Shown piece after piece: positions 1-64,000 of a stretch of 64,000 bases of DNA. The position numbers were made by a program, and so were the translations under genes. A model generated the notes under the pieces. The model saw only the letters and a program-made list of their open reading frames with translations. It was not told the origin of the DNA and searched no databases. This DNA comes from Rubritepida flocculans DSM 14296 (GTDB taxonomy: Bacteria; Pseudomonadota; Alphaproteobacteria; Acetobacterales; Acetobacteraceae). The DNA lies in NCBI RefSeq assembly GCF_000425365.1, contig NZ_AUDH01000001.1, positions 124,001 through 188,000 of the forward strand, in the 5' to 3' direction. Positions within the stretch are counted from its first letter, which is position 1. Every line of letters begins with the position of its first letter.

Positions 1-417
1 CTGCAGGAGGACAAGGAAGGCGTGTTCGACGCCGCCGAGAGCCTCACCCTCTGCCTCGCCGCCACCGCCGCCATGGTGCGCGACATGACGCCCGACGCCG
101 CGCGCATGAGGGCCGCCGCGGGGGCGGGCTTCTCCACCGCCACCGATCTCGCCGACTGGCTGGTGCGCGAGCTGCGCCTGCCCTTCCGCGACGCGCACCA
201 CGTCACCGGCCGGCTGGTGGCGCGGGCGGAATCGCTCGGCGTGGATCTGGCGGGGCTGTCGCTCGCCGAGATGCAGGCGGTGGAGCCGCGCATCACCGCC
301 GCCGTCTTCGAGGTGCTCACACCCGAGGCCTCGGTGGCCTCGCGCCGCAGCCATGGCGGCACGGCGCCGGAGAATGTCCGCGCCGCCTGCGCCGCCTGGA
401 AGGAGCGCCTGGCATGA
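1..417 (+). CDS. argH: Argininosuccinate lyase, C-terminal part (5' end outside window)
   Basis: Last enzyme of arginine biosynthesis: splits argininosuccinate into arginine and fumarate in the cytoplasm. The reading frame is open from base 1, beginning [11 protein letters not shown], a typical ArgH segment. It continues through [14 protein letters not shown] and [11 protein letters not shown], which are conserved in the C-terminal helical domain. About 138 residues are present, roughly the last third. The GSS-type catalytic loop lies upstream of the window. The stop codon overlaps the start of the next gene (ATGA), so the two are probably translated together. Confidence 0.95.
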
Positions 418-575
418 CGCGCGCGCTGCTCGGCCTGCTCGCGCTGGCCCTGCTGGCCGGTTGCGGCCGCTATGGCCCGCCCCGCCCGCCCGGCCCGCCG
501 GAGCGGATCACCTTCCCGCGCGTCTATCCCGCGCCCGACCCGCCGCGCCCGGCGCCGCCGCCCGCTACACGTTGA
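414..575 (+). CDS. lptM: Small lipoprotein, LptM (YifL)-like
   Basis: A 53-residue protein. It starts with a lipoprotein signal ([17 protein letters not shown]) whose lipobox cysteine is Cys17. A short Pro-rich tail follows ([12 protein letters not shown], then FPRVYPAPD). In E. coli LptM assists the LptD/LptE outer-membrane LPS translocon. Alphaproteobacteria commonly carry such a GxxGPP lipoprotein directly after argH, which supports the call. The ATG overlaps the argH stop codon. Its 3' end overlaps the convergent ychF gene by 11 bp. In many relatives lysA comes next; here ychF lies there instead. The family is known; the role in this organism is inferred. Confidence 0.75.
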
Positions 576-1659
576 AGCGGAAGAGCATCACGTCGCCGTC
601 CCGCACGACGTAGGATTTCCCCTCGACGCGCAGCTTGCCCGCCTCGCGCGCGCCCTGCTCGCCGCCGCAGGCCACGTAGTCCTCGTAGGAGATGGTCTCG
701 GCCGCGATGAAGCCGCGCTCGAAATCGCCATGGATCACGCCCGCGGCCTGGGGCGCGGTCATGCCCTTCACGATGGTCCAGGCGCGCGCCTCCTTGGGGC
801 CCGCGGTGAAGTAGGTGATGAGGCCGAGCAGCTCGTAGCCCGCGCGGATGACGCGATCGAGCCCGGAATCGGAGAGGCCGAGGCTCGCGAGGAAATCGCC
901 CCGCTCGGCCTCGGGCATCTGGGCGATCTCGGCCTCGATGGCGGCACTCACCACCACGGCGCGGGCGCCCTGGGCGCGGGCGTATTCCATCACCCGCGCG
1001 CTGTGCGCGTTGCCGGTGGCGGCACTCGCCTCCTCCACGTTGCAGACGTAGAGCACGGGCTTCGTCGTCATCAGCCCGAGGCGGCGCGCGGCCTCCTCCT
1101 CGCCGGCGGGGATCACGGTGCGCGCGGCGCGGCCCGCCTGCAGCGCGGGGATCAGCGCCTCGATGAGCGCGAGCTGCGCCTGCGCCTCCTTGTCGTTGCC
1201 GCGGGCCTTCTTCTGGAGCTGCGGCACGCGCTTCTCGAGCGATTCGAGATCGGCCAGCATCAGCTCCGTCTCCACCGTGCCGGCGTCGCGGATCGGGTCC
1301 ACGCTGCCGTCCACATGCGTCACGTCGCTGTCCTCGAAGCAGCGCAGCACATGCACGATGGCGTCCACCTCGCGGATGTTGCCGAGGAACTGGTTGCCCA
1401 GCCCCTCGCCCTTGGAGGCGCCGCGCACCAGCCCCGCGATGTCCACGAACTCGAGGCTGGTGGGCACCAGCTTCGCGCTCTTCGCGATGCGCGCGAGCGT
1501 CTCGAGCCGCGGATCGGGCACCGCCACGCGGCCCACATTGGGCTCGATGGTGCAGAAGGGATAGTTCGCCGCCTGCGCCGCCGCGGTCTGCGTCAGCGCG
1601 TTGAACAGCGTGGACTTGCCCACATTCGGCAGGCCCACGATTCCGCAGTTGAAGCCCAT
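565..1659 (-). CDS. ychF: Ribosome-binding ATPase/GTPase YchF
   Basis: An Obg-family P-loop protein of 364 residues, the usual YchF length. It binds ribosomes and hydrolyses ATP in preference to GTP; it is linked to translation and oxidative-stress control. Visible motifs are the P-loop GLPNVGKST (residues 9-17), DIAG (73-76), the atypical NVEE in place of NKxD (207-210), and a C-terminal TGS domain from about residue 285. The start MGFNCGIVG was chosen because it matches the family N-terminus and follows a GAGGAGAG ribosome site. A longer in-frame extension upstream runs through repeat DNA and is not credible. A perfect 14-bp hairpin lies 17 nt upstream of the start. Confidence 0.96.
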   Translation of the reverse strand: MGFNCGIVGLPNVGKSTLFNALTQTAAAQAANYPFCTIEPNVGRVAVPDPRLETLARIAKSAKLVPTSLEFVDIAGLVRGASKGEGLGNQFLGNIREVDAIVHVLRCFEDSDVTHVDGSVDPIRDAGTVETELMLADLESLEKRVPQLQKKARGNDKEAQAQLALIEALIPALQAGRAARTVIPAGEEEAARRLGLMTTKPVLYVCNVEEASAATGNAHSARVMEYARAQGARAVVVSAAIEAEIAQMPEAERGDFLASLGLSDSGLDRVIRAGYELLGLITYFTAGPKEARAWTIVKGMTAPQAAGVIHGDFERGFIAAETISYEDYVACGGEQGAREAGKLRVEGKSYVVRDGDVMLFRFNV

Positions 1660-1676
1660 CTCTCTCCTCGCCCCCT

Positions 1677-1708
1677 GGAGCGGTTTCCGGATGACCGGAA
1701 ACCGCTCC
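1677..1708. repeat. Perfect 14-bp inverted repeat in the ychF leader
   Basis: Arms GGAGCGGTTTCCGG and CCGGAAACCGCTCC surround the 4-base loop ATGA. It lies just upstream of the ychF ribosome site, at the edge of a repeat-filled gap. It has no T-run, so it is more likely a dispersed palindrome than a terminator. If transcribed, it would fold in the ychF mRNA leader. Confidence 0.85.
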
Positions 1709-1716
1709 CTCCGCGT

Positions 1717-1845
1717 CATACCAGCGGCCGCTGATTTCGACTCCTGAGAAGCCGGCGCGGCCGCTGGTATGCCTTTGTTTTGGCGCGCAGCCGCCACACC
1801 AACCCTGCGCGCGATACCGGCGGCATGTGATGCCGCCCGTATCAT
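1717..1845. repeat. Composite dispersed palindromic element, copy R-1
   Basis: Three hairpins in a row. Hairpin III has perfect 15-bp arms CATACCAGCGGCCGC at 1717-1731 and 1757-1771. Hairpin II has arms GCGCGCAG/CTGCGCGC at 1783-1790 and 1805-1812. Hairpin I (the P palindrome) has arms GATACCGGCGGCAT and ATGCCGCCCGTATC at 1813-1843. The reverse complement nearly matches 50134-50296 base for base, apart from a 37-base hairpin insertion there. With its flanks it accounts for most of the gene-free stretch 1660-1980. No open reading frame of its own is credible. Confidence 0.85.
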
Positions 1846-1850
1846 CCTGA

Positions 1851-1893
1851 GCAGGAGCCGCGCCATGGCCGATTCCAGCCATGTGCGATCCGC
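1851..1893. repeat. Dispersed palindrome module S, copy 1
   Basis: The core CATGGC...GCCATG (1864-1883), enclosing CGATTCCA and followed by TGTGCGATC, recurs in inverted orientation at 16261-16287. In both places it lies beside the CATACCAGCGGCCGC/P-palindrome modules, so it seems to be part of the same composite element family. Confidence 0.65.
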
Positions 1894-1947
1894 TCCAGGC
1901 CCGCCGCCGCGCCAGACCCGGCCCTCGCGGCGCGCCCGTGTCGCTCG

Positions 1948-1974
1948 CCCTCTCCCTCGCCATAGAGGAGAGGG
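1948..1974 (-). terminator. Possible hairpin terminator of the pth operon
   Basis: Arms CCCTCTCC and GGAGAGGG (8 bp, 11-base loop) lie 6 bases beyond the stop codon of the 148-residue gene on the minus strand. No U-run follows, so intrinsic termination would be weak. The position directly after the last gene of the rplY-pth group is the main support. Confidence 0.35.
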
Positions 1975-1980
1975 GCCGTG

Positions 1981-2427
1981 TCATCCGGTCAGGCTGGCCG
2001 CGAGTTCCTGCACGCGGATGGCCGCGGCGATGCGGGCCGAGGCGTCGTCCGTCGGCAGGCTGAGCGCGGCGGCGCGCAGCAGCGGCACGAGGACGGCGGG
2101 CGGCAGCCCCGCGCGCTTCGCCGCCGCCGCCAGCGCCTCGGCCGTCACGCCCGCCGGGCCGCCGGGGGCGACGAGATCGGCCGCCTCGAGCAGCAGGGCG
2201 GCGCGGCTGGCCGCCTCGGCCGCGGCGGCGGCCACGGAGCGCAGCCGCCGCACATCGCTGATCGGCCCGGCATCGGCGGGCGTGGGCAGGCAGGCGCGCA
2301 GCCCGGCCGCCGCCTGCGCCTCGGTCGCGGCGAAGGCGCGCAGCGCCTGGGCGATGGCCGCGGCCGCGTTCGCCAGATCCTCCGGGCCCGGGCCGCCGTA
2401 GATCTCCTCGACCACCACCGGCTCCAT
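1981..2427 (-). CDS. Hypothetical alanine-rich helical protein
   Basis: A 148-residue protein that I do not recognise. It is about a third alanine and looks all-helical and soluble. There is no signal peptide, membrane segment or cysteine-rich motif. It begins MEPVVVEEIYGG and ends IRVQELAASLTG. Its ATG shares one base with the pth stop codon (TGATG), so it is translationally coupled to pth and probably the third gene of an rplY-pth-orf operon. Low complexity makes family assignment by eye unsafe. The start is supported by the tight coupling; the upstream in-frame extension is antisense to none but overlaps pth and is rejected. Confidence 0.7.
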   Translation of the reverse strand: MEPVVVEEIYGGPGPEDLANAAAAIAQALRAFAATEAQAAAGLRACLPTPADAGPISDVRRLRSVAAAAAEAASRAALLLEAADLVAPGGPAGVTAEALAAAAKRAGLPPAVLVPLLRAAALSLPTDDASARIAAAIRVQELAASLTG

Positions 2428-3002
2428 CACGCCTGCTCCTGCGTCAGAAGGGCCACGCGCGTCATGAACTCCTCCGGCTTCTCGGCGGCGAGCAGCGGCG
2501 CGGCCTCCGCCAGCGCCTCCAGCAGCGGCTCCACCCAGGTTTCGCCCTTGGCGAAGGCGCCGAGCACATGGCCCGTCACCTTCTCCTTCTGGCCGGGATG
2601 GCCGATGCCCAGGCGCACGCGCCAGAAATCGGCCGAGCCCAGGGCGCGCTGCATGTCGCGCAGCCCGTTGTGCCCTGCCGTGCCGCCGCCCTTCTTCACC
2701 CGCAGCTTGCCGGGCGCGAGGTCGAGCTCGTCGTGCCAAGCCCAGATGGCGGCGGGCGGCAGCTTGTGGAAGGCGGCGGCGGCCTGCACCGCATCGCCGC
2801 TGAGGTTCATGTAGGTCATCGGCTTGAGCAGCAGGATCTTGCGGCCGCCGAGCGTGCCGTCGCTGACCTCGCTCTTGAACTTCGACCGCCACGGCGCGAA
2901 GCCGTGGCGGCGGGCGATGGCGTCGAGCGCCATGAAGCCGATGTTGTGGCGCTGCCGCGCGTGTTCCGGCCCCGGATTGCCGAGGCCGACCCAGAGCAGC
3001 AC
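2427..3002 (-). CDS. pth: Peptidyl-tRNA hydrolase
   Basis: Releases tRNA from prematurely dropped peptidyl-tRNA in the cytoplasm. The 191-residue length fits bacterial Pth. Catalytic and binding residues are visible: Asn9 in GLGNPG, His19 in RHNIGF, the MTYMNLSG segment with its Asn, the HDELD aspartate, and GHNGL. It lies 15 bp after rplY on the same strand, the classic rplY-pth pairing. Its stop overlaps the start of the following hypothetical gene. Confidence 0.96.
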   Translation of the reverse strand: MLLWVGLGNPGPEHARQRHNIGFMALDAIARRHGFAPWRSKFKSEVSDGTLGGRKILLLKPMTYMNLSGDAVQAAAAFHKLPPAAIWAWHDELDLAPGKLRVKKGGGTAGHNGLRDMQRALGSADFWRVRLGIGHPGQKEKVTGHVLGAFAKGETWVEPLLEALAEAAPLLAAEKPEEFMTRVALLTQEQA

Positions 3003-3017
3003 GGCCGCGCCCCCCGG

Positions 3018-3695
3018 TTACTTCTTCTTCGCGGGCGCCTTGGCGGCGGCAGCGGCCTGCGGGGCCTTCTGCTTGATCGCCTCGGGCGCGGCGGGCGCGG
3101 CCACCGGGCCGGAGGCGTCATCGGCCGCGGTCGGCGCCGCGATGGTCGCCACCACGAAGTCGCGGTTGGCGATCACGGGCTTCGCGCCGAACTTGTCCTT
3201 CACGGCCGACCAGCGCAGGCTGTCGCCGATCTTGGCCTCGGCGAGGTCGATCTCGAACTTCTCGGGCACCGCCTCGGGCTCGGCCATCACCTCCAGCTCG
3301 CGGCGGACGACGTTGAGCACGCCGCCCTGCTTCAGGCCGGGGCAGCTCTCCTCGTGCAGGAAGGCGACGGGCACCTTCACGCGGATGCGCGCGCCGGGCG
3401 CGAGGCGCTGGAAATCCACATGGATGGGCCGGTCGGTCACCGGGTCGAACTGCACGTCGCGCATCAGGGCGCGCTCGGTGGGCCCGTCCTTCACCGCCAC
3501 CTCGTAGAGGTGCGACTGCCAGCCGCCCTTGTGCAGCTCCTTCATGATGTCGCGCGGGTCGAAGGCGACCAGCGTGGCCTCCTTCTTCGCCCCATAGACG
3601 ACACCGGGGACGAGCCCCTCACGCCGGGTCGCGCGCGCCGCCCCCTTACCGGCACGCCCGCGCGCCGCGGCCTCGATCCGAATGGTCTGGACCAT
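3018..3695 (-). CDS. rplY: 50S ribosomal protein L25/general stress protein Ctc
   Basis: Binds 5S rRNA in the large ribosomal subunit. The 225-residue length marks the long CTC form: an N-terminal L25 domain (residues 1 to about 95, with GLVPGVVYG) plus a C-terminal TL5-like beta domain. A low-complexity Ala/Lys tail ends in KAPAKKK, probably disordered and RNA-contacting. The start is supported by an AGGAG ribosome site 9 bases upstream. First gene of a likely rplY-pth-hypothetical operon. The call rests on the family signature of the N-terminal domain. Confidence 0.94.
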   Translation of the reverse strand: MVQTIRIEAAARGRAGKGAARATRREGLVPGVVYGAKKEATLVAFDPRDIMKELHKGGWQSHLYEVAVKDGPTERALMRDVQFDPVTDRPIHVDFQRLAPGARIRVKVPVAFLHEESCPGLKQGGVLNVVRRELEVMAEPEAVPEKFEIDLAEAKIGDSLRWSAVKDKFGAKPVIANRDFVVATIAAPTAADDASGPVAAPAAPEAIKQKAPQAAAAAKAPAKKK

Positions 3696-3744
3696 GCCAC
3701 TTGCTCCTACAGCGGGTGTGTTTCGCTTCCGTCCAAACGAAAGC

Positions 3745-3768
3745 AGGCGGCCTCCAGGGGTGCCGCCT
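3745..3768 (-). terminator. Possible rho-independent terminator after the chemoreceptor gene
   Basis: Seven-bp arms AGGCGGC and GCCGCCT with a 10-base loop. On the minus strand the hairpin is followed by GCTTTCGTTT, a broken T-run. It lies 72 bp beyond the chemoreceptor stop and upstream of rplY, where a transcript end is expected. Confidence 0.45.
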
Positions 3769-3839
3769 CGGCGCGGCGTGTAGGGGATGGCGGGGCCGGG
3801 CGCAACCCCGCGCCGGCCCTGCCAGCGCCCCCCGACGGA

Positions 3840-5303
3840 TCAGGCCGCGCGCAGCCCCGCCACCGTGCCGGCCAGCGCCTCGCGCAGCGCGCCCGCATCG
3901 CCGCGCAGCGCGCCGGCCATGCGCTCGACCTCGCCGGTGGCCTCGGCCGTCTGCTGCGCCTCGTCGAGCGCCCGGCCCACCGAGGCGGCGGCCGCCTCCG
4001 CGCCGCGCGCCACCTGGGCGCTGGCGGCCGCGATCTCGCGCGTGGCCGCGCCCTGCTGGGCCACCGCCGCCGCGATGGTCCCGGCGGCCTGGTTCACCTC
4101 GCCCACCACCGCGGCGATGCCCTCGATGGCCGCCATCGCCTCCTCGGTCGCGGCGCGGATGCCCTGGACCTGCGCGGCGATCTCCTCCGTCGCCTTCGCC
4201 GTCTGGCCCGCGAGATCCTTCACCTCGCTCGCCACCACGGCGAAGCCCTTGCCGGCCTCGCCCGCCCGCGCGGCCTCGATGGTGGCGTTGAGCGCGAGCA
4301 GATTGGTGCGGCCCGCGACATCGCCGATCAGGCGCAGCACCTCGCCGATGCGCGCGGCCCCTTCCGCCAGCCCCTGCACGCTGCGCCGGGTGCCGGCGGC
4401 GCGCTCGGCCGCCGTGCCGGCGATGGCGTTCGCCGTCTCCACCTGGCGGGTGATCTCCGCCACCGCGGCGGCCAGCTCCTCGGAGGCGGCGGCCACCGTC
4501 TGCACCCCGGCCGAGGCCTCCTGCACGGCGAGGCGGGCGGCCTGCGCCCCCTCCAGCGCCCCGGCCGCGCCGGCGGCGATGCGGCGGGAGGCGGCCTCCA
4601 GCGCGTCGGAGGCGCGCTCGACGCCGGCCGCGACGCCGCCGATCTCCTGCTCCACCCGGTCGGCCAGGGCGTGGCGCGCCTCGCGGGCGGCGCGCGCGGC
4701 CTCGGCCTCGGCCGCGGCCCGGGCGGCGGCCGCCTGGGCCTCGGCGGCGCGGGCGCGCTCCGCCTCGGCCAGCGCGGCATCGGCGGCGGCGGCGCCGCGG
4801 CGCAGAAGCCCGATCAGCAGCAGCAGCCCTCCGGCCTCCGCCAGCAGGACGGCCGCATGCAGCGCGACGCGCACCAGGCTGCCCTCCGCCACGCCGAAGA
4901 CGGCCATCGGGGCGGCGAAGTTCAGCACGAGGTGGTGCAGCGCCACGGTGACGGTGGCGACGAGGATGGGCGCCGGGGCGCAGAAGCCCGCCAGCAGCGC
5001 CAGCCCCGCGAAATAGGCCATGTGCATGTCCGGCCGCAGCCAGGCGGGCGCGAACCAGACATGGACGGAGATCGCCGCCATCAGCCCGACCGCGAGGCTC
5101 GCCGCCGCCGCCGGGCCGCCCAGGCCCTGGCGGGCGGCCAGCAGCGCGGCCGCCAGCATGGCCAGCCCGATGCCCCCGCCCAGCATCACCGCGCCCTGCC
5201 CGGTGCCGGAGAGCCAGCCGAGCGGCGGCGCGGCCGCAACCAGGACGGCCAGCAGGATCAGCAGCGCGCGGCCGGTGCGGGCGCGAATGAGGGAGAGATC
5301 CAC
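3840..5303 (-). CDS. Membrane methyl-accepting chemotaxis protein with multi-pass sensor
   Basis: A 487-residue chemoreceptor-type signal transducer. Residues 1 to about 180 hold five or six hydrophobic segments in place of the usual large periplasmic domain. They carry histidine-containing motifs ([30 protein letters not shown]) that may bind metal or haem. An Ala/Glu-rich coiled coil follows, then the MCP signalling domain with the hairpin tip ([20 protein letters not shown], then [20 protein letters not shown]). No HAMP domain is evident. The GTG start follows GAAGGA and lies 13 bp after the small upstream gene; an ATG further upstream would run through that gene. No CheA/CheW gene is nearby. 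The ligand is unknown. Confidence 0.85.
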
Positions 5304-5316
5304 GACGCGGGTTCCT

Positions 5317-5607
5317 TCAGTCGGAGGAGCAATCCGCCCAGGGGGCGGCGAGGGTGGCGAAGAGCGCGCCGCTGGCGCGGGCGAGGCGGAGCGGATCGGC
5401 CTCCGGCCGCGCCGGCGCGGCCAGCAGGAGCGTGAAGGGGCCGAAGGAGGACAGCCGCTGCACGCGCCAGTCCTCCTCGCCGAAGGCATGGGCCACCGGC
5501 GCCCCGGGCGCCAGCGCCAGCAGCACCGCCCGCCCCGGGGCGGGCCAGAGCGCCGCGGCGAGCAGGCCCAGGCTGGACAGGGCCAGGGCGGCGATGGCGA
5601 TCCTCAT
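5317..5607 (-). CDS. Small exported or membrane-anchored hypothetical protein
   Basis: A 96-residue protein beginning [24 protein letters not shown], which looks like a signal peptide or a single membrane anchor. The remaining ~70 residues contain [17 protein letters not shown] and end WADCSSD. I do not recognise the family. It ends 13 bp before the chemoreceptor gene on the same strand, so the two are probably co-transcribed. It could be a periplasmic partner of the receptor, but that is only an inference from position. The ribosome site is weak. Confidence 0.6.
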
Positions 5608-5736
5608 GCGCCAAAGCTTATGGGCGGCGTGCTTAACGCGGTGTTTCCGCGCCCCGCCGCTTGGCCGGGCCGGGGGCTTCCGGTAGATCGGGCGAACCAT
5701 GCGCGGGCCTCTTCCCGCGCGGTCAGGAGCCATCCC

Positions 5737-6738
5737 ATGCCCCTCTCCCGCCGCACCGCGCTGCGCGCCGCCCTGGGCGCCGCCGCCCTGCCGCCGCTCG
5801 CCGCCCCCGCCTTCTCCCAGGGCTTTCCGAACCGCCCGCTGCGCCTCATCGTGCCCTTCGCCCCCGGCGGGGCGGTGGACATCACCGGCCGGCTGCTGGC
5901 CGAGCGGCTGCAGCCCCTCCTCGGCCAGCCCGTCACCGTCGAGAATCGCGGCGGCGCGGGCGGCAATCTGGGCGGGGATGCGGTGGCCAAAGCCGAGCCC
6001 GACGGCCACACCTTCCTGCTCGGCACCGCCACCATCCTCGCGGCCAACAAGTTCCTCTTCGGCCGCCAGATGCCCTTCGACCCGCTGCGCGACCTCGCGC
6101 CCATCACCCGCGTCTCGACGGGCACGGTGCTCCTGGTGGTGAACGCCGACCGGCCCTGGCGCAGCTTCGCCGATCTGGTGGCGGCGGCGCGCGCCAACCC
6201 GGGGCGGATCACCATGGGCTCCTCCGGCACGGGCACGGTGAGCCACCTCACCCTCGCCTCCATCAACCGCGCCGCGAACATGGAGATCACGCATGTCCCC
6301 TATCGCGGCGGCGGCCCGGCCATCACCGACCTGCTGGCGGGCTCGATCGACATGATGTTCGACGTGATCCCGGCGCTGATGCCGCATGTGCGCTCGGGCC
6401 GCTTCCGCCCGCTCGCCGTGGGCAGCGCCGAGCGCATCACCTTCGTGCCCGAGCTGCGCGAGGTGCCGGGCATGCGCGAGCTGCTGCCCCAGTCGGGCAT
6501 CGACATGCAGTCCTGGTACGCCACCATGGCCCCGGCCCGCACGCCGGAGGCGGCGATCAACCGCCTGCACGCCGCCATCGTGCAGATCGCCCGCTCGGAC
6601 GATTTCCGCGCGCGGCTGGAGCCGCTCGGCTTCGAGCCCGTCACCGACGAGACGCCCGCCGCCTTCGGCGCCTATCTGCGCGCGCAGGAGCGGGTGTGGG
6701 AGGCGCTGGTCCGCGCCTCCGGCGCCACGCTGGAGTAG
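5737..6738 (+). CDS. Bug-family tripartite tricarboxylate transporter receptor (TctC-like)
   Basis: A 333-residue periplasmic binding protein. Residues 1 to about 27 form an export signal with an SRRTAL twin-arginine-like motif and an end near FSQG. The mature part shows the Bug hallmarks: RPLRLIVPFAPGGAVDITGR, VENRGGAGGNLGGDAV, HVPYRGGGPAITDLLAG. Such receptors present small carboxylates to TctA/TctB permeases. None is adjacent, so this is an orphan receptor, as is common in Acetobacteraceae and Burkholderiales. AGGAG lies 8 bases before the ATG. A DUF4170 gene follows after 5 bp. Confidence 0.92.
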   Translation: MPLSRRTALRAALGAAALPPLAAPAFSQGFPNRPLRLIVPFAPGGAVDITGRLLAERLQPLLGQPVTVENRGGAGGNLGGDAVAKAEPDGHTFLLGTATILAANKFLFGRQMPFDPLRDLAPITRVSTGTVLLVVNADRPWRSFADLVAAARANPGRITMGSSGTGTVSHLTLASINRAANMEITHVPYRGGGPAITDLLAGSIDMMFDVIPALMPHVRSGRFRPLAVGSAERITFVPELREVPGMRELLPQSGIDMQSWYATMAPARTPEAAINRLHAAIVQIARSDDFRARLEPLGFEPVTDETPAAFGAYLRAQERVWEALVRASGATLE

Positions 6739-6743
6739 CGCCC

Positions 6744-6962
6744 ATGGCCGCGCACCCCGGCGGCGGGCCGCGGATCTGGGTGGTCTGGGGCGGCGTCTTC
6801 ACCGATACGGGCTTCACCGCGCTGGAGCCCGGGACGGAGGAGCTGCACGGCCCCTTCCACGACCTGGCGGCGGCCGAGCGCGCCTGGCGCGACGAGACGC
6901 GGCGCAAGGTGGACATCGCCACCCACCGCCTCTTCGTCCTGGAGGCGCGCCCCCCCGGCTGA
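6744..6962 (+). CDS. DUF4170 family protein
   Basis: A 72-residue soluble protein. The segments IWVVWGGVFTDTGF, GTEELHGPF and AERAWRDETRRKVDIATHR match the pattern of the alphaproteobacterial DUF4170 family, which has no known function as far as I know. It begins 5 bp after the Bug receptor stop and may be co-transcribed with it. There is no strong ribosome site. Confidence 0.7.
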   Translation: MAAHPGGGPRIWVVWGGVFTDTGFTALEPGTEELHGPFHDLAAAERAWRDETRRKVDIATHRLFVLEARPPG

Positions 6963-7032
6963 GGCGGCGGGCCGCCGGGATCACGGCCGCCAGGGGCTTC
7001 CGGCGCGCCCGGCGGCGCGCTCACATCGCGCC

Positions 7033-7665
7033 ATGCCGCCCGATGCGCCCCTTTCGCCCCGCGCCGCCGCCACGCGCCGGCGCATCCTCGACGCCGCGCT
7101 GGCCGAGTTCGCGGCCAAGGGCCTGGCCGGCGCGCGGGTGGACGAGATCGCCGCCCGGGCGGGCGTGAACAAGCGCATGCTCTACGCGCATTTCGGCGCG
7201 AAGGAGGATCTCTGGCTCGCCGCGCTGGAGGCCGCCTACGCTGCCAAGCGCGCGGAGGAGGAGCGGCTCGACGTCGCGCATCTTCCCCCGCGCGAGGCGA
7301 TGGCGCGGCTCGTCTCCTTCAACCTCCGCTACACCGCCGCCCATCCCGAGTTCGTGGCGCTGCTGAACGAGGAGAACCTGCACCGCGCCGCGCATCTGCG
7401 CCGCAGCCGCGACGTGCCGGCGCTCTACTCGCCGCTGACCGAGACGCTGCGCGCGGTGCTGGCCCGCGGCGCGGCGGAGGGGCTGTTCCGCACCGATGCG
7501 GACCCGCTGCAGCTCTACCTCTCCATCGTCGCGCTCGGCCATTTCACGGTGGCGAACCGCCACACCCTCTCCGCCCTGTTCGGCGAGGATCTGGGCAGCG
7601 AGGCGGCGCTCGCCGCGCGCGAGGCGCATGCGGTGGCCATGGTGCTGGGCTATCTGCGGCCCTGA
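7033..7665 (+). CDS. TetR/AcrR family transcriptional regulator (RutR-like)
   Basis: A 210-residue one-domain repressor type. The N-terminal helix-turn-helix (about residues 14-58) reads RRRILDAALAEFAAKG, then VDEIAARAGVNKRMLYAHFG, typical of TetR. The ligand domain includes FVALLNEENLHRAAHLRRS, a signature of the RutR-like subgroup. It lies directly upstream, on the same strand, of a catabolic operon whose leader holds a perfect 9+9-bp palindrome, the probable operator. The effector is unknown; a metabolite of the neighbouring pathway is a reasonable guess. Confidence 0.9.
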   Translation: MPPDAPLSPRAAATRRRILDAALAEFAAKGLAGARVDEIAARAGVNKRMLYAHFGAKEDLWLAALEAAYAAKRAEEERLDVAHLPPREAMARLVSFNLRYTAAHPEFVALLNEENLHRAAHLRRSRDVPALYSPLTETLRAVLARGAAEGLFRTDADPLQLYLSIVALGHFTVANRHTLSALFGEDLGSEAALAAREAHAVAMVLGYLRP

Positions 7666-7670
7666 CGGGC

Positions 7671-7715
7671 TTGACTCCGCCCCGGGGCCGCGCGAAGTAA
7701 CCAGACGGTTACTTC
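7671..7715 (+). promoter_or_regulatory. Putative TetR operator palindrome overlapping a promoter
   Basis: Perfect inverted repeat at 7694-7715: arms GAAGTAACC and GGTTACTTC separated by AGAC, resembling TetR-family operators. A -35-like TTGACT lies at 7671-7676, with a 17-base spacer to GAAGTA at 7694, so the palindrome would cover the -10 region. The ribosome site CAGGAGGGA and the ATG of the Gfo/Idh/MocA gene follow within 15 bases. Repression of the downstream operon by the adjacent regulator is inferred. Confidence 0.7.
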
Positions 7716-7729
7716 AGGAGGGAACGGCC

Positions 7730-8884
7730 ATGGCCGAACGCCGCATCGGCATCATCATGAACGGCGTCACCGGGCGCATGGGCATGAACCAGCACCTGAT
7801 CCGCTCCATCGCGGCGATCCGCGCCGAGGGCGGCGTCCGGCTCGCCGACGGCGATGTGCTGATGCCCGACCCCGTGCTGACCGGCCGCAACCGCGGCAAG
7901 CTCGAAGCCCTCGCCCGCGCGCACGGCATCGCCCGCGTCAGCACCGACCTCGACGCCTGCCTCGCCGACCCGAAGGACGAGATCTTCTTCGACGCCGCGA
8001 CCACGCAGCTCCGCGCCGGCCTGATCCGCAAGGCCATCGCGGCGGGCAAGCACGTCTATTGCGAGAAGCCCACCGCCGACACGCTGGAGGACGCGCTGGA
8101 GCTGGCGCGCCTCGCCAGGCAGGCCGGCATCAAGCACGGCGTGGTGCAGGACAAGCTCTTCCTGCCCGGGCTTCGCAAGCTGAAGATGGTGATCGACAGC
8201 GGCTTCCTGGGCCGCATCCTCTCGGTGCGCGGCGAGTTCGGCTACTGGGTCTTCGAGGGCGACCTGCAGCCCGCCCAGCGCCCCTCCTGGAACTACAAGC
8301 TGGCCGAGGGCGGGGGCATCATCCTCGACATGCTCTGCCACTGGCGCTACGTGCTCGACAACCTCTTCGGCGAGGTCGAGAGCGTCTCCTGCCTCGGCGC
8401 CACGCACATCCCGCGCCGCGTGCAGGAGGATGGGACCTTCTACGACGCCGACGCGGACGACGCGGCCTACGCCACCTTCCAGCTCGCGGGCGGCGTGATT
8501 GCGCAGATCAACTCCTCCTGGTGCACCCGCGTGCGGCGCGACGACCTCGTGACCTTCCACGTGGACGGCACGCATGGCAGCGCGGTGGCGGGGCTGACGG
8601 AGTGCTGGACCCAGGCGCGGGTGAACACGCCCAAGCCCGTCTGGAACCCCGACGTGCCGCAGACCATCAACTTCTTCGAGGGCTGGCAGAAGGTGCCCGA
8701 CACCCAGGCCTACCCCAACGGCTTCCGCGCGCAGTGGGAAATCTTCCTGCGCCATGTGGCCGGCGAGGTGGCGGAATATCCCTGGAACCTGCTGGCCGGC
8801 GCGAAGGGCGTGCAGCTCGCCATGGCCGGGCTGCAGTCCTGGCGCGAGCGCCGCTGGGTGGACCTGCCGAAGCTGGAGGCCTGA
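7730..8884 (+). CDS. Gfo/Idh/MocA family oxidoreductase
   Basis: A 384-residue NAD(P)-dependent dehydrogenase. The N-terminal Rossmann fold has GIIMNGVTGRMGMN (residues 8-20). The family's EKP motif is at residues 112-114 (HVYCEKPTADTLED). The C-terminal sheet domain begins with GGGIILDMLCHWRYVLD (about 194-210), including the conserved aspartate and His204. Family members oxidise sugars, inositols or glycosides, often at C3. The substrate here is unknown. First gene of an operon with DUF993 (2-bp gap) and a TIM-barrel isomerase, under a likely TetR operator. CAGGAGGGA precedes the start. Confidence 0.93.
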   Translation: MAERRIGIIMNGVTGRMGMNQHLIRSIAAIRAEGGVRLADGDVLMPDPVLTGRNRGKLEALARAHGIARVSTDLDACLADPKDEIFFDAATTQLRAGLIRKAIAAGKHVYCEKPTADTLEDALELARLARQAGIKHGVVQDKLFLPGLRKLKMVIDSGFLGRILSVRGEFGYWVFEGDLQPAQRPSWNYKLAEGGGIILDMLCHWRYVLDNLFGEVESVSCLGATHIPRRVQEDGTFYDADADDAAYATFQLAGGVIAQINSSWCTRVRRDDLVTFHVDGTHGSAVAGLTECWTQARVNTPKPVWNPDVPQTINFFEGWQKVPDTQAYPNGFRAQWEIFLRHVAGEVAEYPWNLLAGAKGVQLAMAGLQSWRERRWVDLPKLEA

Positions 8885-8886
8885 GC

Positions 8887-10044
8887 ATGCCGAGCATCCG
8901 CCTGCCCACCCCCGATGGGCTGCAGGATTTCGCGCTCTCCGCCCCGCGCGACTTCCCGCGCGCCACGCCGCCCTTCCCGCGCGTGGCGCTGGCCGCCGCG
9001 CATGTGGTGGCCGACCCGCTGGCCGAGCAGGATCCCTGGCTGGAGGCGAAGCTCGACTGGGACCGGACCATCGCCTTCCGCAAGCATCTCTGGTCGCTGG
9101 GGCTGGGCGTCGCCGAGGCGATGGACACGGCGCAGCGCGGCATGGGCCTCGACTGGGCGGCGGCGCAGCAGCTCATCCGCCTGAGCCTGGATGCGGCGAA
9201 GGACGTGCCGGGCGCGGTGCTGGCGAGCGGCGCGGGCACCGACCACCTGGCCCCCGGCCCGGATGTGACGGTGGAGGACGTGATCCGCGCCTATGAGGAG
9301 CAATGCGCCGCCGTGGAGGGCATGGGCGGGCGCATCATCCTCATGGCCTCGCGCGCGCTGGCGAAGGCCGCGCGCGGCCCGGACGACTATGTGCGGGTCT
9401 ATGACCGCATCCTCTCCCAGGTGAAGGAGCCGGTGATCATCCACTGGCTGGGCGAGATGTTCGACCCCGCCCTCGCGGGCTACTGGGGCCACGCCGACCA
9501 CATGCAGGCGATGGAGGTGGCGCTCGAGGTCATCGCCGCCCATGCCGACAAGGTGGACGGCGTGAAGATCTCCCTGCTCGACGACAGGAAGGAGATCGCC
9601 ATGCGCCGCCGCCTTCCCAAGGGCGTGCGCATGTACACCGGCGACGACTTCAACTACGCCGAGCTGATCGCGGGCGACGAGCACGGCCATTCGGACGCGC
9701 TGCTCGGCATCTTCGACCCCATCGCGCCGGCGGTGGGCGGGGCGCTGGCCGCGCTCTCGCGCAACGATCTCTCGAGCTTCCACGACATCCTGGCGCCGAC
9801 GGTGCCGCTCTCGCGCCACATCTTCAAGGCGCCCACGCGCTTCTACAAGACGGGCGTGGTGTTCATGGCCTGGCTCAACGGCCACCAGGACCATTTCGTG
9901 ATGGTGGGCGGGCAGCAGAGCACGCGCTCCATCCAGCACTTCGCCGAGCTCTTCCGCCTGGCCGACCGCGCCGGGCTGCTGCGCGACCCCGAGCTCGCCG
10001 TGGCGCGGATGCGCCAGCTCCTCGCGCTGCACGGCGTGGCGTGA
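8887..10044 (+). CDS. DUF993 family protein, DHDPS-like TIM barrel
   Basis: A 385-residue cytoplasmic protein of the DUF993 family, which annotation pipelines often place with dihydrodipicolinate-synthase-like TIM barrels. Segments supporting this include LASGAGTDHLAPGPDVTVEDV, GGRIILMASRALAKAA, VKEPVIIHWLGEMFDPALAGY and ADKVDGVKISLLDD. The lysine in the last one is placed like the Schiff-base lysine of class I aldolases; that comparison is mine. It starts 2 bp after the dehydrogenase gene, so the two are surely co-transcribed. An aldolase or lyase step on an oxidised sugar is plausible. The reaction is not established to my knowledge. Confidence 0.85.
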   Translation: MPSIRLPTPDGLQDFALSAPRDFPRATPPFPRVALAAAHVVADPLAEQDPWLEAKLDWDRTIAFRKHLWSLGLGVAEAMDTAQRGMGLDWAAAQQLIRLSLDAAKDVPGAVLASGAGTDHLAPGPDVTVEDVIRAYEEQCAAVEGMGGRIILMASRALAKAARGPDDYVRVYDRILSQVKEPVIIHWLGEMFDPALAGYWGHADHMQAMEVALEVIAAHADKVDGVKISLLDDRKEIAMRRRLPKGVRMYTGDDFNYAELIAGDEHGHSDALLGIFDPIAPAVGGALAALSRNDLSSFHDILAPTVPLSRHIFKAPTRFYKTGVVFMAWLNGHQDHFVMVGGQQSTRSIQHFAELFRLADRAGLLRDPELAVARMRQLLALHGVA

Positions 10045-10093
10045 TGCGCGCGATCGTGGAGCGCCGCAGCCGCGGCGCGGCGAGGAGCGGAAC

Positions 10094-10924
10094 GTGAATC
10101 GCCCGCAGGACAACCCCATCCCCCTCTCGCTCAACACCGTCACGGTGAAGGAGCGCTGGGGCCTCGCGGACTGCATCGAGGGCTGCGCGCGGCACGGCAT
10201 CCCGGGCATCTCGCCCTGGCGGGACGTGCTGCACGCCATGGGCGTGGAGGCCGCCGCGCGCCATGTCCGCGATGCCGGCCTCACGGTGACCGGGCTCTGC
10301 CGCGGCGGCATGTTCCCCGCGGCCGACGCTGCCGGCCGCCGCGCGGCCATCGAGGACAACCGGCGCGCCATCGCGGAGGCCGCGGCGCTGGGCGCGGCCT
10401 GCCTCGTCATGGTCTGCGGCGGGCTGCCGCCTGGCTCGAAGGATCTTCCGGGCGCGCGCGCCATGGTGCGCGAGGGGCTGGAGGCCATCCTGCCCGAGGC
10501 GCGGGCCGCCGGCGTCACCCTCGCGCTCGAACCGCTCCACCCGATGACCTGCGCGGACCGCTCCGTGCTCTCCACCCTCGCCCAGGCGCTCGACCTCTGC
10601 GAGGCGCTCGGCGAGGGGGTGGGCGTGGCGGTGGATGTCTATCACGTCTGGTGGGATCCCGCGCTGGAGGGGCAGATGCGCCGCGCGGCCGGCCGCATCG
10701 CCGCCTTCCACGCCTGCGACTGGCTGGTGCCGACCACCGATCTCGTCTTCGACCGCGGCATGCCGGGCGATGGCGTGATCGACATCGCGGCCATCCGCCG
10801 CATGGCCGAGGCGGCAGGCTACCGGGGCTTCACCGAGGTGGAGCTGCTCTCCCGCCGCTGGTGGGCCGAGGATCCGGACCATGTGCTGCGCGTGATCAAG
10901 GAGCGCCACGCCGCCATGGCTTGA
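10094..10924 (+). CDS. Sugar phosphate isomerase/epimerase family TIM barrel
   Basis: A 276-residue AP-endonuclease-2-type TIM barrel (xylose-isomerase-like). The metal-ligand pattern can be traced: Glu146 (LALEPLHP), Asp181 (VAVDVYHVWW), His206 (AFHACDW) and Glu248/250 (FTEVELLS). Enzymes of this fold epimerise, isomerise or cleave keto-sugars. A GTG start is used, preceded by GAGGAGCGG. It is third in the TetR-linked operon, 49 bp after the DUF993 gene. The substrate is unknown but presumably comes from the dehydrogenase/DUF993 steps. Confidence 0.88.
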   Translation: MNRPQDNPIPLSLNTVTVKERWGLADCIEGCARHGIPGISPWRDVLHAMGVEAAARHVRDAGLTVTGLCRGGMFPAADAAGRRAAIEDNRRAIAEAAALGAACLVMVCGGLPPGSKDLPGARAMVREGLEAILPEARAAGVTLALEPLHPMTCADRSVLSTLAQALDLCEALGEGVGVAVDVYHVWWDPALEGQMRRAAGRIAAFHACDWLVPTTDLVFDRGMPGDGVIDIAAIRRMAEAAGYRGFTEVELLSRRWWAEDPDHVLRVIKERHAAMA

Positions 10925-10974
10925 GTCGGGCCGCGCGGCGGGCAGAATGGAGGGCAGACATGGAGGAACCGCCA

Positions 10975-11961
10975 ATGCCCTTCTCCCGCCGGCGTGCGCT
11001 CGCGCTGCCCGCCCTCGCCCTGGCGCCCCTGGCCTTGCCCTTCGCCGCGCGGGCGCAGGGCTGGGCCCCCACGCGGCCCATCCGCTTCGTGGTGCCCTTC
11101 GCGCCCGGCGGCGCGACGGACATCGTGGCCCGGGTGCTCTCCGAACCCATGGCCGAGCGGCTGGGCCAGCCCGTGCCAGTGGAGAACCGCACGGGCGCCG
11201 GCGGCAATGTCGGCGTGGAGAATGTGGTGCGCAGCGCGCCCGACGGCCACACCCTGCTGATGGGCACCACCGGCACGCTGACCATCAACCCGCACCTCTA
11301 CAGCAACATGAGCTTCAACCCGCTGACCGACCTCGCGCCGGTCGGGCTGGCGTTCGGCACGGACCATGTGCTGATCGTCCATCCCAGCGTGCCGGCGCAG
11401 ACGGCGCAGGAGTTCCTGGCGCTGGCGCGGGCGCAGCCGGGGCGGCTCTCCTACGGCTCGGGCGGCAACGGCACCTCGACGCACACGGTGGCCGAGCTGT
11501 TCAAGCTCGTGGCGCGGGTGGACATCCAGCACGTGCCCTATCGCGGCTCCGCCCCCGCGCTGAACGACACGGTGGCGGGCAATGTGCAGGCGATGCTCGA
11601 CCAGATCGCGAGCGCCCTGCCGATGATCCAGGCCGGGCGCGTGCGCGCGCTGGCGGTGACGGGGGCGCGCCGCCACCCCGCCCTGCCCAATGTGCCCACG
11701 GTCGGCGAGATCGGGCTGGCCGCGGCCGAGGCCTCCTCCTGGGGCGCGGTGATGGCCCCGGCCGGCACCCCCGCCCCGGTGATCGAGCGCGTCAACGCCG
11801 TGCTGCGCGAGGCGCTGGCCCTGCAGGCGGTGAAGGACCGTCTGGCGCAGGTGGGTGCGGAGGCGGTGACCTCCACGCCGCAGGAGCTCGCCGCCTATCT
11901 GCGGGCCGAGACGGAGAAATGGGGCCGCGTGGTGCGCGAGGCGCGCATCACCCTGAACTGA
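10975..11961 (+). CDS. Bug-family tripartite tricarboxylate transporter receptor
   Basis: A 328-residue periplasmic receptor with an SRRRALALPALALAP-type export signal ending near ARAQG. Mature hallmarks are RPIRFVVPFAPGGATDIVAR, VENRTGAGGNVGVENV, HVPYRGSAPALNDTVAG and LPNVPTVGEIG. It lies 50 bp after the isomerase on the same strand and may deliver the substrate of that pathway, although no TctA/TctB genes are present. An ATG 15 bases upstream is also in frame, but GGAGGA sits between the two, favouring this start. The 3' end overlaps the convergent enolase-superfamily gene by 14 bp. Confidence 0.92.
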   Translation: MPFSRRRALALPALALAPLALPFAARAQGWAPTRPIRFVVPFAPGGATDIVARVLSEPMAERLGQPVPVENRTGAGGNVGVENVVRSAPDGHTLLMGTTGTLTINPHLYSNMSFNPLTDLAPVGLAFGTDHVLIVHPSVPAQTAQEFLALARAQPGRLSYGSGGNGTSTHTVAELFKLVARVDIQHVPYRGSAPALNDTVAGNVQAMLDQIASALPMIQAGRVRALAVTGARRHPALPNVPTVGEIGLAAAEASSWGAVMAPAGTPAPVIERVNAVLREALALQAVKDRLAQVGAEAVTSTPQELAAYLRAETEKWGRVVREARITLN

Positions 11962-13375
11962 GCGGCCAGGCGGCCTTGGCCATCGGCCGCATCGCCGCCA
12001 CCTCGGGCAGCACCGCGCTGCCGAAGCCCGGCGCGGCGAGGCTCGCGATCTCGAGCATCCCCTCGCGGATGGCGAGGCGCGGGCCGCGCGGCGTGTCCGC
12101 GTAGAGGTCCGGGTGCGCTTCGAGGAAGCGCACCGCATCCGCCTTCGGCTGGCCCGCGAAGCCCGCGATGAAGTGGTGGCCGTTGCGCTCCACATGCGGC
12201 AGGCCGAGCGCACTGACCAGCGCCAGATCCTGCTGCACGCAGAGCCCCGCGAGCGTCGTGAGATCCTCCGCCGAGAGGAAGTGGCGCGGCGCGGGCAGGG
12301 CGGCGTTCCAGGCCCGGCAGCGCGCGAGGTTGATGAGCGAGCGCCAGAACCCCTTGCAGGCCTTGGTCGAGACGCCCGCATAGCCGAGGCCGCGGGCCGT
12401 GACGAAGGCGTCGAGCGGCCCGTCGCTTTCGTCGATGATGACGGGGCGCTCCGCCGCCAGCGCGCCGATGCCCGCCTCCAGCGCGCGGGCGCGCTTCACC
12501 GGCTGCTCGATGAAGGCCACCGAGGCGCAGAGCCGCGCGAGGCGCGGCTCCTCCCGCATCGCGCGCCAGAGGGCCAGCGCGCCCTCCGCGTCCTCGTACT
12601 GCTCGTTGCCGTCGAGCGTCACGTGATAGCCGTGCAGCCTGTCGAGCACCGAGGCGATGCGGCAGAGCCGGTCCACATCGGCGCGGATGTTCCCGCCCAC
12701 CTTCAGCTTCCACCAGGCGTGGCGGTAGGTCGCGGCCACCTCCTCCAGCGTCTCGGGCAGCCCGTCCGCCACCCGTTCCGCGAGGTCGTCCGCCGTGATC
12801 GGGTCGAGCAGCCCGACCGTGTGGCGCGCGTGAATCCGCGCCGGCGCGGGCGTGGCCGCGAGCATGGCGCGCGCGTCGAAGCCCGCGAGCTCGGGCGCGA
12901 GGCGCGCGGGGGCGAAGCCGCCGAGATCGGCGCGCAGCCCCTCGTGGAAGGCGAGGCCCGCGCAGCGCAGCAGCGCGTCGAAGCCCGCGCGGTCCACCAG
13001 CGCGCGGCCGAAGCTCGCCGCCAGCGGGTCGAGCCCCTCCGCGCCGCAGGCCGCGACATGCGCGGGATAGGCGGCGGCGAAATGGCCGAAGGCGGTGTCG
13101 GCAGGCGCGGCGAGCGCCTGGGCCATCGCGATCTCGACGGTGCGGCGGAGCTGGTGCTGGTTGTCGGCGTCGCTCAGCGCCGGGTTCTTGTCGAACCATT
13201 TGGCGGCCAGCGTCTCGGCGGCCATGCCCTCCGCCTCGCGCCCGTCCTCGGTGCGGATGCGCGCGCGCAGCACGCACTGGACGCCGTCGCGCACCGTGAT
13301 CACGCCGAAGCGGAAGGGCAGGCGCAGGGTGAAGTCCCACTCAAAGGCGTCGAGGGCGAGGAAGCGGAACTTCAT
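11948..13375 (-). CDS. Enolase-superfamily enzyme (mandelate racemase/muconate lactonizing group)
   Basis: A 475-residue protein, longer than the usual 350-400. Enolase-superfamily landmarks in the C-terminal barrel are KLKVGG (Lys223 and Lys225, a KxK motif), metal ligands Asp255 (LDGNEQY), Glu290 (FIEQP) and Asp315 (IIDESDG), and a lysine pair in STKACKG (338/341). This resembles the muconate-lactonizing subgroup more than acid-sugar dehydratases with a His-Asp dyad. The family removes a proton next to a carboxylate. The substrate is unknown. The ATG overlaps the stop of the second TIM-barrel isomerase (ATGA), so the two form a pair facing the TetR-linked operon. Confidence 0.85.
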   Translation of the reverse strand: MKFRFLALDAFEWDFTLRLPFRFGVITVRDGVQCVLRARIRTEDGREAEGMAAETLAAKWFDKNPALSDADNQHQLRRTVEIAMAQALAAPADTAFGHFAAAYPAHVAACGAEGLDPLAASFGRALVDRAGFDALLRCAGLAFHEGLRADLGGFAPARLAPELAGFDARAMLAATPAPARIHARHTVGLLDPITADDLAERVADGLPETLEEVAATYRHAWWKLKVGGNIRADVDRLCRIASVLDRLHGYHVTLDGNEQYEDAEGALALWRAMREEPRLARLCASVAFIEQPVKRARALEAGIGALAAERPVIIDESDGPLDAFVTARGLGYAGVSTKACKGFWRSLINLARCRAWNAALPAPRHFLSAEDLTTLAGLCVQQDLALVSALGLPHVERNGHHFIAGFAGQPKADAVRFLEAHPDLYADTPRGPRLAIREGMLEIASLAAPGFGSAVLPEVAAMRPMAKAAWPLSSG

Positions 13376-14190
13376 GCGTCGAGGGCCTCCCGGATGCCGC
13401 GCAGATAGCCGATGGCGCGGGCGGCGCAGGCGGGGCCGTCGGGCAGATAGTCGAAGGGCTCCACCGCCGCGTCGCCGGCATAGCCGCCCTGCCGCAGCGC
13501 GGCCAGGATGGGGGCGAATCGGTCCTCGCCCTGGCCGGGGGCGCGGCGGTTGCGGTCGTTCAGATGGATGTGCGCGATCAGGCCGGAGGGCAGGTGGCGG
13601 CGCAGCAGCGCGGGGACCGTCTCGGCCTCGCCGCGCCCGGCGGCGCTGACGTCGAGCATGGTGGCGAGCGCGGGGTGGCCGATGCGCCGCACGATCTCCA
13701 GCGCCTCGGCGAGGCTGGCGGCCCAGTTGGTCTGCCCCGGGTCGAGCGGTTCGAGGATGTAGGTGAGGCCGGCGCGCCCCGCCTCCTCCGCCGCGGCGGC
13801 CAGCGCGGCCTCGGCGCGCCCCGCATCCCCAGGCGCCTCGAGGCGGCGCTGGGCGGGCGAGCCGTGCACCAGGTAGCGGGCGCCGAGATCGGCGGCGAGG
13901 CCGATGAGGCGGCGCATCACCTCCAGCGTTTCGGCATGGCGGTCGGCCCGGGTGATGGAGAGGCCGGCGGGCGCGACCAGCAGCCAGTGCAGGCCGAGGA
14001 TGGGCGCGCCCTCCTCGCCGGCGATGCGCCGCGCCTCGGCCCGGCGGGCGGCTGGGAGAAGCTGGGGCGCCTCTGCGTCCAGGGTGAAGGGGGCGAGTTC
14101 CAGCCCGTCATAGCCGAGCGCCGCCGCCAGCGCCGCCTGGCGGGGAAAGGGAAGCTCCCGCACCACCTCGTTGCAGAGCGCGATCCGCAT
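13372..14190 (-). CDS. Sugar phosphate isomerase/epimerase family TIM barrel
   Basis: A 272-residue xylose-isomerase-like barrel starting MRIALCNEVVRELPF. Likely metal ligands are the glutamate in YILEPLDPGQ, the aspartate in TMLDVSAAG, the histidine in AHIHLNDRN and the glutamate in AAVEPFDYL, the same order as the isomerase at 10094 but with little other similarity. GAGGAGGAAG lies upstream of the chosen ATG; a start 9 codons earlier lacks support. Translationally coupled to the enolase-superfamily gene, so they probably act on the same compound. Confidence 0.87.
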   Translation of the reverse strand: MRIALCNEVVRELPFPRQAALAAALGYDGLELAPFTLDAEAPQLLPAARRAEARRIAGEEGAPILGLHWLLVAPAGLSITRADRHAETLEVMRRLIGLAADLGARYLVHGSPAQRRLEAPGDAGRAEAALAAAAEEAGRAGLTYILEPLDPGQTNWAASLAEALEIVRRIGHPALATMLDVSAAGRGEAETVPALLRRHLPSGLIAHIHLNDRNRRAPGQGEDRFAPILAALRQGGYAGDAAVEPFDYLPDGPACAARAIGYLRGIREALDA

Positions 14191-14243
14191 GGGCCCGTCT
14201 TCCTCCTCGCGGCCCATCCTGGCGCGGCGGCGGACAGCACGAA

Positions 14244-14274
14244 AGCGCCGCCCCCCGGGGCGGGAGGCGGCGCT
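14244..14274 (-). terminator. Rho-independent terminator after rpmJ
   Basis: Nine-bp arms AGCGCCGCC and GGCGGCGCT with a G/C loop that can pair further. On the minus strand it is followed by TTC. It lies 43 bp beyond the rpmJ stop. Confidence 0.55.
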
Positions 14275-14316
14275 GTCGAACCCTGCGGGCGCCCCGGGCG
14301 CGGGGCGCGGAGACGG

Positions 14317-14442
14317 TCAGCCCTGGCGGGCCTTCATCCGCGGGTTCTTCTTGTTGAGCACATAGAGCCGGCCGCGGCGGCGGACGACGACGCAGTTCTT
14401 GTCCCGCGCCTTGGCGGACTTCAGGCTGTTGCGGATCTTCAT
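14317..14442 (-). CDS. rpmJ: 50S ribosomal protein L36
   Basis: A 41-residue basic protein ([17 protein letters not shown], then [21 protein letters not shown]), the form typical of alphaproteobacteria. It has only one cysteine, so it is the zinc-independent L36 variant without the CxxC...CxxxH zinc site. Monocistronic, with a good promoter upstream and a hairpin downstream. Confidence 0.95.
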
Positions 14443-14508
14443 GGCGCGGAACCCACCGACCGACGAAAAGGAATGCGGGGCGCGGCCACCCGCGCTCCGG
14501 GAGGCGGC

Positions 14509-14537
14509 GAGATAGCCGCCCCGCCGGGCGGAGTCAA
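14509..14537 (-). promoter_or_regulatory. Sigma-70-type promoter of rpmJ
   Basis: On the minus strand TTGACT (14537-14532), a 17-base spacer, then TATCTC (14514-14509). This leaves about 60 bases of leader before the rpmJ ATG. The hexamers and spacing are close to consensus in a very GC-rich region. Confidence 0.7.
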
Positions 14538-14611
14538 CGCGGCGCATCCCGCGCTTGCAGCCGCCGGGCGCGGCGGGGCAGCCTCGGCGCGACGAAAGGC
14601 GGGGGCCCCTC

Positions 14612-15295
14612 ATGCTCGGCATGGTCTTTCTCGGTCTGGCCGCGGCGCTCTGGGTGGCGGCGCATGTCGGGATCGCGGGCACGGCGCTGCGCGGGCGCAT
14701 CGTGGCGCGCACGGGCGAGGCGGGATTCCGCATCGGCTATTCGCTGCTGTCCGTGCTGCTCATCCTGCTGCTGGTGCAGGCCTGGGGCGCGGCGCCGGTG
14801 GTGCCGCTCTGGTTCGCGCCCGATTGGCTGCGCTGGCTGCTGGCGCTGGTCATGCTGCCGGCCTTCCTGCTCTTCGTCGCGTCGGTGGCGACGCCCAACC
14901 CCACCGCCGTGGCGGGGAAGCTGGACGAGGCGGGGCCGCGGGGCGTGCAGCGCATCACGCGGCATCCGATGCTGTGGGCCTTCGCGCTCTGGGCGCTCGT
15001 GCATCTCATCGGCAAGGGCACGCTGGCGGGGCTGTTCTTCTTCGGCGCCTTCCTGGCGACGGCGCTGCTGGGCATGCCCTCCATCGACCGGAAGCTCGCG
15101 GCGCGCGATCCGGCGCTCTGGGCGCGGCTGGCGCCGGCCACCTCCATCATCCCCTTCGCCGCCATCCTCGCGGGGCGGAACCGGCTGGCCGTCGGCGAAA
15201 TCCCGCGCGTGGTCTGGATCATCGGGGGGCTCGCCTGGGCGGGAATCCTGATCGGGCATGCATGGCTGTTCGGCTATCCGGCCTTGATGTTCTGA
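14612..15295 (+). CDS. NnrU family membrane protein
   Basis: A 227-residue integral membrane protein with about six hydrophobic segments. The central [18 protein letters not shown] segment is typical of the NnrU/isoprenylcysteine-methyltransferase-like superfamily. NnrU was named in denitrifiers, where it sits near nitric oxide reductase genes; its biochemical role is unclear. No denitrification genes are in this window. The stop codon lies in a TGATGCG...CGCATCA palindrome. A second ATG three codons downstream is possible. Confidence 0.85.
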
Positions 15296-15325
15296 TGCGC
15301 ACGGCGTGATCATGCCGCCCGCATC
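15294..15325. repeat. Dispersed P palindrome at the NnrU gene end
   Basis: Arms GATGCGCACGGC and GCCGCCCGCATC, imperfect in the middle. The NnrU TGA stop overlaps its left edge. A member of the gene-end palindrome family also seen near 1813, 16325, 30451, 45040, 50134 and 50296. It may also end the NnrU transcript, although there is no T-run. Confidence 0.65.
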
Positions 15326-15392
15326 ACCCCCTTGATCGGGCCCGGCCGCGCCGCCATTCCCTGGCCGGACCGTGACCAGGGGCGAATCCCGC

Positions 15393-16256
15393 ATGCAGGA
15401 AGTTCTGACCGGCGCCGATTCGGGCGATGATCTGCGCGCGCGCGCGGCGCGGCTCGTTTCCTCCACCCTGTTCCAGCGCGTGGTGATCGGGCTGATCCTG
15501 CTCAACGCGGTCACGCTCGGCCTCGAGACGAGCGAGAGCCTGATGGCCGCGCATGGCGGGCTGCTGCACGCGGCGGATGCGGTGCTGCTCTGGCTCTTCA
15601 CGCTGGAGCTCGGCCTCCGGATCTACGCCTTCCGCGGCCGTTTCTTCCGCGACCCCTGGGGGCTGTTCGACCTCGCCGTGGTCGCCATCGCCTGGATGCC
15701 GGCCACGGGGGCGCTGTCGGTGCTGCGCGCGCTGCGGGTGCTGCGCGTGCTGCGGCTCATCTCGGTGGTGCCCAGCCTGCGCGTGGTGGTCGAGGCGATG
15801 CTGCACGCCCTGCCCGGGATGGGCTCCATCGTGCTGCTGATGGCGCTGCTCTTCTACGTCTTCGCCGTGATGGCCACCAAGCTCTACGGCGAGATCGCGC
15901 CCGAGCGCTTCGGCACGCTGGGCGAGAGCCTGTTCACCCTGTTCCAGATGATGACGCTGGAATCCTGGGCCGAGGCCAATGTGCGCCCCATCCTGGAGCA
16001 CCAGCCGCTCGCCTGGATGTTCTTCGTGCCCTTCATCCTGATCGCCACCTTCGTGGTGCTGAACCTCTTCATCGGCGTGATCGTGGACAGCATCCAGACG
16101 CTGCGCGCCCAGCGCGAGGAGGTGCGGGCCGAGGCGGTGGCGGAGGAGGCGCGCATCCGCCGGCAGGGCGAGGATCTGGCCGCCATCCTGGCCGAGCTGC
16201 GCGCGCTGCGCGCGGAGGTGGCGGCGCTGCGCGGCGAGGGCGGCGCGCGGGGTTAG
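15393..16256 (+). CDS. Bacterial voltage-gated sodium channel (NaChBac/BacNav family)
   Basis: A 287-residue single-repeat channel subunit that would work as a homotetramer. S1 is about residues 29-46, S2 60-79 and S3 88-104. S4 has four arginines at three-residue spacing (R112, R115, R118, R121). S5 is 144-164 and S6 207-232. The selectivity filter TLESWA (188-193) matches the sodium-selective LESW signature. A C-terminal helix (about 236-282) rich in Glu, Arg and Leu fits the tetramer-forming coiled coil of the family. ATG at 15393 was chosen; an in-frame GTG at 15372 is possible. Probable roles are motility, pH or osmotic signalling, not shown here. Confidence 0.93.
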   Translation: MQEVLTGADSGDDLRARAARLVSSTLFQRVVIGLILLNAVTLGLETSESLMAAHGGLLHAADAVLLWLFTLELGLRIYAFRGRFFRDPWGLFDLAVVAIAWMPATGALSVLRALRVLRVLRLISVVPSLRVVVEAMLHALPGMGSIVLLMALLFYVFAVMATKLYGEIAPERFGTLGESLFTLFQMMTLESWAEANVRPILEHQPLAWMFFVPFILIATFVVLNLFIGVIVDSIQTLRAQREEVRAEAVAEEARIRRQGEDLAAILAELRALRAEVAALRGEGGARG

Positions 16257-16260
16257 AGCA

Positions 16261-16356
16261 GATCGCACATGGCCGGAATCAGCCATGGCGTGAATCATAC
16301 CAGCGGCCGCTGATGTCGCCTCCCGATACGGGCGGCAGGTCACGCCGCCCGCATCA
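16261..16356. repeat. Composite dispersed palindromic element, internally deleted copy R-3
   Basis: Module S (CATGGC...GCCATG at 16268-16287) is followed by one arm of hairpin III (CATACCAGCGGCCGC, 16296-16310), 14 bases, then a P palindrome with arms GATACGGGCGGC (16325-16336) and GCCGCCCGCATC (16344-16355). Hairpin II and the second arm of hairpin III are missing relative to the copies at 1717 and 50134. The right edge supplies the stop codon of the minus-strand amidohydrolase gene. Confidence 0.8.
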
Positions 16357-17553
16357 CTCCCGCAGCGCCTGCTCCGCCGCATCCGCCAGGATGCGGAGCG
16401 CGAGGGCGAGATCCTCCTCCTTCGTGTCCTCGCTCCAGTGGTGGCTGATGCCGCCGATGGAGGGGGTGAAGAGCATCGCCATGGGCATGACGCGCGCCAG
16501 CACCTGCGCGTCGTGGATGGCCCCGGAGGGCATCGCCATCCAGGCCCCGGGGGCGTGGCGCTCCGCCGCCGCCCGCAGCGCCGCGTGCAGCGCCGGATCG
16601 GCCGGCGCGGCGGGCGAGCGGCTCGCCTCCTCGAGCGCGAGGGTGCAGCGGTCCCGCCGGCCCACCTCCTGCACGATGCGCGCGAGCAGCGCCGAGAGGC
16701 GGTCGAGCACCGCCTCGTCGATGTCGCGGAACTGGAAGATCATCTCCGCGCGGCCGGCGATGATGTGCGGCTGGTTGGGCTCGATGGCGATGCGCCCGCA
16801 GGTCCAGACCGTGCGCGGGCCGACATGCATCGGGAAGCGCTCGTCGATCAGCGCCAGCACGCGCATCGCCGCCACCACCGCGTCCTTGCGCTCGGCCATG
16901 GTGGTGCCGCCCGTGTGGTCCTGCTGGCCGATGGCGGTGATGCGGAACACCCGCGCGCCGACGATGCCGGTGACGACGCCGCTGCGCATGCCCGCGCTTT
17001 CGAGCTGCGTGCCCTGCTCGATGTGCAGCTCGAGGAAGCCCCGATAGCGCGCCGGATCGAGCCGCAGCAGCGGCCGCCCCGCGAGCCCCGCCTCGGCCAG
17101 CGCCTCGGCGAGCGGCCTGCCCGTGACGGCGTGGCGCGCCGCCGCCAGCTCCTCCGCCGGCAACGCGCCCGTCATGGAGCGCGAGCCGAGCATGTTGCCG
17201 TAGTGGCCCTCCTCGTCGGCGAAGGCGGCCACGTCCACCGCCAGCCCCGCGCGGGCGAGAGCCAGGCCCGCCACCACGCCGAGCGCGCCATCGAGCCAGC
17301 CCGCCTCGTTCTGCGTCTCGATGTGGCTGCCCACCAGCAGCTTGCGCCCCGGCCCCGGATGGCGGCCGAGCACATTGCCGAGCCCGTCCATCTCGGGCGC
17401 GAGGCCGACCTCCTCCATCCGCGCCATCAGCCAGCGGCGGCTCTCCATGTCCTGCGGCGAGTAGGTGGGGCGGTGCACGCCCGTCCGGAACGCGCCGATG
17501 CGGCGCAGCGCGTGCAGATCGGCGAGGAAGCGGGCCGTGTCCACCTCAGCCAC
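16354..17553 (-). CDS. M20 family amidase, hydantoinase/carbamoylase (allantoate amidohydrolase-like)
   Basis: A 399-residue dinuclear metallohydrolase that cleaves N-carbamoyl or ureido groups. Metal-site motifs are GSHIET, AGWLDGALG, ADEEGHYG, LELHIEQGTQLE and GGISHHWSEDT. The GTG start was chosen because it follows GGAGG by 8 bases and gives a protein of exactly the same length and N-terminus (xAxVDTxRFL) as the neighbouring paralogue; an ATG seven codons earlier is less likely. The first 8 bases overlap the paralogue's end. Second of two tandem copies behind a LysR gene. Confidence 0.9.
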   Translation of the reverse strand: MAEVDTARFLADLHALRRIGAFRTGVHRPTYSPQDMESRRWLMARMEEVGLAPEMDGLGNVLGRHPGPGRKLLVGSHIETQNEAGWLDGALGVVAGLALARAGLAVDVAAFADEEGHYGNMLGSRSMTGALPAEELAAARHAVTGRPLAEALAEAGLAGRPLLRLDPARYRGFLELHIEQGTQLESAGMRSGVVTGIVGARVFRITAIGQQDHTGGTTMAERKDAVVAAMRVLALIDERFPMHVGPRTVWTCGRIAIEPNQPHIIAGRAEMIFQFRDIDEAVLDRLSALLARIVQEVGRRDRCTLALEEASRSPAAPADPALHAALRAAAERHAPGAWMAMPSGAIHDAQVLARVMPMAMLFTPSIGGISHHWSEDTKEEDLALALRILADAAEQALRE

Positions 17554-18745
17554 GGAGATAGGCCTCCGCCGCATCGGCGAGGATGCGCAGGTTGAGGGCG
17601 AGATCCTCCTCCTTCGTGTCCTCGCTCCAGTGGTGGCTGATGCCGCCGATGGAGGGGGTGAACAGCATCGCGGCGGGCATCACCCGCGCCATGTACTGCG
17701 CGTCATGGCCCGCGCCGGAGGGCATGTGCTGCCACTGGCCGCTGGCGTGCCGCTCCGCGGCGGCGGCGAGTGCGGCCTGCATCGCGGGATCGCACGGGGC
17801 GGGCCTGGATTCGCTCATCGTCTCCAGCGTGGTGCGGGTGCGCTCGGTGCGGTTCATCTCCTGCACCACGCGCTGCAGGCATTCGCGCAGCCGCTCCAGC
17901 ACCGCGGTGTCGATGTCGCGGAACTGGAAGAGCACCTCCGCCCGGCCGGGGATGATGGAGGGCGCGCCGGGATCGAGCGCGATGCGCCCGCAGGTCCAGG
18001 TGCTGCGCGGGCCGCAGAGCATCGGGAACTCGCGGTCGATGCGCGCGAGCAGGCGCACCGCCGTCAGCCCCGCATCCTTGCGCTCGGCCATGGTGGTGCC
18101 GCCCGCGTGGTCCTGCATGCCCTCGATGATCAGCCGGTACTGCCAGATGGCGACGATGCCGGTGACGACGCCCGCGCGCAGCCCCTGGGATTCGAGCTGC
18201 GTGCCCTGCTCGATGTGCATCTCGAAGAAGCCCTTGTAGCGGGCGGGGTCGAGGCGCGGGCGCGGCAGCCCTTCGAGCCCGGCCTCGCGCAGCGCCTCGC
18301 GCAGCGGCTTGCCGTGGTAGCGGTTCTTCAGGCTGTCGATCTCGCTCTCCTCGAGCAGGCCGATGAGCGAGCGCGAGCCGATGAAGCTGCCGTAGTGGCC
18401 CTCCTCGTCGGCGAAGGCCACCACGTCCACCGGCAGCCCGGCGCGGGCGAGCGCGACGCCCGCCACCACGCCCAGCGCGCCGTCCAGCCAGCCCGCGTGG
18501 TTCTGCGTCTCGATGTGGCTGCCGACCAGCAGCTTCGGCCCCGGCCCCGGATGCCGGCCGAAGACGTTGCCGATGCCGTCGATGCTCGGCTCCAGCCCCG
18601 CCTCGCGCATCCGCTCCATCAGCCAGCGGCGGCTTTCCATGTCCTCGGGCGAGTAGGTGGGGCGGTGCACGCCCGTCTTGTACGCGCCGATCTTGCGAAG
18701 CTCGTTGAGGTCCTTGAGGAAGCGGTCGGTGTCCACCTGCGCCAT
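17546..18745 (-). CDS. M20 family amidase, hydantoinase/carbamoylase, paralogue of the next gene
   Basis: A 399-residue enzyme starting MAQVDTDRFLKDLNELRKIG. The probable metal ligands are His77 (GSHIET), Asp88 (GWLDG) and Glu114/115 (ADEEGHYG), plus the histidine in EMHIEQGTQLE and the pair in GGISHHWSEDT. It is clearly homologous to its downstream neighbour through the whole length, so the pair arose by tandem duplication. Conserved ligands in both suggest both are active, perhaps on different N-carbamoyl amino acids or ureides. It lies 51 bp after the LysR gene on the same strand. Confidence 0.91.
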   Translation of the reverse strand: MAQVDTDRFLKDLNELRKIGAYKTGVHRPTYSPEDMESRRWLMERMREAGLEPSIDGIGNVFGRHPGPGPKLLVGSHIETQNHAGWLDGALGVVAGVALARAGLPVDVVAFADEEGHYGSFIGSRSLIGLLEESEIDSLKNRYHGKPLREALREAGLEGLPRPRLDPARYKGFFEMHIEQGTQLESQGLRAGVVTGIVAIWQYRLIIEGMQDHAGGTTMAERKDAGLTAVRLLARIDREFPMLCGPRSTWTCGRIALDPGAPSIIPGRAEVLFQFRDIDTAVLERLRECLQRVVQEMNRTERTRTTLETMSESRPAPCDPAMQAALAAAAERHASGQWQHMPSGAGHDAQYMARVMPAAMLFTPSIGGISHHWSEDTKEEDLALNLRILADAAEAYLRG

Positions 18746-18796
18746 CGGCCAGTCTCCATGCTGCGGACGCGACGATAGGCAAGCGCGGCCGGCGCG

Positions 18797-19672
18797 TCAG
18801 CCCTCGCCCAGAAGCTCGGCCAGCAGCGGGTTGGGGAAGCGGCGCGCGCGGGTGATGGCGTAGAATCCCTCGGCGAGGTTGGGCACGCGGCAGCGCTCCA
18901 CCAGCACCCCGGCGGCGAGCTCGTCGCGCACCACCACGGGGGGCACCAGCGTCACCCCCGGGCTTTCGCGCGCCAAGAGGCGCAGCATCGCCATGTCGTC
19001 CACCTCGGCGAGGATGAGCGGGCGGATTCCCGCCTCCTGCATGATGAGGTCGAAGCGCTGGCGGATCTGGCTCTGCCGGCCGGGGAGGAGCACGGGCGTC
19101 TCGCGCAGCGCCTCGGGGAAGCGGAAGGCGCGCGCGCCCCGCGCCTTGCGCGCGACGAGGCTGACCGGCTGCTCGTCCAGCAGCCGGCTGACCCAGGGGC
19201 TCTCCGCATCGCCCGGCACCGGCTCGTTGGAGAGCACCGCATCCAGCGTCAGCGCGTCGAGCTGCGCGAGCAGCTCCCTCAGCGGGCCGGAGCGCACCAC
19301 CAGCTCCACATCGCCGCGGCCGATGAGAGGGCGCAGCAGCTCGAGCTGGAAGTTGCGCGAGAGGGTGGGGATGGCGCCGATGCGCAGCACGCGCCGCATG
19401 GCCGCGCGCTGGCCCTTGAGCGTGTCGAGCAGCTCGGCCCCGGTGCGGAAGATCGTCTCCGCGTGGTCGAGGGCGATGCGCCCGGCCTCGGTCAGCTCCA
19501 TGCGCCGTCCCTTGCGCTCGAACAGGGCGTGGCCGAGCTGCGCCTCGAGCTGCCGGAGCTGGGTGGAGAGGGCGGATTGCGCCACGTTCAGCCGCCGCGC
19601 GGCGCGGGTGAGCGAGCCCTCCTGCGCGATGGCGTGGAACTGGCGGAGGTGGCGGTAGTTCAGCGCGGCCAT
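18797..19672 (-). CDS. LysR family transcriptional regulator
   Basis: A 291-residue regulator. The winged helix-turn-helix (about residues 5-65) reads NYRHLRQFHAIAQEGSLTRA, then LNVAQSALSTQLRQLEAQLG, then ALFERKGRRMELTEAGR, resembling the NhaR/CbbR-like branch. The effector domain follows from residue ~90 (VLRIGAIPTLSRNFQLELLRP). It is divergent from dabB-dabA, with which LysR genes often occur, and on the same strand as the two amidohydrolase genes. It could control either or both. The start ATG follows AGAAGGG. Confidence 0.9.
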   Translation of the reverse strand: MAALNYRHLRQFHAIAQEGSLTRAARRLNVAQSALSTQLRQLEAQLGHALFERKGRRMELTEAGRIALDHAETIFRTGAELLDTLKGQRAAMRRVLRIGAIPTLSRNFQLELLRPLIGRGDVELVVRSGPLRELLAQLDALTLDAVLSNEPVPGDAESPWVSRLLDEQPVSLVARKARGARAFRFPEALRETPVLLPGRQSQIRQRFDLIMQEAGIRPLILAEVDDMAMLRLLARESPGVTLVPPVVVRDELAAGVLVERCRVPNLAEGFYAITRARRFPNPLLAELLGEG

Positions 19673-19772
19673 GGAACCCTTCTCCAGAACAGAACGATAG
19701 ATTCCCGAAATTGAATTTTCCAGAAGCCAACCGCCCCGGTAGGAGACCGCGCCCGAACATTGCGGAATCGCC
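19673..19772. promoter_or_regulatory. Divergent control region between lysR and dabB
   Basis: A notably AT-rich patch for this genome. At 19702-19725 there are repeated TTC/GAA triplets (TTCCCGAA, then GAA, then TTCCAGAA). TTC-N8-GAA at 19702-19715 fits a LysR T-N11-A box. Possible weak -35/-10 elements (TGGAAA, 17 bases, TATCGT) face lysR. Binding by the adjacent LysR protein is inferred. Confidence 0.5.
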
Positions 19773-21314
19773 ATGCTGCCCTGGTTGCTCGCCCTCGCGC
19801 CCCTCGCCCTGCTCAGCTTCGCCGCCGCGCCCGATGGCTGCGCCAACCGCCACGCCCGGCTGATGCGCAGCGGCGCCCTCGCCGCCGCGGGGCTGGCGCT
19901 CGTCGTCGCCGTGCTGGGGGCGGGGCATCTCGCCCTCGCCGGCGGGCACAGCGGCTTCTGGATCCGCTACGACGCCGTCTCGGCCGTGATGCTGCTGCTG
20001 ATCGGCTTCATCGGCGTGGTCGTCACCACCTACAGCCGCCGCTACCTGGACGGCGACGCCGGGCAGGGGCGCTTCGCCAGATGGCTGGCGCTGACGCTCG
20101 GGGCCGTGACCACGCTGGTGCTGGCGGGCAACCTCCCGCTCTTCGCGCTGGCCTGGATCGGCACGAGCCTCGCGCTCGACCGGCTGCTGCTGTTCTACGC
20201 CGAGCGGCCGGGCGCGCAGCTCGCCTGGCGCAAGAAGTTCGTCGCCACCCGCGCGGCCGATGCGGCGCTGGTGCTCGCGCTCGCCCTGCTCGCCTGGCAG
20301 TTCGGCAGCCTCGAGATCGGCGCCATCCTCGCCGGTGCGAAGGCCATGGCGGCCGAGGGCGCCGCGCCGGCCTCCGTGCATCTCGCCGCCTTCGCGCTGG
20401 CCCTGGCGGCGGTGCTCAAATCCGCGCAGTTCCCGGTGCATGGCTGGCTGCCCGAGGTGATGGAGACGCCCACCCCCGTCTCCGCCCTGCTGCATGCGGG
20501 CATCATCAATGCGGGCGGCTTCCTGCTGGTGCGGATGGCGGAGGTGGTGGCGCTCTCCGCCGCCACCCTCGATGCGCTGGTCGTGGTCGGGGCCTTCACC
20601 GCCGTCTTCGGCGCGGCGGTGATGCTGACGCAGACGAGCGTGAAGGTGAGCCTCGCCTGGTCCACCGTGGCGCAGATGGGCTTCATGGTGCTGCAGTGCG
20701 GGCTCGGCGCCTTCTCGGCGGCGCTGCTGCACATCGTCGCGCACGGGCTCTACAAGGCGCACGCCTTCCTCACCTCGGGCGGCGCGGCGCAGGGCCGCCG
20801 CCACGAGACGGACGCGCCGCTGACGCTGCCCGCGCTGCTGGCCGCGCTGGCCGCGGGGCTCGGCCTCACCGCGCTGGTCGCGCTCGCCTTCGACATGCCG
20901 GTCTGGACGCATCCGGGGGTGGCGGTGCTGGGCGCGGCGCTGATGCTGGGGCTCGCGCCCATGCTCGCCTCGGCGCTGCTCGCGCCGGGGGCGGGGCGCT
21001 TCGTGGCGCTGCGCGTCTCGGCCATCGCGCTCGCGGTCTGCGTCGCCTATTTCGGGCTGCAGGCGGGGGCGCAGGCGCTGCTCGCCCCCGTGCTGCCGGC
21101 GCAGGAGCCCGCGCGGGGCCCCTTCGCGCTGCTGCTGAGCGCGCTGACGGTGGCCGCCTTCGCCGCGCTGCTGGTGCTGAACCTGCTGCGCCGCGCGCCC
21201 GATCCGCACCCCGCGATCCGCGCCCTCTACGTGCATCTGCACAACGGCCTCTACGTGAACGCCCTGGCCAACCGCGCCTTCCTGCGGTTCTGGCCCCTCC
21301 CGGCGACGAAGTGA
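19773..21314 (+). CDS. dabB: DabB, membrane subunit of the DAB inorganic-carbon accumulation system
   Basis: A 513-residue polytopic protein of the NuoL/MrpA proton-antiporter family with about 13 hydrophobic segments. The diagnostic segment KSAQFPVHGWLPEVMETPTP, followed by VSALLHAGIINAGGFLL, is present. In characterised DAB systems DabB couples cation flux to CO2 hydration by DabA. Identification as DabB rather than a respiratory or Mrp subunit rests on the DabA gene following 15 bp downstream and the absence of other Nuo or Mrp genes. AT-rich control region and divergent LysR gene upstream. Confidence 0.92.
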   Translation: MLPWLLALAPLALLSFAAAPDGCANRHARLMRSGALAAAGLALVVAVLGAGHLALAGGHSGFWIRYDAVSAVMLLLIGFIGVVVTTYSRRYLDGDAGQGRFARWLALTLGAVTTLVLAGNLPLFALAWIGTSLALDRLLLFYAERPGAQLAWRKKFVATRAADAALVLALALLAWQFGSLEIGAILAGAKAMAAEGAAPASVHLAAFALALAAVLKSAQFPVHGWLPEVMETPTPVSALLHAGIINAGGFLLVRMAEVVALSAATLDALVVVGAFTAVFGAAVMLTQTSVKVSLAWSTVAQMGFMVLQCGLGAFSAALLHIVAHGLYKAHAFLTSGGAAQGRRHETDAPLTLPALLAALAAGLGLTALVALAFDMPVWTHPGVAVLGAALMLGLAPMLASALLAPGAGRFVALRVSAIALAVCVAYFGLQAGAQALLAPVLPAQEPARGPFALLLSALTVAAFAALLVLNLLRRAPDPHPAIRALYVHLHNGLYVNALANRAFLRFWPLPATK

Positions 21315-21329
21315 CAGGAGCGAGCTGAG

Positions 21330-23768
21330 ATGAGCGACATCCTCGACCGTCCGGCGGAAGCCGCCGTGCCCGACCTCCTGCCGCTGCTGCGCCGCGTGGC
21401 GGGGCGCGTCGCGCCGCTCTGGCCGCTGCAGGACTTCGTGGCGGTGAACCCCTTCTTCGGCCTGGCCGAGCAGCCCTTCGGCGCGGCGCTGGCGCGGCTC
21501 TCCGCCATCGGCGGGGTGGAGACGCTTCCTCCCCGCGCCATCATCGCCGAGGCGCTGGCCGAGGGCCGGGTGACGCAGGCGGATCTCGCCGCCGCGGCGG
21601 CCGAGACGGGCGCGACGGAGACGCCCGAGGCGCTGGCCGCCCGCGCGCGCTCGCCCCTCCCGCCGCGCGCCCCGGCGCTCGCCGCGCGCAGCGTGGCCGA
21701 TGTGCTCGACGCCACCCAGGGCGGGCGCTGGCGCGCGCTCGCCATCGAGGAGATCGCGAAGTGGTGCGCCGCCTGGTGCGACGAGGGCCAGGCCGCCTGG
21801 CCCATGCCCTGGCGGGGCGAGGCGCTCTACGGCGCCTGGCGCGCCGCCATGCGGCACGACCGCACGCCCGAGGCGATGGGCGTGCGCGGCTTCCGCGCAA
21901 CCATCGCCGCGCTGCCCCAGGCGCCGGCCCCGGCCATCGCCGCCTGCCTCGCGCGCATCGGCCTCGCGCCCGCCCGGGCGGAGGAGTATCTGCACCGCTG
22001 CCTGCTCGACCTCGCGGGCTGGGCCGGCTTCCTGCGGCAGCGCGGCTGGAAGGGCGAGCTGGCGGGCGAGGCGAATGACCTGCCGCTGGAGCTGCTCGCC
22101 ATCCGCTGCGCCTGGGACGTGGCGCTGCTCGCCGCCCATGGCGAGACGCCGGGCTTCCGCGCCGCCTGGGCCGAGCGCCTGGCGGCCGCACCGCTCGCCG
22201 CCGCGCCCGAGGCCGACGAGCTCGCGCTGCAGGCGGCGCTGGAGAAGGGCTTCCAGCGCACGCTCGCGCGCCGCTTCGCCGCCGCCGCCCCGGCGGCCGA
22301 GGCCGCGCCCGCCGTGCAGGCCGCCTTCTGCATCGACGTGCGCTCGGAGCTCTATCGCCGCGCGCTGGAGGGCGTCTCGCCGCGCGTCGCCACGCTGGGC
22401 TTCGCGGGCTTCTTCGGCTTCGCGCTCGAATATGTGCGGCTGGGCGATGCGCGAGGGGCCGAGCAATGCCCCGTGCTGCTCCGCCCGGGCCTGACCATCT
22501 GCGAGGCCCTGCCGGGGCGCGACGAGGCCGCGATCGCCGAGCGGCGCGGCCTCGCCCGGCGCGTGGCCGATCTCTGGGCGAGCTTCCGCGCCTCCGCCGT
22601 CTCCTCCTTCGCCTATGTCGAGACGGCGGGCTTCCTCGCCGCGGGCGGGCTGCTCAAGGGGCTGCTGCGGCGCAAGGGGCGCGATGCGGATGGGCTCGAC
22701 CCCGCCCTGCTGGACGCGCTCGCGCCCAGCCTGGAGCCGCGCCCCTGGCACGGCCGGCCCAACGGCTTCGCCCCCGCGCAGCGGCTGGAGGCGGCCGAGG
22801 CGGTGCTGCGCGCCATGTCGCTCACCCATGGCTTCGCGCCGCTCGTGCTGCTCTGCGGCCATGGCAGCAGCACGGTGAACAACCCGCACGCCGCCGGGCT
22901 CGATTGCGGCGCCTGCGGCGGCCACACGGGCGAGAGCAACGCGCGCGTCGCCGCCATGGTGCTGAACGACCCCGAGGTGCGCGCGGGCCTCGCCGCGCGC
23001 GGGATCGTCATCCCCGAGGCGACGCGCTTCGTCGCCGGCCTGCACGACACCACCACCGACGAGGTGACGCTGTTCGACGCGCCGGAGAACCACCCGGGCC
23101 TTGCGGAGCTGCGCGGCTGGCTCGCGGCCGCCTCGGCCCGGACGCGGGCGATGCGCGCCCCGCGCCTCGGCCTCGCCGCCGCGGCCGATCCCGCGCCCGA
23201 CATCCGCCGCCGCAGCGCCGACTGGTCGGAAGTGCGGCCGGAATGGGCGCTGGCGAACAACGCGGCCTTCATCGTCGCGCCGCGCGCGCGCACCCAGGGC
23301 CTCGACCTCGAGGGCCGGGCCTTCCTGCACAGCTATGTCTGGCAGGAGGACAAGGGCTTCGGCGTGCTGGAGCTGATCATGACCGCGCCCATGGTCGTGG
23401 CGAACTGGATCAACCTGCAATACTATGGCTCGGTGGTGGACAACGCCGCCATGGGCAGCGGCAACAAGACGCTGCACAACGTGGTGGGGCGGCTCGGCGT
23501 GCTGGAGGGCCAGGGCGGCGACCTGCGGCCCGGCCTGCCCATGCAGTCGCTGCACGACGGGCGGCGCTGGATGCACGAGCCGCTGCGCCTGCACGTGCTG
23601 ATCGAGGCGCCGGAGGCGGCGATGGAGGCCATCCTCGCCCGGCACGCGCCGGTGCGGAACCTGGTGGAGAATGGCTGGCTGCACCTGTTCCAGATCGCGG
23701 AGCAGGGGCGGGTGCTGCGCCGCTACCAGGGCCCCGGGCGCTGGGAGGCCCTTGAAACGGCGGATTGA
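21330..23768 (+). CDS. dabA: DabA, zinc-dependent CO2-hydrating subunit (DUF2309/UPF0753)
   Basis: An 812-residue cytoplasmic-face subunit that works with DabB to trap CO2 as bicarbonate. It is distantly related to beta-carbonic anhydrases. All four expected zinc-site residues are present with correct spacing: Cys334 and Asp336 in FCIDVRSE, His511 in LCGHGSS and Cys526 in GLDCGACGG (15 apart, as in the Halothiobacillus protein). The N-terminal part has WPLQDFVAVNPFFGL, typical of the family. The length matches family members. GGAG lies 9 bases before the ATG. No Rubisco, carboxysome or carbonic-anhydrase gene is in the window, so it may supply bicarbonate to heterotrophic carboxylases. Confidence 0.95.
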   Translation: MSDILDRPAEAAVPDLLPLLRRVAGRVAPLWPLQDFVAVNPFFGLAEQPFGAALARLSAIGGVETLPPRAIIAEALAEGRVTQADLAAAAAETGATETPEALAARARSPLPPRAPALAARSVADVLDATQGGRWRALAIEEIAKWCAAWCDEGQAAWPMPWRGEALYGAWRAAMRHDRTPEAMGVRGFRATIAALPQAPAPAIAACLARIGLAPARAEEYLHRCLLDLAGWAGFLRQRGWKGELAGEANDLPLELLAIRCAWDVALLAAHGETPGFRAAWAERLAAAPLAAAPEADELALQAALEKGFQRTLARRFAAAAPAAEAAPAVQAAFCIDVRSELYRRALEGVSPRVATLGFAGFFGFALEYVRLGDARGAEQCPVLLRPGLTICEALPGRDEAAIAERRGLARRVADLWASFRASAVSSFAYVETAGFLAAGGLLKGLLRRKGRDADGLDPALLDALAPSLEPRPWHGRPNGFAPAQRLEAAEAVLRAMSLTHGFAPLVLLCGHGSSTVNNPHAAGLDCGACGGHTGESNARVAAMVLNDPEVRAGLAARGIVIPEATRFVAGLHDTTTDEVTLFDAPENHPGLAELRGWLAAASARTRAMRAPRLGLAAAADPAPDIRRRSADWSEVRPEWALANNAAFIVAPRARTQGLDLEGRAFLHSYVWQEDKGFGVLELIMTAPMVVANWINLQYYGSVVDNAAMGSGNKTLHNVVGRLGVLEGQGGDLRPGLPMQSLHDGRRWMHEPLRLHVLIEAPEAAMEAILARHAPVRNLVENGWLHLFQIAEQGRVLRRYQGPGRWEALETAD

Positions 23769-23821
23769 TCCGCCCTAGCGTCACGCCCGGCGTCGCCCCG
23801 CGCGAGACGGGGCCCGCCGGG

Positions 23822-23866
23822 CCGGAGGGCTTGCGAGCGCGCCATGTCGGCGCGCGGGCTCTCCGG
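23822..23866 (+). other. Hairpin between dabA and the secreted-protein gene
   Basis: Inner arms GCGCGCC and GGCGCGC around ATGTC (23837-23855), with outer arms CCGGAG (23822-23827) and CTCCGG (23861-23866). It ends about 14 bases before the next ATG, just ahead of its GGGGAGG ribosome site. It could be the dabA terminator or a leader structure; there is no T-run. Confidence 0.4.
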
Positions 23867-23880
23867 CGGGGAGGCAAGGC

Positions 23881-24354
23881 ATGATCCCTCGGGCGATCTT
23901 CGCCGCCGCGACCGTGGCGGCCCTGATGGCGGGGCCCGTCCTCGCGCAGAACTACAACCGCAACCCCTCCTTCGGCACGCTGAACCTCAGCGCGAACTTC
24001 ATGCCGGACCCGCAGGTGGTGAACGTCACCGCCGGAGGGAACATCCCGGCCGAGCGGCTGGGCGGGGCGAACTGCGTGGGCACCATCGCGGACGCGCCCG
24101 ACGTGCGGCTGAACTACCGCGCGGGGCAGGGGCTGCCGCTCTACATCTCCGTGCGGTCCAACGCCGACACCACGCTTGTGATCAACCTCCCCAACGGGCG
24201 CTGGATCTGCAACGACGACTTCGACGGGCTCAATCCCGGCATCGTGTTCACCAACCCTATGTCCGGCCAGTACGACATCTGGATCGGCCATTACGACCGC
24301 GGCCGCCGCGTGCCCGCGCAGCTCCTGATCAGCGAAATCCCGCCGCGGCGCTGA
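23881..24354 (+). CDS. Secreted periplasmic protein of unknown function
   Basis: A 157-residue exported protein with a clear signal peptide (about residues 1-22, ending VLAQN). The mature part is rich in Asn, Gly and aromatic residues (ANFMPDPQVVNVTAGGNIP, GANCVGTIADAPDVRLNY, DTTLVINLPNGRWICNDD, NPMSGQYDIWIGHYD). Two cysteines (in GANCVG and WICNDD) could form a disulphide. The second half resembles small beta-sandwich modules of the pre-peptidase type (NADTTLVIN...GQYDIWIG), so a binding role is possible. I recognise the pattern from other alphaproteobacterial secreted proteins but not a defined function. GGGGAGG precedes the start. Confidence 0.75.
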   Translation: MIPRAIFAAATVAALMAGPVLAQNYNRNPSFGTLNLSANFMPDPQVVNVTAGGNIPAERLGGANCVGTIADAPDVRLNYRAGQGLPLYISVRSNADTTLVINLPNGRWICNDDFDGLNPGIVFTNPMSGQYDIWIGHYDRGRRVPAQLLISEIPPRR

Positions 24355-25182
24355 TCAGGCCTGGGGCGGCCGCCAGCGCGCGACCCAGCCCTCGTCCCAG
24401 CCCATCACCAGATCGTCGGCGCAGCCGCGCAACACCAGGTGATCGTGCAGGAAGGCGAGCAGGTTCGCCCGGGTCACGCGCAGCGGCGGCTCCTGCCCGC
24501 GCAGCGCGTGCACCACTGGGAAGCGCGCCAGCCAGTCTTCCAGCGTCGCACGCGGGTTGGCGTTGCGGTTGCACTGCAGCACCCAGGCGTTGAACTCGGC
24601 GAAGACCAGCGGGCGGTGCCGCGCGAGGCTGGCCGCGCCGCCCGCCAGCACCTCGCTCTCGAAGCCCTCCACGTCGATCTTCACGAAGTCGAGCCGGGCG
24701 AGGCCGTGCTCCGCCACCAGCGCGTCGAGCGTGGTCACCGGCACGCGCAGCGTGGGGAGGCTCGCGGCGTCCAGCGTCGCGGGGTCCATCAGATGCGCGC
24801 CGGCGGAATGTTCGGCGTCGTGGAACAGCGCCTCGCCCGGCACGTCGGAAAGGGCCAGGGCGGCGCAGGCGACGCGCGCGCCGAGGCCGTTCAGCGCCAC
24901 CGTCTCGGCCAGCGCGGCGGCGGTGCGCGGGCCGGGCTCCACGGCGATGATGCGCCCGCGCGGCACGAGCGGCGCGAGCGCGAGCACCGAGAGCCCGATA
25001 TTCGCGCCCACGTCGAGGATCACGCCCTCCTCCGGCACCGCGGCGGCGGCAACGGCGGCCAGCGCCGCCATGCCCTCGGCGTGATGCTCGGCGTGCTCGA
25101 AGAAGCTGTCGCCCGCCGCGCCGGCCACCCGCCATTCGCGGCCGGCCAGGACCATGCGCTTCGCCTCGATGCCTTCCGCCAT
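24355..25182 (-). CDS. FkbM family SAM-dependent methyltransferase
   Basis: A 275-residue class I methyltransferase. SAM motif I is ILDVGANIG (residues 55-63), with IIAVEPGPRTA as the following acidic strand and LDFVKIDVEGFESEVL as the FkbM signature. Members methylate hydroxyl groups of glycans, lipids or natural products. Its stop abuts that of the convergent secreted-protein gene (TGATCA). It follows the SbmA/BacA-like gene on the same strand after 28 bp, so they may be co-transcribed, but no biosynthetic cluster surrounds them. The substrate is unknown. Confidence 0.88.
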   Translation of the reverse strand: MAEGIEAKRMVLAGREWRVAGAAGDSFFEHAEHHAEGMAALAAVAAAAVPEEGVILDVGANIGLSVLALAPLVPRGRIIAVEPGPRTAAALAETVALNGLGARVACAALALSDVPGEALFHDAEHSAGAHLMDPATLDAASLPTLRVPVTTLDALVAEHGLARLDFVKIDVEGFESEVLAGGAASLARHRPLVFAEFNAWVLQCNRNANPRATLEDWLARFPVVHALRGQEPPLRVTRANLLAFLHDHLVLRGCADDLVMGWDEGWVARWRPPQA

Positions 25183-25210
25183 GCGGCGCGCCCTTTCATT
25201 CCCGAGATGC

Positions 25211-26338
25211 TCAGCCCTGCGCCGGTTGCGCCGCGGCCGGCAGGGCGGCGGCGCGCGGGGCGGGTGCGGCGGCCTGCGCCTGGGCGGCGTCCGCCAGCAC
25301 CAGCACGCGCTCGGCCGAGGCGCGCCACTGGGCGAGGCGCGGCATGTGCTTCACCGGCCAGGAGAGCGCCTCGGCCACCGTCTGGAAGGCCTGCGCCGCC
25401 TGCATCACCCAGCCCAGCGTGACCGCGCCCGCGAGATAGGCGGGCGTGGCGACCAGGAAGGGCAGGCCGAAGCCCACGCGCGTCACGGCGCAGACGAAGA
25501 ACTCGAGCTTGGCGAAGGCGCGGGACTGCCGCTCGAAGGCCTGGGCGAGCTGCCCGAACAGCCCGTGCAGGCGCGGCGCGTCCACACCGCCATGGGCGGC
25601 CGTGTCGCGCGCGCGGACCAGCGCGGCGCGGTATTCCGCCTCCTTCGCCTGGCGCTCGTCCGTGGTGCGGATCAGCGTGCGGCCCGCCGCCACGGCCACG
25701 AACATGCCGAGCAGCGCGTAGAGGATGGCGAACCAGAGCAGATAGCCCGGGAGGCCGAACTCCACCCCGCCCAGCGTGATCGGCGGATGGTTGGAGAGCA
25801 CCCAGAGCACGCCCACGAAGCTGGCCAGCGTGATGAGGGCGTGCAGCAGCGAGGCGGAGAGCTCCACCCATTCCTCGGTGGAGACGCGCACATCCTCGGC
25901 GATGCGCCCGTCCACATTGGGCGGCGTGAGGGCGGGCCCCGCGGCCACCCACAGCCCGGTGAGCCGCGCGCCCAGCCAGTTGCGCCAGCCGAGCGCGAGC
26001 CGCCGCCGGCAGAGGAGCTGCCCCGCCGAGGCCACGCAGAACCCCGCCACGATGAGCAGCAGGACGAGGCATTCCCACAGCACGGCCTCGCCGTCGCGCC
26101 GCTCCAGCGCGTCGAACAGGTCGCGGTTCCAGGTGTTGAAGCGCAGCATCAGCGCCACCTCGGCCCCGGCGAGCAGGGCGAGAAGCGCGGCGATGGAGAG
26201 CGCCTCGCCGCGCGTGCCGCGCTCGCTCCAGAAGCCGCCGGCCAGCCGCCAGAAGCGCCGCGCCGTGATGCGCCAGGAGGCGGCGGCGGAGGGCATGGGC
26301 GAGGGATCAGCCAAGCGGGTCGTGTTCCCCTGGAGCAT
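25211..26338 (-). CDS. SbmA/BacA-like transporter (ABC transmembrane domain without ATPase)
   Basis: A 375-residue inner-membrane protein with about six membrane segments. FNTWNRDLFDALERRDGEAV and VDGRIAEDVRVSTEEW are the conserved landmarks of the SbmA/BacA and YddA-type group (usually NPDQRIAEDV; here NVDGRIAEDV). No Walker A or signature motif follows, so it is the ATPase-free form, which in SbmA/BacA works as a proton-driven peptide importer. The C-terminus is a low-complexity Ala/Pro/Gln tail. The start is uncertain: ATG at 26338 or 26296. No clear ribosome site is visible for either. Confidence 0.8.
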   Translation of the reverse strand: MLQGNTTRLADPSPMPSAAASWRITARRFWRLAGGFWSERGTRGEALSIAALLALLAGAEVALMLRFNTWNRDLFDALERRDGEAVLWECLVLLLIVAGFCVASAGQLLCRRRLALGWRNWLGARLTGLWVAAGPALTPPNVDGRIAEDVRVSTEEWVELSASLLHALITLASFVGVLWVLSNHPPITLGGVEFGLPGYLLWFAILYALLGMFVAVAAGRTLIRTTDERQAKEAEYRAALVRARDTAAHGGVDAPRLHGLFGQLAQAFERQSRAFAKLEFFVCAVTRVGFGLPFLVATPAYLAGAVTLGWVMQAAQAFQTVAEALSWPVKHMPRLAQWRASAERVLVLADAAQAQAAAPAPRAAALPAAAQPAQG

Positions 26339-26432
26339 GGTCGGCCCGGAGCGCGCGCCGCGCCGGCCCCGGCGCAGTTAGGGAGGGCGGCGGCGAAATG
26401 AAAGCCCCTTCATGCGCGGGCGGGGCGGGGAA

Positions 26433-26765
26433 TCAGATCAGCCGGGCCTCGAAGGGCGGCATCAGGTCGGGCGCCTCGAACTCCAGCACCCAGAGGTCGG
26501 GGTCGCGCTTCACCTGGCGCTCGACATAGGCGTTCGCGGCCTCCTCGCTCACCGGGGCGGGGCCGGTGCCGCGCAGCCAGGCCGGGCGGCCCTCGGCGTC
26601 CCGCGCCTGGGCGAGCACCACCTGTCCCTCGCGCGCGCGCAGCACGCAGAGAATGCCGCCGGAATCCGGATCGCCCTTGCGCAGCACGGCGGCCGGGCGG
26701 CCCGCCATGTCCGAAAGCCGCAGGGCCATGGAGACCCAGATATGCGCCTTCACCTTCGCGTCCAT
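26433..26765 (-). CDS. DUF1491 family protein
   Basis: A 110-residue soluble protein. KAHIWVSMALRLSDMAGRPA, VLRKGDPDSGGILCVL and the C-terminal RQVKRDPDLWVLEFEAPDL are characteristic of the alphaproteobacterial DUF1491 family, whose function is unknown to me. The chosen ATG follows GAGAGGGGGCGC. It is divergent from the small gene at 26869. Confidence 0.85.
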   Translation of the reverse strand: MDAKVKAHIWVSMALRLSDMAGRPAAVLRKGDPDSGGILCVLRAREGQVVLAQARDAEGRPAWLRGTGPAPVSEEAANAYVERQVKRDPDLWVLEFEAPDLMPPFEARLI

Positions 26766-26868
26766 GCGCCCCCTCTCGCGCGGCGGCGGGGCGAGGGCAA
26801 GCCCGGCTTGCGGGGCGGCGGCGGCCCCGGCACATAGCGCGGCGAGACGAGCCACCCGAGGACCGCCC

Positions 26869-27084
26869 ATGGACGCGAGCAAGCTCACCCCCGGCCAGCG
26901 CGCCTATGAGGAGAAGCGCGCCGCCAAGGCGGGCATGAGCCTCGAGGCCTGGCTGAAGGACAAGGAGCGCCGCGCCCGCGCCGAGGCCGAGGAGGCGCGC
27001 AAGGCCGAACAGGCCGCGGCCGCGCCGGCGAAGAAGCCGGGCTTCTTCCAGCGCCTGCTGGAGCGGGCGCAGAAGCCGCTCTGA
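26869..27084 (+). CDS. Small conserved basic/coiled protein
   Basis: A 71-residue protein. It starts MDASKLTPGQRAYEEKRAAK, continues GMSLEAWLKDKERRARAEAEEA with strongly charged helical character, and ends with an Ala-Pro linker and KKPGFFQRLLERAQKPL. Similar short LTPGQRAYE proteins occur in Acetobacteraceae and relatives; no function is known to me. The C-terminal amphipathic helix could contact membrane or nucleic acid; this is speculation. It is convergent with dinB. Confidence 0.6.
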   Translation: MDASKLTPGQRAYEEKRAAKAGMSLEAWLKDKERRARAEAEEARKAEQAAAAPAKKPGFFQRLLERAQKPL

Positions 27085-27110
27085 CAGGGGCGGCATCGCA
27101 CGCCGCCCCC

Positions 27111-28370
27111 TCACCTCCGCCGCAGCCCCCGCCCCGGGCCGACCGCGCCCTGGCCGAACCGCGCGCGCAGCGCCTCCACCGCCCGCCATTTGGCCGCGCG
27201 GCGCGGCGCCTCGGGGTCGGCGAGGTCGCCCCGGTCCGCCTCGGCGCCGGGCAGCAGCGGCTGCGCGCCGAGGCCGAGCAGGCGGAAGGCGGTTCCCTCC
27301 GCCTCGCGCGCCAGCAGGGGGCGCGCGGCCTCGAACAGCGTCTCCGGCAGGCGGGAGGGGGTGGGAAGCCGCACCTGCCGCGTGCGCGTCTCGAAGCGCG
27401 CGGTCTTGAGCTTCAGCACCACGCCCCCCGCCGCCAGCCCCTTGGCGCCGAGCCGCGCCGCAAGCTTCTCCGCCATCCGCCAGAGCACCGCCTCCAGCTC
27501 GGCCAGGCTGCGGAGATCCTCCTCGAAGGTGGTCTCGGCGCTCACGCTCCGGGCCTCGCGCCCCGGGGTGACGGGGCGCGGATCCTCGCCGCGCGCGCGG
27601 GCGGCCAGGGCGGGCCCCTCCTCGCCCAGCCGCGCCAGCGCCGCGCGCTCGTCGAGCGCGGCGAGCTGGCCGAGGCGCGTGATGCCCGCCGCCGCCAGCC
27701 GCCTCGCCGCGGCGGGGCCGATGCCGGGCAGCACGCCCACCGGCTGGGGCGCGAGGAAAGCCGCCGCCTCCGCGGGGCCGATCACCGCGAAGCCGCGCGG
27801 CTTGTCCCGCTCGGCCGCGAGCTTGGCCATCAGCCGGTTGGCGGCGAGGCCGATGGAGACGGTCACCCCCACCTCCCGCTCCACCGCGGCCGCGAAGCGC
27901 GCCAGCACCACCGCGGGCGGGGCGCGGTGCAGCGCCTCGGTCCCGGAGAGGTCGAGCACCGCCTCGTCGATGGAGAGCGGCTGCACGAGCGGCGTCAGCG
28001 CCTCCATCATGGCGCGGATGCGCGCGGCCTCGGCCGCGTATTTCGCCATGTCGGGCTTGATGACGACGGCGTCGGGGCAGGCGGCGAGCGCCTTGAACAT
28101 GGGCATGGCGCTCTTCACCCCCCGGGTGCGCGCCACATAGCAGGCGGCGGAGACCACGCCCCGCGCCCCGCCGCCCACGATCACGGGCCGGGCGCGCAGC
28201 TCCGGCCGGTCGCGCTTCTCCACGCTCGCGTAGAAGGCGTCGCAGTCCACATGCGCGATGGCGAGGGAGAAGAGTGCGGGGTGGCGCAGCAGGCGTCGCC
28301 CGCCGCAGCGGCGGCAGGCGGGGCCCTCGCCCGGGTCGGTCGCGAAACAGTCGCGGCAGAGCGCCTCCAT
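27111..28370 (-). CDS. dinB: DNA polymerase IV with N-terminal zinc-ribbon extension
   Basis: A Y-family translesion polymerase of 419 residues. Catalytic carboxylates lie in AHVDCDAFYASVE (Asp42) and SIDEAVLDL (Asp135, Glu136). HhH-type segments (VLPGIGPAAARRLAAAGITR) and the little-finger domain (ARSVSAETTFEEDL onward) follow. Unlike E. coli DinB, about 30 residues precede the palm. They contain two CxxC pairs (Cys5/Cys8 and Cys19/Cys22), a likely zinc ribbon. No beta-clamp motif is obvious at the Arg-rich C-terminus. A start after the zinc ribbon is unlikely because the cysteine pattern is too regular to be chance. Confidence 0.92.
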   Translation of the reverse strand: MEALCRDCFATDPGEGPACRRCGGRRLLRHPALFSLAIAHVDCDAFYASVEKRDRPELRARPVIVGGGARGVVSAACYVARTRGVKSAMPMFKALAACPDAVVIKPDMAKYAAEAARIRAMMEALTPLVQPLSIDEAVLDLSGTEALHRAPPAVVLARFAAAVEREVGVTVSIGLAANRLMAKLAAERDKPRGFAVIGPAEAAAFLAPQPVGVLPGIGPAAARRLAAAGITRLGQLAALDERAALARLGEEGPALAARARGEDPRPVTPGREARSVSAETTFEEDLRSLAELEAVLWRMAEKLAARLGAKGLAAGGVVLKLKTARFETRTRQVRLPTPSRLPETLFEAARPLLAREAEGTAFRLLGLGAQPLLPGAEADRGDLADPEAPRRAAKWRAVEALRARFGQGAVGPGRGLRRR

Positions 28371-28413
28371 GGTGCCGGCAGGGTGGGCGCCGCCCGCCCC
28401 GCCGGCAAGACGA

Positions 28414-30345
28414 TCAGCCGATGGGCCCGCCGCCCTTCTTGGTGACGGCGATGACCGAGGGGCGCGGCGGCATGCCCGCGGCGAAGTCCGGCCAGCGGGT
28501 CGAGGGGGCCTCGAAATGGCTGTCCCCGCCCTCGCCCGGGTGCTGGATGGCGAGGAAGAGCGCGCTGTCGTCGGGCAGGATCCAGGGGCCGCAGACCTCG
28601 GCGCCGATCGGCGCCTGGTAGAAGAGCCGCGTGAGCGCCCGGCCGGGGCCCATGGTGTCCGCCACCCAGACGCCGTCCGCGATGCCGGCCGCCGTGTTCG
28701 CGCCGTCGGTGGCGATCCAGATGCGGCCCTTGCTGTCGAAGGCGCAGTTGTCGGGGCAGGAGAGCCAGCCGTCCTGGCTGGTGGCGCGGTGATACTCGGC
28801 CCCCGCATCCTGGCCCGGCTTGCCCGCGCGCAGGAAGAGGCCCCAGCGCATGGTCTCGGCCGCGTGGTCGGGGCGGCCGGGCGCGCCGGGCGGGATGAGC
28901 TCGATCACATGGCCGTGCGCGTTGGCCGGGCGCGGGTTGGCGGCATTCACCTGCGCGGCGGTGCGGCGGTCGTTGTTGGTCAGCATCACATAGACGCGGC
29001 CGGTGGCGGGGTTGGCCTCCACATCCTCCGGCCGGTCCATCGGCGTGGCCTCGAGGAGATCGGCGGCGCGGCGGGCGTGGATGAGCACATCCGCCTGGCT
29101 GGCGAAGCCGTTGGCCTCGGTCAGCGGGCCCTGGCCGTGCACGAGCGGCAGCCAGCGCATCGTCCCGTCCGCCTCGAAGCGGGCGACGCTGAGCACGCCC
29201 TCGTCCAGCAGGTCGCGATTCGCGGCGCGGTCGTTCGGGTTCCAGGGGCGGGCGGTGACGAAGCGATAGACGTAGTCGAAGCGCTCGTCATCGCCCATGT
29301 AGATCACCACGCGGCCGTCGGGCGCGAGAGCATGGGCCGCGCCCTCGTGCTTGAAGCGGCCGAGCGCGGTGCGCTTCACCGGCACGGAGTCGGGGTCGTA
29401 GGGGTCGATCTCCACCACCCAGCCGAAGCGGTTGGGCTCGTTCGGTTCCTGCGCCATGTCGAAGCGCGCCACATGCCGGAACCAGGCGTAGCCGCCCTCG
29501 GGGCGGATGCCGTAGCGGCGCAGCGCCTCGGCCTGGGCGGCGTCGGGGTTCTGGCCGCCGAAGTAGAAGTTGAAGTTCTCCTCGCAGGTGAGGATCGTCC
29601 CCCAGGGCGTCGTGCCGCCCGCGCAGTTGTTCAGCGTGCCGCGCACCGCCCGCCCCGTCGGGTCCGCCTGGGTGCGCAGGAGCGGATGGCCGGCGGCGGG
29701 GCCGGAGATGCGCATCGGCGTGTCCGCCGTGATCCGGCGGTTGAGGCGGGGCGTCGCCACCGGGCGCCAGCGCCCATCGACGCGCTCGATCTCGACGAGG
29801 CTGCCGCCATGGGCGGCCATCTCCACCGCCACCTGCGCCGCGGTCACGCGCGCCCGCGCCTCGCGCGGATTGCCGCCGAGGCCGGGGAACATCAGGTTCG
29901 TGTTGGTGTATTCGTGATTCGCCCAGAGCAGGGCGCGATCGCCGATCGGCGCGCCGGGCGTCATGGGCAGCACGGCGATGAAGTCGTTGTTGTAGCCGAA
30001 CTGCATGGCCTGCGCCTCGGCCGAGAGCTGCGCGGGCTCGAAGGGGGGCGCGTCGGGCACCACCGGATCGCCCCAGCGGATCACCACATGCGCCTCGTGA
30101 TCCTCGGCCACGGCGTGGTCCATGGCGAGCTGCTGGCGGAGTTCGGGGAAGCTGGTGGTGGAGGGGCCGCCCCGCATGGGGGTGGGGCCGCGGCCCTGCC
30201 CGGCCCCCTGGGCGGCCGCCTCGACCGCCGCGACGGTTCCGAGGGCGGCGAGCAGCGCGCCGCGCCGCGAGAATCTCCGCGCGATGATCTCCTCGATGCT
30301 CTCCCGCACGCGCGGGTTGCTGCCGATGTCCTCGATCTCGTCCAT
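28414..30345 (-). CDS. phoX: PhoX family alkaline phosphatase-like protein (DUF839), Tat-exported
   Basis: A 643-residue protein. The first 50 residues end in a twin-arginine signal (RRFSRRGALLAALGTVAAVE). The mature part has PhoX/DUF839 hallmarks: FGYNNDFIAVLP, ALLWANHEYTN, GGTTPWGTILTCEENFNFYF, YDPDSVPVKRTALGRFKHEG, RVVIYMGDDERFDYVYRFV, DNCAFDSKGRIWIATDG. PhoX enzymes hydrolyse phosphate monoesters in the periplasm with a calcium/iron site. GAGGGCCACC precedes the ATG. No Pho-box could be recognised by eye in 30346-30450. Confidence 0.9.
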   Translation of the reverse strand: MDEIEDIGSNPRVRESIEEIIARRFSRRGALLAALGTVAAVEAAAQGAGQGRGPTPMRGGPSTTSFPELRQQLAMDHAVAEDHEAHVVIRWGDPVVPDAPPFEPAQLSAEAQAMQFGYNNDFIAVLPMTPGAPIGDRALLWANHEYTNTNLMFPGLGGNPREARARVTAAQVAVEMAAHGGSLVEIERVDGRWRPVATPRLNRRITADTPMRISGPAAGHPLLRTQADPTGRAVRGTLNNCAGGTTPWGTILTCEENFNFYFGGQNPDAAQAEALRRYGIRPEGGYAWFRHVARFDMAQEPNEPNRFGWVVEIDPYDPDSVPVKRTALGRFKHEGAAHALAPDGRVVIYMGDDERFDYVYRFVTARPWNPNDRAANRDLLDEGVLSVARFEADGTMRWLPLVHGQGPLTEANGFASQADVLIHARRAADLLEATPMDRPEDVEANPATGRVYVMLTNNDRRTAAQVNAANPRPANAHGHVIELIPPGAPGRPDHAAETMRWGLFLRAGKPGQDAGAEYHRATSQDGWLSCPDNCAFDSKGRIWIATDGANTAAGIADGVWVADTMGPGRALTRLFYQAPIGAEVCGPWILPDDSALFLAIQHPGEGGDSHFEAPSTRWPDFAAGMPPRPSVIAVTKKGGGPIG

Positions 30346-30450
30346 GGGGTGGCCCTCCGCGCGCGGAGTCCTGGCGCGCGCCACCGGCCGGGGCAAATGA
30401 CGTTTCCGCGTCGCGCGCGTGGCGGGCGGCCGCCACGTCACCCCTGCGGC

Positions 30451-30482
30451 GAGACGGGCGGCATGCGATGCCGCCCGCGTCA
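30451..30482. repeat. Dispersed P palindrome at the ROK kinase gene end
   Basis: Arms GGGCGGCAT (30456-30464) and ATGCCGCCC (30468-30476) with a 3-base loop. Outer GAC/GTC pairing extends to the TGA stop of the ROK gene (30480-30482, minus strand), which lies in the right edge. Confidence 0.65.
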
Positions 30483-31355
30483 GGGCCAGAGCCGCGCCGC
30501 CCCGAGCACCCCCGAGCTGTCGCCATGGGCGGCGCGCAGCACCCGCGTGCGCACCGCGTCGGAAAAGACATGGCGCGGGATGAGGCGCGGCAGGGCCTCG
30601 TAGAGATGCGCCATGTTGGAGAGCCCGCCGCCCAGCACGATGGCCTCGGGGTCGAGGATGTTGATCACATGCGCGAGCGCCCGGGCCAGCCGGTCCGCGT
30701 GGCGCGCGAGGGCGGCGCGCGCCGCCTCGTCCCTCCGCGCGGGCAGGCCGGCCGCGTCGCGCGCGCCCGGCCCGTCGGCGTCGGCGGCGAGGGCGGGGCC
30801 GGAGAGGAAGGTCTCGATGCAGCCGCGCTGCCCGCACCAGCAGGCGGGCCCGGGGAACTCCGCCTCCGTCATCCAGGGCAGGGGATTGTGGCCCCATTCC
30901 CCGGCGATGCGGTTGCGCCCTTCGAGCAGCCTGCCGTGCACGATCACGCCCGCACCCACCCCCGTGCCGAGGATGACGGCGAAGACGTGCGAGAGCCCCG
31001 CCGCCGCGCCGTCCGCCGCCTCGGAGAGGGCGAGGCAGTTGGCGTCGTTGGAGAGCCGCACCTCCCGCCCCAGCGCGGCGGCGAGGTCGGCGTCCAGCCG
31101 CCCGCCGTTCAGCCAGGTGGAATTGGCCCCGCGCACCCGCCCCGTCTCGGGCGAGAGGCTGCCCGGAATCCCCACCCCCACGGTGCCGCGCGCGCCGAGA
31201 TCGCGCTCCGCCCCCTCCACCAGCGCGGCAACGGTGGCGATGACGCCCGCATAGTCCGGCGGGGTGGGGGCGCGGCGGCGCAGCGCCACCCGGCCCGCCG
31301 CGTCCAGCGCCGCCACCTCGATCTTGGTGCCGCCCACATCCACGCCGATCCGCAT
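30480..31355 (-). CDS. ROK family sugar kinase (fructokinase/N-acetylhexosamine kinase-like)
   Basis: A 291-residue kinase. The phosphate-binding loop GVDVGGTKIEVA is at the N-terminus, and the catalytic aspartate is in LSNDANCLALSEA. The ROK zinc site is EWGHNPLPW with CWCGQRGCIETFLSGPAL (His plus three Cys). Such enzymes phosphorylate hexoses or amino-hexoses at C6. The N-terminus lacks the HTH domain of ROK repressors, so it is a kinase. No sugar transporter lies nearby, so the substrate cannot be chosen. It is divergent from tusA. Confidence 0.9.
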   Translation of the reverse strand: MRIGVDVGGTKIEVAALDAAGRVALRRRAPTPPDYAGVIATVAALVEGAERDLGARGTVGVGIPGSLSPETGRVRGANSTWLNGGRLDADLAAALGREVRLSNDANCLALSEAADGAAAGLSHVFAVILGTGVGAGVIVHGRLLEGRNRIAGEWGHNPLPWMTEAEFPGPACWCGQRGCIETFLSGPALAADADGPGARDAAGLPARRDEAARAALARHADRLARALAHVINILDPEAIVLGGGLSNMAHLYEALPRLIPRHVFSDAVRTRVLRAAHGDSSGVLGAARLWP

Positions 31356-31417
31356 GCGCCGAGGCTGGCGCGACGCGGCCCTTGCCGTCCAGCCCCGCCC
31401 GGTGTTGATCTGACGGG

Positions 31418-31660
31418 ATGGAGGATGCGTCCACCCTGCTCGACCTGCGCGGCCTGTCCTGCCCGCTGCCGGTGCTCAAGGCGAACAAGGCGCTGCGCGC
31501 CCTGCCGCCCGGCGCGACGCTGGCGGTGCTCGCCACCGATCCCGCGGCGGTGAAGGATTTCGCCGCCTATGCCGAGGAGACGGGGCACGCCCTGCTCTCC
31601 AGCACCGCCGAGGAGGGCGGGGTGTTCCGCTTCCTGCTGCGGCGCCGGGCCGCGCCGTGA
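31418..31660 (+). CDS. tusA: TusA-family sulfur carrier protein
   Basis: An 80-residue protein with the SirA/TusA fold. LLDLRGLSCPLPVLKANKAL holds the CPxP motif with catalytic Cys15 that carries persulphide sulphur, as in tRNA 2-thiouridine or molybdenum-cofactor pathways. It overlaps the following deacetylase-like gene (GTGA), so the two are coupled. Confidence 0.88.
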   Translation: MEDASTLLDLRGLSCPLPVLKANKALRALPPGATLAVLATDPAAVKDFAAYAEETGHALLSSTAEEGGVFRFLLRRRAAP

Positions 31661-32586
31661 GCGTCCTGCTGCTCACCCACCCCGATTGCCTGGCCCATGA
31701 CATGGGCGAGGGCCACCCGGAATGTCCCGACCGGCTGCGCGCCGTGCTGCGCGCGCTCGAGGCGGAGGAGTTCGCCGACCTGCTGCGCGACCGGCCGGAG
31801 GAGGCGGCGCGCGAGCACCTGATCCGCGTCCATCCGCCCGACTATGTGGAGGCGATTCTCGGCATCCGCCCCGCCCCGGGCGAGATGGTCGCGCTGGACG
31901 CCGACACGGTGATGAACCACGCCAGCGCGCGCGCGGCGCTGCTGGCCGCCGGGGCGGCGGTGCGCGCGGTGGACGAGGTGTGCGGCGGCCAGGCGCGGCG
32001 GGCCTTCTGCGCCACCCGCCCGCCCGGCCACCATGCCGAGCGCCGCCGGCCCATGGGCTTCTGCCTGTTCTCCAACGCCGTGGTGGCGGCGCGCCACGCC
32101 CAGGCGGCGCATGGTCTGGCGCGGGTGGCGATCTGCGACTTCGACGTGCACCACGGCAATGGCAGCCAGGACTGCGCGCAGGACGACCCCTCGATCCTGT
32201 TCTGCTCCTCGCACCAGATGCCGCTCTACCCCGGCACCGGCGCGGCCGAGGAGCGCGGGGCGGGCAACATCTTCAACGCGCCCCTGCCGCCCGGCGCCGA
32301 TGGCGCCGCCTTCCGCGCCGCCTGGCGGGACGCGCTGCTGCCCGCGCTCGACGCCTTCGCGCCGGAACTCCTGGTCATCTCCGCCGGCTTCGACGCCCAT
32401 GCGCGCGACCCGCTCGCCCAGTTGCGCGTGACGGAGGCGGATTTCGCCTGGCTCACCGACCGGCTCTGCGAGGTGGCGGAGCGCCATGCCCGCGGCCGGG
32501 TGGTGAGCCTGCTGGAAGGCGGCTATGACCTGCCGGCCCTTGCCAGCTCGGCGGCCGCCCATGTGCGGAGCCTGATGCGCGCCTGA
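31657..32586 (+). CDS. Histone-deacetylase-family protein (acetylpolyamine amidohydrolase-like)
   Basis: A 309-residue zinc amidohydrolase. Catalytic histidines 125 and 126 are in RPPGHHAE. Zinc ligands are Asp163 and His165 in CDFDVHHGNGSQ and the aspartate in SAGFDAHARDPL. EGGYD is near the end. Bacterial members deacetylate polyamines, acetoin-pathway proteins or other acyl amides. A GTG start overlaps the tusA stop. This gene commonly precedes xseB in alphaproteobacteria, but here a promoter-bearing gap of 106 bp follows. Confidence 0.92.
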   Translation: MSVLLLTHPDCLAHDMGEGHPECPDRLRAVLRALEAEEFADLLRDRPEEAAREHLIRVHPPDYVEAILGIRPAPGEMVALDADTVMNHASARAALLAAGAAVRAVDEVCGGQARRAFCATRPPGHHAERRRPMGFCLFSNAVVAARHAQAAHGLARVAICDFDVHHGNGSQDCAQDDPSILFCSSHQMPLYPGTGAAEERGAGNIFNAPLPPGADGAAFRAAWRDALLPALDAFAPELLVISAGFDAHARDPLAQLRVTEADFAWLTDRLCEVAERHARGRVVSLLEGGYDLPALASSAAAHVRSLMRA

Positions 32587-32641
32587 GCAGTTCGATTCGA
32601 CTCTGGAATGTTCCGAGGTCTTGTGGTTTCGTGGGAGAAGA

Positions 32642-32670
32642 TTGGGTTCCAGCCGGGGGAACGCTATAGT
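32642..32670 (+). promoter_or_regulatory. Sigma-70-type promoter of the xseB-ispA-dxs operon
   Basis: TTGGGT (32642-32647), a 17-base spacer, then TATAGT (32665-32670), in an AT-richer stretch. The expected start of transcription near 32677 leaves a short leader with GGGAGAG as ribosome site before the xseB ATG. Confidence 0.72.
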
Positions 32671-32692
32671 CCAACAGGGTTGGGAGAGAGCC

Positions 32693-32956
32693 ATGTCCGT
32701 GCAGCGTTCCTCCGCCCCCGGCGGCCCGGAGATGCGCGAGATCGCCTCGCTCTCCTTCGAGGAGGCCCTCGGGGAGCTGGAGGGGATCGTGAAGGTGCTG
32801 GAAAGCGGCAGCGTCACGCTGGCCCAGGCCATCGAGACCTATGAGCGCGGCACGGCGCTGCGGCGCTATTGCGAGGACAAGCTCTCCGAGGCCGAGGCGA
32901 AGGTGCGGGCGGTGGTGGAAGGCGGCAACGGCCTCTCGGTCAGGGCCGTGGAATAG
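32693..32956 (+). CDS. xseB: Exodeoxyribonuclease VII small subunit
   Basis: An 87-residue helical protein with the family core LSFEEALGELEGIVKVLESG and TLAQAIETYERGTALRRYCE. It binds several copies to XseA to form the single-strand-specific exonuclease VII. The N-terminal 15 residues are variable. First gene of the xseB-ispA-dxs-tlyA-FKBP run; ispA follows after 14 bp. xseA is not in the window. Confidence 0.94.
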   Translation: MSVQRSSAPGGPEMREIASLSFEEALGELEGIVKVLESGSVTLAQAIETYERGTALRRYCEDKLSEAEAKVRAVVEGGNGLSVRAVE

Positions 32957-32970
32957 GACAACGGATCGGA

Positions 32971-33891
32971 ATGGACATGGGATCGGCGGGCCTCTCCGCC
33001 TCTGCGCTGGCCGATGCGATGGCGGCGGCGGCACGGGAGATCGACCACGCGCTGGACCAGTTGCTGCCCGCGGTGGAGGGCGACGAGGCGCGGCTGTATG
33101 AGGCGATGCGCTACTCCACCATCGGCGGGGGCAAGCGGCTGCGCGGCTTCCTGGTGCTGGAGGGGGCGCGGCAGTTCAGCGTCTCGCGCGAGGCGGCGCT
33201 GCGCGTGGCCTGCGCCATCGAGATGATCCACGCCTACAGCCTGATCCACGACGATCTGCCGGCGATGGATGACGATGACCTGCGCCGCGGCAAGCCCACC
33301 GCCCACAAGGCCTTCGACGAGGCCACCGCCATCCTGGCGGGCGATGCGCTGCAGGCCCAGGCCTTCTACGTGCTGGCCGGCGAGGCGACGCACTCCGACC
33401 CCGCGGTGCGGGTGGAGCTGGTGCGGCTGCTGGCGCGCGCCGCCGGCCCGCGCGGCATGTGCGGCGGCCAGATGCTGGACATGATGGCCGAACAGGCGGC
33501 GCGCCCGCTGGACGAGCCCGCCATCGGCCGGCTGCAGCTTCTCAAGACGGGCAAGCTGATCGAGTTCTCGGCCGAGGCGGGCGCGGTGCTGGGCAAGGCG
33601 CCGCCCGCGCAGCGCCACGCGCTAGCCGCCTACGGGCGCGAGCTCGGCGCCGCCTTCCAGATCGCCGATGACCTGCTGGACGCCACCGCCAGCGCCGAGG
33701 AGGTGGGCAAGGCCACCGCCAAGGATGCGGGTGCGGGCAAGGCCACGCTGGTCAGCCTGCTCGGGATCGAGCGCGCGCGGCTGCAGGCCGAACGCCTGGT
33801 GGCCCAGGCGCGCACCCACCTCGATGGTTTTTCCGAGCGCGCGGCGCTGCTGCGCGCGCTCGCCGACTACGTGATCGCGCGGAGACACTGA
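32971..33891 (+). CDS. ispA: Farnesyl diphosphate synthase (polyprenyl synthetase)
   Basis: Condenses isopentenyl diphosphate with dimethylallyl and geranyl diphosphates. The 306-residue length fits IspA. The first aspartate-rich motif is HDDLPAMDDDD and the second is FQIADDLLDATA. GGGKRLRGFLVLEG and RGKPTAHKAFDEATAILAGD are further family blocks. It feeds on the product of the Dxs pathway encoded 3 bp downstream and supplies quinones, bactoprenol, hopanoids and carotenoids. A pink or orange pigment, common in Roseomonas, would draw on it. Confidence 0.94.
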   Translation: MDMGSAGLSASALADAMAAAAREIDHALDQLLPAVEGDEARLYEAMRYSTIGGGKRLRGFLVLEGARQFSVSREAALRVACAIEMIHAYSLIHDDLPAMDDDDLRRGKPTAHKAFDEATAILAGDALQAQAFYVLAGEATHSDPAVRVELVRLLARAAGPRGMCGGQMLDMMAEQAARPLDEPAIGRLQLLKTGKLIEFSAEAGAVLGKAPPAQRHALAAYGRELGAAFQIADDLLDATASAEEVGKATAKDAGAGKATLVSLLGIERARLQAERLVAQARTHLDGFSERAALLRALADYVIARRH

Positions 33892-33894
33892 CGC

Positions 33895-35820
33895 ATGGCC
33901 GACCGCCCCGCCACCCCGCTGCTCGACAGGGTGCGCTCCCCCGCCGACCTCAAGAACCTCTCCCACGACCAGCTCAAGCAGGTGGCGGACGAGCTGCGCG
34001 CCGAGACGATCAGCGCCGTCTCGGTCACCGGCGGGCATCTGGGCGCCTCGCTCGGCGTGGTGGAGCTGACGGTGGCCGTGCACGCCATCTTCGACACCCC
34101 GCGCGACCGGCTGATCTGGGACGTGGGCCACCAAGCCTACCCGCACAAGATCCTGACGGGCCGGCGCGACCGCATCCGCACCCTGCGCCAGGGCGGCGGC
34201 CTCTCCGGCTTCACCAAGCGCAGCGAGAGCGAATACGACCCCTTCGGCGCCGCGCACTCCTCCACCTCCATCTCCGCCGGGCTCGGCATGGCGGTGGCGC
34301 GGGACCTGCAGAAGCGCGACAACCACGTGATCGCCATCATCGGCGACGGCTCCATGTCCGCGGGCATGGCCTATGAGGCGATGAACAATGCGGGCGCGCT
34401 GAAGTCGAAGCTCATCGTCATCCTCAACGACAACGACATGTCCATCGCGCCGCCCGTGGGCGCGATGAGCGCCTATCTCTCGCGCACCATCTCCTCGCGC
34501 CCCTTCCTCTCGGTGCGCGAGTTCATGGGCAAGATGGCCAAGGCCTTCCCCGCGCCGCTGAAGCGCGCCGCCGAGCGCGCGGACGAATACGCCCGCGGCC
34601 TGCTGACCGGCGGCACGCTCTTCGAGGAGCTGGGCTTCTACTACGTGGGCCCGGTGGACGGGCACAACCTCGACCACCTGCTGCCGGTGCTGCGCAACCT
34701 GCGCGATTCCGGCCATGAGGGGCCCTTCCTGCTGCATGCGGTGACGCAGAAGGGCAAGGGCTACGCCCCCGCCGAGGCGAGCGCCGACAAGTATCACGGC
34801 GTGGTGAAGTTCAACGTCGTCACCGGCGAGCAGCAGAAGGCCCCGCCCGGCCCGCCCACCTACACCAAGGTCTTCGCGCAGTCCCTCATCGCCGAGGCCG
34901 AGGCGGACGAGCGCATCGTGGCCGTGAACGCCGCCATGCCCTCGGGCACCGGGCTCGACCTCTTCGCCAAGCGCTTCCCGAAGCGCTGCTTCGACGTGGG
35001 CATCGCCGAGCAGCACGCCGTCACCTTCGCTGCGGGCATGGCGACGGAGGGGCTCAAGCCCTTCTGCGCCATCTATTCCACCTTCCTCCAGCGCGGCTAC
35101 GACCAGGTGGTCCACGACGTGGCGCTGCAGAGCCTGCCGGTGCGCTTCGCGATGGACCGCGCGGGGCTGGTGGGGGCCGACGGCGCGACCCATGCGGGCA
35201 GCTTCGACATCGCCTATCTCGGCTGCCTGCCCGGCTTCGTGCTGATGGCGGCGGCGGACGAGATCGAGCTCGCGCACATGGTCGCCACCATGGCCGCGAT
35301 CGACGACGCGCCCTCGGGCGTGCGCTATCCCCGCGGCGAGGGGCTGGGGCTCGAGCCGCTGCCGGCGCGCGGGCGCGTGCTGCCGCTGGGCAAGGGGCGC
35401 GTGCTGCGCGAGGGCGCGAACATCGCCATCCTCAGCTACGGCGCGCGGCTGCCCGAATGCCTGAAGGCCGCGGACGAGCTGGCCACCTACGGCCTCTCCT
35501 GCACCGTGGCCGATGCGCGCTTCGCCAAGCCGCTCGACACCGCGCTCGTCGAGCAGCTCGCGCGGCATCACGAGGTGCTCATCACCATCGAGGAGGGCAG
35601 CGTGAACGGCTTCGGCGGGCTGGTGATGCACCACCTGGCGCTGAAGGGGCTGCTCGACCGCGGGCTCAAGCTGCGCCCGATGACGCTGCCCGACATCTGG
35701 ATAGACCACGACAGCCCGAAGAAGCAGTACGACATCGCGGGGCTGAACGCGCCGCACATCGTGGCGATGGCGCTCTCGGCGCTCGGCAAGGAGGCGCTGG
35801 CGGTGCCCGCCACGGCCTGA
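33895..35820 (+). CDS. dxs: 1-deoxy-D-xylulose-5-phosphate synthase
   Basis: A thiamine-diphosphate enzyme of 641 residues that joins pyruvate and glyceraldehyde 3-phosphate, the first step of the MEP isoprenoid pathway. The cofactor-binding motif [18 protein letters not shown] is followed by an asparagine-containing LNDNDMS. Catalytic Glu372 is in [15 protein letters not shown]. The transketolase C-terminal domain ends near [11 protein letters not shown]. It starts 3 bp after ispA and is followed by tlyA at 10 bp. Confidence 0.97.
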
Positions 35821-35830
35821 CGAGGGGCGC

Positions 35831-36577
35831 GTGAAGCAGCGCGCCGACGTCGCGCTGGTCGAGCGCGGGCTCGCGGAATCGCGCAGCCGCGCGCAGGCGC
35901 TCATCATGGCGGGCCTCGTCTGGTCGGGCGGGCGGCGCATCGACAAGCCGGGCGAGACCATCGCCGAAGGCCGCCCGCTGGAGCTGCGCGGGCAGGACCA
36001 CCCATGGGTCTCGCGCGGCGGCGTGAAGCTGGCGCACGCGCTGGCGCATTTCGGGCTCTCGCCGGAGGGGCGCGTGGCGCTGGACGTGGGCGCCTCCACG
36101 GGCGGTTTCACGGATGTGCTGCTGCATCACGGCGCCGCGCGGGTCTATGCGGTGGACGTGGGGCATGGGCAGCTCGCCTGGAAGCTGCGCAACGACCCGC
36201 GCGTGGTGGTGATGGAGCGGGTGAACGCCCGCTACCTGGACGCGCGCCTGATCCCCGAGCCCATTTCCGCGCTGGTGTGCGATGCGAGCTTCATCGGCCT
36301 GCGCATCGTGCTGCCCGCCGCCATGGCGCTCTGCGCGCCCGGCGCCTGGGCGGTGGCGCTCATCAAGCCGCAGTTCGAGGTGGGCCCGGCCATCGCCAAG
36401 GGCGGGGTGGTGCGCGACGCCGCGGTGCATGCGCGCCTCTGCCGCGAGATCGCCGCCTGGTGGGCGGAGCAGCCCGGCTGGCGCGTTCTGGGAGTGGAGC
36501 CCTCGCCCATCCTGGGCCCCGAGGGCAACCGCGAATTCCTCATCGCCGCAACCAGGGAGTCGGCACCATGCCTCTGA
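35831..36577 (+). CDS. tlyA: TlyA family rRNA 2'-O-methyltransferase
   Basis: A 248-residue protein with an N-terminal S4 RNA-binding domain (residues 1 to about 60, [20 protein letters not shown]) and a RrmJ-like methyltransferase. It shows the KDKE-type catalytic set: the lysine in [10 protein letters not shown], the aspartate in VCDASFIGL, the lysine in LIKPQFEVG and the glutamate in [12 protein letters not shown] motif I is [16 protein letters not shown]. In mycobacteria TlyA methylates 16S and 23S rRNA at cytidines and its loss gives capreomycin resistance. It starts with GTG; the tail overlaps the FKBP gene by 10 bp. Confidence 0.92.
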
Positions 36578-36908
36578 AGATGGAAGACCTCACCACGGGC
36601 GAGGGCGCGATGGCGCTGGCCGGCAAGCGGGTGGAGGTGCACTACACGGGCTGGCTGCACGACCCCAAGGCGCCCGAGACGAAGGGCCGCAAGTTCGACA
36701 GTTCGCGCGATCGCGGCGAGCCCTTCGCCTTCCCGCTCGGCGAGGGGCGCGTCATCGCCGGCTGGGACCGTGGCGTGGCGGGCATGCGCGTGGGCGGGCA
36801 TCGCCGCCTGACCATCCCGCCCGAGATGGGCTATGGCGCGCGCGGGGCGGGCGGGGTGATCCCGCCCAACGCCACGCTGGTCTTCGAGGTGGAGCTGCTG
36901 GCCGTCGG

Positions 36909-36912
<4 letters not shown>
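36568..36912 (+). CDS. FKBP-type peptidyl-prolyl isomerase
   Basis: A 114-residue single-domain FKBP without signal peptide, so cytoplasmic. The active-site residues are in [38 protein letters not shown] and [24 protein letters not shown]. It catalyses cis-trans isomerisation at proline and would bind FK506-type drugs. It overlaps the end of tlyA and its stop codon overlaps that of the convergent uvrB by 4 bp. Confidence 0.94.
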
Positions 36913-39107
<2,195 letters not shown>

Positions 39108-39234
39108 ATGGGGGTGGTCGGGCCGGTTCGGGAAGCGCCGGGGCGAAGGCCGCGCGGGGCGCTGCCGGCTTCGCCGGGTGGGGAAGGCGGGGTGGCCGCG
39201 GTCCGCACGCCGCCGCCCGCCAACCCGGCCCGCA

Positions 39235-40251
39235 TCACGCCGAGGCGCGGAGCGGCGCGCCCCCCTCGCGCGCCAGCAGGGCGGAGAGCATGCGGCGCAT
39301 CAGCACGCCGGGCCGGTCGCTCGGCATGTTGTATTCGCGCCCGGCCTGCTCGAGCGGCACATCGGGGTCGGTGCTTTCGAGGATGTCGCGGTCCTCCTCC
39401 GTCACCAGCCGGTCGAAGGCGATCACATCCTCCGCCTTCGCCTCGGCCTCGGTGTCGTTGCGATAGACGAACTGCACGATCTGGCTCGTGCGGTCGTCGA
39501 TCGGCGTCGCGGCGGTGACGATGCTGTGCGAGAGCCCGTTGGGGTAGCGGATGCGCAGCTTGCGCAGGAAGGGCATGTACCAGCGGCCGCGCATGGAGCG
39601 CACCGTGGTGTCGCTCTCCATCTTCAGCACTTTCTTCTGGATCTCGGGATTGCGGACGGGCACCTCGGTCAGCATCAGGAAGCCGTCGGGGTGTTCCTCG
39701 ATCTCGAGCTTCGCGGGCTCGGGGTGGCCCTGGTCGCCGAAGCTCGCGCGATGCACGAAGGAGAAGTGCGCGTTGTCGAAGCTGTTCTCCATCACGCGCA
39801 GCCCGGCGCAGTTCCACACCTCGTAGAACTCGTCGATGCGGCGGAAGCCCTCGGCCTCCTCCTCGAAATCGGGGATGGGAAAGAGCGGCTCCTCCAGCGC
39901 GCCCCAGATGTAGCCGTAGCGCGCGGCGGCGCGATAGGCGCGGCTGCCCATGCGGCCCGCATTCTGCCGCTCGGGCGGAAGCTGGGGGATGCGCAGCACC
40001 CGCCCGTCGCGGCCGAACTCCCAGCCATGATAGCCGCAGGCGAGGCGGCCATCCTGGTAGAATCCCTTGGAGAGCTTCGCCGTGCGGTGGCAGCAGCGAT
40101 CCTCCATCACGGCGGGTTCTCCGTCGCCATCGAGCCAGAGCACGAGATCCTGCCCGAGCAGGCGGAAGGGCCGGGGCCCGTCGGCCAGCGTCGCGAGCGG
40201 CATGAGCGGATACCAGAAGCGGCGCAGCAGCGGCGTGGCGGTGGCGAGCAT
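39235..40251 (-). CDS. Rieske [2Fe-2S] ring-hydroxylating oxygenase, alpha-type subunit
   Basis: A 338-residue oxygenase. The Rieske cluster ligands are Cys53 and His55 in [10 protein letters not shown] and Cys72 and His75 in [10 protein letters not shown]. The mononuclear iron site is in the C-terminal half ([17 protein letters not shown] with two histidines). The pattern is that of the vanillate-demethylase/phthalate-oxygenase type that needs a separate reductase, which is not in the window. Divergent from an ABC binding protein, with which it may share control over 40252-40450. GGAGGCCACC precedes the ATG. The substrate is unknown. Confidence 0.9.
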
Positions 40252-40450
40252 GGGGTGGCCTCCTCTCGCGCAAGGCTAGCGCGGGCGCGGCGGTTCCGGC
40301 GCGGAGAATGGCGCGGGACTCGGCGGGGCGCGGCCGGTTCTGCCGCCGCCTTGGGCAGCCCCGCCCGCGCCGCGCGCAACCGGCCGCCTCGCGCCCGGGC
40401 GCGGGCCCCCCGCGCGCTGCTAGAAGCGCGGCGTGACAGGAGGCCCCGCC

Positions 40451-41464
40451 ATGCATCGCCGCACCGCCCTTCGCCTTGCCGCGCTCTCGCCCCTCGCCGC
40501 CCCCGCCGTCCACGCGCAGAACCTCGTGAACGTGCGCTTCTCCCTCGACTGGGCCTTCCAGGGCCCGCAGGCGGCCTTCCTGGTGGCGCTGGAGCGCGGG
40601 CATTTCCGGCGCGAGGGGCTGAACGTGACGATGGAGCGCGGCTTCGGCTCCGGCGACGTGCCGGTGAAGATCCTGGGCGGGGCCTTCGACGTGGGGGTGG
40701 CCGACATCAACCCCTCCATCCGCATCCGGCTGGAGAACCCGCAGGCGGACATCTTCTCGCCCTTCCTGATCTACGACGCCACGGCGCTGGCGGCGATGAC
40801 GCTGCGGCGCGAGAACATCGCCCATCCGCGCGACCTCGCGGGCAAGACCATCGCCGCGCCGGACGCCGATGCGGGCCGCCAGCTCTTCCCCGCCTTCGCC
40901 AAGGCCGCCGGCTTCGACGCCGCGAGCGTGCGCTGGATGTCCGTCGCGCCGCCGCTGCGCGAGCCGATGCTGGCGCAGGGCCGCGCCCAGGCGATCACGG
41001 GCTTCATCACCTCGGGCATCTTCTCGCTGCGCGGCCTCGGCATTCCCGAGCAGGACATCGTGACCTTCCGCTACAACGAATACGGCGCGGATTTCTTCGC
41101 CACCTCGCTGCTGACGACCCGCCGCTGGGCCGAGGCGAACCCGCAGGCCGTGACGGGGCTGATCCGCGGCCTGGTGCGCGCGCAGTACGAATCGCTGAAC
41201 GACACGCCGGGCGCCATCGAGGTGCTGCGCCGGCGCGAGCCGCTGACCGACGTGCCGCTCGAGACGGCGCGTCTGCGCATGGCGCTGGAGCAGCTCACCT
41301 TCACCCCCCATGTCCGCGCCAACGGCTTCGGCCAGGTGGACACGACGCGGCTGCAGCGCGGCATCGACATGGTGCGCGAGGCCTTCAACATCGCCCGCCC
41401 CATGGCCTGGAACGAGATCTACGATCCGCGCTACCTCCCTCCGGCATCCGACCTGAGGGCCTGA
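40451..41464 (+). CDS. ABC transporter substrate-binding protein (NMT1/THI5-like)
   Basis: A 337-residue periplasmic binding protein with a signal (MHRRTALRLAALSPLAAPAV, ending near VHAQN). Blocks typical of the NMT1/SsuA group are VRFSLDWAFQGPQAAFLVAL, GHFRREGLNVTMERGFGSGD, VKILGGAFDVGVADINP and ITGFITSGIFSLRG. Such proteins bind thiamine precursors, riboflavin, taurine or aromatic compounds. No permease or ATPase is next to it. CAGGAGG lies 8 bases before the ATG. A GTG 18 bases upstream is less likely. The next gene starts 7 bp downstream. Confidence 0.88.
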   Translation: MHRRTALRLAALSPLAAPAVHAQNLVNVRFSLDWAFQGPQAAFLVALERGHFRREGLNVTMERGFGSGDVPVKILGGAFDVGVADINPSIRIRLENPQADIFSPFLIYDATALAAMTLRRENIAHPRDLAGKTIAAPDADAGRQLFPAFAKAAGFDAASVRWMSVAPPLREPMLAQGRAQAITGFITSGIFSLRGLGIPEQDIVTFRYNEYGADFFATSLLTTRRWAEANPQAVTGLIRGLVRAQYESLNDTPGAIEVLRRREPLTDVPLETARLRMALEQLTFTPHVRANGFGQVDTTRLQRGIDMVREAFNIARPMAWNEIYDPRYLPPASDLRA

Positions 41465-41471
41465 CCTCCGC

Positions 41472-42281
41472 ATGACCCTTCCCACGCGCTTCTGGCGCGA
41501 CCTGCCCTGGACCGCCTTCGCCGCCCTGCCGGAGGACACGGTGGCCGTGCTGCCCGTGGCCGCCATCGAGCAGCACGGCCCGCATCTGCCCGTCGCGGTG
41601 GATGCGGTGCTGAACGAGGGCGTGCTCGCCCGCGTGCTGGACCGCCTGCCCGCCGAGTTCCCCGTGCTGGTGCTGCCCACCCAGGCGGTGGGCTGCTCGG
41701 TGGAGCATCTGCGCTTCCCCGGCACGCTCACCTCCACGCCCGAGACGCTGATCGCGCTCTGGACAGAGATCGGCCATTCCGTCGCGCGCGCGGGGGTGAA
41801 GCGGCTGGTGCTGCTGAACAGCCATGGCGGGCAGTTGCAGATCATGGACATCGTGGCGCGGCGGCTGCGCATCGAGTGCGGGCTGTTCTGCGTCGGCGCC
41901 ATGTGGTCGCGCTTCGGCATGCCGCCCGGGCTCGTGCCGCCGCTGGAGGCGCGCTACGGCATCCACGCGGGCTTCGTGGAAACGAGCGCCATGCTCGCCC
42001 TGCGGCCCGATCTCGTGGACATGACGAAGGCGCGGGATTTCCCCTCCGCCTGGATGGTGGCGGAGAACGCGGCGCCGCACCTCATCCCCGGCGGCGGCGC
42101 GGCCATCGCCTGGCAGGCGCAGGACCTCAACGCCGCCGGCGCGGTGGGCGACGCCGGACGCGCCACGGCCGAGGCGGGCGAGGCCATCCTGGACCACGCG
42201 GCCGGCAGGATCGCCGCGATGCTGGAGGAGGTGCGGCGCTTCGACATCGCCGCCTGGCTCGGCGCCACGCCCCATGCGTGA
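41472..42281 (+). CDS. Creatininase family amidohydrolase
   Basis: A 269-residue metal-dependent hydrolase. The conserved metal and catalytic residues appear in AIEQHGPHLPVAVD (Glu33, His35, Asp44), LLNSHGGQ and HAGFVETSAML. The family opens cyclic amides (creatinine) or acts on formamide-type bonds in riboflavin, F420 and mycofactocin chemistry. The specific substrate here is open. It lies between the binding protein (7 bp) and the first FAD oxidase (8-bp overlap), so it belongs to the same transcription unit. Confidence 0.9.
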   Translation: MTLPTRFWRDLPWTAFAALPEDTVAVLPVAAIEQHGPHLPVAVDAVLNEGVLARVLDRLPAEFPVLVLPTQAVGCSVEHLRFPGTLTSTPETLIALWTEIGHSVARAGVKRLVLLNSHGGQLQIMDIVARRLRIECGLFCVGAMWSRFGMPPGLVPPLEARYGIHAGFVETSAMLALRPDLVDMTKARDFPSAWMVAENAAPHLIPGGGAAIAWQAQDLNAAGAVGDAGRATAEAGEAILDHAAGRIAAMLEEVRRFDIAAWLGATPHA

Positions 42282-43635
42282 CATCGCCGCGCTGAAGGCG
42301 GCGCTCGGCGATGTGCCGCACGACGACGACCGCGCCCTGCTGCGCCTCAAGAGCCGCGACTTCTACTGGTACAGCCCCATCCTGAAGCAGCGCCTCGACG
42401 GCAAGGCGGCCGAGCTCTGGGCCCAGCCGCGCAGCGAGGAGGAGGTGCTGCGCGTGCTGGCCGCGGCGCGCGCGCAGGGCGTGCCGGTGACGGTGCGCGG
42501 CGGCGCCACGGGCAACTACGGGCAATGCGTGCCGCTCGAGGGCGGCGTGCTGCTCGACATGACGGCGATGACGGCGCCGATCGCGCTGGAAGACGGCGTT
42601 CTGGAGGCGGAGGCCGGCGCGCGGCTGATCGACCTCGACCTCTGGGCGCGCGAGCGCGGCTTCGAGCTGCGGCTCTGGCCCAGCACCAAGCGCAGCGCCA
42701 CCATCGGCGGCTTCGTGGCCGGGGGCGGCGCGGGGGTGGGCGGCATCGCGCACGGCACGATGCGCGAGCGCGGCAACCTCAATGGCGTGCGCGTCGCCAC
42801 CATGCAGGATCCGCCGGCCATCCTCGATCTCTCGGGCGATGCGGCGAATCCGGTGAACCGCACCTATGGCACCACGGGCGTCATCACGCGGGTGCGGATT
42901 CCGCTCGCGCCCGCGCAGCCCTGGCGGGATGTGGGCCTCGCCTTTCCCGATTTCGGCGCGGCGCTGCGCTTCGCCCATGCGCTGGCGCTGGCCGATGGCG
43001 TCGCGAAGAAGATGTGCGCGGCCTTCCAGCCGGTCTTCGCGCCCTTCTTCCGCGGCCTCGCCGAGCGCGTGCCGCAGGGCCGGGCCCTCGTTCTCGCCAT
43101 GGTCACGTCCGCGGGCATGATCGCGCTGCGGGACATGGCGCGCGAGCACGGCGGCGCGCTGGTGGCCGAGCAGGACACGCTGGCCGCCGAGCGCGATCCG
43201 GACGCCACGCCCTTCTACGAATACTGCTGGAACCACACCACGCTGCAGGTGCTGAAGAAGGATCGCGGCGTGACCTACCTGCAATGCCGCTTCCCCTTCG
43301 AGGGCACCGTCGAGGCGGTGGAGGCCGCCACCGCCCTCTTCCCCGACGAGGTGTGGATGCACGCCGAATGCGTGCGCTTCGGCGGGCGGCTGACCATGAC
43401 GGCGCTGCCCGTGATCCGCTGGCGCGGGGCCGAGCGCCTGGCCGAGATCATGGCCGGCTTCGAGGCGCTCGGCATCGGCATCGCCAACCCGCATGTCTTC
43501 ACCATCGAGGAGGGTTCCGGCTATCGCCGCGTGCCGGGCGACCAGCTCGGCTTCAAGCGGAGGACGGACCCGCTCGGCCTGCTCAACCCCGGCAAGATGC
43601 GGGACTTCACGCCCGCCGAGGACGACGCCGCATGA
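42274..43635 (+). CDS. FAD-binding oxidoreductase (FAD_binding_4/PCMH type), first of a pair
   Basis: A 453-residue flavoenzyme. The FAD domain shows PVTVRGGATGNYGQCVPLEG, VLLDMTAM and KRSATIGGFVAGGGAGVGGI. The C-terminal substrate domain ends with the family motif DPLGLLNPGKM. It is related to GlcD/D-lactate dehydrogenase-type enzymes that oxidise alpha-hydroxy acids, but the substrate cannot be assigned. Paralogous to the next gene over its full length (both contain SRDFxWYSPxLK and WNHTTLQVLK). Start and end are fixed by an 8-bp overlap with creatininase and an ATGA overlap with the partner. Confidence 0.88.
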   Translation: MRDIAALKAALGDVPHDDDRALLRLKSRDFYWYSPILKQRLDGKAAELWAQPRSEEEVLRVLAAARAQGVPVTVRGGATGNYGQCVPLEGGVLLDMTAMTAPIALEDGVLEAEAGARLIDLDLWARERGFELRLWPSTKRSATIGGFVAGGGAGVGGIAHGTMRERGNLNGVRVATMQDPPAILDLSGDAANPVNRTYGTTGVITRVRIPLAPAQPWRDVGLAFPDFGAALRFAHALALADGVAKKMCAAFQPVFAPFFRGLAERVPQGRALVLAMVTSAGMIALRDMAREHGGALVAEQDTLAAERDPDATPFYEYCWNHTTLQVLKKDRGVTYLQCRFPFEGTVEAVEAATALFPDEVWMHAECVRFGGRLTMTALPVIRWRGAERLAEIMAGFEALGIGIANPHVFTIEEGSGYRRVPGDQLGFKRRTDPLGLLNPGKMRDFTPAEDDAA

Positions 43636-45041
43636 GCCACGACATCGCCGGCCTGATGGCCGCGCTGCCCGACATCGCCTGGATCACCGACCCGGCGCTG
43701 GTGCGGCAGAAATCGCGCGACTTCTTCTGGTACAGCCCGGTGCTCAAGCGGCAGTTGAACGGCGCGAAGGGCGATGCGGTGGCGCTGCCGCGCAGCGAGG
43801 AGGAGGTGATCGCGATCCTCGCCGCCTGCCATGCCCGGCGCATCCCCGTCACGCCGCGCGGGGCGGGCACGGGCAACTACGGCCAGGCCATGCCGCTGGA
43901 GGGCGGCGTGGTGCTCGACCTCTCCGAGATGAACCGGGTGCTCTGGGCGAGGCCCGGGCTCGTGCGCGCGCAGGCGGGGGCGAAGCTGCTGGAGATGGAC
44001 CGCCACACCCGCGCGGCGGTGGGCGGGGAGCTGCGCTTCCATCCCTCGACGCGGCGCACCGCCACCATCGGCGGCTTCATCGCCGGCGGCAGCTCGGGCA
44101 TCGGCTCCTGCACCTGGGGCATCCTGCGCGAGCCGGGCAATGTGCTCGGCCTGCGCGTGGTGACGATGGAGGCCGCGCCGCGCGTGCTGGAGCTGCGCGG
44201 GACGGAGGTCGAGAAGGCCAACCACGCCTATGGCACCAACGGCGTGATCACCGAGGTGGAGCTGCCGCTCGCCCCCGCCGAGGACTGGGTGGACCTGATC
44301 TACGGCTTCCCGAGCTTCATGGACGCCGCGCGCTTCGGCGACGCGCTGACGCGCATGGACGGGGTGGTGAAGAAGCTCGTCTGCGTGCTCGACGCGCCCA
44401 TCCCGCAGCGGCACTTCAAGGCCTATGAGGGGCTGATTCCCGAGGGCGAGGCGGTGGTGCTCGCCATGCTCGCCCCGCCCTACATCGAGACGGTGGCGCC
44501 CGTTCTGGCCCGCCACAAGGGCGTGGAACGATGGCGCATCCGCACCGAGGACGCCGCGGTGCCCGCCTACGAGCATTCCTGGAACCACACCACGCTGCAG
44601 GTGCTCAAGACCGACCGCAGCGTGACCTATCTGCAGACGCTCTTCGCCGCACCCGGGCATCTCGCGCTGGTCGAGAAGATGCACGCGATGTTCGGCGATG
44701 AGGTGCCCATGCACCTCGAATACGTGCGCTTCGGCGGGGAGGTGTGCTGCTTCGGCCTGCAGCTCGTCCGCTTCAGCACGGAGGAGCGTCTGGCCGAGAT
44801 CATCCGCCTCCATGAGGAGGCGGGCGCGCCCATCTTCAACCCGCACGCCTACACGCTGGAGGAGGGCGGGATGAAGCATGTGGACGCCACGCAGCTCGCC
44901 TTCAAGCGCGAGGCGGACCCGCTCGGCCTGCTCAACCCGGGCAAGATGATCGCCTGGGACGATCCGGACTGGACGCCCGCGCGCCCGCGCAAGGTCTATC
45001 TGTTCGGCGAGGCGCCGGAGGCGGAGGAGGTGCTGGAGTGA
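43632..45041 (+). CDS. FAD-binding oxidoreductase (FAD_binding_4/PCMH type), second of a pair
   Basis: A 469-residue paralogue of the preceding gene. The FAD-binding block is PVTPRGAGTGNYGQAMPLEG, followed by TATIGGFIAGGSSGIGS; DPLGLLNPGKM is near the end. It has a short extra C-terminal tail (KVYLFGEAPEAEEVLE). Translational coupling and equal size suggest the two subunits may form a heteromer or act on successive intermediates. The TGA stop lies at the left edge of a P palindrome shared with the convergent polysaccharide polymerase gene. Confidence 0.88.
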   Translation: MSHDIAGLMAALPDIAWITDPALVRQKSRDFFWYSPVLKRQLNGAKGDAVALPRSEEEVIAILAACHARRIPVTPRGAGTGNYGQAMPLEGGVVLDLSEMNRVLWARPGLVRAQAGAKLLEMDRHTRAAVGGELRFHPSTRRTATIGGFIAGGSSGIGSCTWGILREPGNVLGLRVVTMEAAPRVLELRGTEVEKANHAYGTNGVITEVELPLAPAEDWVDLIYGFPSFMDAARFGDALTRMDGVVKKLVCVLDAPIPQRHFKAYEGLIPEGEAVVLAMLAPPYIETVAPVLARHKGVERWRIRTEDAAVPAYEHSWNHTTLQVLKTDRSVTYLQTLFAAPGHLALVEKMHAMFGDEVPMHLEYVRFGGEVCCFGLQLVRFSTEERLAEIIRLHEEAGAPIFNPHAYTLEEGGMKHVDATQLAFKREADPLGLLNPGKMIAWDDPDWTPARPRKVYLFGEAPEAEEVLE

Positions 45042-45069
45042 TCCGGGCGGCGGCGACGCCGCCCGTATC
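45040..45069. repeat. Dispersed P palindrome joining two convergent gene ends
   Basis: Arms GATCCGGGCGGC (45040-45051) and GCCGCCCGTATC (45058-45069), one mismatch, 6-base loop. The plus-strand FAD oxidase stop (45039-45041) and the minus-strand polymerase stop (45068-45070) are both part of it, so the palindrome is the whole intergenic region and may end both transcripts. Confidence 0.75.
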
Positions 45070-46348
45070 ATCCCAGCGGCCCCTGGGTTGCGCCGCCTGC
45101 CCCCTCCCCCTGGCGGCTGACGAGCGCAAGCCAGGCCATGACCCAGACGAGCAGCAGGAAATCCCCGCGCAGCAGATTCGCCTCGGTCTGCGCGCGGATG
45201 GCGGCCGCCAGCAGCACCATCAGCGTCCAGAGGCCCAGCACCCGCCGCGGCCCGCCGAGCCGCACGAGGGCCAGCACGGCGGTGGCGCCGGCCACCAGCA
45301 GCACCGCCCCCTGCCCGAGCAGGCCGAGCTGCAGCGCGATGTCGCGCAGCCCGTGGTGGGAGTCGGGGGCGGGCCAGCCCAGCTCCAGCCAGATCAGCTC
45401 CATCGGCCGCGCGCCGGCCACCCAGAAGGCGGCGAAGCCATGGCCGAGCCAGGGCCGCTCGGCGATGGCGCGGTCCACCGCCCGCCAGACATCGGTGCGC
45501 CCCGTCAGCGTCTCGTCGCGGCCGAGCAGTTCGAACACGCCCGCCTCGCCGAAGGCCGCGACGAACGCCAGCCCGAGCGTGGCTGCCGCCCCCGCGCCCA
45601 GCAGCGCGAGCCCCGCCGCCAGCCCGCCCCGCCGCAGCCAGAGCAGCGCGAGGGTGAGCCCCATCACCAGCAGCGCCAGCACCGCCGAGGTGGCCGAGCG
45701 CGAGAGGGCGAGCAGCCCGAGCAGCAGCAGCGCCGCCGCCGCATCCCGCCAGGCCAGCGCGCCGCGCCGCAGCACCAGGTAGGAGAGCGCGAAGGCGCCC
45801 GCGAGCAGCGCCCCGCCGAAATTGTTCTTCTGCAGGAAGACGCCGCGCACCGCGTTCGCGTAGTCGCCCGTGTCGAAGCCGGTGGCGGGATCGAGCGCGG
45901 CGGTGGCGAGGCTCATGCCCCCCGCCACCAGCACCACGATCAGCGTCAGCCGCTGGAAGGCGGCGAAGCCGAGGTGGCGGAACAGCAGGAAGGCGAAGAG
46001 GAACTGCGTGGCCAGCCCCACGCAGCGCCGGAAGGTCGCGCCCGGCGCCTGCGACCACAGCACCGAGAGCAGCGCGAGCGCGAGCAGCCCGAGGAAGGGC
46101 AGCGCCTCGCGCAGCGTCCGTGCCATGCCGCGCGGCTCGCGCAGCGCATAGCCGAGCCCCACCGCCAGCAGCAGGAGCTGCACGGCCGCGTTCACCGGAT
46201 CGGAGCCCGCCGTCACCCCCTCCGCCTGGCGGAGGAAGGGGATCTGCGCGTCGAGGTAGTAGTAGATGCCGAAGCCGCAGAAGAGCAGGCCGAGCCGCGC
46301 ACGCAGCCCGCCCGCCGCGGGCGCCGCCAGCGCCGCCGCGCCGCTCAC
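45068..46348 (-). CDS. O-antigen ligase/Wzy-type polysaccharide polymerase family protein
   Basis: A 426-residue inner-membrane protein with about 11-12 hydrophobic segments and one large periplasmic loop. The loop and flanks carry the family pattern: LQKNNFGG earlier, then LTGRTDVWRAVDRAIAERPW, LGHGFAAFW and PDSHHGLRDIALQLG with the conserved His. Such proteins polymerise or ligate undecaprenyl-linked sugar units on the periplasmic side (ExoQ/WaaL type). Its ATG overlaps the stop of the polysaccharide deacetylase gene. The C-terminal tail is short and ends within the palindrome. Part of the polysaccharide locus up to 54915. Confidence 0.87.
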   Translation of the reverse strand: MSGAAALAAPAAGGLRARLGLLFCGFGIYYYLDAQIPFLRQAEGVTAGSDPVNAAVQLLLLAVGLGYALREPRGMARTLREALPFLGLLALALLSVLWSQAPGATFRRCVGLATQFLFAFLLFRHLGFAAFQRLTLIVVLVAGGMSLATAALDPATGFDTGDYANAVRGVFLQKNNFGGALLAGAFALSYLVLRRGALAWRDAAAALLLLGLLALSRSATSAVLALLVMGLTLALLWLRRGGLAAGLALLGAGAAATLGLAFVAAFGEAGVFELLGRDETLTGRTDVWRAVDRAIAERPWLGHGFAAFWVAGARPMELIWLELGWPAPDSHHGLRDIALQLGLLGQGAVLLVAGATAVLALVRLGGPRRVLGLWTLMVLLAAAIRAQTEANLLRGDFLLLVWVMAWLALVSRQGEGAGGATQGPLG

Positions 46349-47079
46349 GGCCCCGCCACCACCTCGCCGAGCGGCCGCACCGCGCAGCCCGCGGCCAGCG
46401 CGGCGCGCAGCACCCAGTCGAGATCATCGGGCGTCACCCCATAGGGGCCGGGCGCGGGCTGCACGTCATGGGTGTAGAGCACGAGCCAGGCGCGGCGTTC
46501 CGCCGCCTCGGCGATCATGCGCGCCAGCAGCTCGCGGTCGCGTCGGGCGCTCTCCAGCGGCGCGGCGCGGATGTAGGCGAGGTCGATCTCGCCCGCGTTG
46601 AGGCCCGGCTGCACGCCGCGCGCGGCGCGATAGCCCGCCATGGCCGCCCGCTTGGCGCGCAGCGGCGTGCGGCCATAGGGGTAGGCGAAGCTCACCGGCC
46701 GCGCACCCAGCCGCGCGGCCAGCCATTGCGCGTTGCGGTCCATCTCCGCGCCGATTCCCGCGGCGTCCAGCCGGAACAGGTCGGCGTGGGAGAAGCTGTG
46801 GCAGCCGATCTCGTGCCCCGCCGCATGCACGGCGCGCAGCCGCGCCTCGTCGCCCGAGGGGCCGAGCTCGCCCATCCCGCCGATGGTGCCGCCATTGACG
46901 TAGAAGCTGCCGCGCACCCCCGCGGCCTCCAGCACCGCCGCGCCGGTCTCGGCGGCGGTGACGTGGAAATCGTCGAAGGTGAGGGAGAGGGTGGGCCGGT
47001 CCAGCGCGAGCCTCGCCGGGAAGCGCGCGGCGCGCTTCGCCAGCTCCCCCCGCCATCGCCGCCGCAGCCGATCCAGCAT
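46345..47079 (-). CDS. Polysaccharide deacetylase (NodB homology)
   Basis: A carbohydrate esterase family 4-like protein of about 244 residues. Motif 1 is LTFDDFHV (Asp36, Asp37) and motif 2 is GCHSFSHADL with the HxxxH metal histidines. SFAYPYGRTPLRAKRAAM is motif 3, and LVLYTHDV is near the C-terminus. It removes acetyl or similar groups from sugar residues. No signal peptide is evident, so it may act in the cytoplasm or on a lipid-linked intermediate. The start at 47079 is favoured by GGAGG 8 bases upstream; ATGs at 47085, 47100 and 47103 are alternatives. Confidence 0.86.
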   Translation of the reverse strand: MLDRLRRRWRGELAKRAARFPARLALDRPTLSLTFDDFHVTAAETGAAVLEAAGVRGSFYVNGGTIGGMGELGPSGDEARLRAVHAAGHEIGCHSFSHADLFRLDAAGIGAEMDRNAQWLAARLGARPVSFAYPYGRTPLRAKRAAMAGYRAARGVQPGLNAGEIDLAYIRAAPLESARRDRELLARMIAEAAERRAWLVLYTHDVQPAPGPYGVTPDDLDWVLRAALAAGCAVRPLGEVVAGP

Positions 47080-47193
47080 CCCCATCGCCTCCGCCCGCAT
47101 CATGCCGCGCGCCCCGCGGCCCGCCCAGCCATGGCTGCCAGCCCGGCCGCATCCCGGCGATCCTCGCCGCCCGCCTGGAGCCCCGCTTCCCCC

Positions 47194-48189
47194 ATGACCG
47201 ACGCGGCGCCGCCGCTGCTCTCCGTCGTGATCTGCACCTTCCGCCGCAACGCGCCGCTGGAGGCGCTGCTCCGCGCCCTGGCCCCGCTCTGCGCCGGGCG
47301 GCCGGTGGAGGTGGTGGTGGTGGACAACAGCCCCGAGGCCGGTGCGCTGCCCCTGCTCGCCGCGCTGCGCGCGGCGCTGCTGCCCGGGCTGGTGCTGCGC
47401 CACGCCCAGCCCGCCTCGATCTCGGTGGCGCGCAACGCCGGCGTGGCGGCCAGCCGCGCCCCCTGGGTGGCCTTCCTCGACGATGATTCCGAGCTGCTGA
47501 ACGACTGGGTGGGCGGCGTGCTGGAGGCCATCGCGGCCGGCGGGGCCGAGGGTTTCTTCGGCCCCGTCCGCGCGCGCTACGAGGGCGGCGCGCCCCCGCC
47601 CTTCGACCCCGAGGGCCGCTTCTTCTCGCGCGAGACGGGGGAGCCGGACGGGGCGCGCCTGTTCATCGGCGGGCCGCGCCGCTCGCGCCGCGCCGTGATG
47701 GGCGCGGCCAACGCGGTGCTGAGCCGCGCCGCCTGCCTGATGGACCCCGAGCCCTTCGACCCCGCCTTCGGCCGCAGCGGGGGCGAGGATCTCGACCTGT
47801 TCCTGCGCGCCGAGCGGCGCGGCGCGCGCTTCCTCTGGCGCACCGGCTTCCCGGTGGGCGAATGGGTGCCGGCCTCGCGCCAGGGGTTCGACTACGCGCT
47901 GCTGCGCGCCTTCACCGGCGGGCAGGTCTTCGTGGCGGTGACGCGCAAGAACAGCGCCGCGCCCTGGCGCACCGAGGCGCGGCTGCTGGCCCTGGGCGCG
48001 GCCCAGGCGGCGCTGGGGGCGCTCCGCCTCGCCCTCGCGCGGGCCGAGGCGCGGCCGGCGCTGCGCCTCGCCCTCGCCTCGGCGCTGGGCAAGCTGCGCT
48101 GGCGCGCGCTGACGGGGCTCTACGCGCTGCCGGCGGGCGGCGGGCCCGTCTCGCTCTGGCGGCTTTTCCTGCGCGGGGCGCCGGGCTGA
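47194..48189 (+). CDS. Glycosyltransferase family 2
   Basis: A 331-residue GT-A enzyme. The N-terminal nucleotide-sugar fold has LLSVVICTFRRNAPLEALLR, VVVVDNSPEAG and the DxD-type WVAFLDDDSEL. The acceptor half has GAANAVLSRAACL and FGRSGGEDLDLFLRAERRGA. The C-terminal ~90 residues are Ala/Leu/Arg-rich helices and may lie on the membrane. Paralogous to the glycosyltransferase at 50325. CTGGAG is upstream. It is divergent from the deacetylase/polymerase pair and overlaps the next gene's start by one base. Confidence 0.9.
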   Translation: MTDAAPPLLSVVICTFRRNAPLEALLRALAPLCAGRPVEVVVVDNSPEAGALPLLAALRAALLPGLVLRHAQPASISVARNAGVAASRAPWVAFLDDDSELLNDWVGGVLEAIAAGGAEGFFGPVRARYEGGAPPPFDPEGRFFSRETGEPDGARLFIGGPRRSRRAVMGAANAVLSRAACLMDPEPFDPAFGRSGGEDLDLFLRAERRGARFLWRTGFPVGEWVPASRQGFDYALLRAFTGGQVFVAVTRKNSAAPWRTEARLLALGAAQAALGALRLALARAEARPALRLALASALGKLRWRALTGLYALPAGGGPVSLWRLFLRGAPG

Positions 48190-49106
48190 TGCGGGTGCTC
48201 GTCACCGGGGGCCATGGCTTCATCGGCCGCGCCGCCTGCGCGCGCCTCGCCGCCGGGCACAGCGTCCGCGCCGCCTCGCGCCGCAGCGGCCTCGACGTGA
48301 CGCGGCCCGAGACGCTGCCCCCGGCGCTGGCGGGGGTGGAGGCGGTGGTGCACGCCGCGGTGGAGGGGCGGGCGAGCATCGTGGAGGGCACGGCCAACCT
48401 CCTCGCCGCCGCCCGCGCCGCCGGGGTGCGGCGCTTCGTCCATCTCAGCTCCGTCGCGGTCTATGGCGCGGCCGAGGGCGCGGTGCGCGAGGACACCCCC
48501 CGCGCTCCCGGCGATTCCGCCTATGGGCGCTGGAAGGCCGAGGCGGAGGCGCTGGTGGAGGCCGTGACCGATTTCGAGGTGGTGATCCTGCGCCCCGCCC
48601 TGGTCTATGGCCCCGGCGACCCGCTCTGGATCGGCCGCATGGCGCGGCGGCTCGCGCTCGGCGCGCTGGGCCCCCTCGGCGCGGCGGGCGAGGGCCTCGC
48701 GGACCTCGTGCATGTGCGCGACGTGGCCGAGGCCATCGCGCTGGCGCTGACGGGCCCGCCCGGGCTCTACAACCTCGGCGGGCCGGCGCCGGTGACGTGG
48801 AACGAGTATCTCGCGCGGCTGGCGGCCGGGCTCGGCCTCGCGCCGCGGCCGCTCTCGCCGGCCGAGCTCGCCTGGCGGGCGCGGCTCGCCCTGCCGGTCA
48901 AGGCGCTGGCGCGCGCCCTGCCGCCGCTCGCGCCCCTGCTGCCGGCGGCGCTGCGCGAGTCGCCGGGCGCGGGCGAGCTCGCGCTCTTCCGCCGCCGCGC
49001 CCGCTACCCCTGGGAGAAGGCCGAGGCCGCGCTGGGCTGGGCGCCGCGCATCGGGCTCGACGAGGGGCTGGCCGAAAGCCTGGCCGCGCTGCGGCCGCGG
49101 GAATGA
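48189..49106 (+). CDS. NAD-dependent epimerase/dehydratase (extended SDR)
   Basis: A 305-residue sugar-nucleotide enzyme. NAD-binding glycines are in VLVTGGHGFIGR. The catalytic serine is in HLSSVAVYG, and the YxxxK pair is in AYGRWKAEAE. ILRPALVYGPGDPLW and LVHVRDVAEAIALAL follow. It may be a UDP-galactose 4-epimerase-like or dTDP-sugar reductase supplying precursors for the locus. TGATG couples it to the preceding glycosyltransferase, and ATGA couples it to the next. Confidence 0.9.
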   Translation: MRVLVTGGHGFIGRAACARLAAGHSVRAASRRSGLDVTRPETLPPALAGVEAVVHAAVEGRASIVEGTANLLAAARAAGVRRFVHLSSVAVYGAAEGAVREDTPRAPGDSAYGRWKAEAEALVEAVTDFEVVILRPALVYGPGDPLWIGRMARRLALGALGPLGAAGEGLADLVHVRDVAEAIALALTGPPGLYNLGGPAPVTWNEYLARLAAGLGLAPRPLSPAELAWRARLALPVKALARALPPLAPLLPAALRESPGAGELALFRRRARYPWEKAEAALGWAPRIGLDEGLAESLAALRPRE

Positions 49107-50134
49107 GGGCGATGCGCTGGAAGATCGTCTATCCCTCGCAGCGCGCCCCGCGCATGCCCTGGATGACGGACCACATCCCGCCCGGGCGGCACGTCTTCGA
49201 CCTGATCCCGGCCGATTACGCGCATGACCGCTCGCGCCCGCGCACCAGCGCGCGGCAATGGCTCGACTATCTGCGCCATGCCTGGCGCGGCTGGCGGGCG
49301 GCGGCGCGCGATCCGCGCCAGCCGGTGGGGATCGTAACGGCCTTCCCGCAGCTTCCGGTCTTCCTCGGCCTGTTCAACCGGCTGACCGGCGGGCGGCGGC
49401 CCATCCTGTGCTGGAGCTTCAACCTGGGCCGCGCCTATGGCGGCTGGCGCGCGCGGCTGGCGCGGGCGGGGCTCGCGGGGGTGGGGCGGCTCGTCGTGCA
49501 TTCGCGCCGCGAGGTCGAGAGCTACGCCGCGCTGCTCGGCCTGCCGCGGGAGCGCTTCGTCTTCCTCCCCTTCTCGGTGCGGCCCCTCGCGCCCTCCCTG
49601 CCCGAGGAAGAAGAAGCGCCCTTCGTCCTCGCCATGGGCACGGCGCGGCGCGACTACGCCACGCTGCTGCGGGCCCTGGCGCGGCTCGGCCTGCCCGGGG
49701 TGATCGTGGCGGGGCCGCATGCGCTGGAGGGGCTCGAGCTTCCCGCGCATGTGGCGCTGCGCTCCCACCTCTCGCTCGAGGAATGCCACGCCCTGGCGCA
49801 GCGCGCGCGGGTGAACGTGGTGCCGGTGGACAATGACAGCACCGCCTCGGGCCAGGTGACGATCGTGGAGACCATGATGCTGGGCCGCGCCGTGGTCGCC
49901 ACGCGCGGCATCGGCAGCGAAGACTACGTGGCGGATGGCGAGACCGGGCTGCTGGTGCCGCCGCGCGACGAGGCGGCGCTGGCGGCCGCCATTCTTCGGC
50001 TGTGGGAGGATGCGGCGCTGCGCCGCCGGCTGGGGGAGGCCGCGCGCGCCCATGCGCTCGCGCATTTCACCTTCGAGGCGAGCGCCGCGCCGCTCGCGGC
50101 GGAGCTGGACCGTCTGGCGCGGGGGGAGTGGTGA
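49103..50134 (+). CDS. Glycosyltransferase family 4-like (GT-B)
   Basis: A 343-residue GT-B enzyme. The C-terminal domain shows the retaining-GT pattern: FVLAMGTARRDYATLLRALA, VIVAGPHALEGL, VPVDNDSTASGQVTIVETM, LGRAVVATRGIGSEDYV, ADGETGLLVPPRDEAALA. The glutamate in TIVETM is the usual nucleotide-sugar contact. Third gene of the tightly overlapping GT2-epimerase-GT4 unit. Its TGA stop lies at the edge of the composite repeat at 50134. ATG at 49112 is a possible alternative start. Confidence 0.9.
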   Translation: MRAMRWKIVYPSQRAPRMPWMTDHIPPGRHVFDLIPADYAHDRSRPRTSARQWLDYLRHAWRGWRAAARDPRQPVGIVTAFPQLPVFLGLFNRLTGGRRPILCWSFNLGRAYGGWRARLARAGLAGVGRLVVHSRREVESYAALLGLPRERFVFLPFSVRPLAPSLPEEEEAPFVLAMGTARRDYATLLRALARLGLPGVIVAGPHALEGLELPAHVALRSHLSLEECHALAQRARVNVVPVDNDSTASGQVTIVETMMLGRAVVATRGIGSEDYVADGETGLLVPPRDEAALAAAILRLWEDAALRRRLGEAARAHALAHFTFEASAAPLAAELDRLARGEW

Positions 50135-50322
50135 TACGGTCGGCATGACATGCCGACCGTATGGCGCGCAGGGTTGGCGGGCACCCATCGAAGCTTTGCT
50201 TCGATGGGACCCGGTGTGGCGGCTGCGCGCCAAAACAAAGGCATACCAGCGGCTGCACCGGCCCCTCAGGAGTCGAAATCAGCGGCCGCTGGTATGATAC
50301 GGGAGGGGCCGCCGCCCGCATC
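50134..50322. repeat. Composite dispersed palindromic element, copy R-2, with hairpin insertion
   Basis: Fills the gap between two convergent glycosyltransferase genes. Hairpin I has perfect 13-bp arms ATACGGTCGGCAT and ATGCCGACCGTAT (50134-50162). Hairpin II has arms GGCGCGCAG (50163-50171) and CTGCGCGCC (50223-50231). Nested inside it is a 37-base insertion (50178-50214) with 11-bp arms CCCATCGAAGC and GCTTCGATGGG around TTT. Hairpin III has arms CATACCAGCGGCTGC (50242-50256) and GCGGCCGCTGGTATG (50282-50296). A degenerate P palindrome GATACGGG...CCCGCATC follows (50296-50322). Apart from the insertion it matches the reverse complement of 1717-1843 closely. Confidence 0.88.
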
Positions 50323-50324
50323 GC

Positions 50325-51272
50325 CTACCCCTCGCGCACGAAATCCAGCCCCGTGCCGAGGCCGAGCTTGCCCAGCCCCTTCGCCACGCCGAAGCGGTGG
50401 CGCATCCGCCGCGCGGGCGGGCCGCCGGCGGTGAGCGCCCAGAGCGCCCCATGCACCGCCGCCTGCCCCAGCCCCAGCGTCCAGACCGCGAGCCGCGTCA
50501 GCCAGGGCCACCGCGCGGAGCGCACCCGGTGGATCGCGCCGTGCCGCGCGCTGCGCCCCAGCCGCGCGCGCATATAGTCGGCCGAGAGGCGGCCCGCGAG
50601 GTTCATCTCCACCACCCGCGCCGCGGGGCACCAGAGGAAGCGCCGCCCCTGCCGCGCCAGGCGGAAGAGCAGCTCCGTGTCCTCGCCGCCGGCGCGGCCC
50701 AGCACCTCGTCGAAGGGGGCGGGGCCGGCGAGGCAGGTGGCGCGCCGCATCATGGAATTGCCCGCGCCCATGCCGCGCCCGCCGCCATGCCACCAGGCCA
50801 GCGGGTCCAGCACCGCGCCCTCGGGCAGGCCGAGATCGGTGCGGAAGTAATGGCCCTCCGGGTCCCAGTCGGGCGGCGCGCCGGTCTCGAAGGCGGGCTC
50901 CTTGGGGCCGAAGCTGGCATCGGCGCCGCTGCGCTCCAGCAGGGCGAGATGGGCGGCGAGGCAGCCTGGCTCGGGCGCCTCGTCGTCGTCGATGAAGGCG
51001 ATGTAGCGGCCGCGCGCCGCCGCCACGCCGCGGTTGCGCGCGGCGGCGATGTTGCGGTGCGGGGCGGCGGCCACATGCACCGCCCCGAAGCGCGCCGCCA
51101 GGGCGCGGGCGGGGGAGTCGGGGTGGTTGTCGGCCACGACGATCTCGAACCCCTGCCCCCCGGGCAGGCGCTGGTCGGCGATGGCGGCGAGGCTGCGCGC
51201 GAGCAGCTCCATCCGGTCGAAGCAGGGCACCACCACGCTGAGGATGGGCGGCGGCTCGGGCGCGGCGCTCAT
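50325..51272 (-). CDS. Glycosyltransferase family 2
   Basis: A 315-residue GT-A enzyme. Motifs are ILSVVVPCFDRMELLARSL, FEIVVADNHPDSP, GRYIAFIDDDEAPEPG (DxD) and GRAGGEDTELLFRLARQGRR. It resembles the enzyme at 47194 in the placement of NSMMRRATCL and the GGED motif, so the two are paralogues within the locus. Its ATG overlaps the stop of the flippase gene (ATGA). ATG 51272 was chosen; the longer frame runs into the flippase. Confidence 0.9.
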   Translation of the reverse strand: MSAAPEPPPILSVVVPCFDRMELLARSLAAIADQRLPGGQGFEIVVADNHPDSPARALAARFGAVHVAAAPHRNIAAARNRGVAAARGRYIAFIDDDEAPEPGCLAAHLALLERSGADASFGPKEPAFETGAPPDWDPEGHYFRTDLGLPEGAVLDPLAWWHGGGRGMGAGNSMMRRATCLAGPAPFDEVLGRAGGEDTELLFRLARQGRRFLWCPAARVVEMNLAGRLSADYMRARLGRSARHGAIHRVRSARWPWLTRLAVWTLGLGQAAVHGALWALTAGGPPARRMRHRFGVAKGLGKLGLGTGLDFVREG

Positions 51273-52591
51273 GCCGCGCCCCCGGGCAGCAGCCGGCGCA
51301 GCAGGAGCCACACCGCCCCGGCCGCGGCCAGCGCCACCAGGCTGCGCGCCAGGGCGGCCCCCTCCGCCCCCGCCCAGGGCAGCACCGCCCAGCACAGCAG
51401 CAGCGTCATCGCCAGCGAGGCCCCGACAAGGGCGAGGCGCACCGGCTGCAGCCGGGTGGCGCTCAGCACATCCGCCCCGAGCGCGAACAGCGCCTGCGCC
51501 AGCGGCAAGAGGCAGAACAGCCGCAGCAGCAGCGGCAGATCCTCATAGCCGGGCCCGAGCAGCAGCGGCACGAGATCGGCGAAGGCCAGCACGCCCAGCG
51601 CCGCGGCGAGGCCGAGGCCCAGCGTCACCGGCCGCACCCGCCGCGCATAGTCCAGGCTGCCGCCACGATCCGCCTCCCCCAGCCGGAACAGCCGGCCATA
51701 GACCGCATAGCCCAGCGCGCGCATGGGCAGCAGCAGCGTGCCGATGATGCGCGCCGCCGCCGCGTAATGCCCCGCCGCCACGGGCCCGGCCAGGGCGAGC
51801 ACCAGCGGCTTGTCGAGATCGGCCGCGGCCGCGGTCAGGCTCGCCTCGGCGGCGAAGGCCGCGCCGTCGCGCCACTCCCCGGGGCGGGCGGGGAAGACCG
51901 GCGCGCCGTGGTCGCGCAGCACCAGCCCGAGGCAGAGCCCCGCGCCCAGCAGCGCCGAGGCCGCATACCACCAGGCCCAGGCCTGCAGGTCGAGCGGCCC
52001 CGGCAGCGCCCCGGCCAGCGCGATGGCCGCGCAGCGCGTGGCGCTCAGCGCCACCATGGCGAGGCTCTGCCGCTGCGCCGCGCCGGTGGCGAGATACACC
52101 GCCGCGCAGAGGTTCGCCACACGGCCGAGCAGGAGATCCGCCAGCAGGATGGCGCCGAGCGCCAGCGGCCCGATCGCCGCGAGCCCGATGGCCGGCAGCA
52201 GCCACAGGAACAGCGCCCCGAGCGGCAGCCCGGTGAGGATGATGGCGGTGAGCCCCGCGCCGAAGGCCCGGGGCATCGCCGTCGCATCGCCCGCGACGCG
52301 GCGGATCAGCAACTGCTCGCAGCCAGGCCCGGCGAGGTAGGAGGCGGCGATGGTCACCGCCGTCAGCCCGACGAAGAGCCCATAGCCCTCCGGGCCCAGG
52401 ACGCGCAGCGCCAGCAGCAGCCAGCCCACCTGCAGCAGGAGCTGCACCGAGAAGCCGCCGAACAGGATGCCCCCATCGCGCGCCAGGGCGCGCTCGGGCA
52501 GCAGCCGGGCGAGGCGCGCGCGCCAGCCGCTCACGCGCGCGAAGCCCCGGGGGGGGCGGGCGGGCGGGCGCGGGGCGGCGGGCGGGCTCAC
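51269..52591 (-). CDS. Polysaccharide biosynthesis flippase (Wzx/MATE-like)
   Basis: A 440-residue inner-membrane protein with about 12-14 hydrophobic segments. The N-terminal GGILFGGFSVQLLLQVGWLL, then ALRVLGPEGYGLFVGLTAVT, is the typical start of Wzx-type flippases, which move undecaprenyl-linked repeat units to the periplasm. About 35 Pro/Arg-rich residues precede the first segment, so the true start may be downstream. Coupled to the glycosyltransferase at 50325 and divergent from the Wzz-like gene. Confidence 0.87.
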   Translation of the reverse strand: MSPPAAPRPPARPPRGFARVSGWRARLARLLPERALARDGGILFGGFSVQLLLQVGWLLLALRVLGPEGYGLFVGLTAVTIAASYLAGPGCEQLLIRRVAGDATAMPRAFGAGLTAIILTGLPLGALFLWLLPAIGLAAIGPLALGAILLADLLLGRVANLCAAVYLATGAAQRQSLAMVALSATRCAAIALAGALPGPLDLQAWAWWYAASALLGAGLCLGLVLRDHGAPVFPARPGEWRDGAAFAAEASLTAAAADLDKPLVLALAGPVAAGHYAAAARIIGTLLLPMRALGYAVYGRLFRLGEADRGGSLDYARRVRPVTLGLGLAAALGVLAFADLVPLLLGPGYEDLPLLLRLFCLLPLAQALFALGADVLSATRLQPVRLALVGASLAMTLLLCWAVLPWAGAEGAALARSLVALAAAGAVWLLLRRLLPGGAA

Positions 52592-52716
52592 GCGCCGAGG
52601 CTAGACCAGCCGCCCCGCGCCCGGCGAGAGCGCCGGCCCCGGGCGCTTTGCGCCGCCGCGCCGCTTCCGCCATGTTGCGCCCAGGGCCATGGGGGCCATC
52701 GGGAGCGCTCGGCGGC

Positions 52717-54915
52717 ATGTCGGAACTCGCGCAGGAGGCAGGGAGGCTGGCGCGACCGCCCTCGCCCCGGCCTGCGCCGCCCCCCGCCGCCACCCCGCCC
52801 CCCGCGCCGGGCCTGCTCGCCCTCGCCGCGGCGCGGATCACGCCGGCCCAGCTTCTCACCACCGCCTGGCTGCGGCGGCGCGCGCTGCTGCTCGCCTTCC
52901 TGCTGCCGACGGCGGCAGGGCTCGGCCTCGCCCTGCTGCGCCCGCCCCTGTTCCAGGCGGAGATGGCGATGCTCGTCCAGGTCAGCCGCGAGGCGCTGGG
53001 CGGGCAGGACATCGCGGGGCTCGGGCCCATGGTCATGTCGGTCGAGCAGCTCAAGGTGGTGCGGGCGGAGATGGAGATCGCCACCAGCGCCCCCGTGCTG
53101 CGCGCCGCCGCCGAGCGGCTGGGCCCCGCCACCGTGCTGCCGGGGATCGATTCGCCCTCCCTCTGGCCCTGGCGGCGCCCGCCCCCCACGCCGGAGGCGC
53201 GGCTCGCCCTCGCCGCCGAGGCGCTGGGCCGGCTGGTGAAGGCCGAGACGGAGCCCTCCACCAACATCCTGCGCCTCACCGCCCGCGCCAGCGAGCGCGA
53301 GCGCGCCATCGCCCTGGTGCGCGCGGTGGGCGAGGCCTATCTGCGCCAGCGCGGGGCGGTGCTGGCCGAGGGCGCGGCCCGGCTGCTGGGCGAGGATCTG
53401 AGCCGCCAGAGCGCCGAGCTGCGCGAGCTGGAGCGCGAGATCGCCGCCGCCAAGCTGCGCTTCGAGGTGACCGACCTCGCGCAGGACATCGCCCTCGCCG
53501 CCAACCGGCTGGACGGGCTGCTGCTGCGCGAGAACGCGCTGCGCGAGCAGCGCGCCGCGGCCGAGGCGCAGCTCGCCGCCGGGCGCCAGGCGCTGGCCGC
53601 GATGCCCGAGCGCGTCTTCGCCGGCAGCGACGCCGCCACCGCCGGCCCCAATGACGAAATCCGCAACACCCTCGCCCGGCTGCTGCAGGAGCGCGAGCAC
53701 CTGCAGCGCCACTACGCGCCCGGCGACCCGCTGCTGCGCGACCTGGAGGGGCGCATCGCCATCGCCCGGCAGACCCTGGCGCAGAGCGGCTTCGCCACCC
53801 GGCGCGAGGTGCGCAACCCCGCCTGGGACCAGCTCAACGCCCGGGTGGCGCAGCTCCAGATCGAGGCGGAATCGCTCGGCCGGCAGCTCGAGGAGGTGCG
53901 CCGCCTGCGCGCCGAGGCCGAGCAGCGCCGCGCCACGCTGCTCTCCGCCGAGACGGTGCTGCGCGACCTGACACGGCGGCGCGACGCGCTGGAGGGCATC
54001 CTGCGCACCTTCACCACCCGCGAGGCCGGGGTGCGGCTGGAGGAGGACGCCCGCCGCTCGGGCGGCGCGGCGGTGCAGGTGGTGCAGCCCGCCACCGCGC
54101 CGCTCTCGGGCGAGAGCCGAGCGCCGCTCTTCGCCGCCGCGGGGCTCAGCGGGGGCCTGACCCTCTCGGGCGGGCTGCTGCTGCTGCTGACGGCGACGCG
54201 GCGCAGCCTCGTCACCCGGGCCGAGGCGCGGGAGACGCTCGGCCTGCCGGCGCTGGCCGGCTTCCCGCCGCTCGGCCCGGCCCCGCGCGAGGAGCCGGCC
54301 CTGGCCGAGCTCGCGGCGCTGCTGCTCGACGCCCGGCGCGGGCGCGGCGAGGGCGCGGCGGTGCTGCTGCTGCCCGCCGGCGCGGGGGCGGACGAACGCC
54401 AGGGTCTCGCCCGCGCCCTGGCGCTCGAGGCCGGCGCCCGCGCCCGCCGCCCCACCCTGCTGCTCGACCTGGAGAGCGACGGCGCGGCGCATCTGCGCGC
54501 CCTGGGCGGCGCGCCCGAGCCGGTGGAGGAGCGCGTGCCGGGCCATGTGCTGGCCTTCCCCACCGCCTGCGAGACGCTCTGGGTGGCCAATGAGTCCCAG
54601 CACAGCCATCTGACCGACCCGCATGCCGGCATGGCCGAGGCCGAGCGGCTGCTCGGCCTGCTGCGGCGGGAGTTCGAGCTGATCCTGATGGTGGGCGGCC
54701 CGCCGGGCGAGAGCTATGCGCTGCGCCGCCTCGCGGCGCTGGCGGACGCGACGGTGCCGGTGGTGAACGCCGCCACCACCACCCTGCCCGCGGCCCGGGC
54801 CGCGGTGGAGGCGCTGCGCGCGGCCGGGGCGGCGCTGCCCGGCTTCGTCTTCACCGGCGAGGCCCGGGTGCTGCCGCCCGGCCTTGCTCGGCTCGTCGGC
54901 GTGGAGGCGGGCTGA
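52717..54915 (+). CDS. Wzz/Wzc-type chain-length protein with degenerate kinase domain
   Basis: A 732-residue polysaccharide copolymerase. After a Pro-rich N-terminus there is one membrane segment (about 56-76) and a Wzz domain (FQAEMAMLVQVSREALGG). A long coiled coil with Gln/Arg/Glu repeats follows (about 215-430), then a second membrane segment (about 470-493), then a cytoplasmic BY-kinase-like domain. The latter has PAGAGADERQG where a Walker A GxxGxGKS/T is expected, and no C-terminal tyrosine cluster. It is therefore probably not an active tyrosine kinase. It would set polymer length with the polymerase at 45068. ATG 52717 follows GGGAG. Confidence 0.85.
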   Translation: MSELAQEAGRLARPPSPRPAPPPAATPPPAPGLLALAAARITPAQLLTTAWLRRRALLLAFLLPTAAGLGLALLRPPLFQAEMAMLVQVSREALGGQDIAGLGPMVMSVEQLKVVRAEMEIATSAPVLRAAAERLGPATVLPGIDSPSLWPWRRPPPTPEARLALAAEALGRLVKAETEPSTNILRLTARASERERAIALVRAVGEAYLRQRGAVLAEGAARLLGEDLSRQSAELRELEREIAAAKLRFEVTDLAQDIALAANRLDGLLLRENALREQRAAAEAQLAAGRQALAAMPERVFAGSDAATAGPNDEIRNTLARLLQEREHLQRHYAPGDPLLRDLEGRIAIARQTLAQSGFATRREVRNPAWDQLNARVAQLQIEAESLGRQLEEVRRLRAEAEQRRATLLSAETVLRDLTRRRDALEGILRTFTTREAGVRLEEDARRSGGAAVQVVQPATAPLSGESRAPLFAAAGLSGGLTLSGGLLLLLTATRRSLVTRAEARETLGLPALAGFPPLGPAPREEPALAELAALLLDARRGRGEGAAVLLLPAGAGADERQGLARALALEAGARARRPTLLLDLESDGAAHLRALGGAPEPVEERVPGHVLAFPTACETLWVANESQHSHLTDPHAGMAEAERLLGLLRREFELILMVGGPPGESYALRRLAALADATVPVVNAATTTLPAARAAVEALRAAGAALPGFVFTGEARVLPPGLARLVGVEAG

Positions 54916-54934
54916 CGCCCGCCCCCGCTCCGCG

Positions 54935-56017
54935 TCACGGCATCGCGACGTCGATGCCCTGGTAGAAGTAGTTCATCGCGCGGATCTGGTCGTCCGTCAG
55001 GCGCTGGCCGGCGGGGATCACCGTCTGGCCGTCCTGCCGCACGATCGGCCCGTCGAACGGGTGCAGCGCGCCGCTGGCCAGCGCGTCGCGGATGCGCGCG
55101 GCCTCGCTCGCCTCCTCGGGCGTCATGTTCGTGAAGGGGGCGAGGCGGAACATGCCCGAACCCAGCCCGCCCCAGGTGTCGGCCGGGCGCCAGTTGCCCT
55201 CCAGCACGGCGCGCGCGCGCTCGGCGTAGTAGTCGCCCCAGTTGTTCACGCTGGAGGTGAGGTGCGCGCGCGGCGCGAAGCGCGTCATGTCGCTGGCCTG
55301 GCCGAAGCCGAACACGTTGCCGCGCTGCTCGGCGAGCTGCAGCGGCGCGGGGCTGTCGGTGTGCTGGCAGATCACGTCGCAGCCCTGGTCCATCAGCGCG
55401 CGCGCGGCGTCCGCCTCGCGGCCCGGGTTGAACCATGCGTTCACCCACACCACGCGGATGCGCATCTGCGGGTCCACGCTCCAGGCGCCGCGCATCACGG
55501 TGTTGATGGCGTGGATCACCTCCGGCACCGGGAAGGAGGCGACGTAGCCGATGGTCTTGCTGCGCGACTTGCGCGCGGCGATCACGCCCTGGACGTAGCG
55601 CCCCTCGTAGAAGCGCGCGTTGTAGATGGCGAGGTTGGGGCCCGTGGCCGTGCCCGTCGCGCTCTCCCACATCACGTTCGGGTGCTGCGGCGCGATGCGC
55701 TGCGTGGGCGCGAAGTAGGAGAAGCTGGTGGTGAAGATCAGGCGCGAGCCGGTGCGGACGAGCTGCGTGGCCACGCGGTCGAAATCCGGCGGCGCGACGC
55801 TCTCGACCTGGGTGGCGGTGACGCGGTTGCCCAGCACCTCCAGCATCCGGCGGCGGCCCTGGTCGTGCATGGTGGACCAGCCGAAATCGCCCACCGGGCC
55901 GATCAGGATGAAGCCGACATTGAGCGGCCCGCCCTGCGCGACGGCAGGGCCGGTCAGCGCCGAGACGCCGGCCAGCGCGCCGGCGCCGGCCATCAGGGAG
56001 CGGCGGGACAGGGTCAT
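54935..56017 (-). CDS. BMP family ABC transporter substrate-binding protein
   Basis: A 360-residue periplasmic protein of the basic-membrane-protein (Med/BMP) family. It has a twin-arginine-like signal (TLSRRSLMAGAGALAG, cleavage near AVAQG). Family blocks are NVGFILIGPVGDFGWSTMHD, PQHPNVMWESATG, VQGVIAARKSRSKTIGYVAS and DVICQHTDSPAPLQ. Characterised relatives bind nucleosides or purines. Last gene of the importer operon reading leftwards. GAGGAG lies about 10 bases before the chosen ATG. It is convergent with the Wzz-like gene. Confidence 0.9.
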   Translation of the reverse strand: MTLSRRSLMAGAGALAGVSALTGPAVAQGGPLNVGFILIGPVGDFGWSTMHDQGRRRMLEVLGNRVTATQVESVAPPDFDRVATQLVRTGSRLIFTTSFSYFAPTQRIAPQHPNVMWESATGTATGPNLAIYNARFYEGRYVQGVIAARKSRSKTIGYVASFPVPEVIHAINTVMRGAWSVDPQMRIRVVWVNAWFNPGREADAARALMDQGCDVICQHTDSPAPLQLAEQRGNVFGFGQASDMTRFAPRAHLTSSVNNWGDYYAERARAVLEGNWRPADTWGGLGSGMFRLAPFTNMTPEEASEAARIRDALASGALHPFDGPIVRQDGQTVIPAGQRLTDDQIRAMNYFYQGIDVAMP

Positions 56018-56095
56018 CGAGAGCGGTCTCCTCGTTGCGCGGCCGAAGCGGCGGCGCGATGTCATAATCCCGGATTAAGCAAATGTCATGCCCGA

Positions 56096-57013
56096 TCAGC
56101 GATCCGGCACGAAGGGCGTGCCCAGCGCCGCCGGCCCCGCCGCCCCGCCGCGCCGCAGCCGCATGATCAGCACCAGAACGAGGATGGTGATGAGGTAGGG
56201 CAGCGCCGAGAGAAGCTGCGAGGGCACGGGCACGCCTGCCCCCTGCGCGTGCAGTTGCAGGATGGTGATGCCGCCGAACAGATAGGCGCCGATGGCCGCG
56301 CGCCAGGGCAGCCAGGAGGCGAAGACCACGATGGCCAGCGCGATCCAGCCGCGCCCGCCCGTCATCCCCGAGGTCCAGAACGGGGTGTAGACCAGCGAGA
56401 GATAGGCCCCCGCCAGCCCCGCGCAGGCGCCCCCGAACAGGATGGCGAGGAAGCGGATTCGCAGCACCGGATAGCCCAGCGCATGGGCCGAGGCGTGGTT
56501 CTCGCCGCAGGCGCGCAGCACCAGCCCCGCCTTGCTGCGCCAGAGGAACCACGACACGCCCACCACCAGCGCGAAGGAGGCATAGACGAAGGGATCCTGC
56601 GCGAAGAACACCGGGCCGAGGAAGGGGATCTCCGACAGCAGGGGAATCTCGATCCTGCCGATGCCCGCGCGCTGCACGCCCACGAAGGGCGCGCCTACCA
56701 CGCCCGATAGGCCGAGGCCGAAGATGGAGAGCGCGAGCCCCGCCGCCACCTGATTCGTGGCGAGCCCGAGCGTGAGGAAGGCGAAGACCGCCGCCAGCGC
56801 CATCCCCGCCAGCACCGCCGCCAGCACCCCGAAGGCCGAGTTGCCCGTGGTGATGGCCGCGGCGATGCCCGCCGCCGCGCCCATGATCATCATCCCCTCG
56901 ACGCCGAGGTTCAGCACCCCCGCGCGCTCCACCACCAGCTCGCCGATCGCGGCGATGAGCAGCGGCGTGGAGGCGGTGATGACGGTGAGAAGGATGGCTT
57001 CCAGCAGAGTCAT
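56096..57013 (-). CDS. ABC transporter permease, BMP-type importer (second permease)
   Basis: A 305-residue membrane permease of the RbsC-like type with 8-10 hydrophobic segments. ERAGVLNLGVEGMMIMGAAA is the family signature near the N-terminus. NHASAHALGYPVLRIRFLAI, followed by LFGGACAGLAGAYLSL, is the coupling region that meets the ATPase. It pairs with the permease at 57666. The two are separated by a 650-bp tandem-repeat region rather than overlapping, as they usually do. The ATG lies at the very edge of that region with no obvious ribosome site. Confidence 0.9.
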   Translation of the reverse strand: MTLLEAILLTVITASTPLLIAAIGELVVERAGVLNLGVEGMMIMGAAAGIAAAITTGNSAFGVLAAVLAGMALAAVFAFLTLGLATNQVAAGLALSIFGLGLSGVVGAPFVGVQRAGIGRIEIPLLSEIPFLGPVFFAQDPFVYASFALVVGVSWFLWRSKAGLVLRACGENHASAHALGYPVLRIRFLAILFGGACAGLAGAYLSLVYTPFWTSGMTGGRGWIALAIVVFASWLPWRAAIGAYLFGGITILQLHAQGAGVPVPSQLLSALPYLITILVLVLIMRLRRGGAAGPAALGTPFVPDR

Positions 57014-57018
57014 TTTGT

Positions 57019-57611
57019 GCCCTCAAGCGCCGGGCGCGCGCTCCGCGCGCTTGGCTTCGCCGCGCCACTGGCGGGCCGGGCGGCACGGGGGAGCGGGCGG
57101 CGCCGGCCGCCGTGCGGCCGGAAAAGCAGGGAGGGCCGGCCTCTGCCTCGAAGGACGGTCCGGCCCTCAAGCGCCGGGCGCGCGCTCCGCGCGCTTGGCT
57201 TCGCCGCGCCACTGGCGGGCCGGGCGGCACGGTGGAGCGGGCGGCGCCGGCCGCCGTGCGGCCGGAAAAGCAGGGAGGGCCGGCCTCTGCCTCGAAGGAC
57301 GGTCCGGCCCTCAAACGCCGGGCGCGCGCGCCGCGCGCTGGGCTTCGCCGCGCCACTGGCGGGCCGGGCGGCACGGGGGAGCGGGCGGCGCCGGCCGCCG
57401 TGCGGCCGGAAAAGCAGGGAGGGCCGGCCTCTGCCTCGAAGGACGGTCCGGCCCTCAAACGCCGGGCGCGCGCTCCGCGCGCTTGGCTTCGCCGCGCCAC
57501 TGGCGGGCCGGGCGGCACGGTGGAGCGGGCGGCGCCGGCCGCCGTGCGGCCGGAAGCGGGGAGGGCCGGGCTGCCCCTCGCGGGGCGGTCCGGGCCTCCA
57601 CGCCGGGCGCG
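57019..57611. repeat. 144-bp direct tandem repeat array (four units plus degenerate fifth)
   Basis: Units begin GCCCTCAA(G/A)CGCCGGGCG at 57019, 57163, 57307 and 57451, exactly 144 bp apart; a diverged partial fifth starts near 57594. Each unit holds hairpins: CCGGCCGC/GCGGCCGG with a 3-base loop, GCGCGC/GCGCGC, and GGGCCGG/CCGGCCC. Units 1 and 3 have GGGGGAG where units 2 and 4 have GGTGGAG. Units 1-2 share CAAGCG while 3-4 share CAAACG. This suggests duplication of a two-unit block. It fills most of the 652-bp gap between two permease genes. No independent gene is credible here; 144 is a multiple of three, so spurious frames stay open. Confidence 0.93.
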
Positions 57612-57635
57612 CCGGCGGCTTTGCCGCCGGATTTT
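57612..57635 (+). terminator. Perfect hairpin with T-rich tail beside the tandem array
   Basis: Arms CCGGCGGC and GCCGCCGG around TTT, followed on the plus strand by ATTTT. It looks like an intrinsic terminator for plus-strand transcription, yet no plus-strand gene lies upstream. It may block antisense reading of the importer operon or be part of the repeat's origin. Confidence 0.5.
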
Positions 57636-57665
57636 CGCAAGGGGGCGCTGCTTCTGTTTGGGCGC

Positions 57666-58739
57666 TCACGCCGCGGCCCCCCGCACAAGCCGCAGGCGGT
57701 AGAGCAGCAGCGTATCGCAGGCCAGCACGTAGAACAGCAGCAGCCCCTGGAACACGCGCGTCACGTCCAGCGGCAGGCGCAGAAGGATTTGCGCGTTCTC
57801 GCCGCCGATGAAGGTGATGGCGAGGAAGACGCCCGCGATCAGGCAGCCCAGCGGGTTCAGCCGCCCGAGGAAGGCCACGATGATCGCGGTGAAACCGTAG
57901 CCCGGCGAGATGCTGGGCTGAAGCTGCCGCACCGTGCCCGCCGCCTCCAGGATGCCCGCCAGCCCCGCCAGCGCGCCGGAGATGGCGAAGACCGTCCAGG
58001 TCAGTTTCTTCTCGGAAAAGCCGGCGAAGCGCGCGGCGCGCGGCGCCTCGCCCACCAGGCGGATTTCGAAGCCCTTGAGCGTGCGCGCCACCAGCACCGC
58101 CATCAGCGCCACCACCAGCAGCATGATGGGCGTGCCGATGTTCAGCCGCCCGCCCTCCATCAGCAGCGGGATGGTGGCCTCGGGCTCGAAGATCACGGTC
58201 TGCGGCATGTTGAAGCCGTGCGGGTCGCGCCAGGGGCCGCGCACCAGCCAGTCCATCAGCAGCTCGGCCACATAGACGAGCATGAGGCTGGTCAGGATTT
58301 CGTTCGCGCCGAAGCGCGTCTTGAGCAGCGCGGGGATCAGCGCGAAGAGCGCGCCGCCCACCGCCCCGCAGCCCAGCATGGCGGGCAGCAGCCACCAGCC
58401 GTCGGGCGCGCCATGGGTGGCGATGGCCAGCCAGCTCCCGGCCAGCGCGCCCATGAGGAACTGCCCCTCGGCGCCGATGTTCCAGTTGTTCGAGCGGTAG
58501 CAGAGCGACAGGCCCACGGCGATCAGCACCAGCGGCGTCGCCTTCACCGCGACTTCCTGCAGCCCCCAGGAGTCGGAGAGCGGCATCACGAAATAGATGT
58601 GCAGCGCCCGCCACGGGTCATGGCCCAGCGCGGCGAAGATGACGATGGCCGAGAGCAGCGTCAGCGCCACCGCCAGCAGCGGCGAGCCGATCTGCAGCGC
58701 GAGCGGCGTCTCGGCCCGGCGTTCGAGGACGAAGCGCAT
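57666..58739 (-). CDS. ABC transporter permease, BMP-type importer (first permease)
   Basis: A 357-residue membrane protein with 8-10 hydrophobic segments. YRSNNWNIGAEGQFLMGALAG is the signature of the BMP/nucleoside importer permease, and VGEAPRAARFAGFSEKKLTW lies near the ATPase-coupling site. ATG at 58739 gives MRFVLERR; the codon before it is GTG and could also be read. It follows the ATPase gene across a 115-bp gap with a 57-bp tandem duplication. Confidence 0.9.
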   Translation of the reverse strand: MRFVLERRAETPLALQIGSPLLAVALTLLSAIVIFAALGHDPWRALHIYFVMPLSDSWGLQEVAVKATPLVLIAVGLSLCYRSNNWNIGAEGQFLMGALAGSWLAIATHGAPDGWWLLPAMLGCGAVGGALFALIPALLKTRFGANEILTSLMLVYVAELLMDWLVRGPWRDPHGFNMPQTVIFEPEATIPLLMEGGRLNIGTPIMLLVVALMAVLVARTLKGFEIRLVGEAPRAARFAGFSEKKLTWTVFAISGALAGLAGILEAAGTVRQLQPSISPGYGFTAIIVAFLGRLNPLGCLIAGVFLAITFIGGENAQILLRLPLDVTRVFQGLLLFYVLACDTLLLYRLRLVRGAAA

Positions 58740-58747
58740 CACCCCGC

Positions 58748-58852
58748 CTCCGATCGCCGGAGGGCGCGAGCCCGGAGGCGTGAATCGGCGGCGCGGAAAT
58801 CCCGCTCCGATCGCCGGAGGGCGCGCGCCCGGAGGCGTGAATCGGCGGCGCG
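58748..58852. repeat. 57-bp tandem duplication in the importer operon
   Basis: A 48-base unit beginning CTCCGATCGCCGGAGGGCGC occurs at 58748-58795 and 58805-58852, period 57, differing at about one position. Each unit contains the small palindrome CTCCG...CGGAG. It occupies nearly the entire gap between the ATPase and first permease genes. No ribosome site of its own is seen in it. Confidence 0.88.
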
Positions 58853-58854
58853 CA

Positions 58855-60399
<1,545 letters not shown>

Positions 60400-60574
60400 C
60401 GTCTCGCTCGGCCAAGGGTGACGCCGGAGGAAGCAGAGCCGGCCGGATGGGCCGAGGCTGCCGGACCCGCGTCCCCATGCGGAGATGAACTCCCCGCAAT
60501 CTCCCCTTCTGGCGCTTTAGCGGAGGCGCGCGGCCTTGCAAAGACGGGTGCGGGCGGCGGCCAGGCCGGGCGTA

Positions 60575-61384
60575 TCAGGGCCGCTCGCCCCGCGCGACAC
60601 GGGCGGCGATCTCCTCCAGCACGGGCGGCAGATCGGCGATGCCGTCCACCACATGGTGCGCCCCGGCGGCGCGCAGCGCCCAGGCGGCGCGGGCGCGGTG
60701 GGCGGCGCGCTCCTCCGCCGTGCAGGCGGCCAGCTCCGCCAGCGAGAGGCCGCACTCGTTGCCCGTCAGCGCCACGCCCACCGTCCAGCAGCCCGCCGCC
60801 ACGCCCTCGGCGATGCCGGGGGGCGTGTCGTCCACCTTCACGCAGGCCCATGCGGGGTCCACGTCGAGCTCGAGGAAGCAGCGGTACATCATCAGCGCCG
60901 AGGGCCGCCCGCGCGGCAGATCCCCCGCGCAGACCAGGTTGTCCGGCGCGTAGCCCTGCGCGGCGGCGAGCGGCAGCAGCGGCGCCATGATCTCGCGCGT
61001 GTAGCCCGTGGTGCTGCCGATCCTGAGGCCGCGCGCGCGCAGCCAGGCCGCGGTCTCGGCCGCGCCGGGAATGAGCGCGGCGTGCTCGGGCAGCGTCACC
61101 ACCTGCGCGTTGAGCGGCACGAACACCTCATGGATGGCGTCCGCATCGGCGTCGCCGAAGTCGCGCCCATGGGCGGCGCGCCAGGCGTCGGCGATGCGCG
61201 GGATGCGGCCGAGCGCGCGGATGTGGTCCCATTTCGCCAGCCCCATGGGGCCGCGCGCCTCGGCGATGGTGATCTCCACGCCGAAGCGGCGGAACACCTC
61301 GACGAAGGCGCCCATGGGCGCGCGGCTGCCGTGGTCGAGCACCGTGCCCGCCCAGTCGAGGATGACAGCCTTCAGCGTGCTCAT
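60575..61384 (-). CDS. phnX: Phosphonoacetaldehyde hydrolase (phosphonatase)
   Basis: A HAD-superfamily enzyme of 269 residues that cleaves the C-P bond of phosphonoacetaldehyde to acetaldehyde and phosphate. The nucleophile is Asp10 in VILDWAGTVLDHGS. The Schiff-base lysine is Lys51 in GPMGLAKWDHIRALGRIPRI, the residue that separates phosphonatase from other HAD proteins. GSTTGYTREIM and CVKVDDTPPGIAEGVAAGCW are further motifs. The ATG overlaps the stop of the FAD oxidase gene (ATGA). Last gene of a leftward pair. Confidence 0.95.
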   Translation of the reverse strand: MSTLKAVILDWAGTVLDHGSRAPMGAFVEVFRRFGVEITIAEARGPMGLAKWDHIRALGRIPRIADAWRAAHGRDFGDADADAIHEVFVPLNAQVVTLPEHAALIPGAAETAAWLRARGLRIGSTTGYTREIMAPLLPLAAAQGYAPDNLVCAGDLPRGRPSALMMYRCFLELDVDPAWACVKVDDTPPGIAEGVAAGCWTVGVALTGNECGLSLAELAACTAEERAAHRARAAWALRAAGAHHVVDGIADLPPVLEEIAARVARGERP

Positions 61385-62511
61385 GCGCTCTCTCCCAGAA
61401 GTTCGGCCAGCGTCTCCTCCGCGATGGCGAAGGCGGTGGAGGCGCCGGTGCCGCTCGTCACCATCACGAGGCGGATGTTGGGCGCCGGCGCGTCGCGGAA
61501 CATGAGCCTGTCGGGCGCGGAGGCGTAGATGCCCGTCCAGCGCGCGATCACCGGCGGCGGGGCGATGCCGAGCGCGGCCCGGAACTCCTCCAGGATCAGC
61601 GCGTCCACCGCCTCGGGCTGGAAGGGATCGGGCGTGGTTCCGTAATGGTGGCTGTCGCCCACCACGAGCGATCCGTCGGCCGACTGCACGACGATGAGGT
61701 GCACGCCGTTGTCGAGCTGCGCGCGCTGTTCGCGCAGCAGCACGTGGCGCAGCGCCTCGGCCTGCGGCAGCTCCGCATAGCCGAGGTAGCGCACGAGGCC
61801 GAGGTCGCTCATCACCGCCGCGGGCAGGCGGAAGCCTGGATCGGCGAGGCGCAGCATGTGCAGCTTGCACTTCGTCACGCCCTGCGCGGCGATGCGCTCG
61901 GGAAAGAGCGTCAGGAAGTCGTCGCCGGGGCAGACGACGATGCGCGGCGCGGCGAAGCGGCCCGCGCTGGTGTCCACCCCCGCCTCGTCCACGCCGCGCA
62001 CCAGGATGTTGCGGCGGATGGCGACACCCTGCGTCGCTTCCAGCCAGGCCGCCAGGCGCGGGATGGCCTCGCGGCTCTCCACCCGGCGCTCATGCGGGCT
62101 CCAGAGCAGGGCGCGGGGCGCGCCGCGCGCGAGATCGGGGAAGCGGCGCGCCGCCTCGGCGCCGTCGAGCAGCGCGCAGCCCGCGCCCATCTCCGTGCGC
62201 GCGAAGGCCTCCAGCACCGCGGCCGATTCCGCGCGCCGCGCCAGCACCGCAAGGCCGTGCTGCAGCACCTCGATGCCGGCCTGGGGCGCCACCTCTTCCC
62301 AGACATCGCGCGAGCGCATGGCGCGCCGCCAGCAGGCCCCCGCCTGCTGGCCGGTGACGGTGACGAAGCCGAAATTGCGCACCGAGGCGCCATTGGCCTG
62401 CGCGTCGCGGTCCAGCACCAGCGCCTTCAGCCCGCGCCGCGCCGCCGCCAGCGCATGGGCGAGGCCGAGGATGCCCGCGCCCACGATGATCACATCCGCA
62501 GCCTTGCCCAT
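61381..62511 (-). CDS. FAD-dependent oxidoreductase of phosphonate operons (TIGR03364-like)
   Basis: A 376-residue DAO-fold flavoenzyme. The FAD motif is DVIIVGAGILGLAHALAAAR, followed by QANGASVRNFGFVTVTGQQ, a signature of the family found beside phosphonatase genes. Near the end is MVTSGTGASTAFAIAEE. Members of this family in phosphonate clusters have been linked to oxidation of N-methylated 2-aminoethylphosphonate or of 2-aminoethylphosphonate-type amines; I cannot tell which applies. Coupled to phnX, it may supply phosphonoacetaldehyde directly, since no PhnW transaminase is in the window. The start at 62511 is favoured by AGGCGGG; ATG 62535 is possible. Confidence 0.87.
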   Translation of the reverse strand: MGKAADVIIVGAGILGLAHALAAARRGLKALVLDRDAQANGASVRNFGFVTVTGQQAGACWRRAMRSRDVWEEVAPQAGIEVLQHGLAVLARRAESAAVLEAFARTEMGAGCALLDGAEAARRFPDLARGAPRALLWSPHERRVESREAIPRLAAWLEATQGVAIRRNILVRGVDEAGVDTSAGRFAAPRIVVCPGDDFLTLFPERIAAQGVTKCKLHMLRLADPGFRLPAAVMSDLGLVRYLGYAELPQAEALRHVLLREQRAQLDNGVHLIVVQSADGSLVVGDSHHYGTTPDPFQPEAVDALILEEFRAALGIAPPPVIARWTGIYASAPDRLMFRDAPAPNIRLVMVTSGTGASTAFAIAEETLAELLGESA

Positions 62512-62676
62512 CCCGCCTGCCCGATTCCGCGCCATGAAGCTAGCCGCCCGGCCGCGCGGGGCCAGACTCCGCCGCCCGCGCCGGAGGATTTCACGCCATT
62601 GTCACACACTCCGCGTTCCCTCCGGAACCGGGCCCGGTCAACCTCGCGCGCCACTCGCCAACAGGGAGACGCCTTC

Positions 62677-63699
62677 ATGCGCCGCCTTCTGCTCGCCGGC
62701 CTCGCCGCGCTCACGCTCTCCGCCGGGGCCGCGGAGGCTCAGCAACGCACCCGGCTGACGGTCTACACCGCGCTGGAGAACGAGCAGCTCGCCCCCTTCA
62801 AGGCGGCCGCCGAACGCGCCGTGCCGGGCATCGAGATCGCCTGGGTGCGCGACTCCACGGGCGTGATCACCGCCCGCCTGATCGCCGAGCGCGCCAACCC
62901 GCGCGCCGACGTGATCTGGGGCCTCAGCGTGTTCAGCCTCCTCGCGCTGGAGGCGCAGGACATGCTCGAGCCCTACACGCCGCGCGGGGCCGAGGCGCTG
63001 CGCCCCAATTTCCGCAGCCCGCGCAGCCCGATGACCTGGACGGGGATGGACGCCTTCGTCTCCGCCATCTGCTTCAACCGCGTGGTGGCCCAGAGCCGTG
63101 GCCTGCCGCGCCCCTCGACCTGGGCCGATCTGCTGAACCCCGCCTTCCGCGGCCAGGTGGCGATGCCCAACCCGGCCTCCTCCGGCACGGGCTTCCTCAC
63201 CGTGGCGGGCTGGATGGGCGCGCAGGGCGAGGCGGCCGCCTGGGAGTACATGACGCGCCTGCACGAGAACATCCAGGTCTACACCCACTCGGGCAGCGCG
63301 CCCTGCAACAACGCCGCGCGCGGCGAATACGCCGTGGGCCTCAGCTTCGACATGCGCTCGGTGGCGCTGCGCAACCAGGGCGCGCCGATCGACGTGATCG
63401 TGCCGACCGACGGCGTGGGCTTCGACCTGGAGGCCACCGCCATCCTGCGCGGCACCCGCAACCTCGAGGCCGCGCGGCGGCTGGTGGACTGGACGGTGAG
63501 CCGCGAGGCGAACGAGCTCTACGGCCGCTTCTACGCGCTGGTGGCGCACCCCGATGTCGCGCCCTCGGTGCAGAACTACCCGGCCGAGTTCGCCCAGCGC
63601 CTGGTGAACCAGGATTTCGCCGCCATCGCTGCCCGGCGCGAAGAAATCCTGCGCGAATGGACGCGCCGCTTCGACGGCAAATCCGCCCCGCGCAACTGA
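62677..63699 (+). CDS. 2-aminoethylphosphonate ABC transporter substrate-binding protein
   Basis: A 340-residue periplasmic iron/AEP-type binding protein. Signal peptide: residues 1 to about 21 (ending AAEAQ). Blocks [71 protein letters not shown] and [18 protein letters not shown] fit the putative AEP-binding family (TIGR03261-like). Context (phnX divergent, ATPase overlapping downstream) supports phosphonate uptake over iron. AGGGAG precedes the ATG. Confidence 0.88.
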
Positions 63700-64000
63700 T
63701 GTTCGACCTCGCGGCGCGCGCCGAGCCCCGGCCGGTCTATCTGACCGTGCAGGAGGTGACGAAGCGCTTCGGGCGCTTCGTGGCGCTCGACCGCGTCTCG
63801 CTCGAGATCCGCGAGGGCGAGTTCGTCTCCTTCCTCGGCCCCTCGGGCTGCGGCAAGACCACGCTGCTGCGCGCCATCGCCGGCCTCGATCCGCCGAGCG
63901 AGGGGCGCATCGTCCAGGCGGGGCGCGACATCACGCTGCTGCCGCCCGGCGAGCGGGATTTCGGCATCGTCTTCCAGTCCTACGCGCTGTTCCCCAACCT
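63699..64000 (+). CDS. ABC transporter ATP-binding protein for 2-aminoethylphosphonate (3' end outside window)
   Basis: The first 100 residues of an importer ATPase, cut by the window edge. [20 protein letters not shown] is followed by Walker [14 protein letters not shown] (46-57), then [20 protein letters not shown] with Q-loop Gln93. Its ATG overlaps the binding-protein stop (TGATG), so it is the second gene of the uptake operon; permease genes are expected to the right. Confidence 0.9.

Follow-up and report, generated by a model that had tools for sequence, protein, structure and literature searches.

A DUF993 gene set of Rubritepida flocculans as a putative TetR-controlled regulon for the catabolism of an acidic carbohydrate

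The DUF993 locus of Rubritepida flocculans DSM 14296 comprises a conserved, jointly controlled gene set that very probably imports and degrades a carbohydrate. We read it, with a probability of roughly 55%, as a TetR-controlled catabolic regulon for an acidic carbohydrate, either a sugar acid or a glycoside that releases one. The earlier note had proposed a dedicated sugar or glycoside pathway with a DUF993 lyase step; the gene linkage, a shared inverted-repeat site and the protein folds, all computed here together with the conserved residues, bear this out in part, but two motifs of the expected lyase active site are lost and the importers vary.

Locus architecture

The analysed window comprises 64,000 nucleotides (NZ_AUDH01000001.1, positions 124,001-188,000 of the forward strand; assembly GCF_000425365.1). 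Open reading frames and Pfam profiles confirm the positions and shared forward strand of the five genes described earlier (TetR, Gfo, DUF993, isomerase-like barrel and Bug), whereas the idea of a one-strand operon overlooked a convergent half on the reverse strand, encoding an enolase-superfamily enzyme and a second isomerase-like barrel (Table 1). The 3' end of the enolase-like gene shares 14 bases with that of the Bug gene, and the Iso2 gene overlaps the enolase-like gene by 4 bases. None of the eight window proteins scanned reaches an NCBIfam equivalog cut-off.

Table 1. Features of the DUF993 locus, in window coordinates
Feature	Position	Strand	Basis
Second Bug/TctC receptor, 5' of TetR; unit membership uncertain	5737..6738	+	Pfam
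TetR-family regulator, putative regulon repressor	7033..7665	+	Pfam: TetR_N + TetR_C_29
Putative operator, GAAGTAACC-AGAC-GGTTACTTC, conserved core GTAACYNNNNRGTTAC at 7697-7712	7694..7715	.	inverted repeat
Gfo/Idh/MocA oxidoreductase (Gfo), 384 aa	7730..8884	+	Pfam
DUF993 protein, 385 aa, DHDPS-fold barrel	8887..10044	+	PF06187, E 6.8e-186
Iso1, xylose-isomerase-like TIM barrel, 276 aa	10094..10924	+	PF01261
Bug/TctC solute receptor	10975..11961	+	PF03401
Enolase-superfamily enzyme, 475 aa, convergent	11948..13375	-	profile and structure comparison, without Pfam match
Iso2, second xylose-isomerase-like barrel, 281 aa	13372..14217	-	Pfam

Conservation of the gene set

Gfo and Iso1 both directly flank DUF993 in 10/10 genus relatives and in 58 of the 80 nearest loci (the best 80 of at least 585 relatives), and the gene order is therefore far beyond chance. 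A TetR gene of the same family occurs in 54 of these 80 loci and in 8/10 genus relatives, and the enolase-superfamily gene in 9/10, the tenth locus stopping at a contig end. The pair of enolase and Iso2 is found in 4/10 genus relatives and in other loci, with Iso2 present in 18 of the 80 nearest, 4/10 genus and 6/25 class-sample loci; a further Gfo, either Gfo40 or Gfo22, is rarer than Iso2, and a second DHDPS-family protein in 8 of the 80 nearest and 10/25 class-sample loci. Counting against the regulon reading, 16/34 phylum-sample loci have neither Gfo nor Iso1 beside DUF993, which is therefore not tied to a single gene set. Related DUF993 contexts also display LacI regulators and an annotated glycerate kinase. 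All these counts may include redundant loci and rely on genes called by a simple custom script rather than a standard gene finder, and many of the loci stop at contig ends; one locus (L254) enters the counts of the class sample and again those of the phylum sample, and one genome with DUF993 split in two pieces (G464) was left out.

The earlier note had assigned import to the Bug receptor. A Bug gene lies 3' of Iso1 in 10/10 genus relatives; importers differ between lineages, other DUF993 clusters comprising Tct, SsuA/NMT1-type ABC and sugar-type ABC systems (the CUT permease and TctB labels being putative, and the ABC-ATPase profile catching ABC ATPases generally). A Bug gene also lies 5' of the unit in two further loci (L002 and L211). 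As a clue to the substrate, the Bug receptor was set aside as weak, such genes being common in R. flocculans, with 92 TctC-family matches in the genome (some of them fragments) versus 4 for TctA.

The putative operator

The repeat between the TetR and Gfo genes had been described as a perfect 22-bp palindrome, which is slightly wrong because its 4-bp centre, flanked by two 9-bp arms, does not pair. Judged against the window only, the repeat does not stand out: the 64 kb hold 41 overlapping inverted repeats of 9 bp, gaps of 0-10 being allowed, and with up to 2 mismatches allowed the pattern is present at least once in 21/100 shuffles, so that length by itself is no evidence. The repeat stands above chance because its core, GTAACN6GTTAC, occurs only at this place in the entire 3.83-Mb genome and is kept in relatives; the backwards-read control pattern likewise occurs once in the genome. 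The site is present in 55/160 DUF993 loci, the exact site being absent from the other 105, and in 46 of the 96 TetR-bearing loci an inverted repeat (spacings of 4-10 allowed) lies no more than 400 bp from that gene.

The number of sites is a weak sign, given 35 in 33 picked genomes (21/24 of the class-sample, 9/10 of the genus and 3/33 of the other phylum-sample DUF993 genomes) versus 22 for the backwards-read pattern; the strong sign is their position. Across the 160 loci, 69/69 sites fall outside called genes, tolerating an end overlap of up to 10 bases (one site overlaps the end of TctA by 4). Against the regulon reading, besides the 105 loci lacking the exact site, seven of the 33 picked genomes have no site, and the enolase/Iso2 unit of the window itself has none in the pattern scan. 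Of the 35 sites, two (in G279 and G194) are without explanation, the former having no profiled pathway genes in its vicinity. As for a TetR-type repressor with a palindromic operator, a conserved inverted repeat thus lies near the regulator gene, and we regard it as the putative operator to which TetR would bind. The same site precedes four CoA-type DUF993 operons, which comprise an acyl-CoA dehydrogenase and an SDR, with a CoA-transferase and glycerate kinase nearby; this arrangement suggests that a single pathway exists in two versions, both governed by the same kind of regulator.

The DUF993 protein

DUF993 matches PF06187 over its full length (618 bits versus a cut-off of 24; profile positions 1-382 of 382) and displays 67-69% identity, over nearly the full length, to SMc04132 of Sinorhizobium meliloti, a solved member of the family (PDB code 4dnh). 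The architecture, a (β/α)8 barrel followed by a C-terminal helical part, is that of the class I aldolases of the DHDPS/NAL group. Sequence comparison links it to DHDPS only weakly (E 0.0015 and 0.0007, probability 17-26%), although the control barrels score more poorly still (MLE, E 0.069; Iso1, 0.41; Iso2, 0.23). The second DHDPS-family protein of the clusters, clearly a DHDPS homologue (PF00701, E 2.7e-8; hhalign, E 8e-16), gives no match to DUF993 (E 0.22), which counts against the link. The kinship is carried by the fold; relative to the DHDPS/N-acetylneuraminate lyase superfamily (PF00701), DUF993 is longer and has no PF00701 match.

The earlier description of DUF993 as aldolase- or lyase-like holds for the barrel and for a candidate Schiff-base lysine, but not for the remaining motifs. 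K227, with an identity of 97% or more across 160 sequences, lies in the strand spanning residues 223-229, matching the expected end of strand 6, and aligns, by a weak profile alignment only, with the DHDPS lysine; it is thus the putative Schiff-base residue. In place of GTTGE, the motif for binding the 2-keto-acid carboxylate, DUF993 has DTAQRG, with Thr81 alone kept, and in the profile alignment an invariant His186 replaces the proton-shuttle tyrosine, which we take to be Tyr133 of E. coli DapA. Since neither is kept, the chemistry of DUF993 may differ from aldol cleavage: it is built like an enzyme that cuts C-C bonds, with an altered active site. In keeping with the earlier remark that no reaction is assigned to DUF993, the open-licence main texts searched contain no paper for DUF993, PF06187 or IPR009334, and nothing related under the PDB codes or the presumed tags of the pSymA copy.

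The oxidoreductase and isomerase-like proteins

Gfo comprises the Rossmann and C-terminal domains of its family (PF01408, PF22725 and PF02894 above cut-off) and preserves the EKP lysine K113, together with D200 and H204 (D-x3-H), at 97% or more in 120 sequences. The matching PDB entry 3oqb (585 bits) is named simply 'Oxidoreductase', and weak matches point to 4,5-dihydroxyphthalate dehydrogenase and PmdC; NCBIfam scores are far below the equivalog cut-offs for levoglucosan dehydrogenase (69 versus 650 bits) and inositol 2-dehydrogenase (71 versus 355). Iso1 displays the PF01261 fold, with E146, D181, H206, E248 and E250, presumably metal ligands, conserved at 97% or more in 129 sequences. Its PDB matches bear the depositor names 'sugar isomerase' (3qc0), 'uncharacterized protein SMc04130' (3ju2) and 'Xylose isomerase' (7vpf). 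Iso1 is weakly closest to IolO and hydroxypyruvate isomerase and Iso2 to ketose 3-epimerases and IolO; against the IolO equivalog (cut-off 300) they reach at best 32 and 55 bits, respectively.

The convergent enolase-superfamily enzyme

The 475-residue enolase-like protein has no Pfam match at E ≤10 save DUF5813 (E 0.29, under the cut-off) and no NCBIfam match at E ≤0.01. It aligns with MR/MLE proteins (hhalign, E 7.2e-10, probability 96.5) and belongs with them, since true enolases (E 0.33) and DHDPS (E 0.12) match poorly. The predicted model comprises a capping domain and a barrel (Foldseek, E 3e-14, TM-score by target 0.65; 0.62-0.75 among the 50 matches listed) and appears closest to the muconate/racemase group. 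K223/K225, D255, E290, D315/E316 and K338 are invariant in 37 and 35 sequences; we take them to be the KxK motif, three acidic metal ligands and the later-strand lysine. The protein shares with the muconate-lactonizing and mandelate-racemase groups the fold and the KxK, DxN, E, DE and K residues, but is longer than their solved relatives, mostly about 360-375 residues among the matches listed.

Proposed pathway and alternative explanations

We infer the substrate class, the reactions and their order. After uptake by an importer, here perhaps a Bug receptor, (i) Gfo, using NAD(P), would turn a secondary hydroxyl into a ketone; (ii) Iso1, with Iso2 where present, would shift the carbonyl via an enediolate, or eliminate or hydrate beside it; (iii) the enolase-superfamily enzyme would abstract the proton α to a carboxylate, dehydrating or epimerizing the acid; and (iv) Lys227 of DUF993 would form a Schiff base with the ketone for retro-aldol C-C cleavage, His186 acting in place of the tyrosine and the 2-keto-acid motif being dispensed with, before the products enter central metabolism. 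The glycerate kinase of related clusters suggests a C3 fragment. More tentatively, the gene set may represent a carbohydrate-acid pathway of Alpha- and Betaproteobacteria, absent from the literature searched, that combines two enzyme families with no reaction assigned so far, namely DUF993 as a keto-sugar C-C lyase of the Schiff-base type with the DHDPS fold, and an enolase branch lacking a Pfam match; Thr and His would replace the keto-acid motif and tyrosine, so that DUF993 would not act on pyruvate-type acids, and the CoA-type operons sharing the site would represent its second version.

A rather doubtful reading within the same pathway has DUF993 act on a keto-sugar acid through a Schiff base as a dehydratase or hydrolase rather than as a C-C lyase. 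The DHDPS superfamily includes dehydratases, such as those of keto-deoxy-sugar acids, the standard aldolase Tyr and GTTGE are gone, and the genuine second DHDPS-family protein could be the aldolase; that protein, however, is missing from 72 of the 80 nearest and 15/25 class-sample loci. An unlikely alternative is an oxidation-elimination-hydration-reduction sequence that opens a glycoside or anhydrosugar, as for levoglucosan: Gfo would form a 3-keto sugar, Iso1 eliminate, Iso2 add water and a second Gfo reduce, leaving DUF993 and the enolase to act on the released part. The R. flocculans locus resembles the levoglucosan set in uniting Gfo with Iso1 and Iso2, to which some other loci add a second Gfo, but Iso2 is confined to a minority of loci, Gfo40/Gfo22 is rarer, the Gfo score is far from that of levoglucosan dehydrogenase, and the more constant DUF993 and enolase get no clear role.

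In a further, quite improbable reading the substrate is a small cyclic or aromatic acid rather than a carbohydrate; Gfo would then be a cis-diol or hemiacetal dehydrogenase and the enolase a muconate-type cycloisomerase, with Tct/SsuA-type import. The muconate/racemase affinity of the enolase model, the weak Gfo matches to 4,5-dihydroxyphthalate dehydrogenase and PmdC, the SsuA/NMT1 and Tct importers and a PhyH dioxygenase in some loci are consistent with it, but sugar-type receptors within the same clusters, the nearest relatives of Iso1 and Iso2, and the LacI regulators and glycerate kinase of related contexts argue against it. That the genes stand together by chance, or as part of an ordinary mosaic with no joint function, is scarcely credible; Bug genes and 9-bp repeats are indeed common, but the order is kept throughout the genus relatives and across classes, with a shared site.

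DUF993, listed in Pfam as of unknown function, has a solved structure but no reaction in the literature searched. Its fold class and probable catalytic lysine, taken with its partners and the putative operator, frame a testable question, namely which keto-sugar is bound, and the operator offers a direct induction assay for the substrate. The analysis also adds an enolase-superfamily branch missed by the versions of Pfam and NCBIfam searched here.

Comparison with known systems

The levoglucosan cluster LgdA/LgdB1/LgdB2/LgdC, as described in PMC7676230, combines levoglucosan dehydrogenase and a reductase of the Gfo family with two proteins that bear sugar phosphate isomerase annotations, a composition approached at the R. 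flocculans locus, with the second Gfo in some relatives; unlike that locus, its four enzymes include neither DUF993 nor an enolase-superfamily enzyme. It was retained as an analogy only. The oxidative deoxyribonate pathways, according to PMC6365646, convert a sugar acid into a keto acid, followed by cleavage, and end at glycerate kinase, a logic resembling the second type of DUF993 context; its main text contains neither 'DUF' nor 'dihydrodipicolinate', and this parallel is likewise kept as an analogy rather than an identity.

Among the closest counterparts are the S. meliloti genes, where SMc04132 belongs to the DUF993 family and SMc04130 (3ju2) is related to Iso1. SMc04133 bears the label of a putative oxidoreductase, and SMc04132, SMc04133 and SMc04135 are tabulated in a study of PhaR whose passage on them is silent on function. 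Whereas the records examined give no function for SMc04132 and SMc04130, the R. flocculans DUF993 protein is encoded within a putative TetR regulon and faces a convergent enolase-superfamily gene.

Gene Organization of the DUF993 Unit

The five genes that the earlier note had placed on one strand, encoding a TetR regulator, a Gfo/Idh/MocA oxidoreductase (Gfo), the DUF993 protein, a xylose-isomerase-like barrel (Iso1) and a Bug receptor, are all confirmed on the plus strand; the unit is larger than claimed, comprising two additional genes on the minus strand at 11948-14217, for an enolase-superfamily-like protein and a second xylose-isomerase-like barrel (Iso2), which overlap by 4 bases and are both convergent with the Bug gene. 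Only two bases lie between Gfo and DUF993, and the closest solved relatives of Iso2 are ketose 3-epimerases. The Gfo N-terminus reads, by eye, GVTGRMG instead of the usual GxGxxG, a fingerprint that we take to be closer to dihydrodipicolinate reductase. Elsewhere in the window, a minus-strand gene (3840-5303) encodes a protein with a stretch typical, as judged by eye, of methyl-accepting chemotaxis proteins, and the stretch 50135-50208 holds a pair of neighbouring inverted repeats (50135-50161 and 50184-50208), possibly a terminator or regulatory site.

Features of the DUF993 unit and the second Bug receptor gene (window positions)
Feature	Position	Strand	Basis or remark
Bug/TctC receptor gene, second in window	5737-6738		
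TetR regulator gene	7033-7665	+	gene call, Pfam
Gfo/Idh/MocA gene	7730-8884	+	gene call, Pfam
DUF993 gene	8887-10044	+	gene call, Pfam
Iso1, xylose-isomerase-like barrel gene	10094-10924	+	gene call, Pfam
Bug/TctC receptor gene	10975-11961	+	gene call, Pfam
Enolase-superfamily-like gene	11948-13375	-	without Pfam match; convergent with Bug gene
Iso2, second xylose-isomerase-like barrel gene	13372-14217	-	PF01261

Although a Pfam search of the enolase-like protein gave no match, a profile of 37 relatives matches mandelate-racemase/muconate-lactonizing proteins (E 7.2e-10, probability 96.5), and its AlphaFold2 model (pLDDT 93.2) retrieves the same group in Foldseek, with a best E of 3e-14 and TM-scores by target of 0.62-0.75 among the 50 matches listed. 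K223/K225, D255, E290, D315/E316 and K338 are invariant, and in annotated plasmid records relatives located next to these Gfo and DUF993 genes bear the name 'enolase' or 'enolase C-terminal domain-like'. The gene occurs in 9 of the 10 genus relatives with the convergent layout kept, the tenth locus ending at a contig end, and is accompanied by Iso2 in four.

The Bug receptor, proposed earlier as the importer, is conserved in the genus, but its presence is not telling because the 3.83-Mb genome, with a strong Bug/TctC expansion, holds 92 TctC-family matches (some fragments) against 4 TctA permeases. Across loci the importers vary: some are Tct systems, others ABC systems either of the SsuA/NMT1 type or with sugar-type SBP_bac_1/8 receptors, and a single cluster sometimes holds several.

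Genomic Context of DUF993

Genes were called by a simple codon-usage script and labelled from profiles of recurring neighbours. DUF993 is present in 25/289 class and 36/398 phylum genomes (window's genome counted); within the genus, 10 of the 18 other genomes have it. Both Gfo and Iso1 directly flank it in 58/80 nearest, 10/10 genus, 13/25 class-sample and 17/34 phylum-sample loci, and at least one adjoins it in 77/80, 10/10, 22/25 and 18/34, respectively; the nearest loci were picked by similarity (best 80 of at least 585 relatives), the class and phylum draws being the fairer samples, with locus L254 counted in both and phylum genome G464 omitted. Many of the other loci show a second context, comprising LacI, sugar-type ABC importers, GMC and SDR oxidoreductases, CoA-transferase, enoyl-CoA hydratase, aldehyde dehydrogenase, acyl-CoA dehydrogenase and glycerate kinase, and some remaining loci match neither. 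When 99 DUF993 proteins are placed on a tree, the labels for context cluster but do not form single clades.

Individual loci display further arrangements. In L257, L268, L263, L267 and L305 the cluster also encodes a dioxygenase of the PhyH type and another DHDPS-family protein, which has a conserved lysine of its own; this hints at a further oxidative step at the entry of the pathway. Downstream of the cassette in L030, L042 and L058, two genes recur, for a class I fructose-bisphosphate aldolase and a SAICAR-synthetase-like protein (clusters 66 and 67, Pfam identification made on the L030 copies). The last lies in a metagenome bin labelled Klebsiella pneumoniae, probably wrongly; its DUF993 falls together with those of two proteobacterial bins, of which one is betaproteobacterial. 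On a Streptomyces yangpuensis plasmid (L114), a distant family member (9998-11188, 46% identical) is flanked by a monooxygenase and a mycofactocin-coupled SDR and adjoins a type I polyketide synthase, so that DUF993 proteins may also have a role in natural-product synthesis.

A Conserved Putative Operator

The repeat at 7694-7715, in the gap that runs from the TetR stop (7665) to the Gfo start (7730), had been described as a perfect 22-bp palindrome; its two 9-bp arms in fact enclose four central bases that do not pair. The 3.83-Mb genome has a single copy of its core, GTAACN6GTTAC, at 7697-7712, and likewise a single copy of the control pattern read backwards. Across 160 loci (window included, 2.73 Mb), 69 sites show spacing 6, all other spacings between 0 and 14 together give 5, and all 69 lie outside called genes. 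The nearest facing start is that of Gfo (29), TetR (8), the second DHDPS-family gene (7), PhyH (6), TctC (5), Iso2 (4), acyl-CoA dehydrogenase (4), an ABC ATPase (2), or, once each, a CUT receptor and the further Gfo genes Gfo40 and Gfo22, with none within 450 bases at one site. The site is present in 55 loci and absent from 105. Among 33 picked DUF993 genomes, 26 carry it, with 35 sites altogether, of which 30 are no more than about 11 kb away from DUF993, 3 are on a contig that carries further genes of this cluster and 2 are unexplained. The pattern search found no separate site at the window's enolase/Iso2 unit, whereas Iso2 or Gfo40 units of L013, L014, L015, L018 and L258 do carry one. 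The same site at four acyl-CoA-dehydrogenase/DUF993 operons on Sinorhizobium and Paracoccus plasmids (L110, L111, L115, L116) links the two context types.

Proposed Pathway and Comparison with Known Systems

Enolase-superfamily enzymes require a carboxylate, so the enolase-like protein points to a sugar acid as substrate. Gfo would perform the oxidation, Iso1 and Iso2 may shift the carbonyl or catalyze elimination and hydration, and DUF993 would cleave or dehydrate the keto compound. The protein families are already known and the gene neighbours come from known superfamilies; a search of the main texts of open-licence literature found no function for DUF993 in print, and the operator together with the putative Schiff-base lysine K227 makes its role testable. 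Levoglucosan breakdown relies on a dehydrogenase, a reductase of the Gfo family and a pair of proteins whose annotation is sugar phosphate isomerase (PMC7676230), and in deoxyribonate breakdown a sugar acid is oxidised and then cleaved, with glycerate kinase acting last (PMC6365646); each is a precedent for the DUF993 unit rather than the same system.
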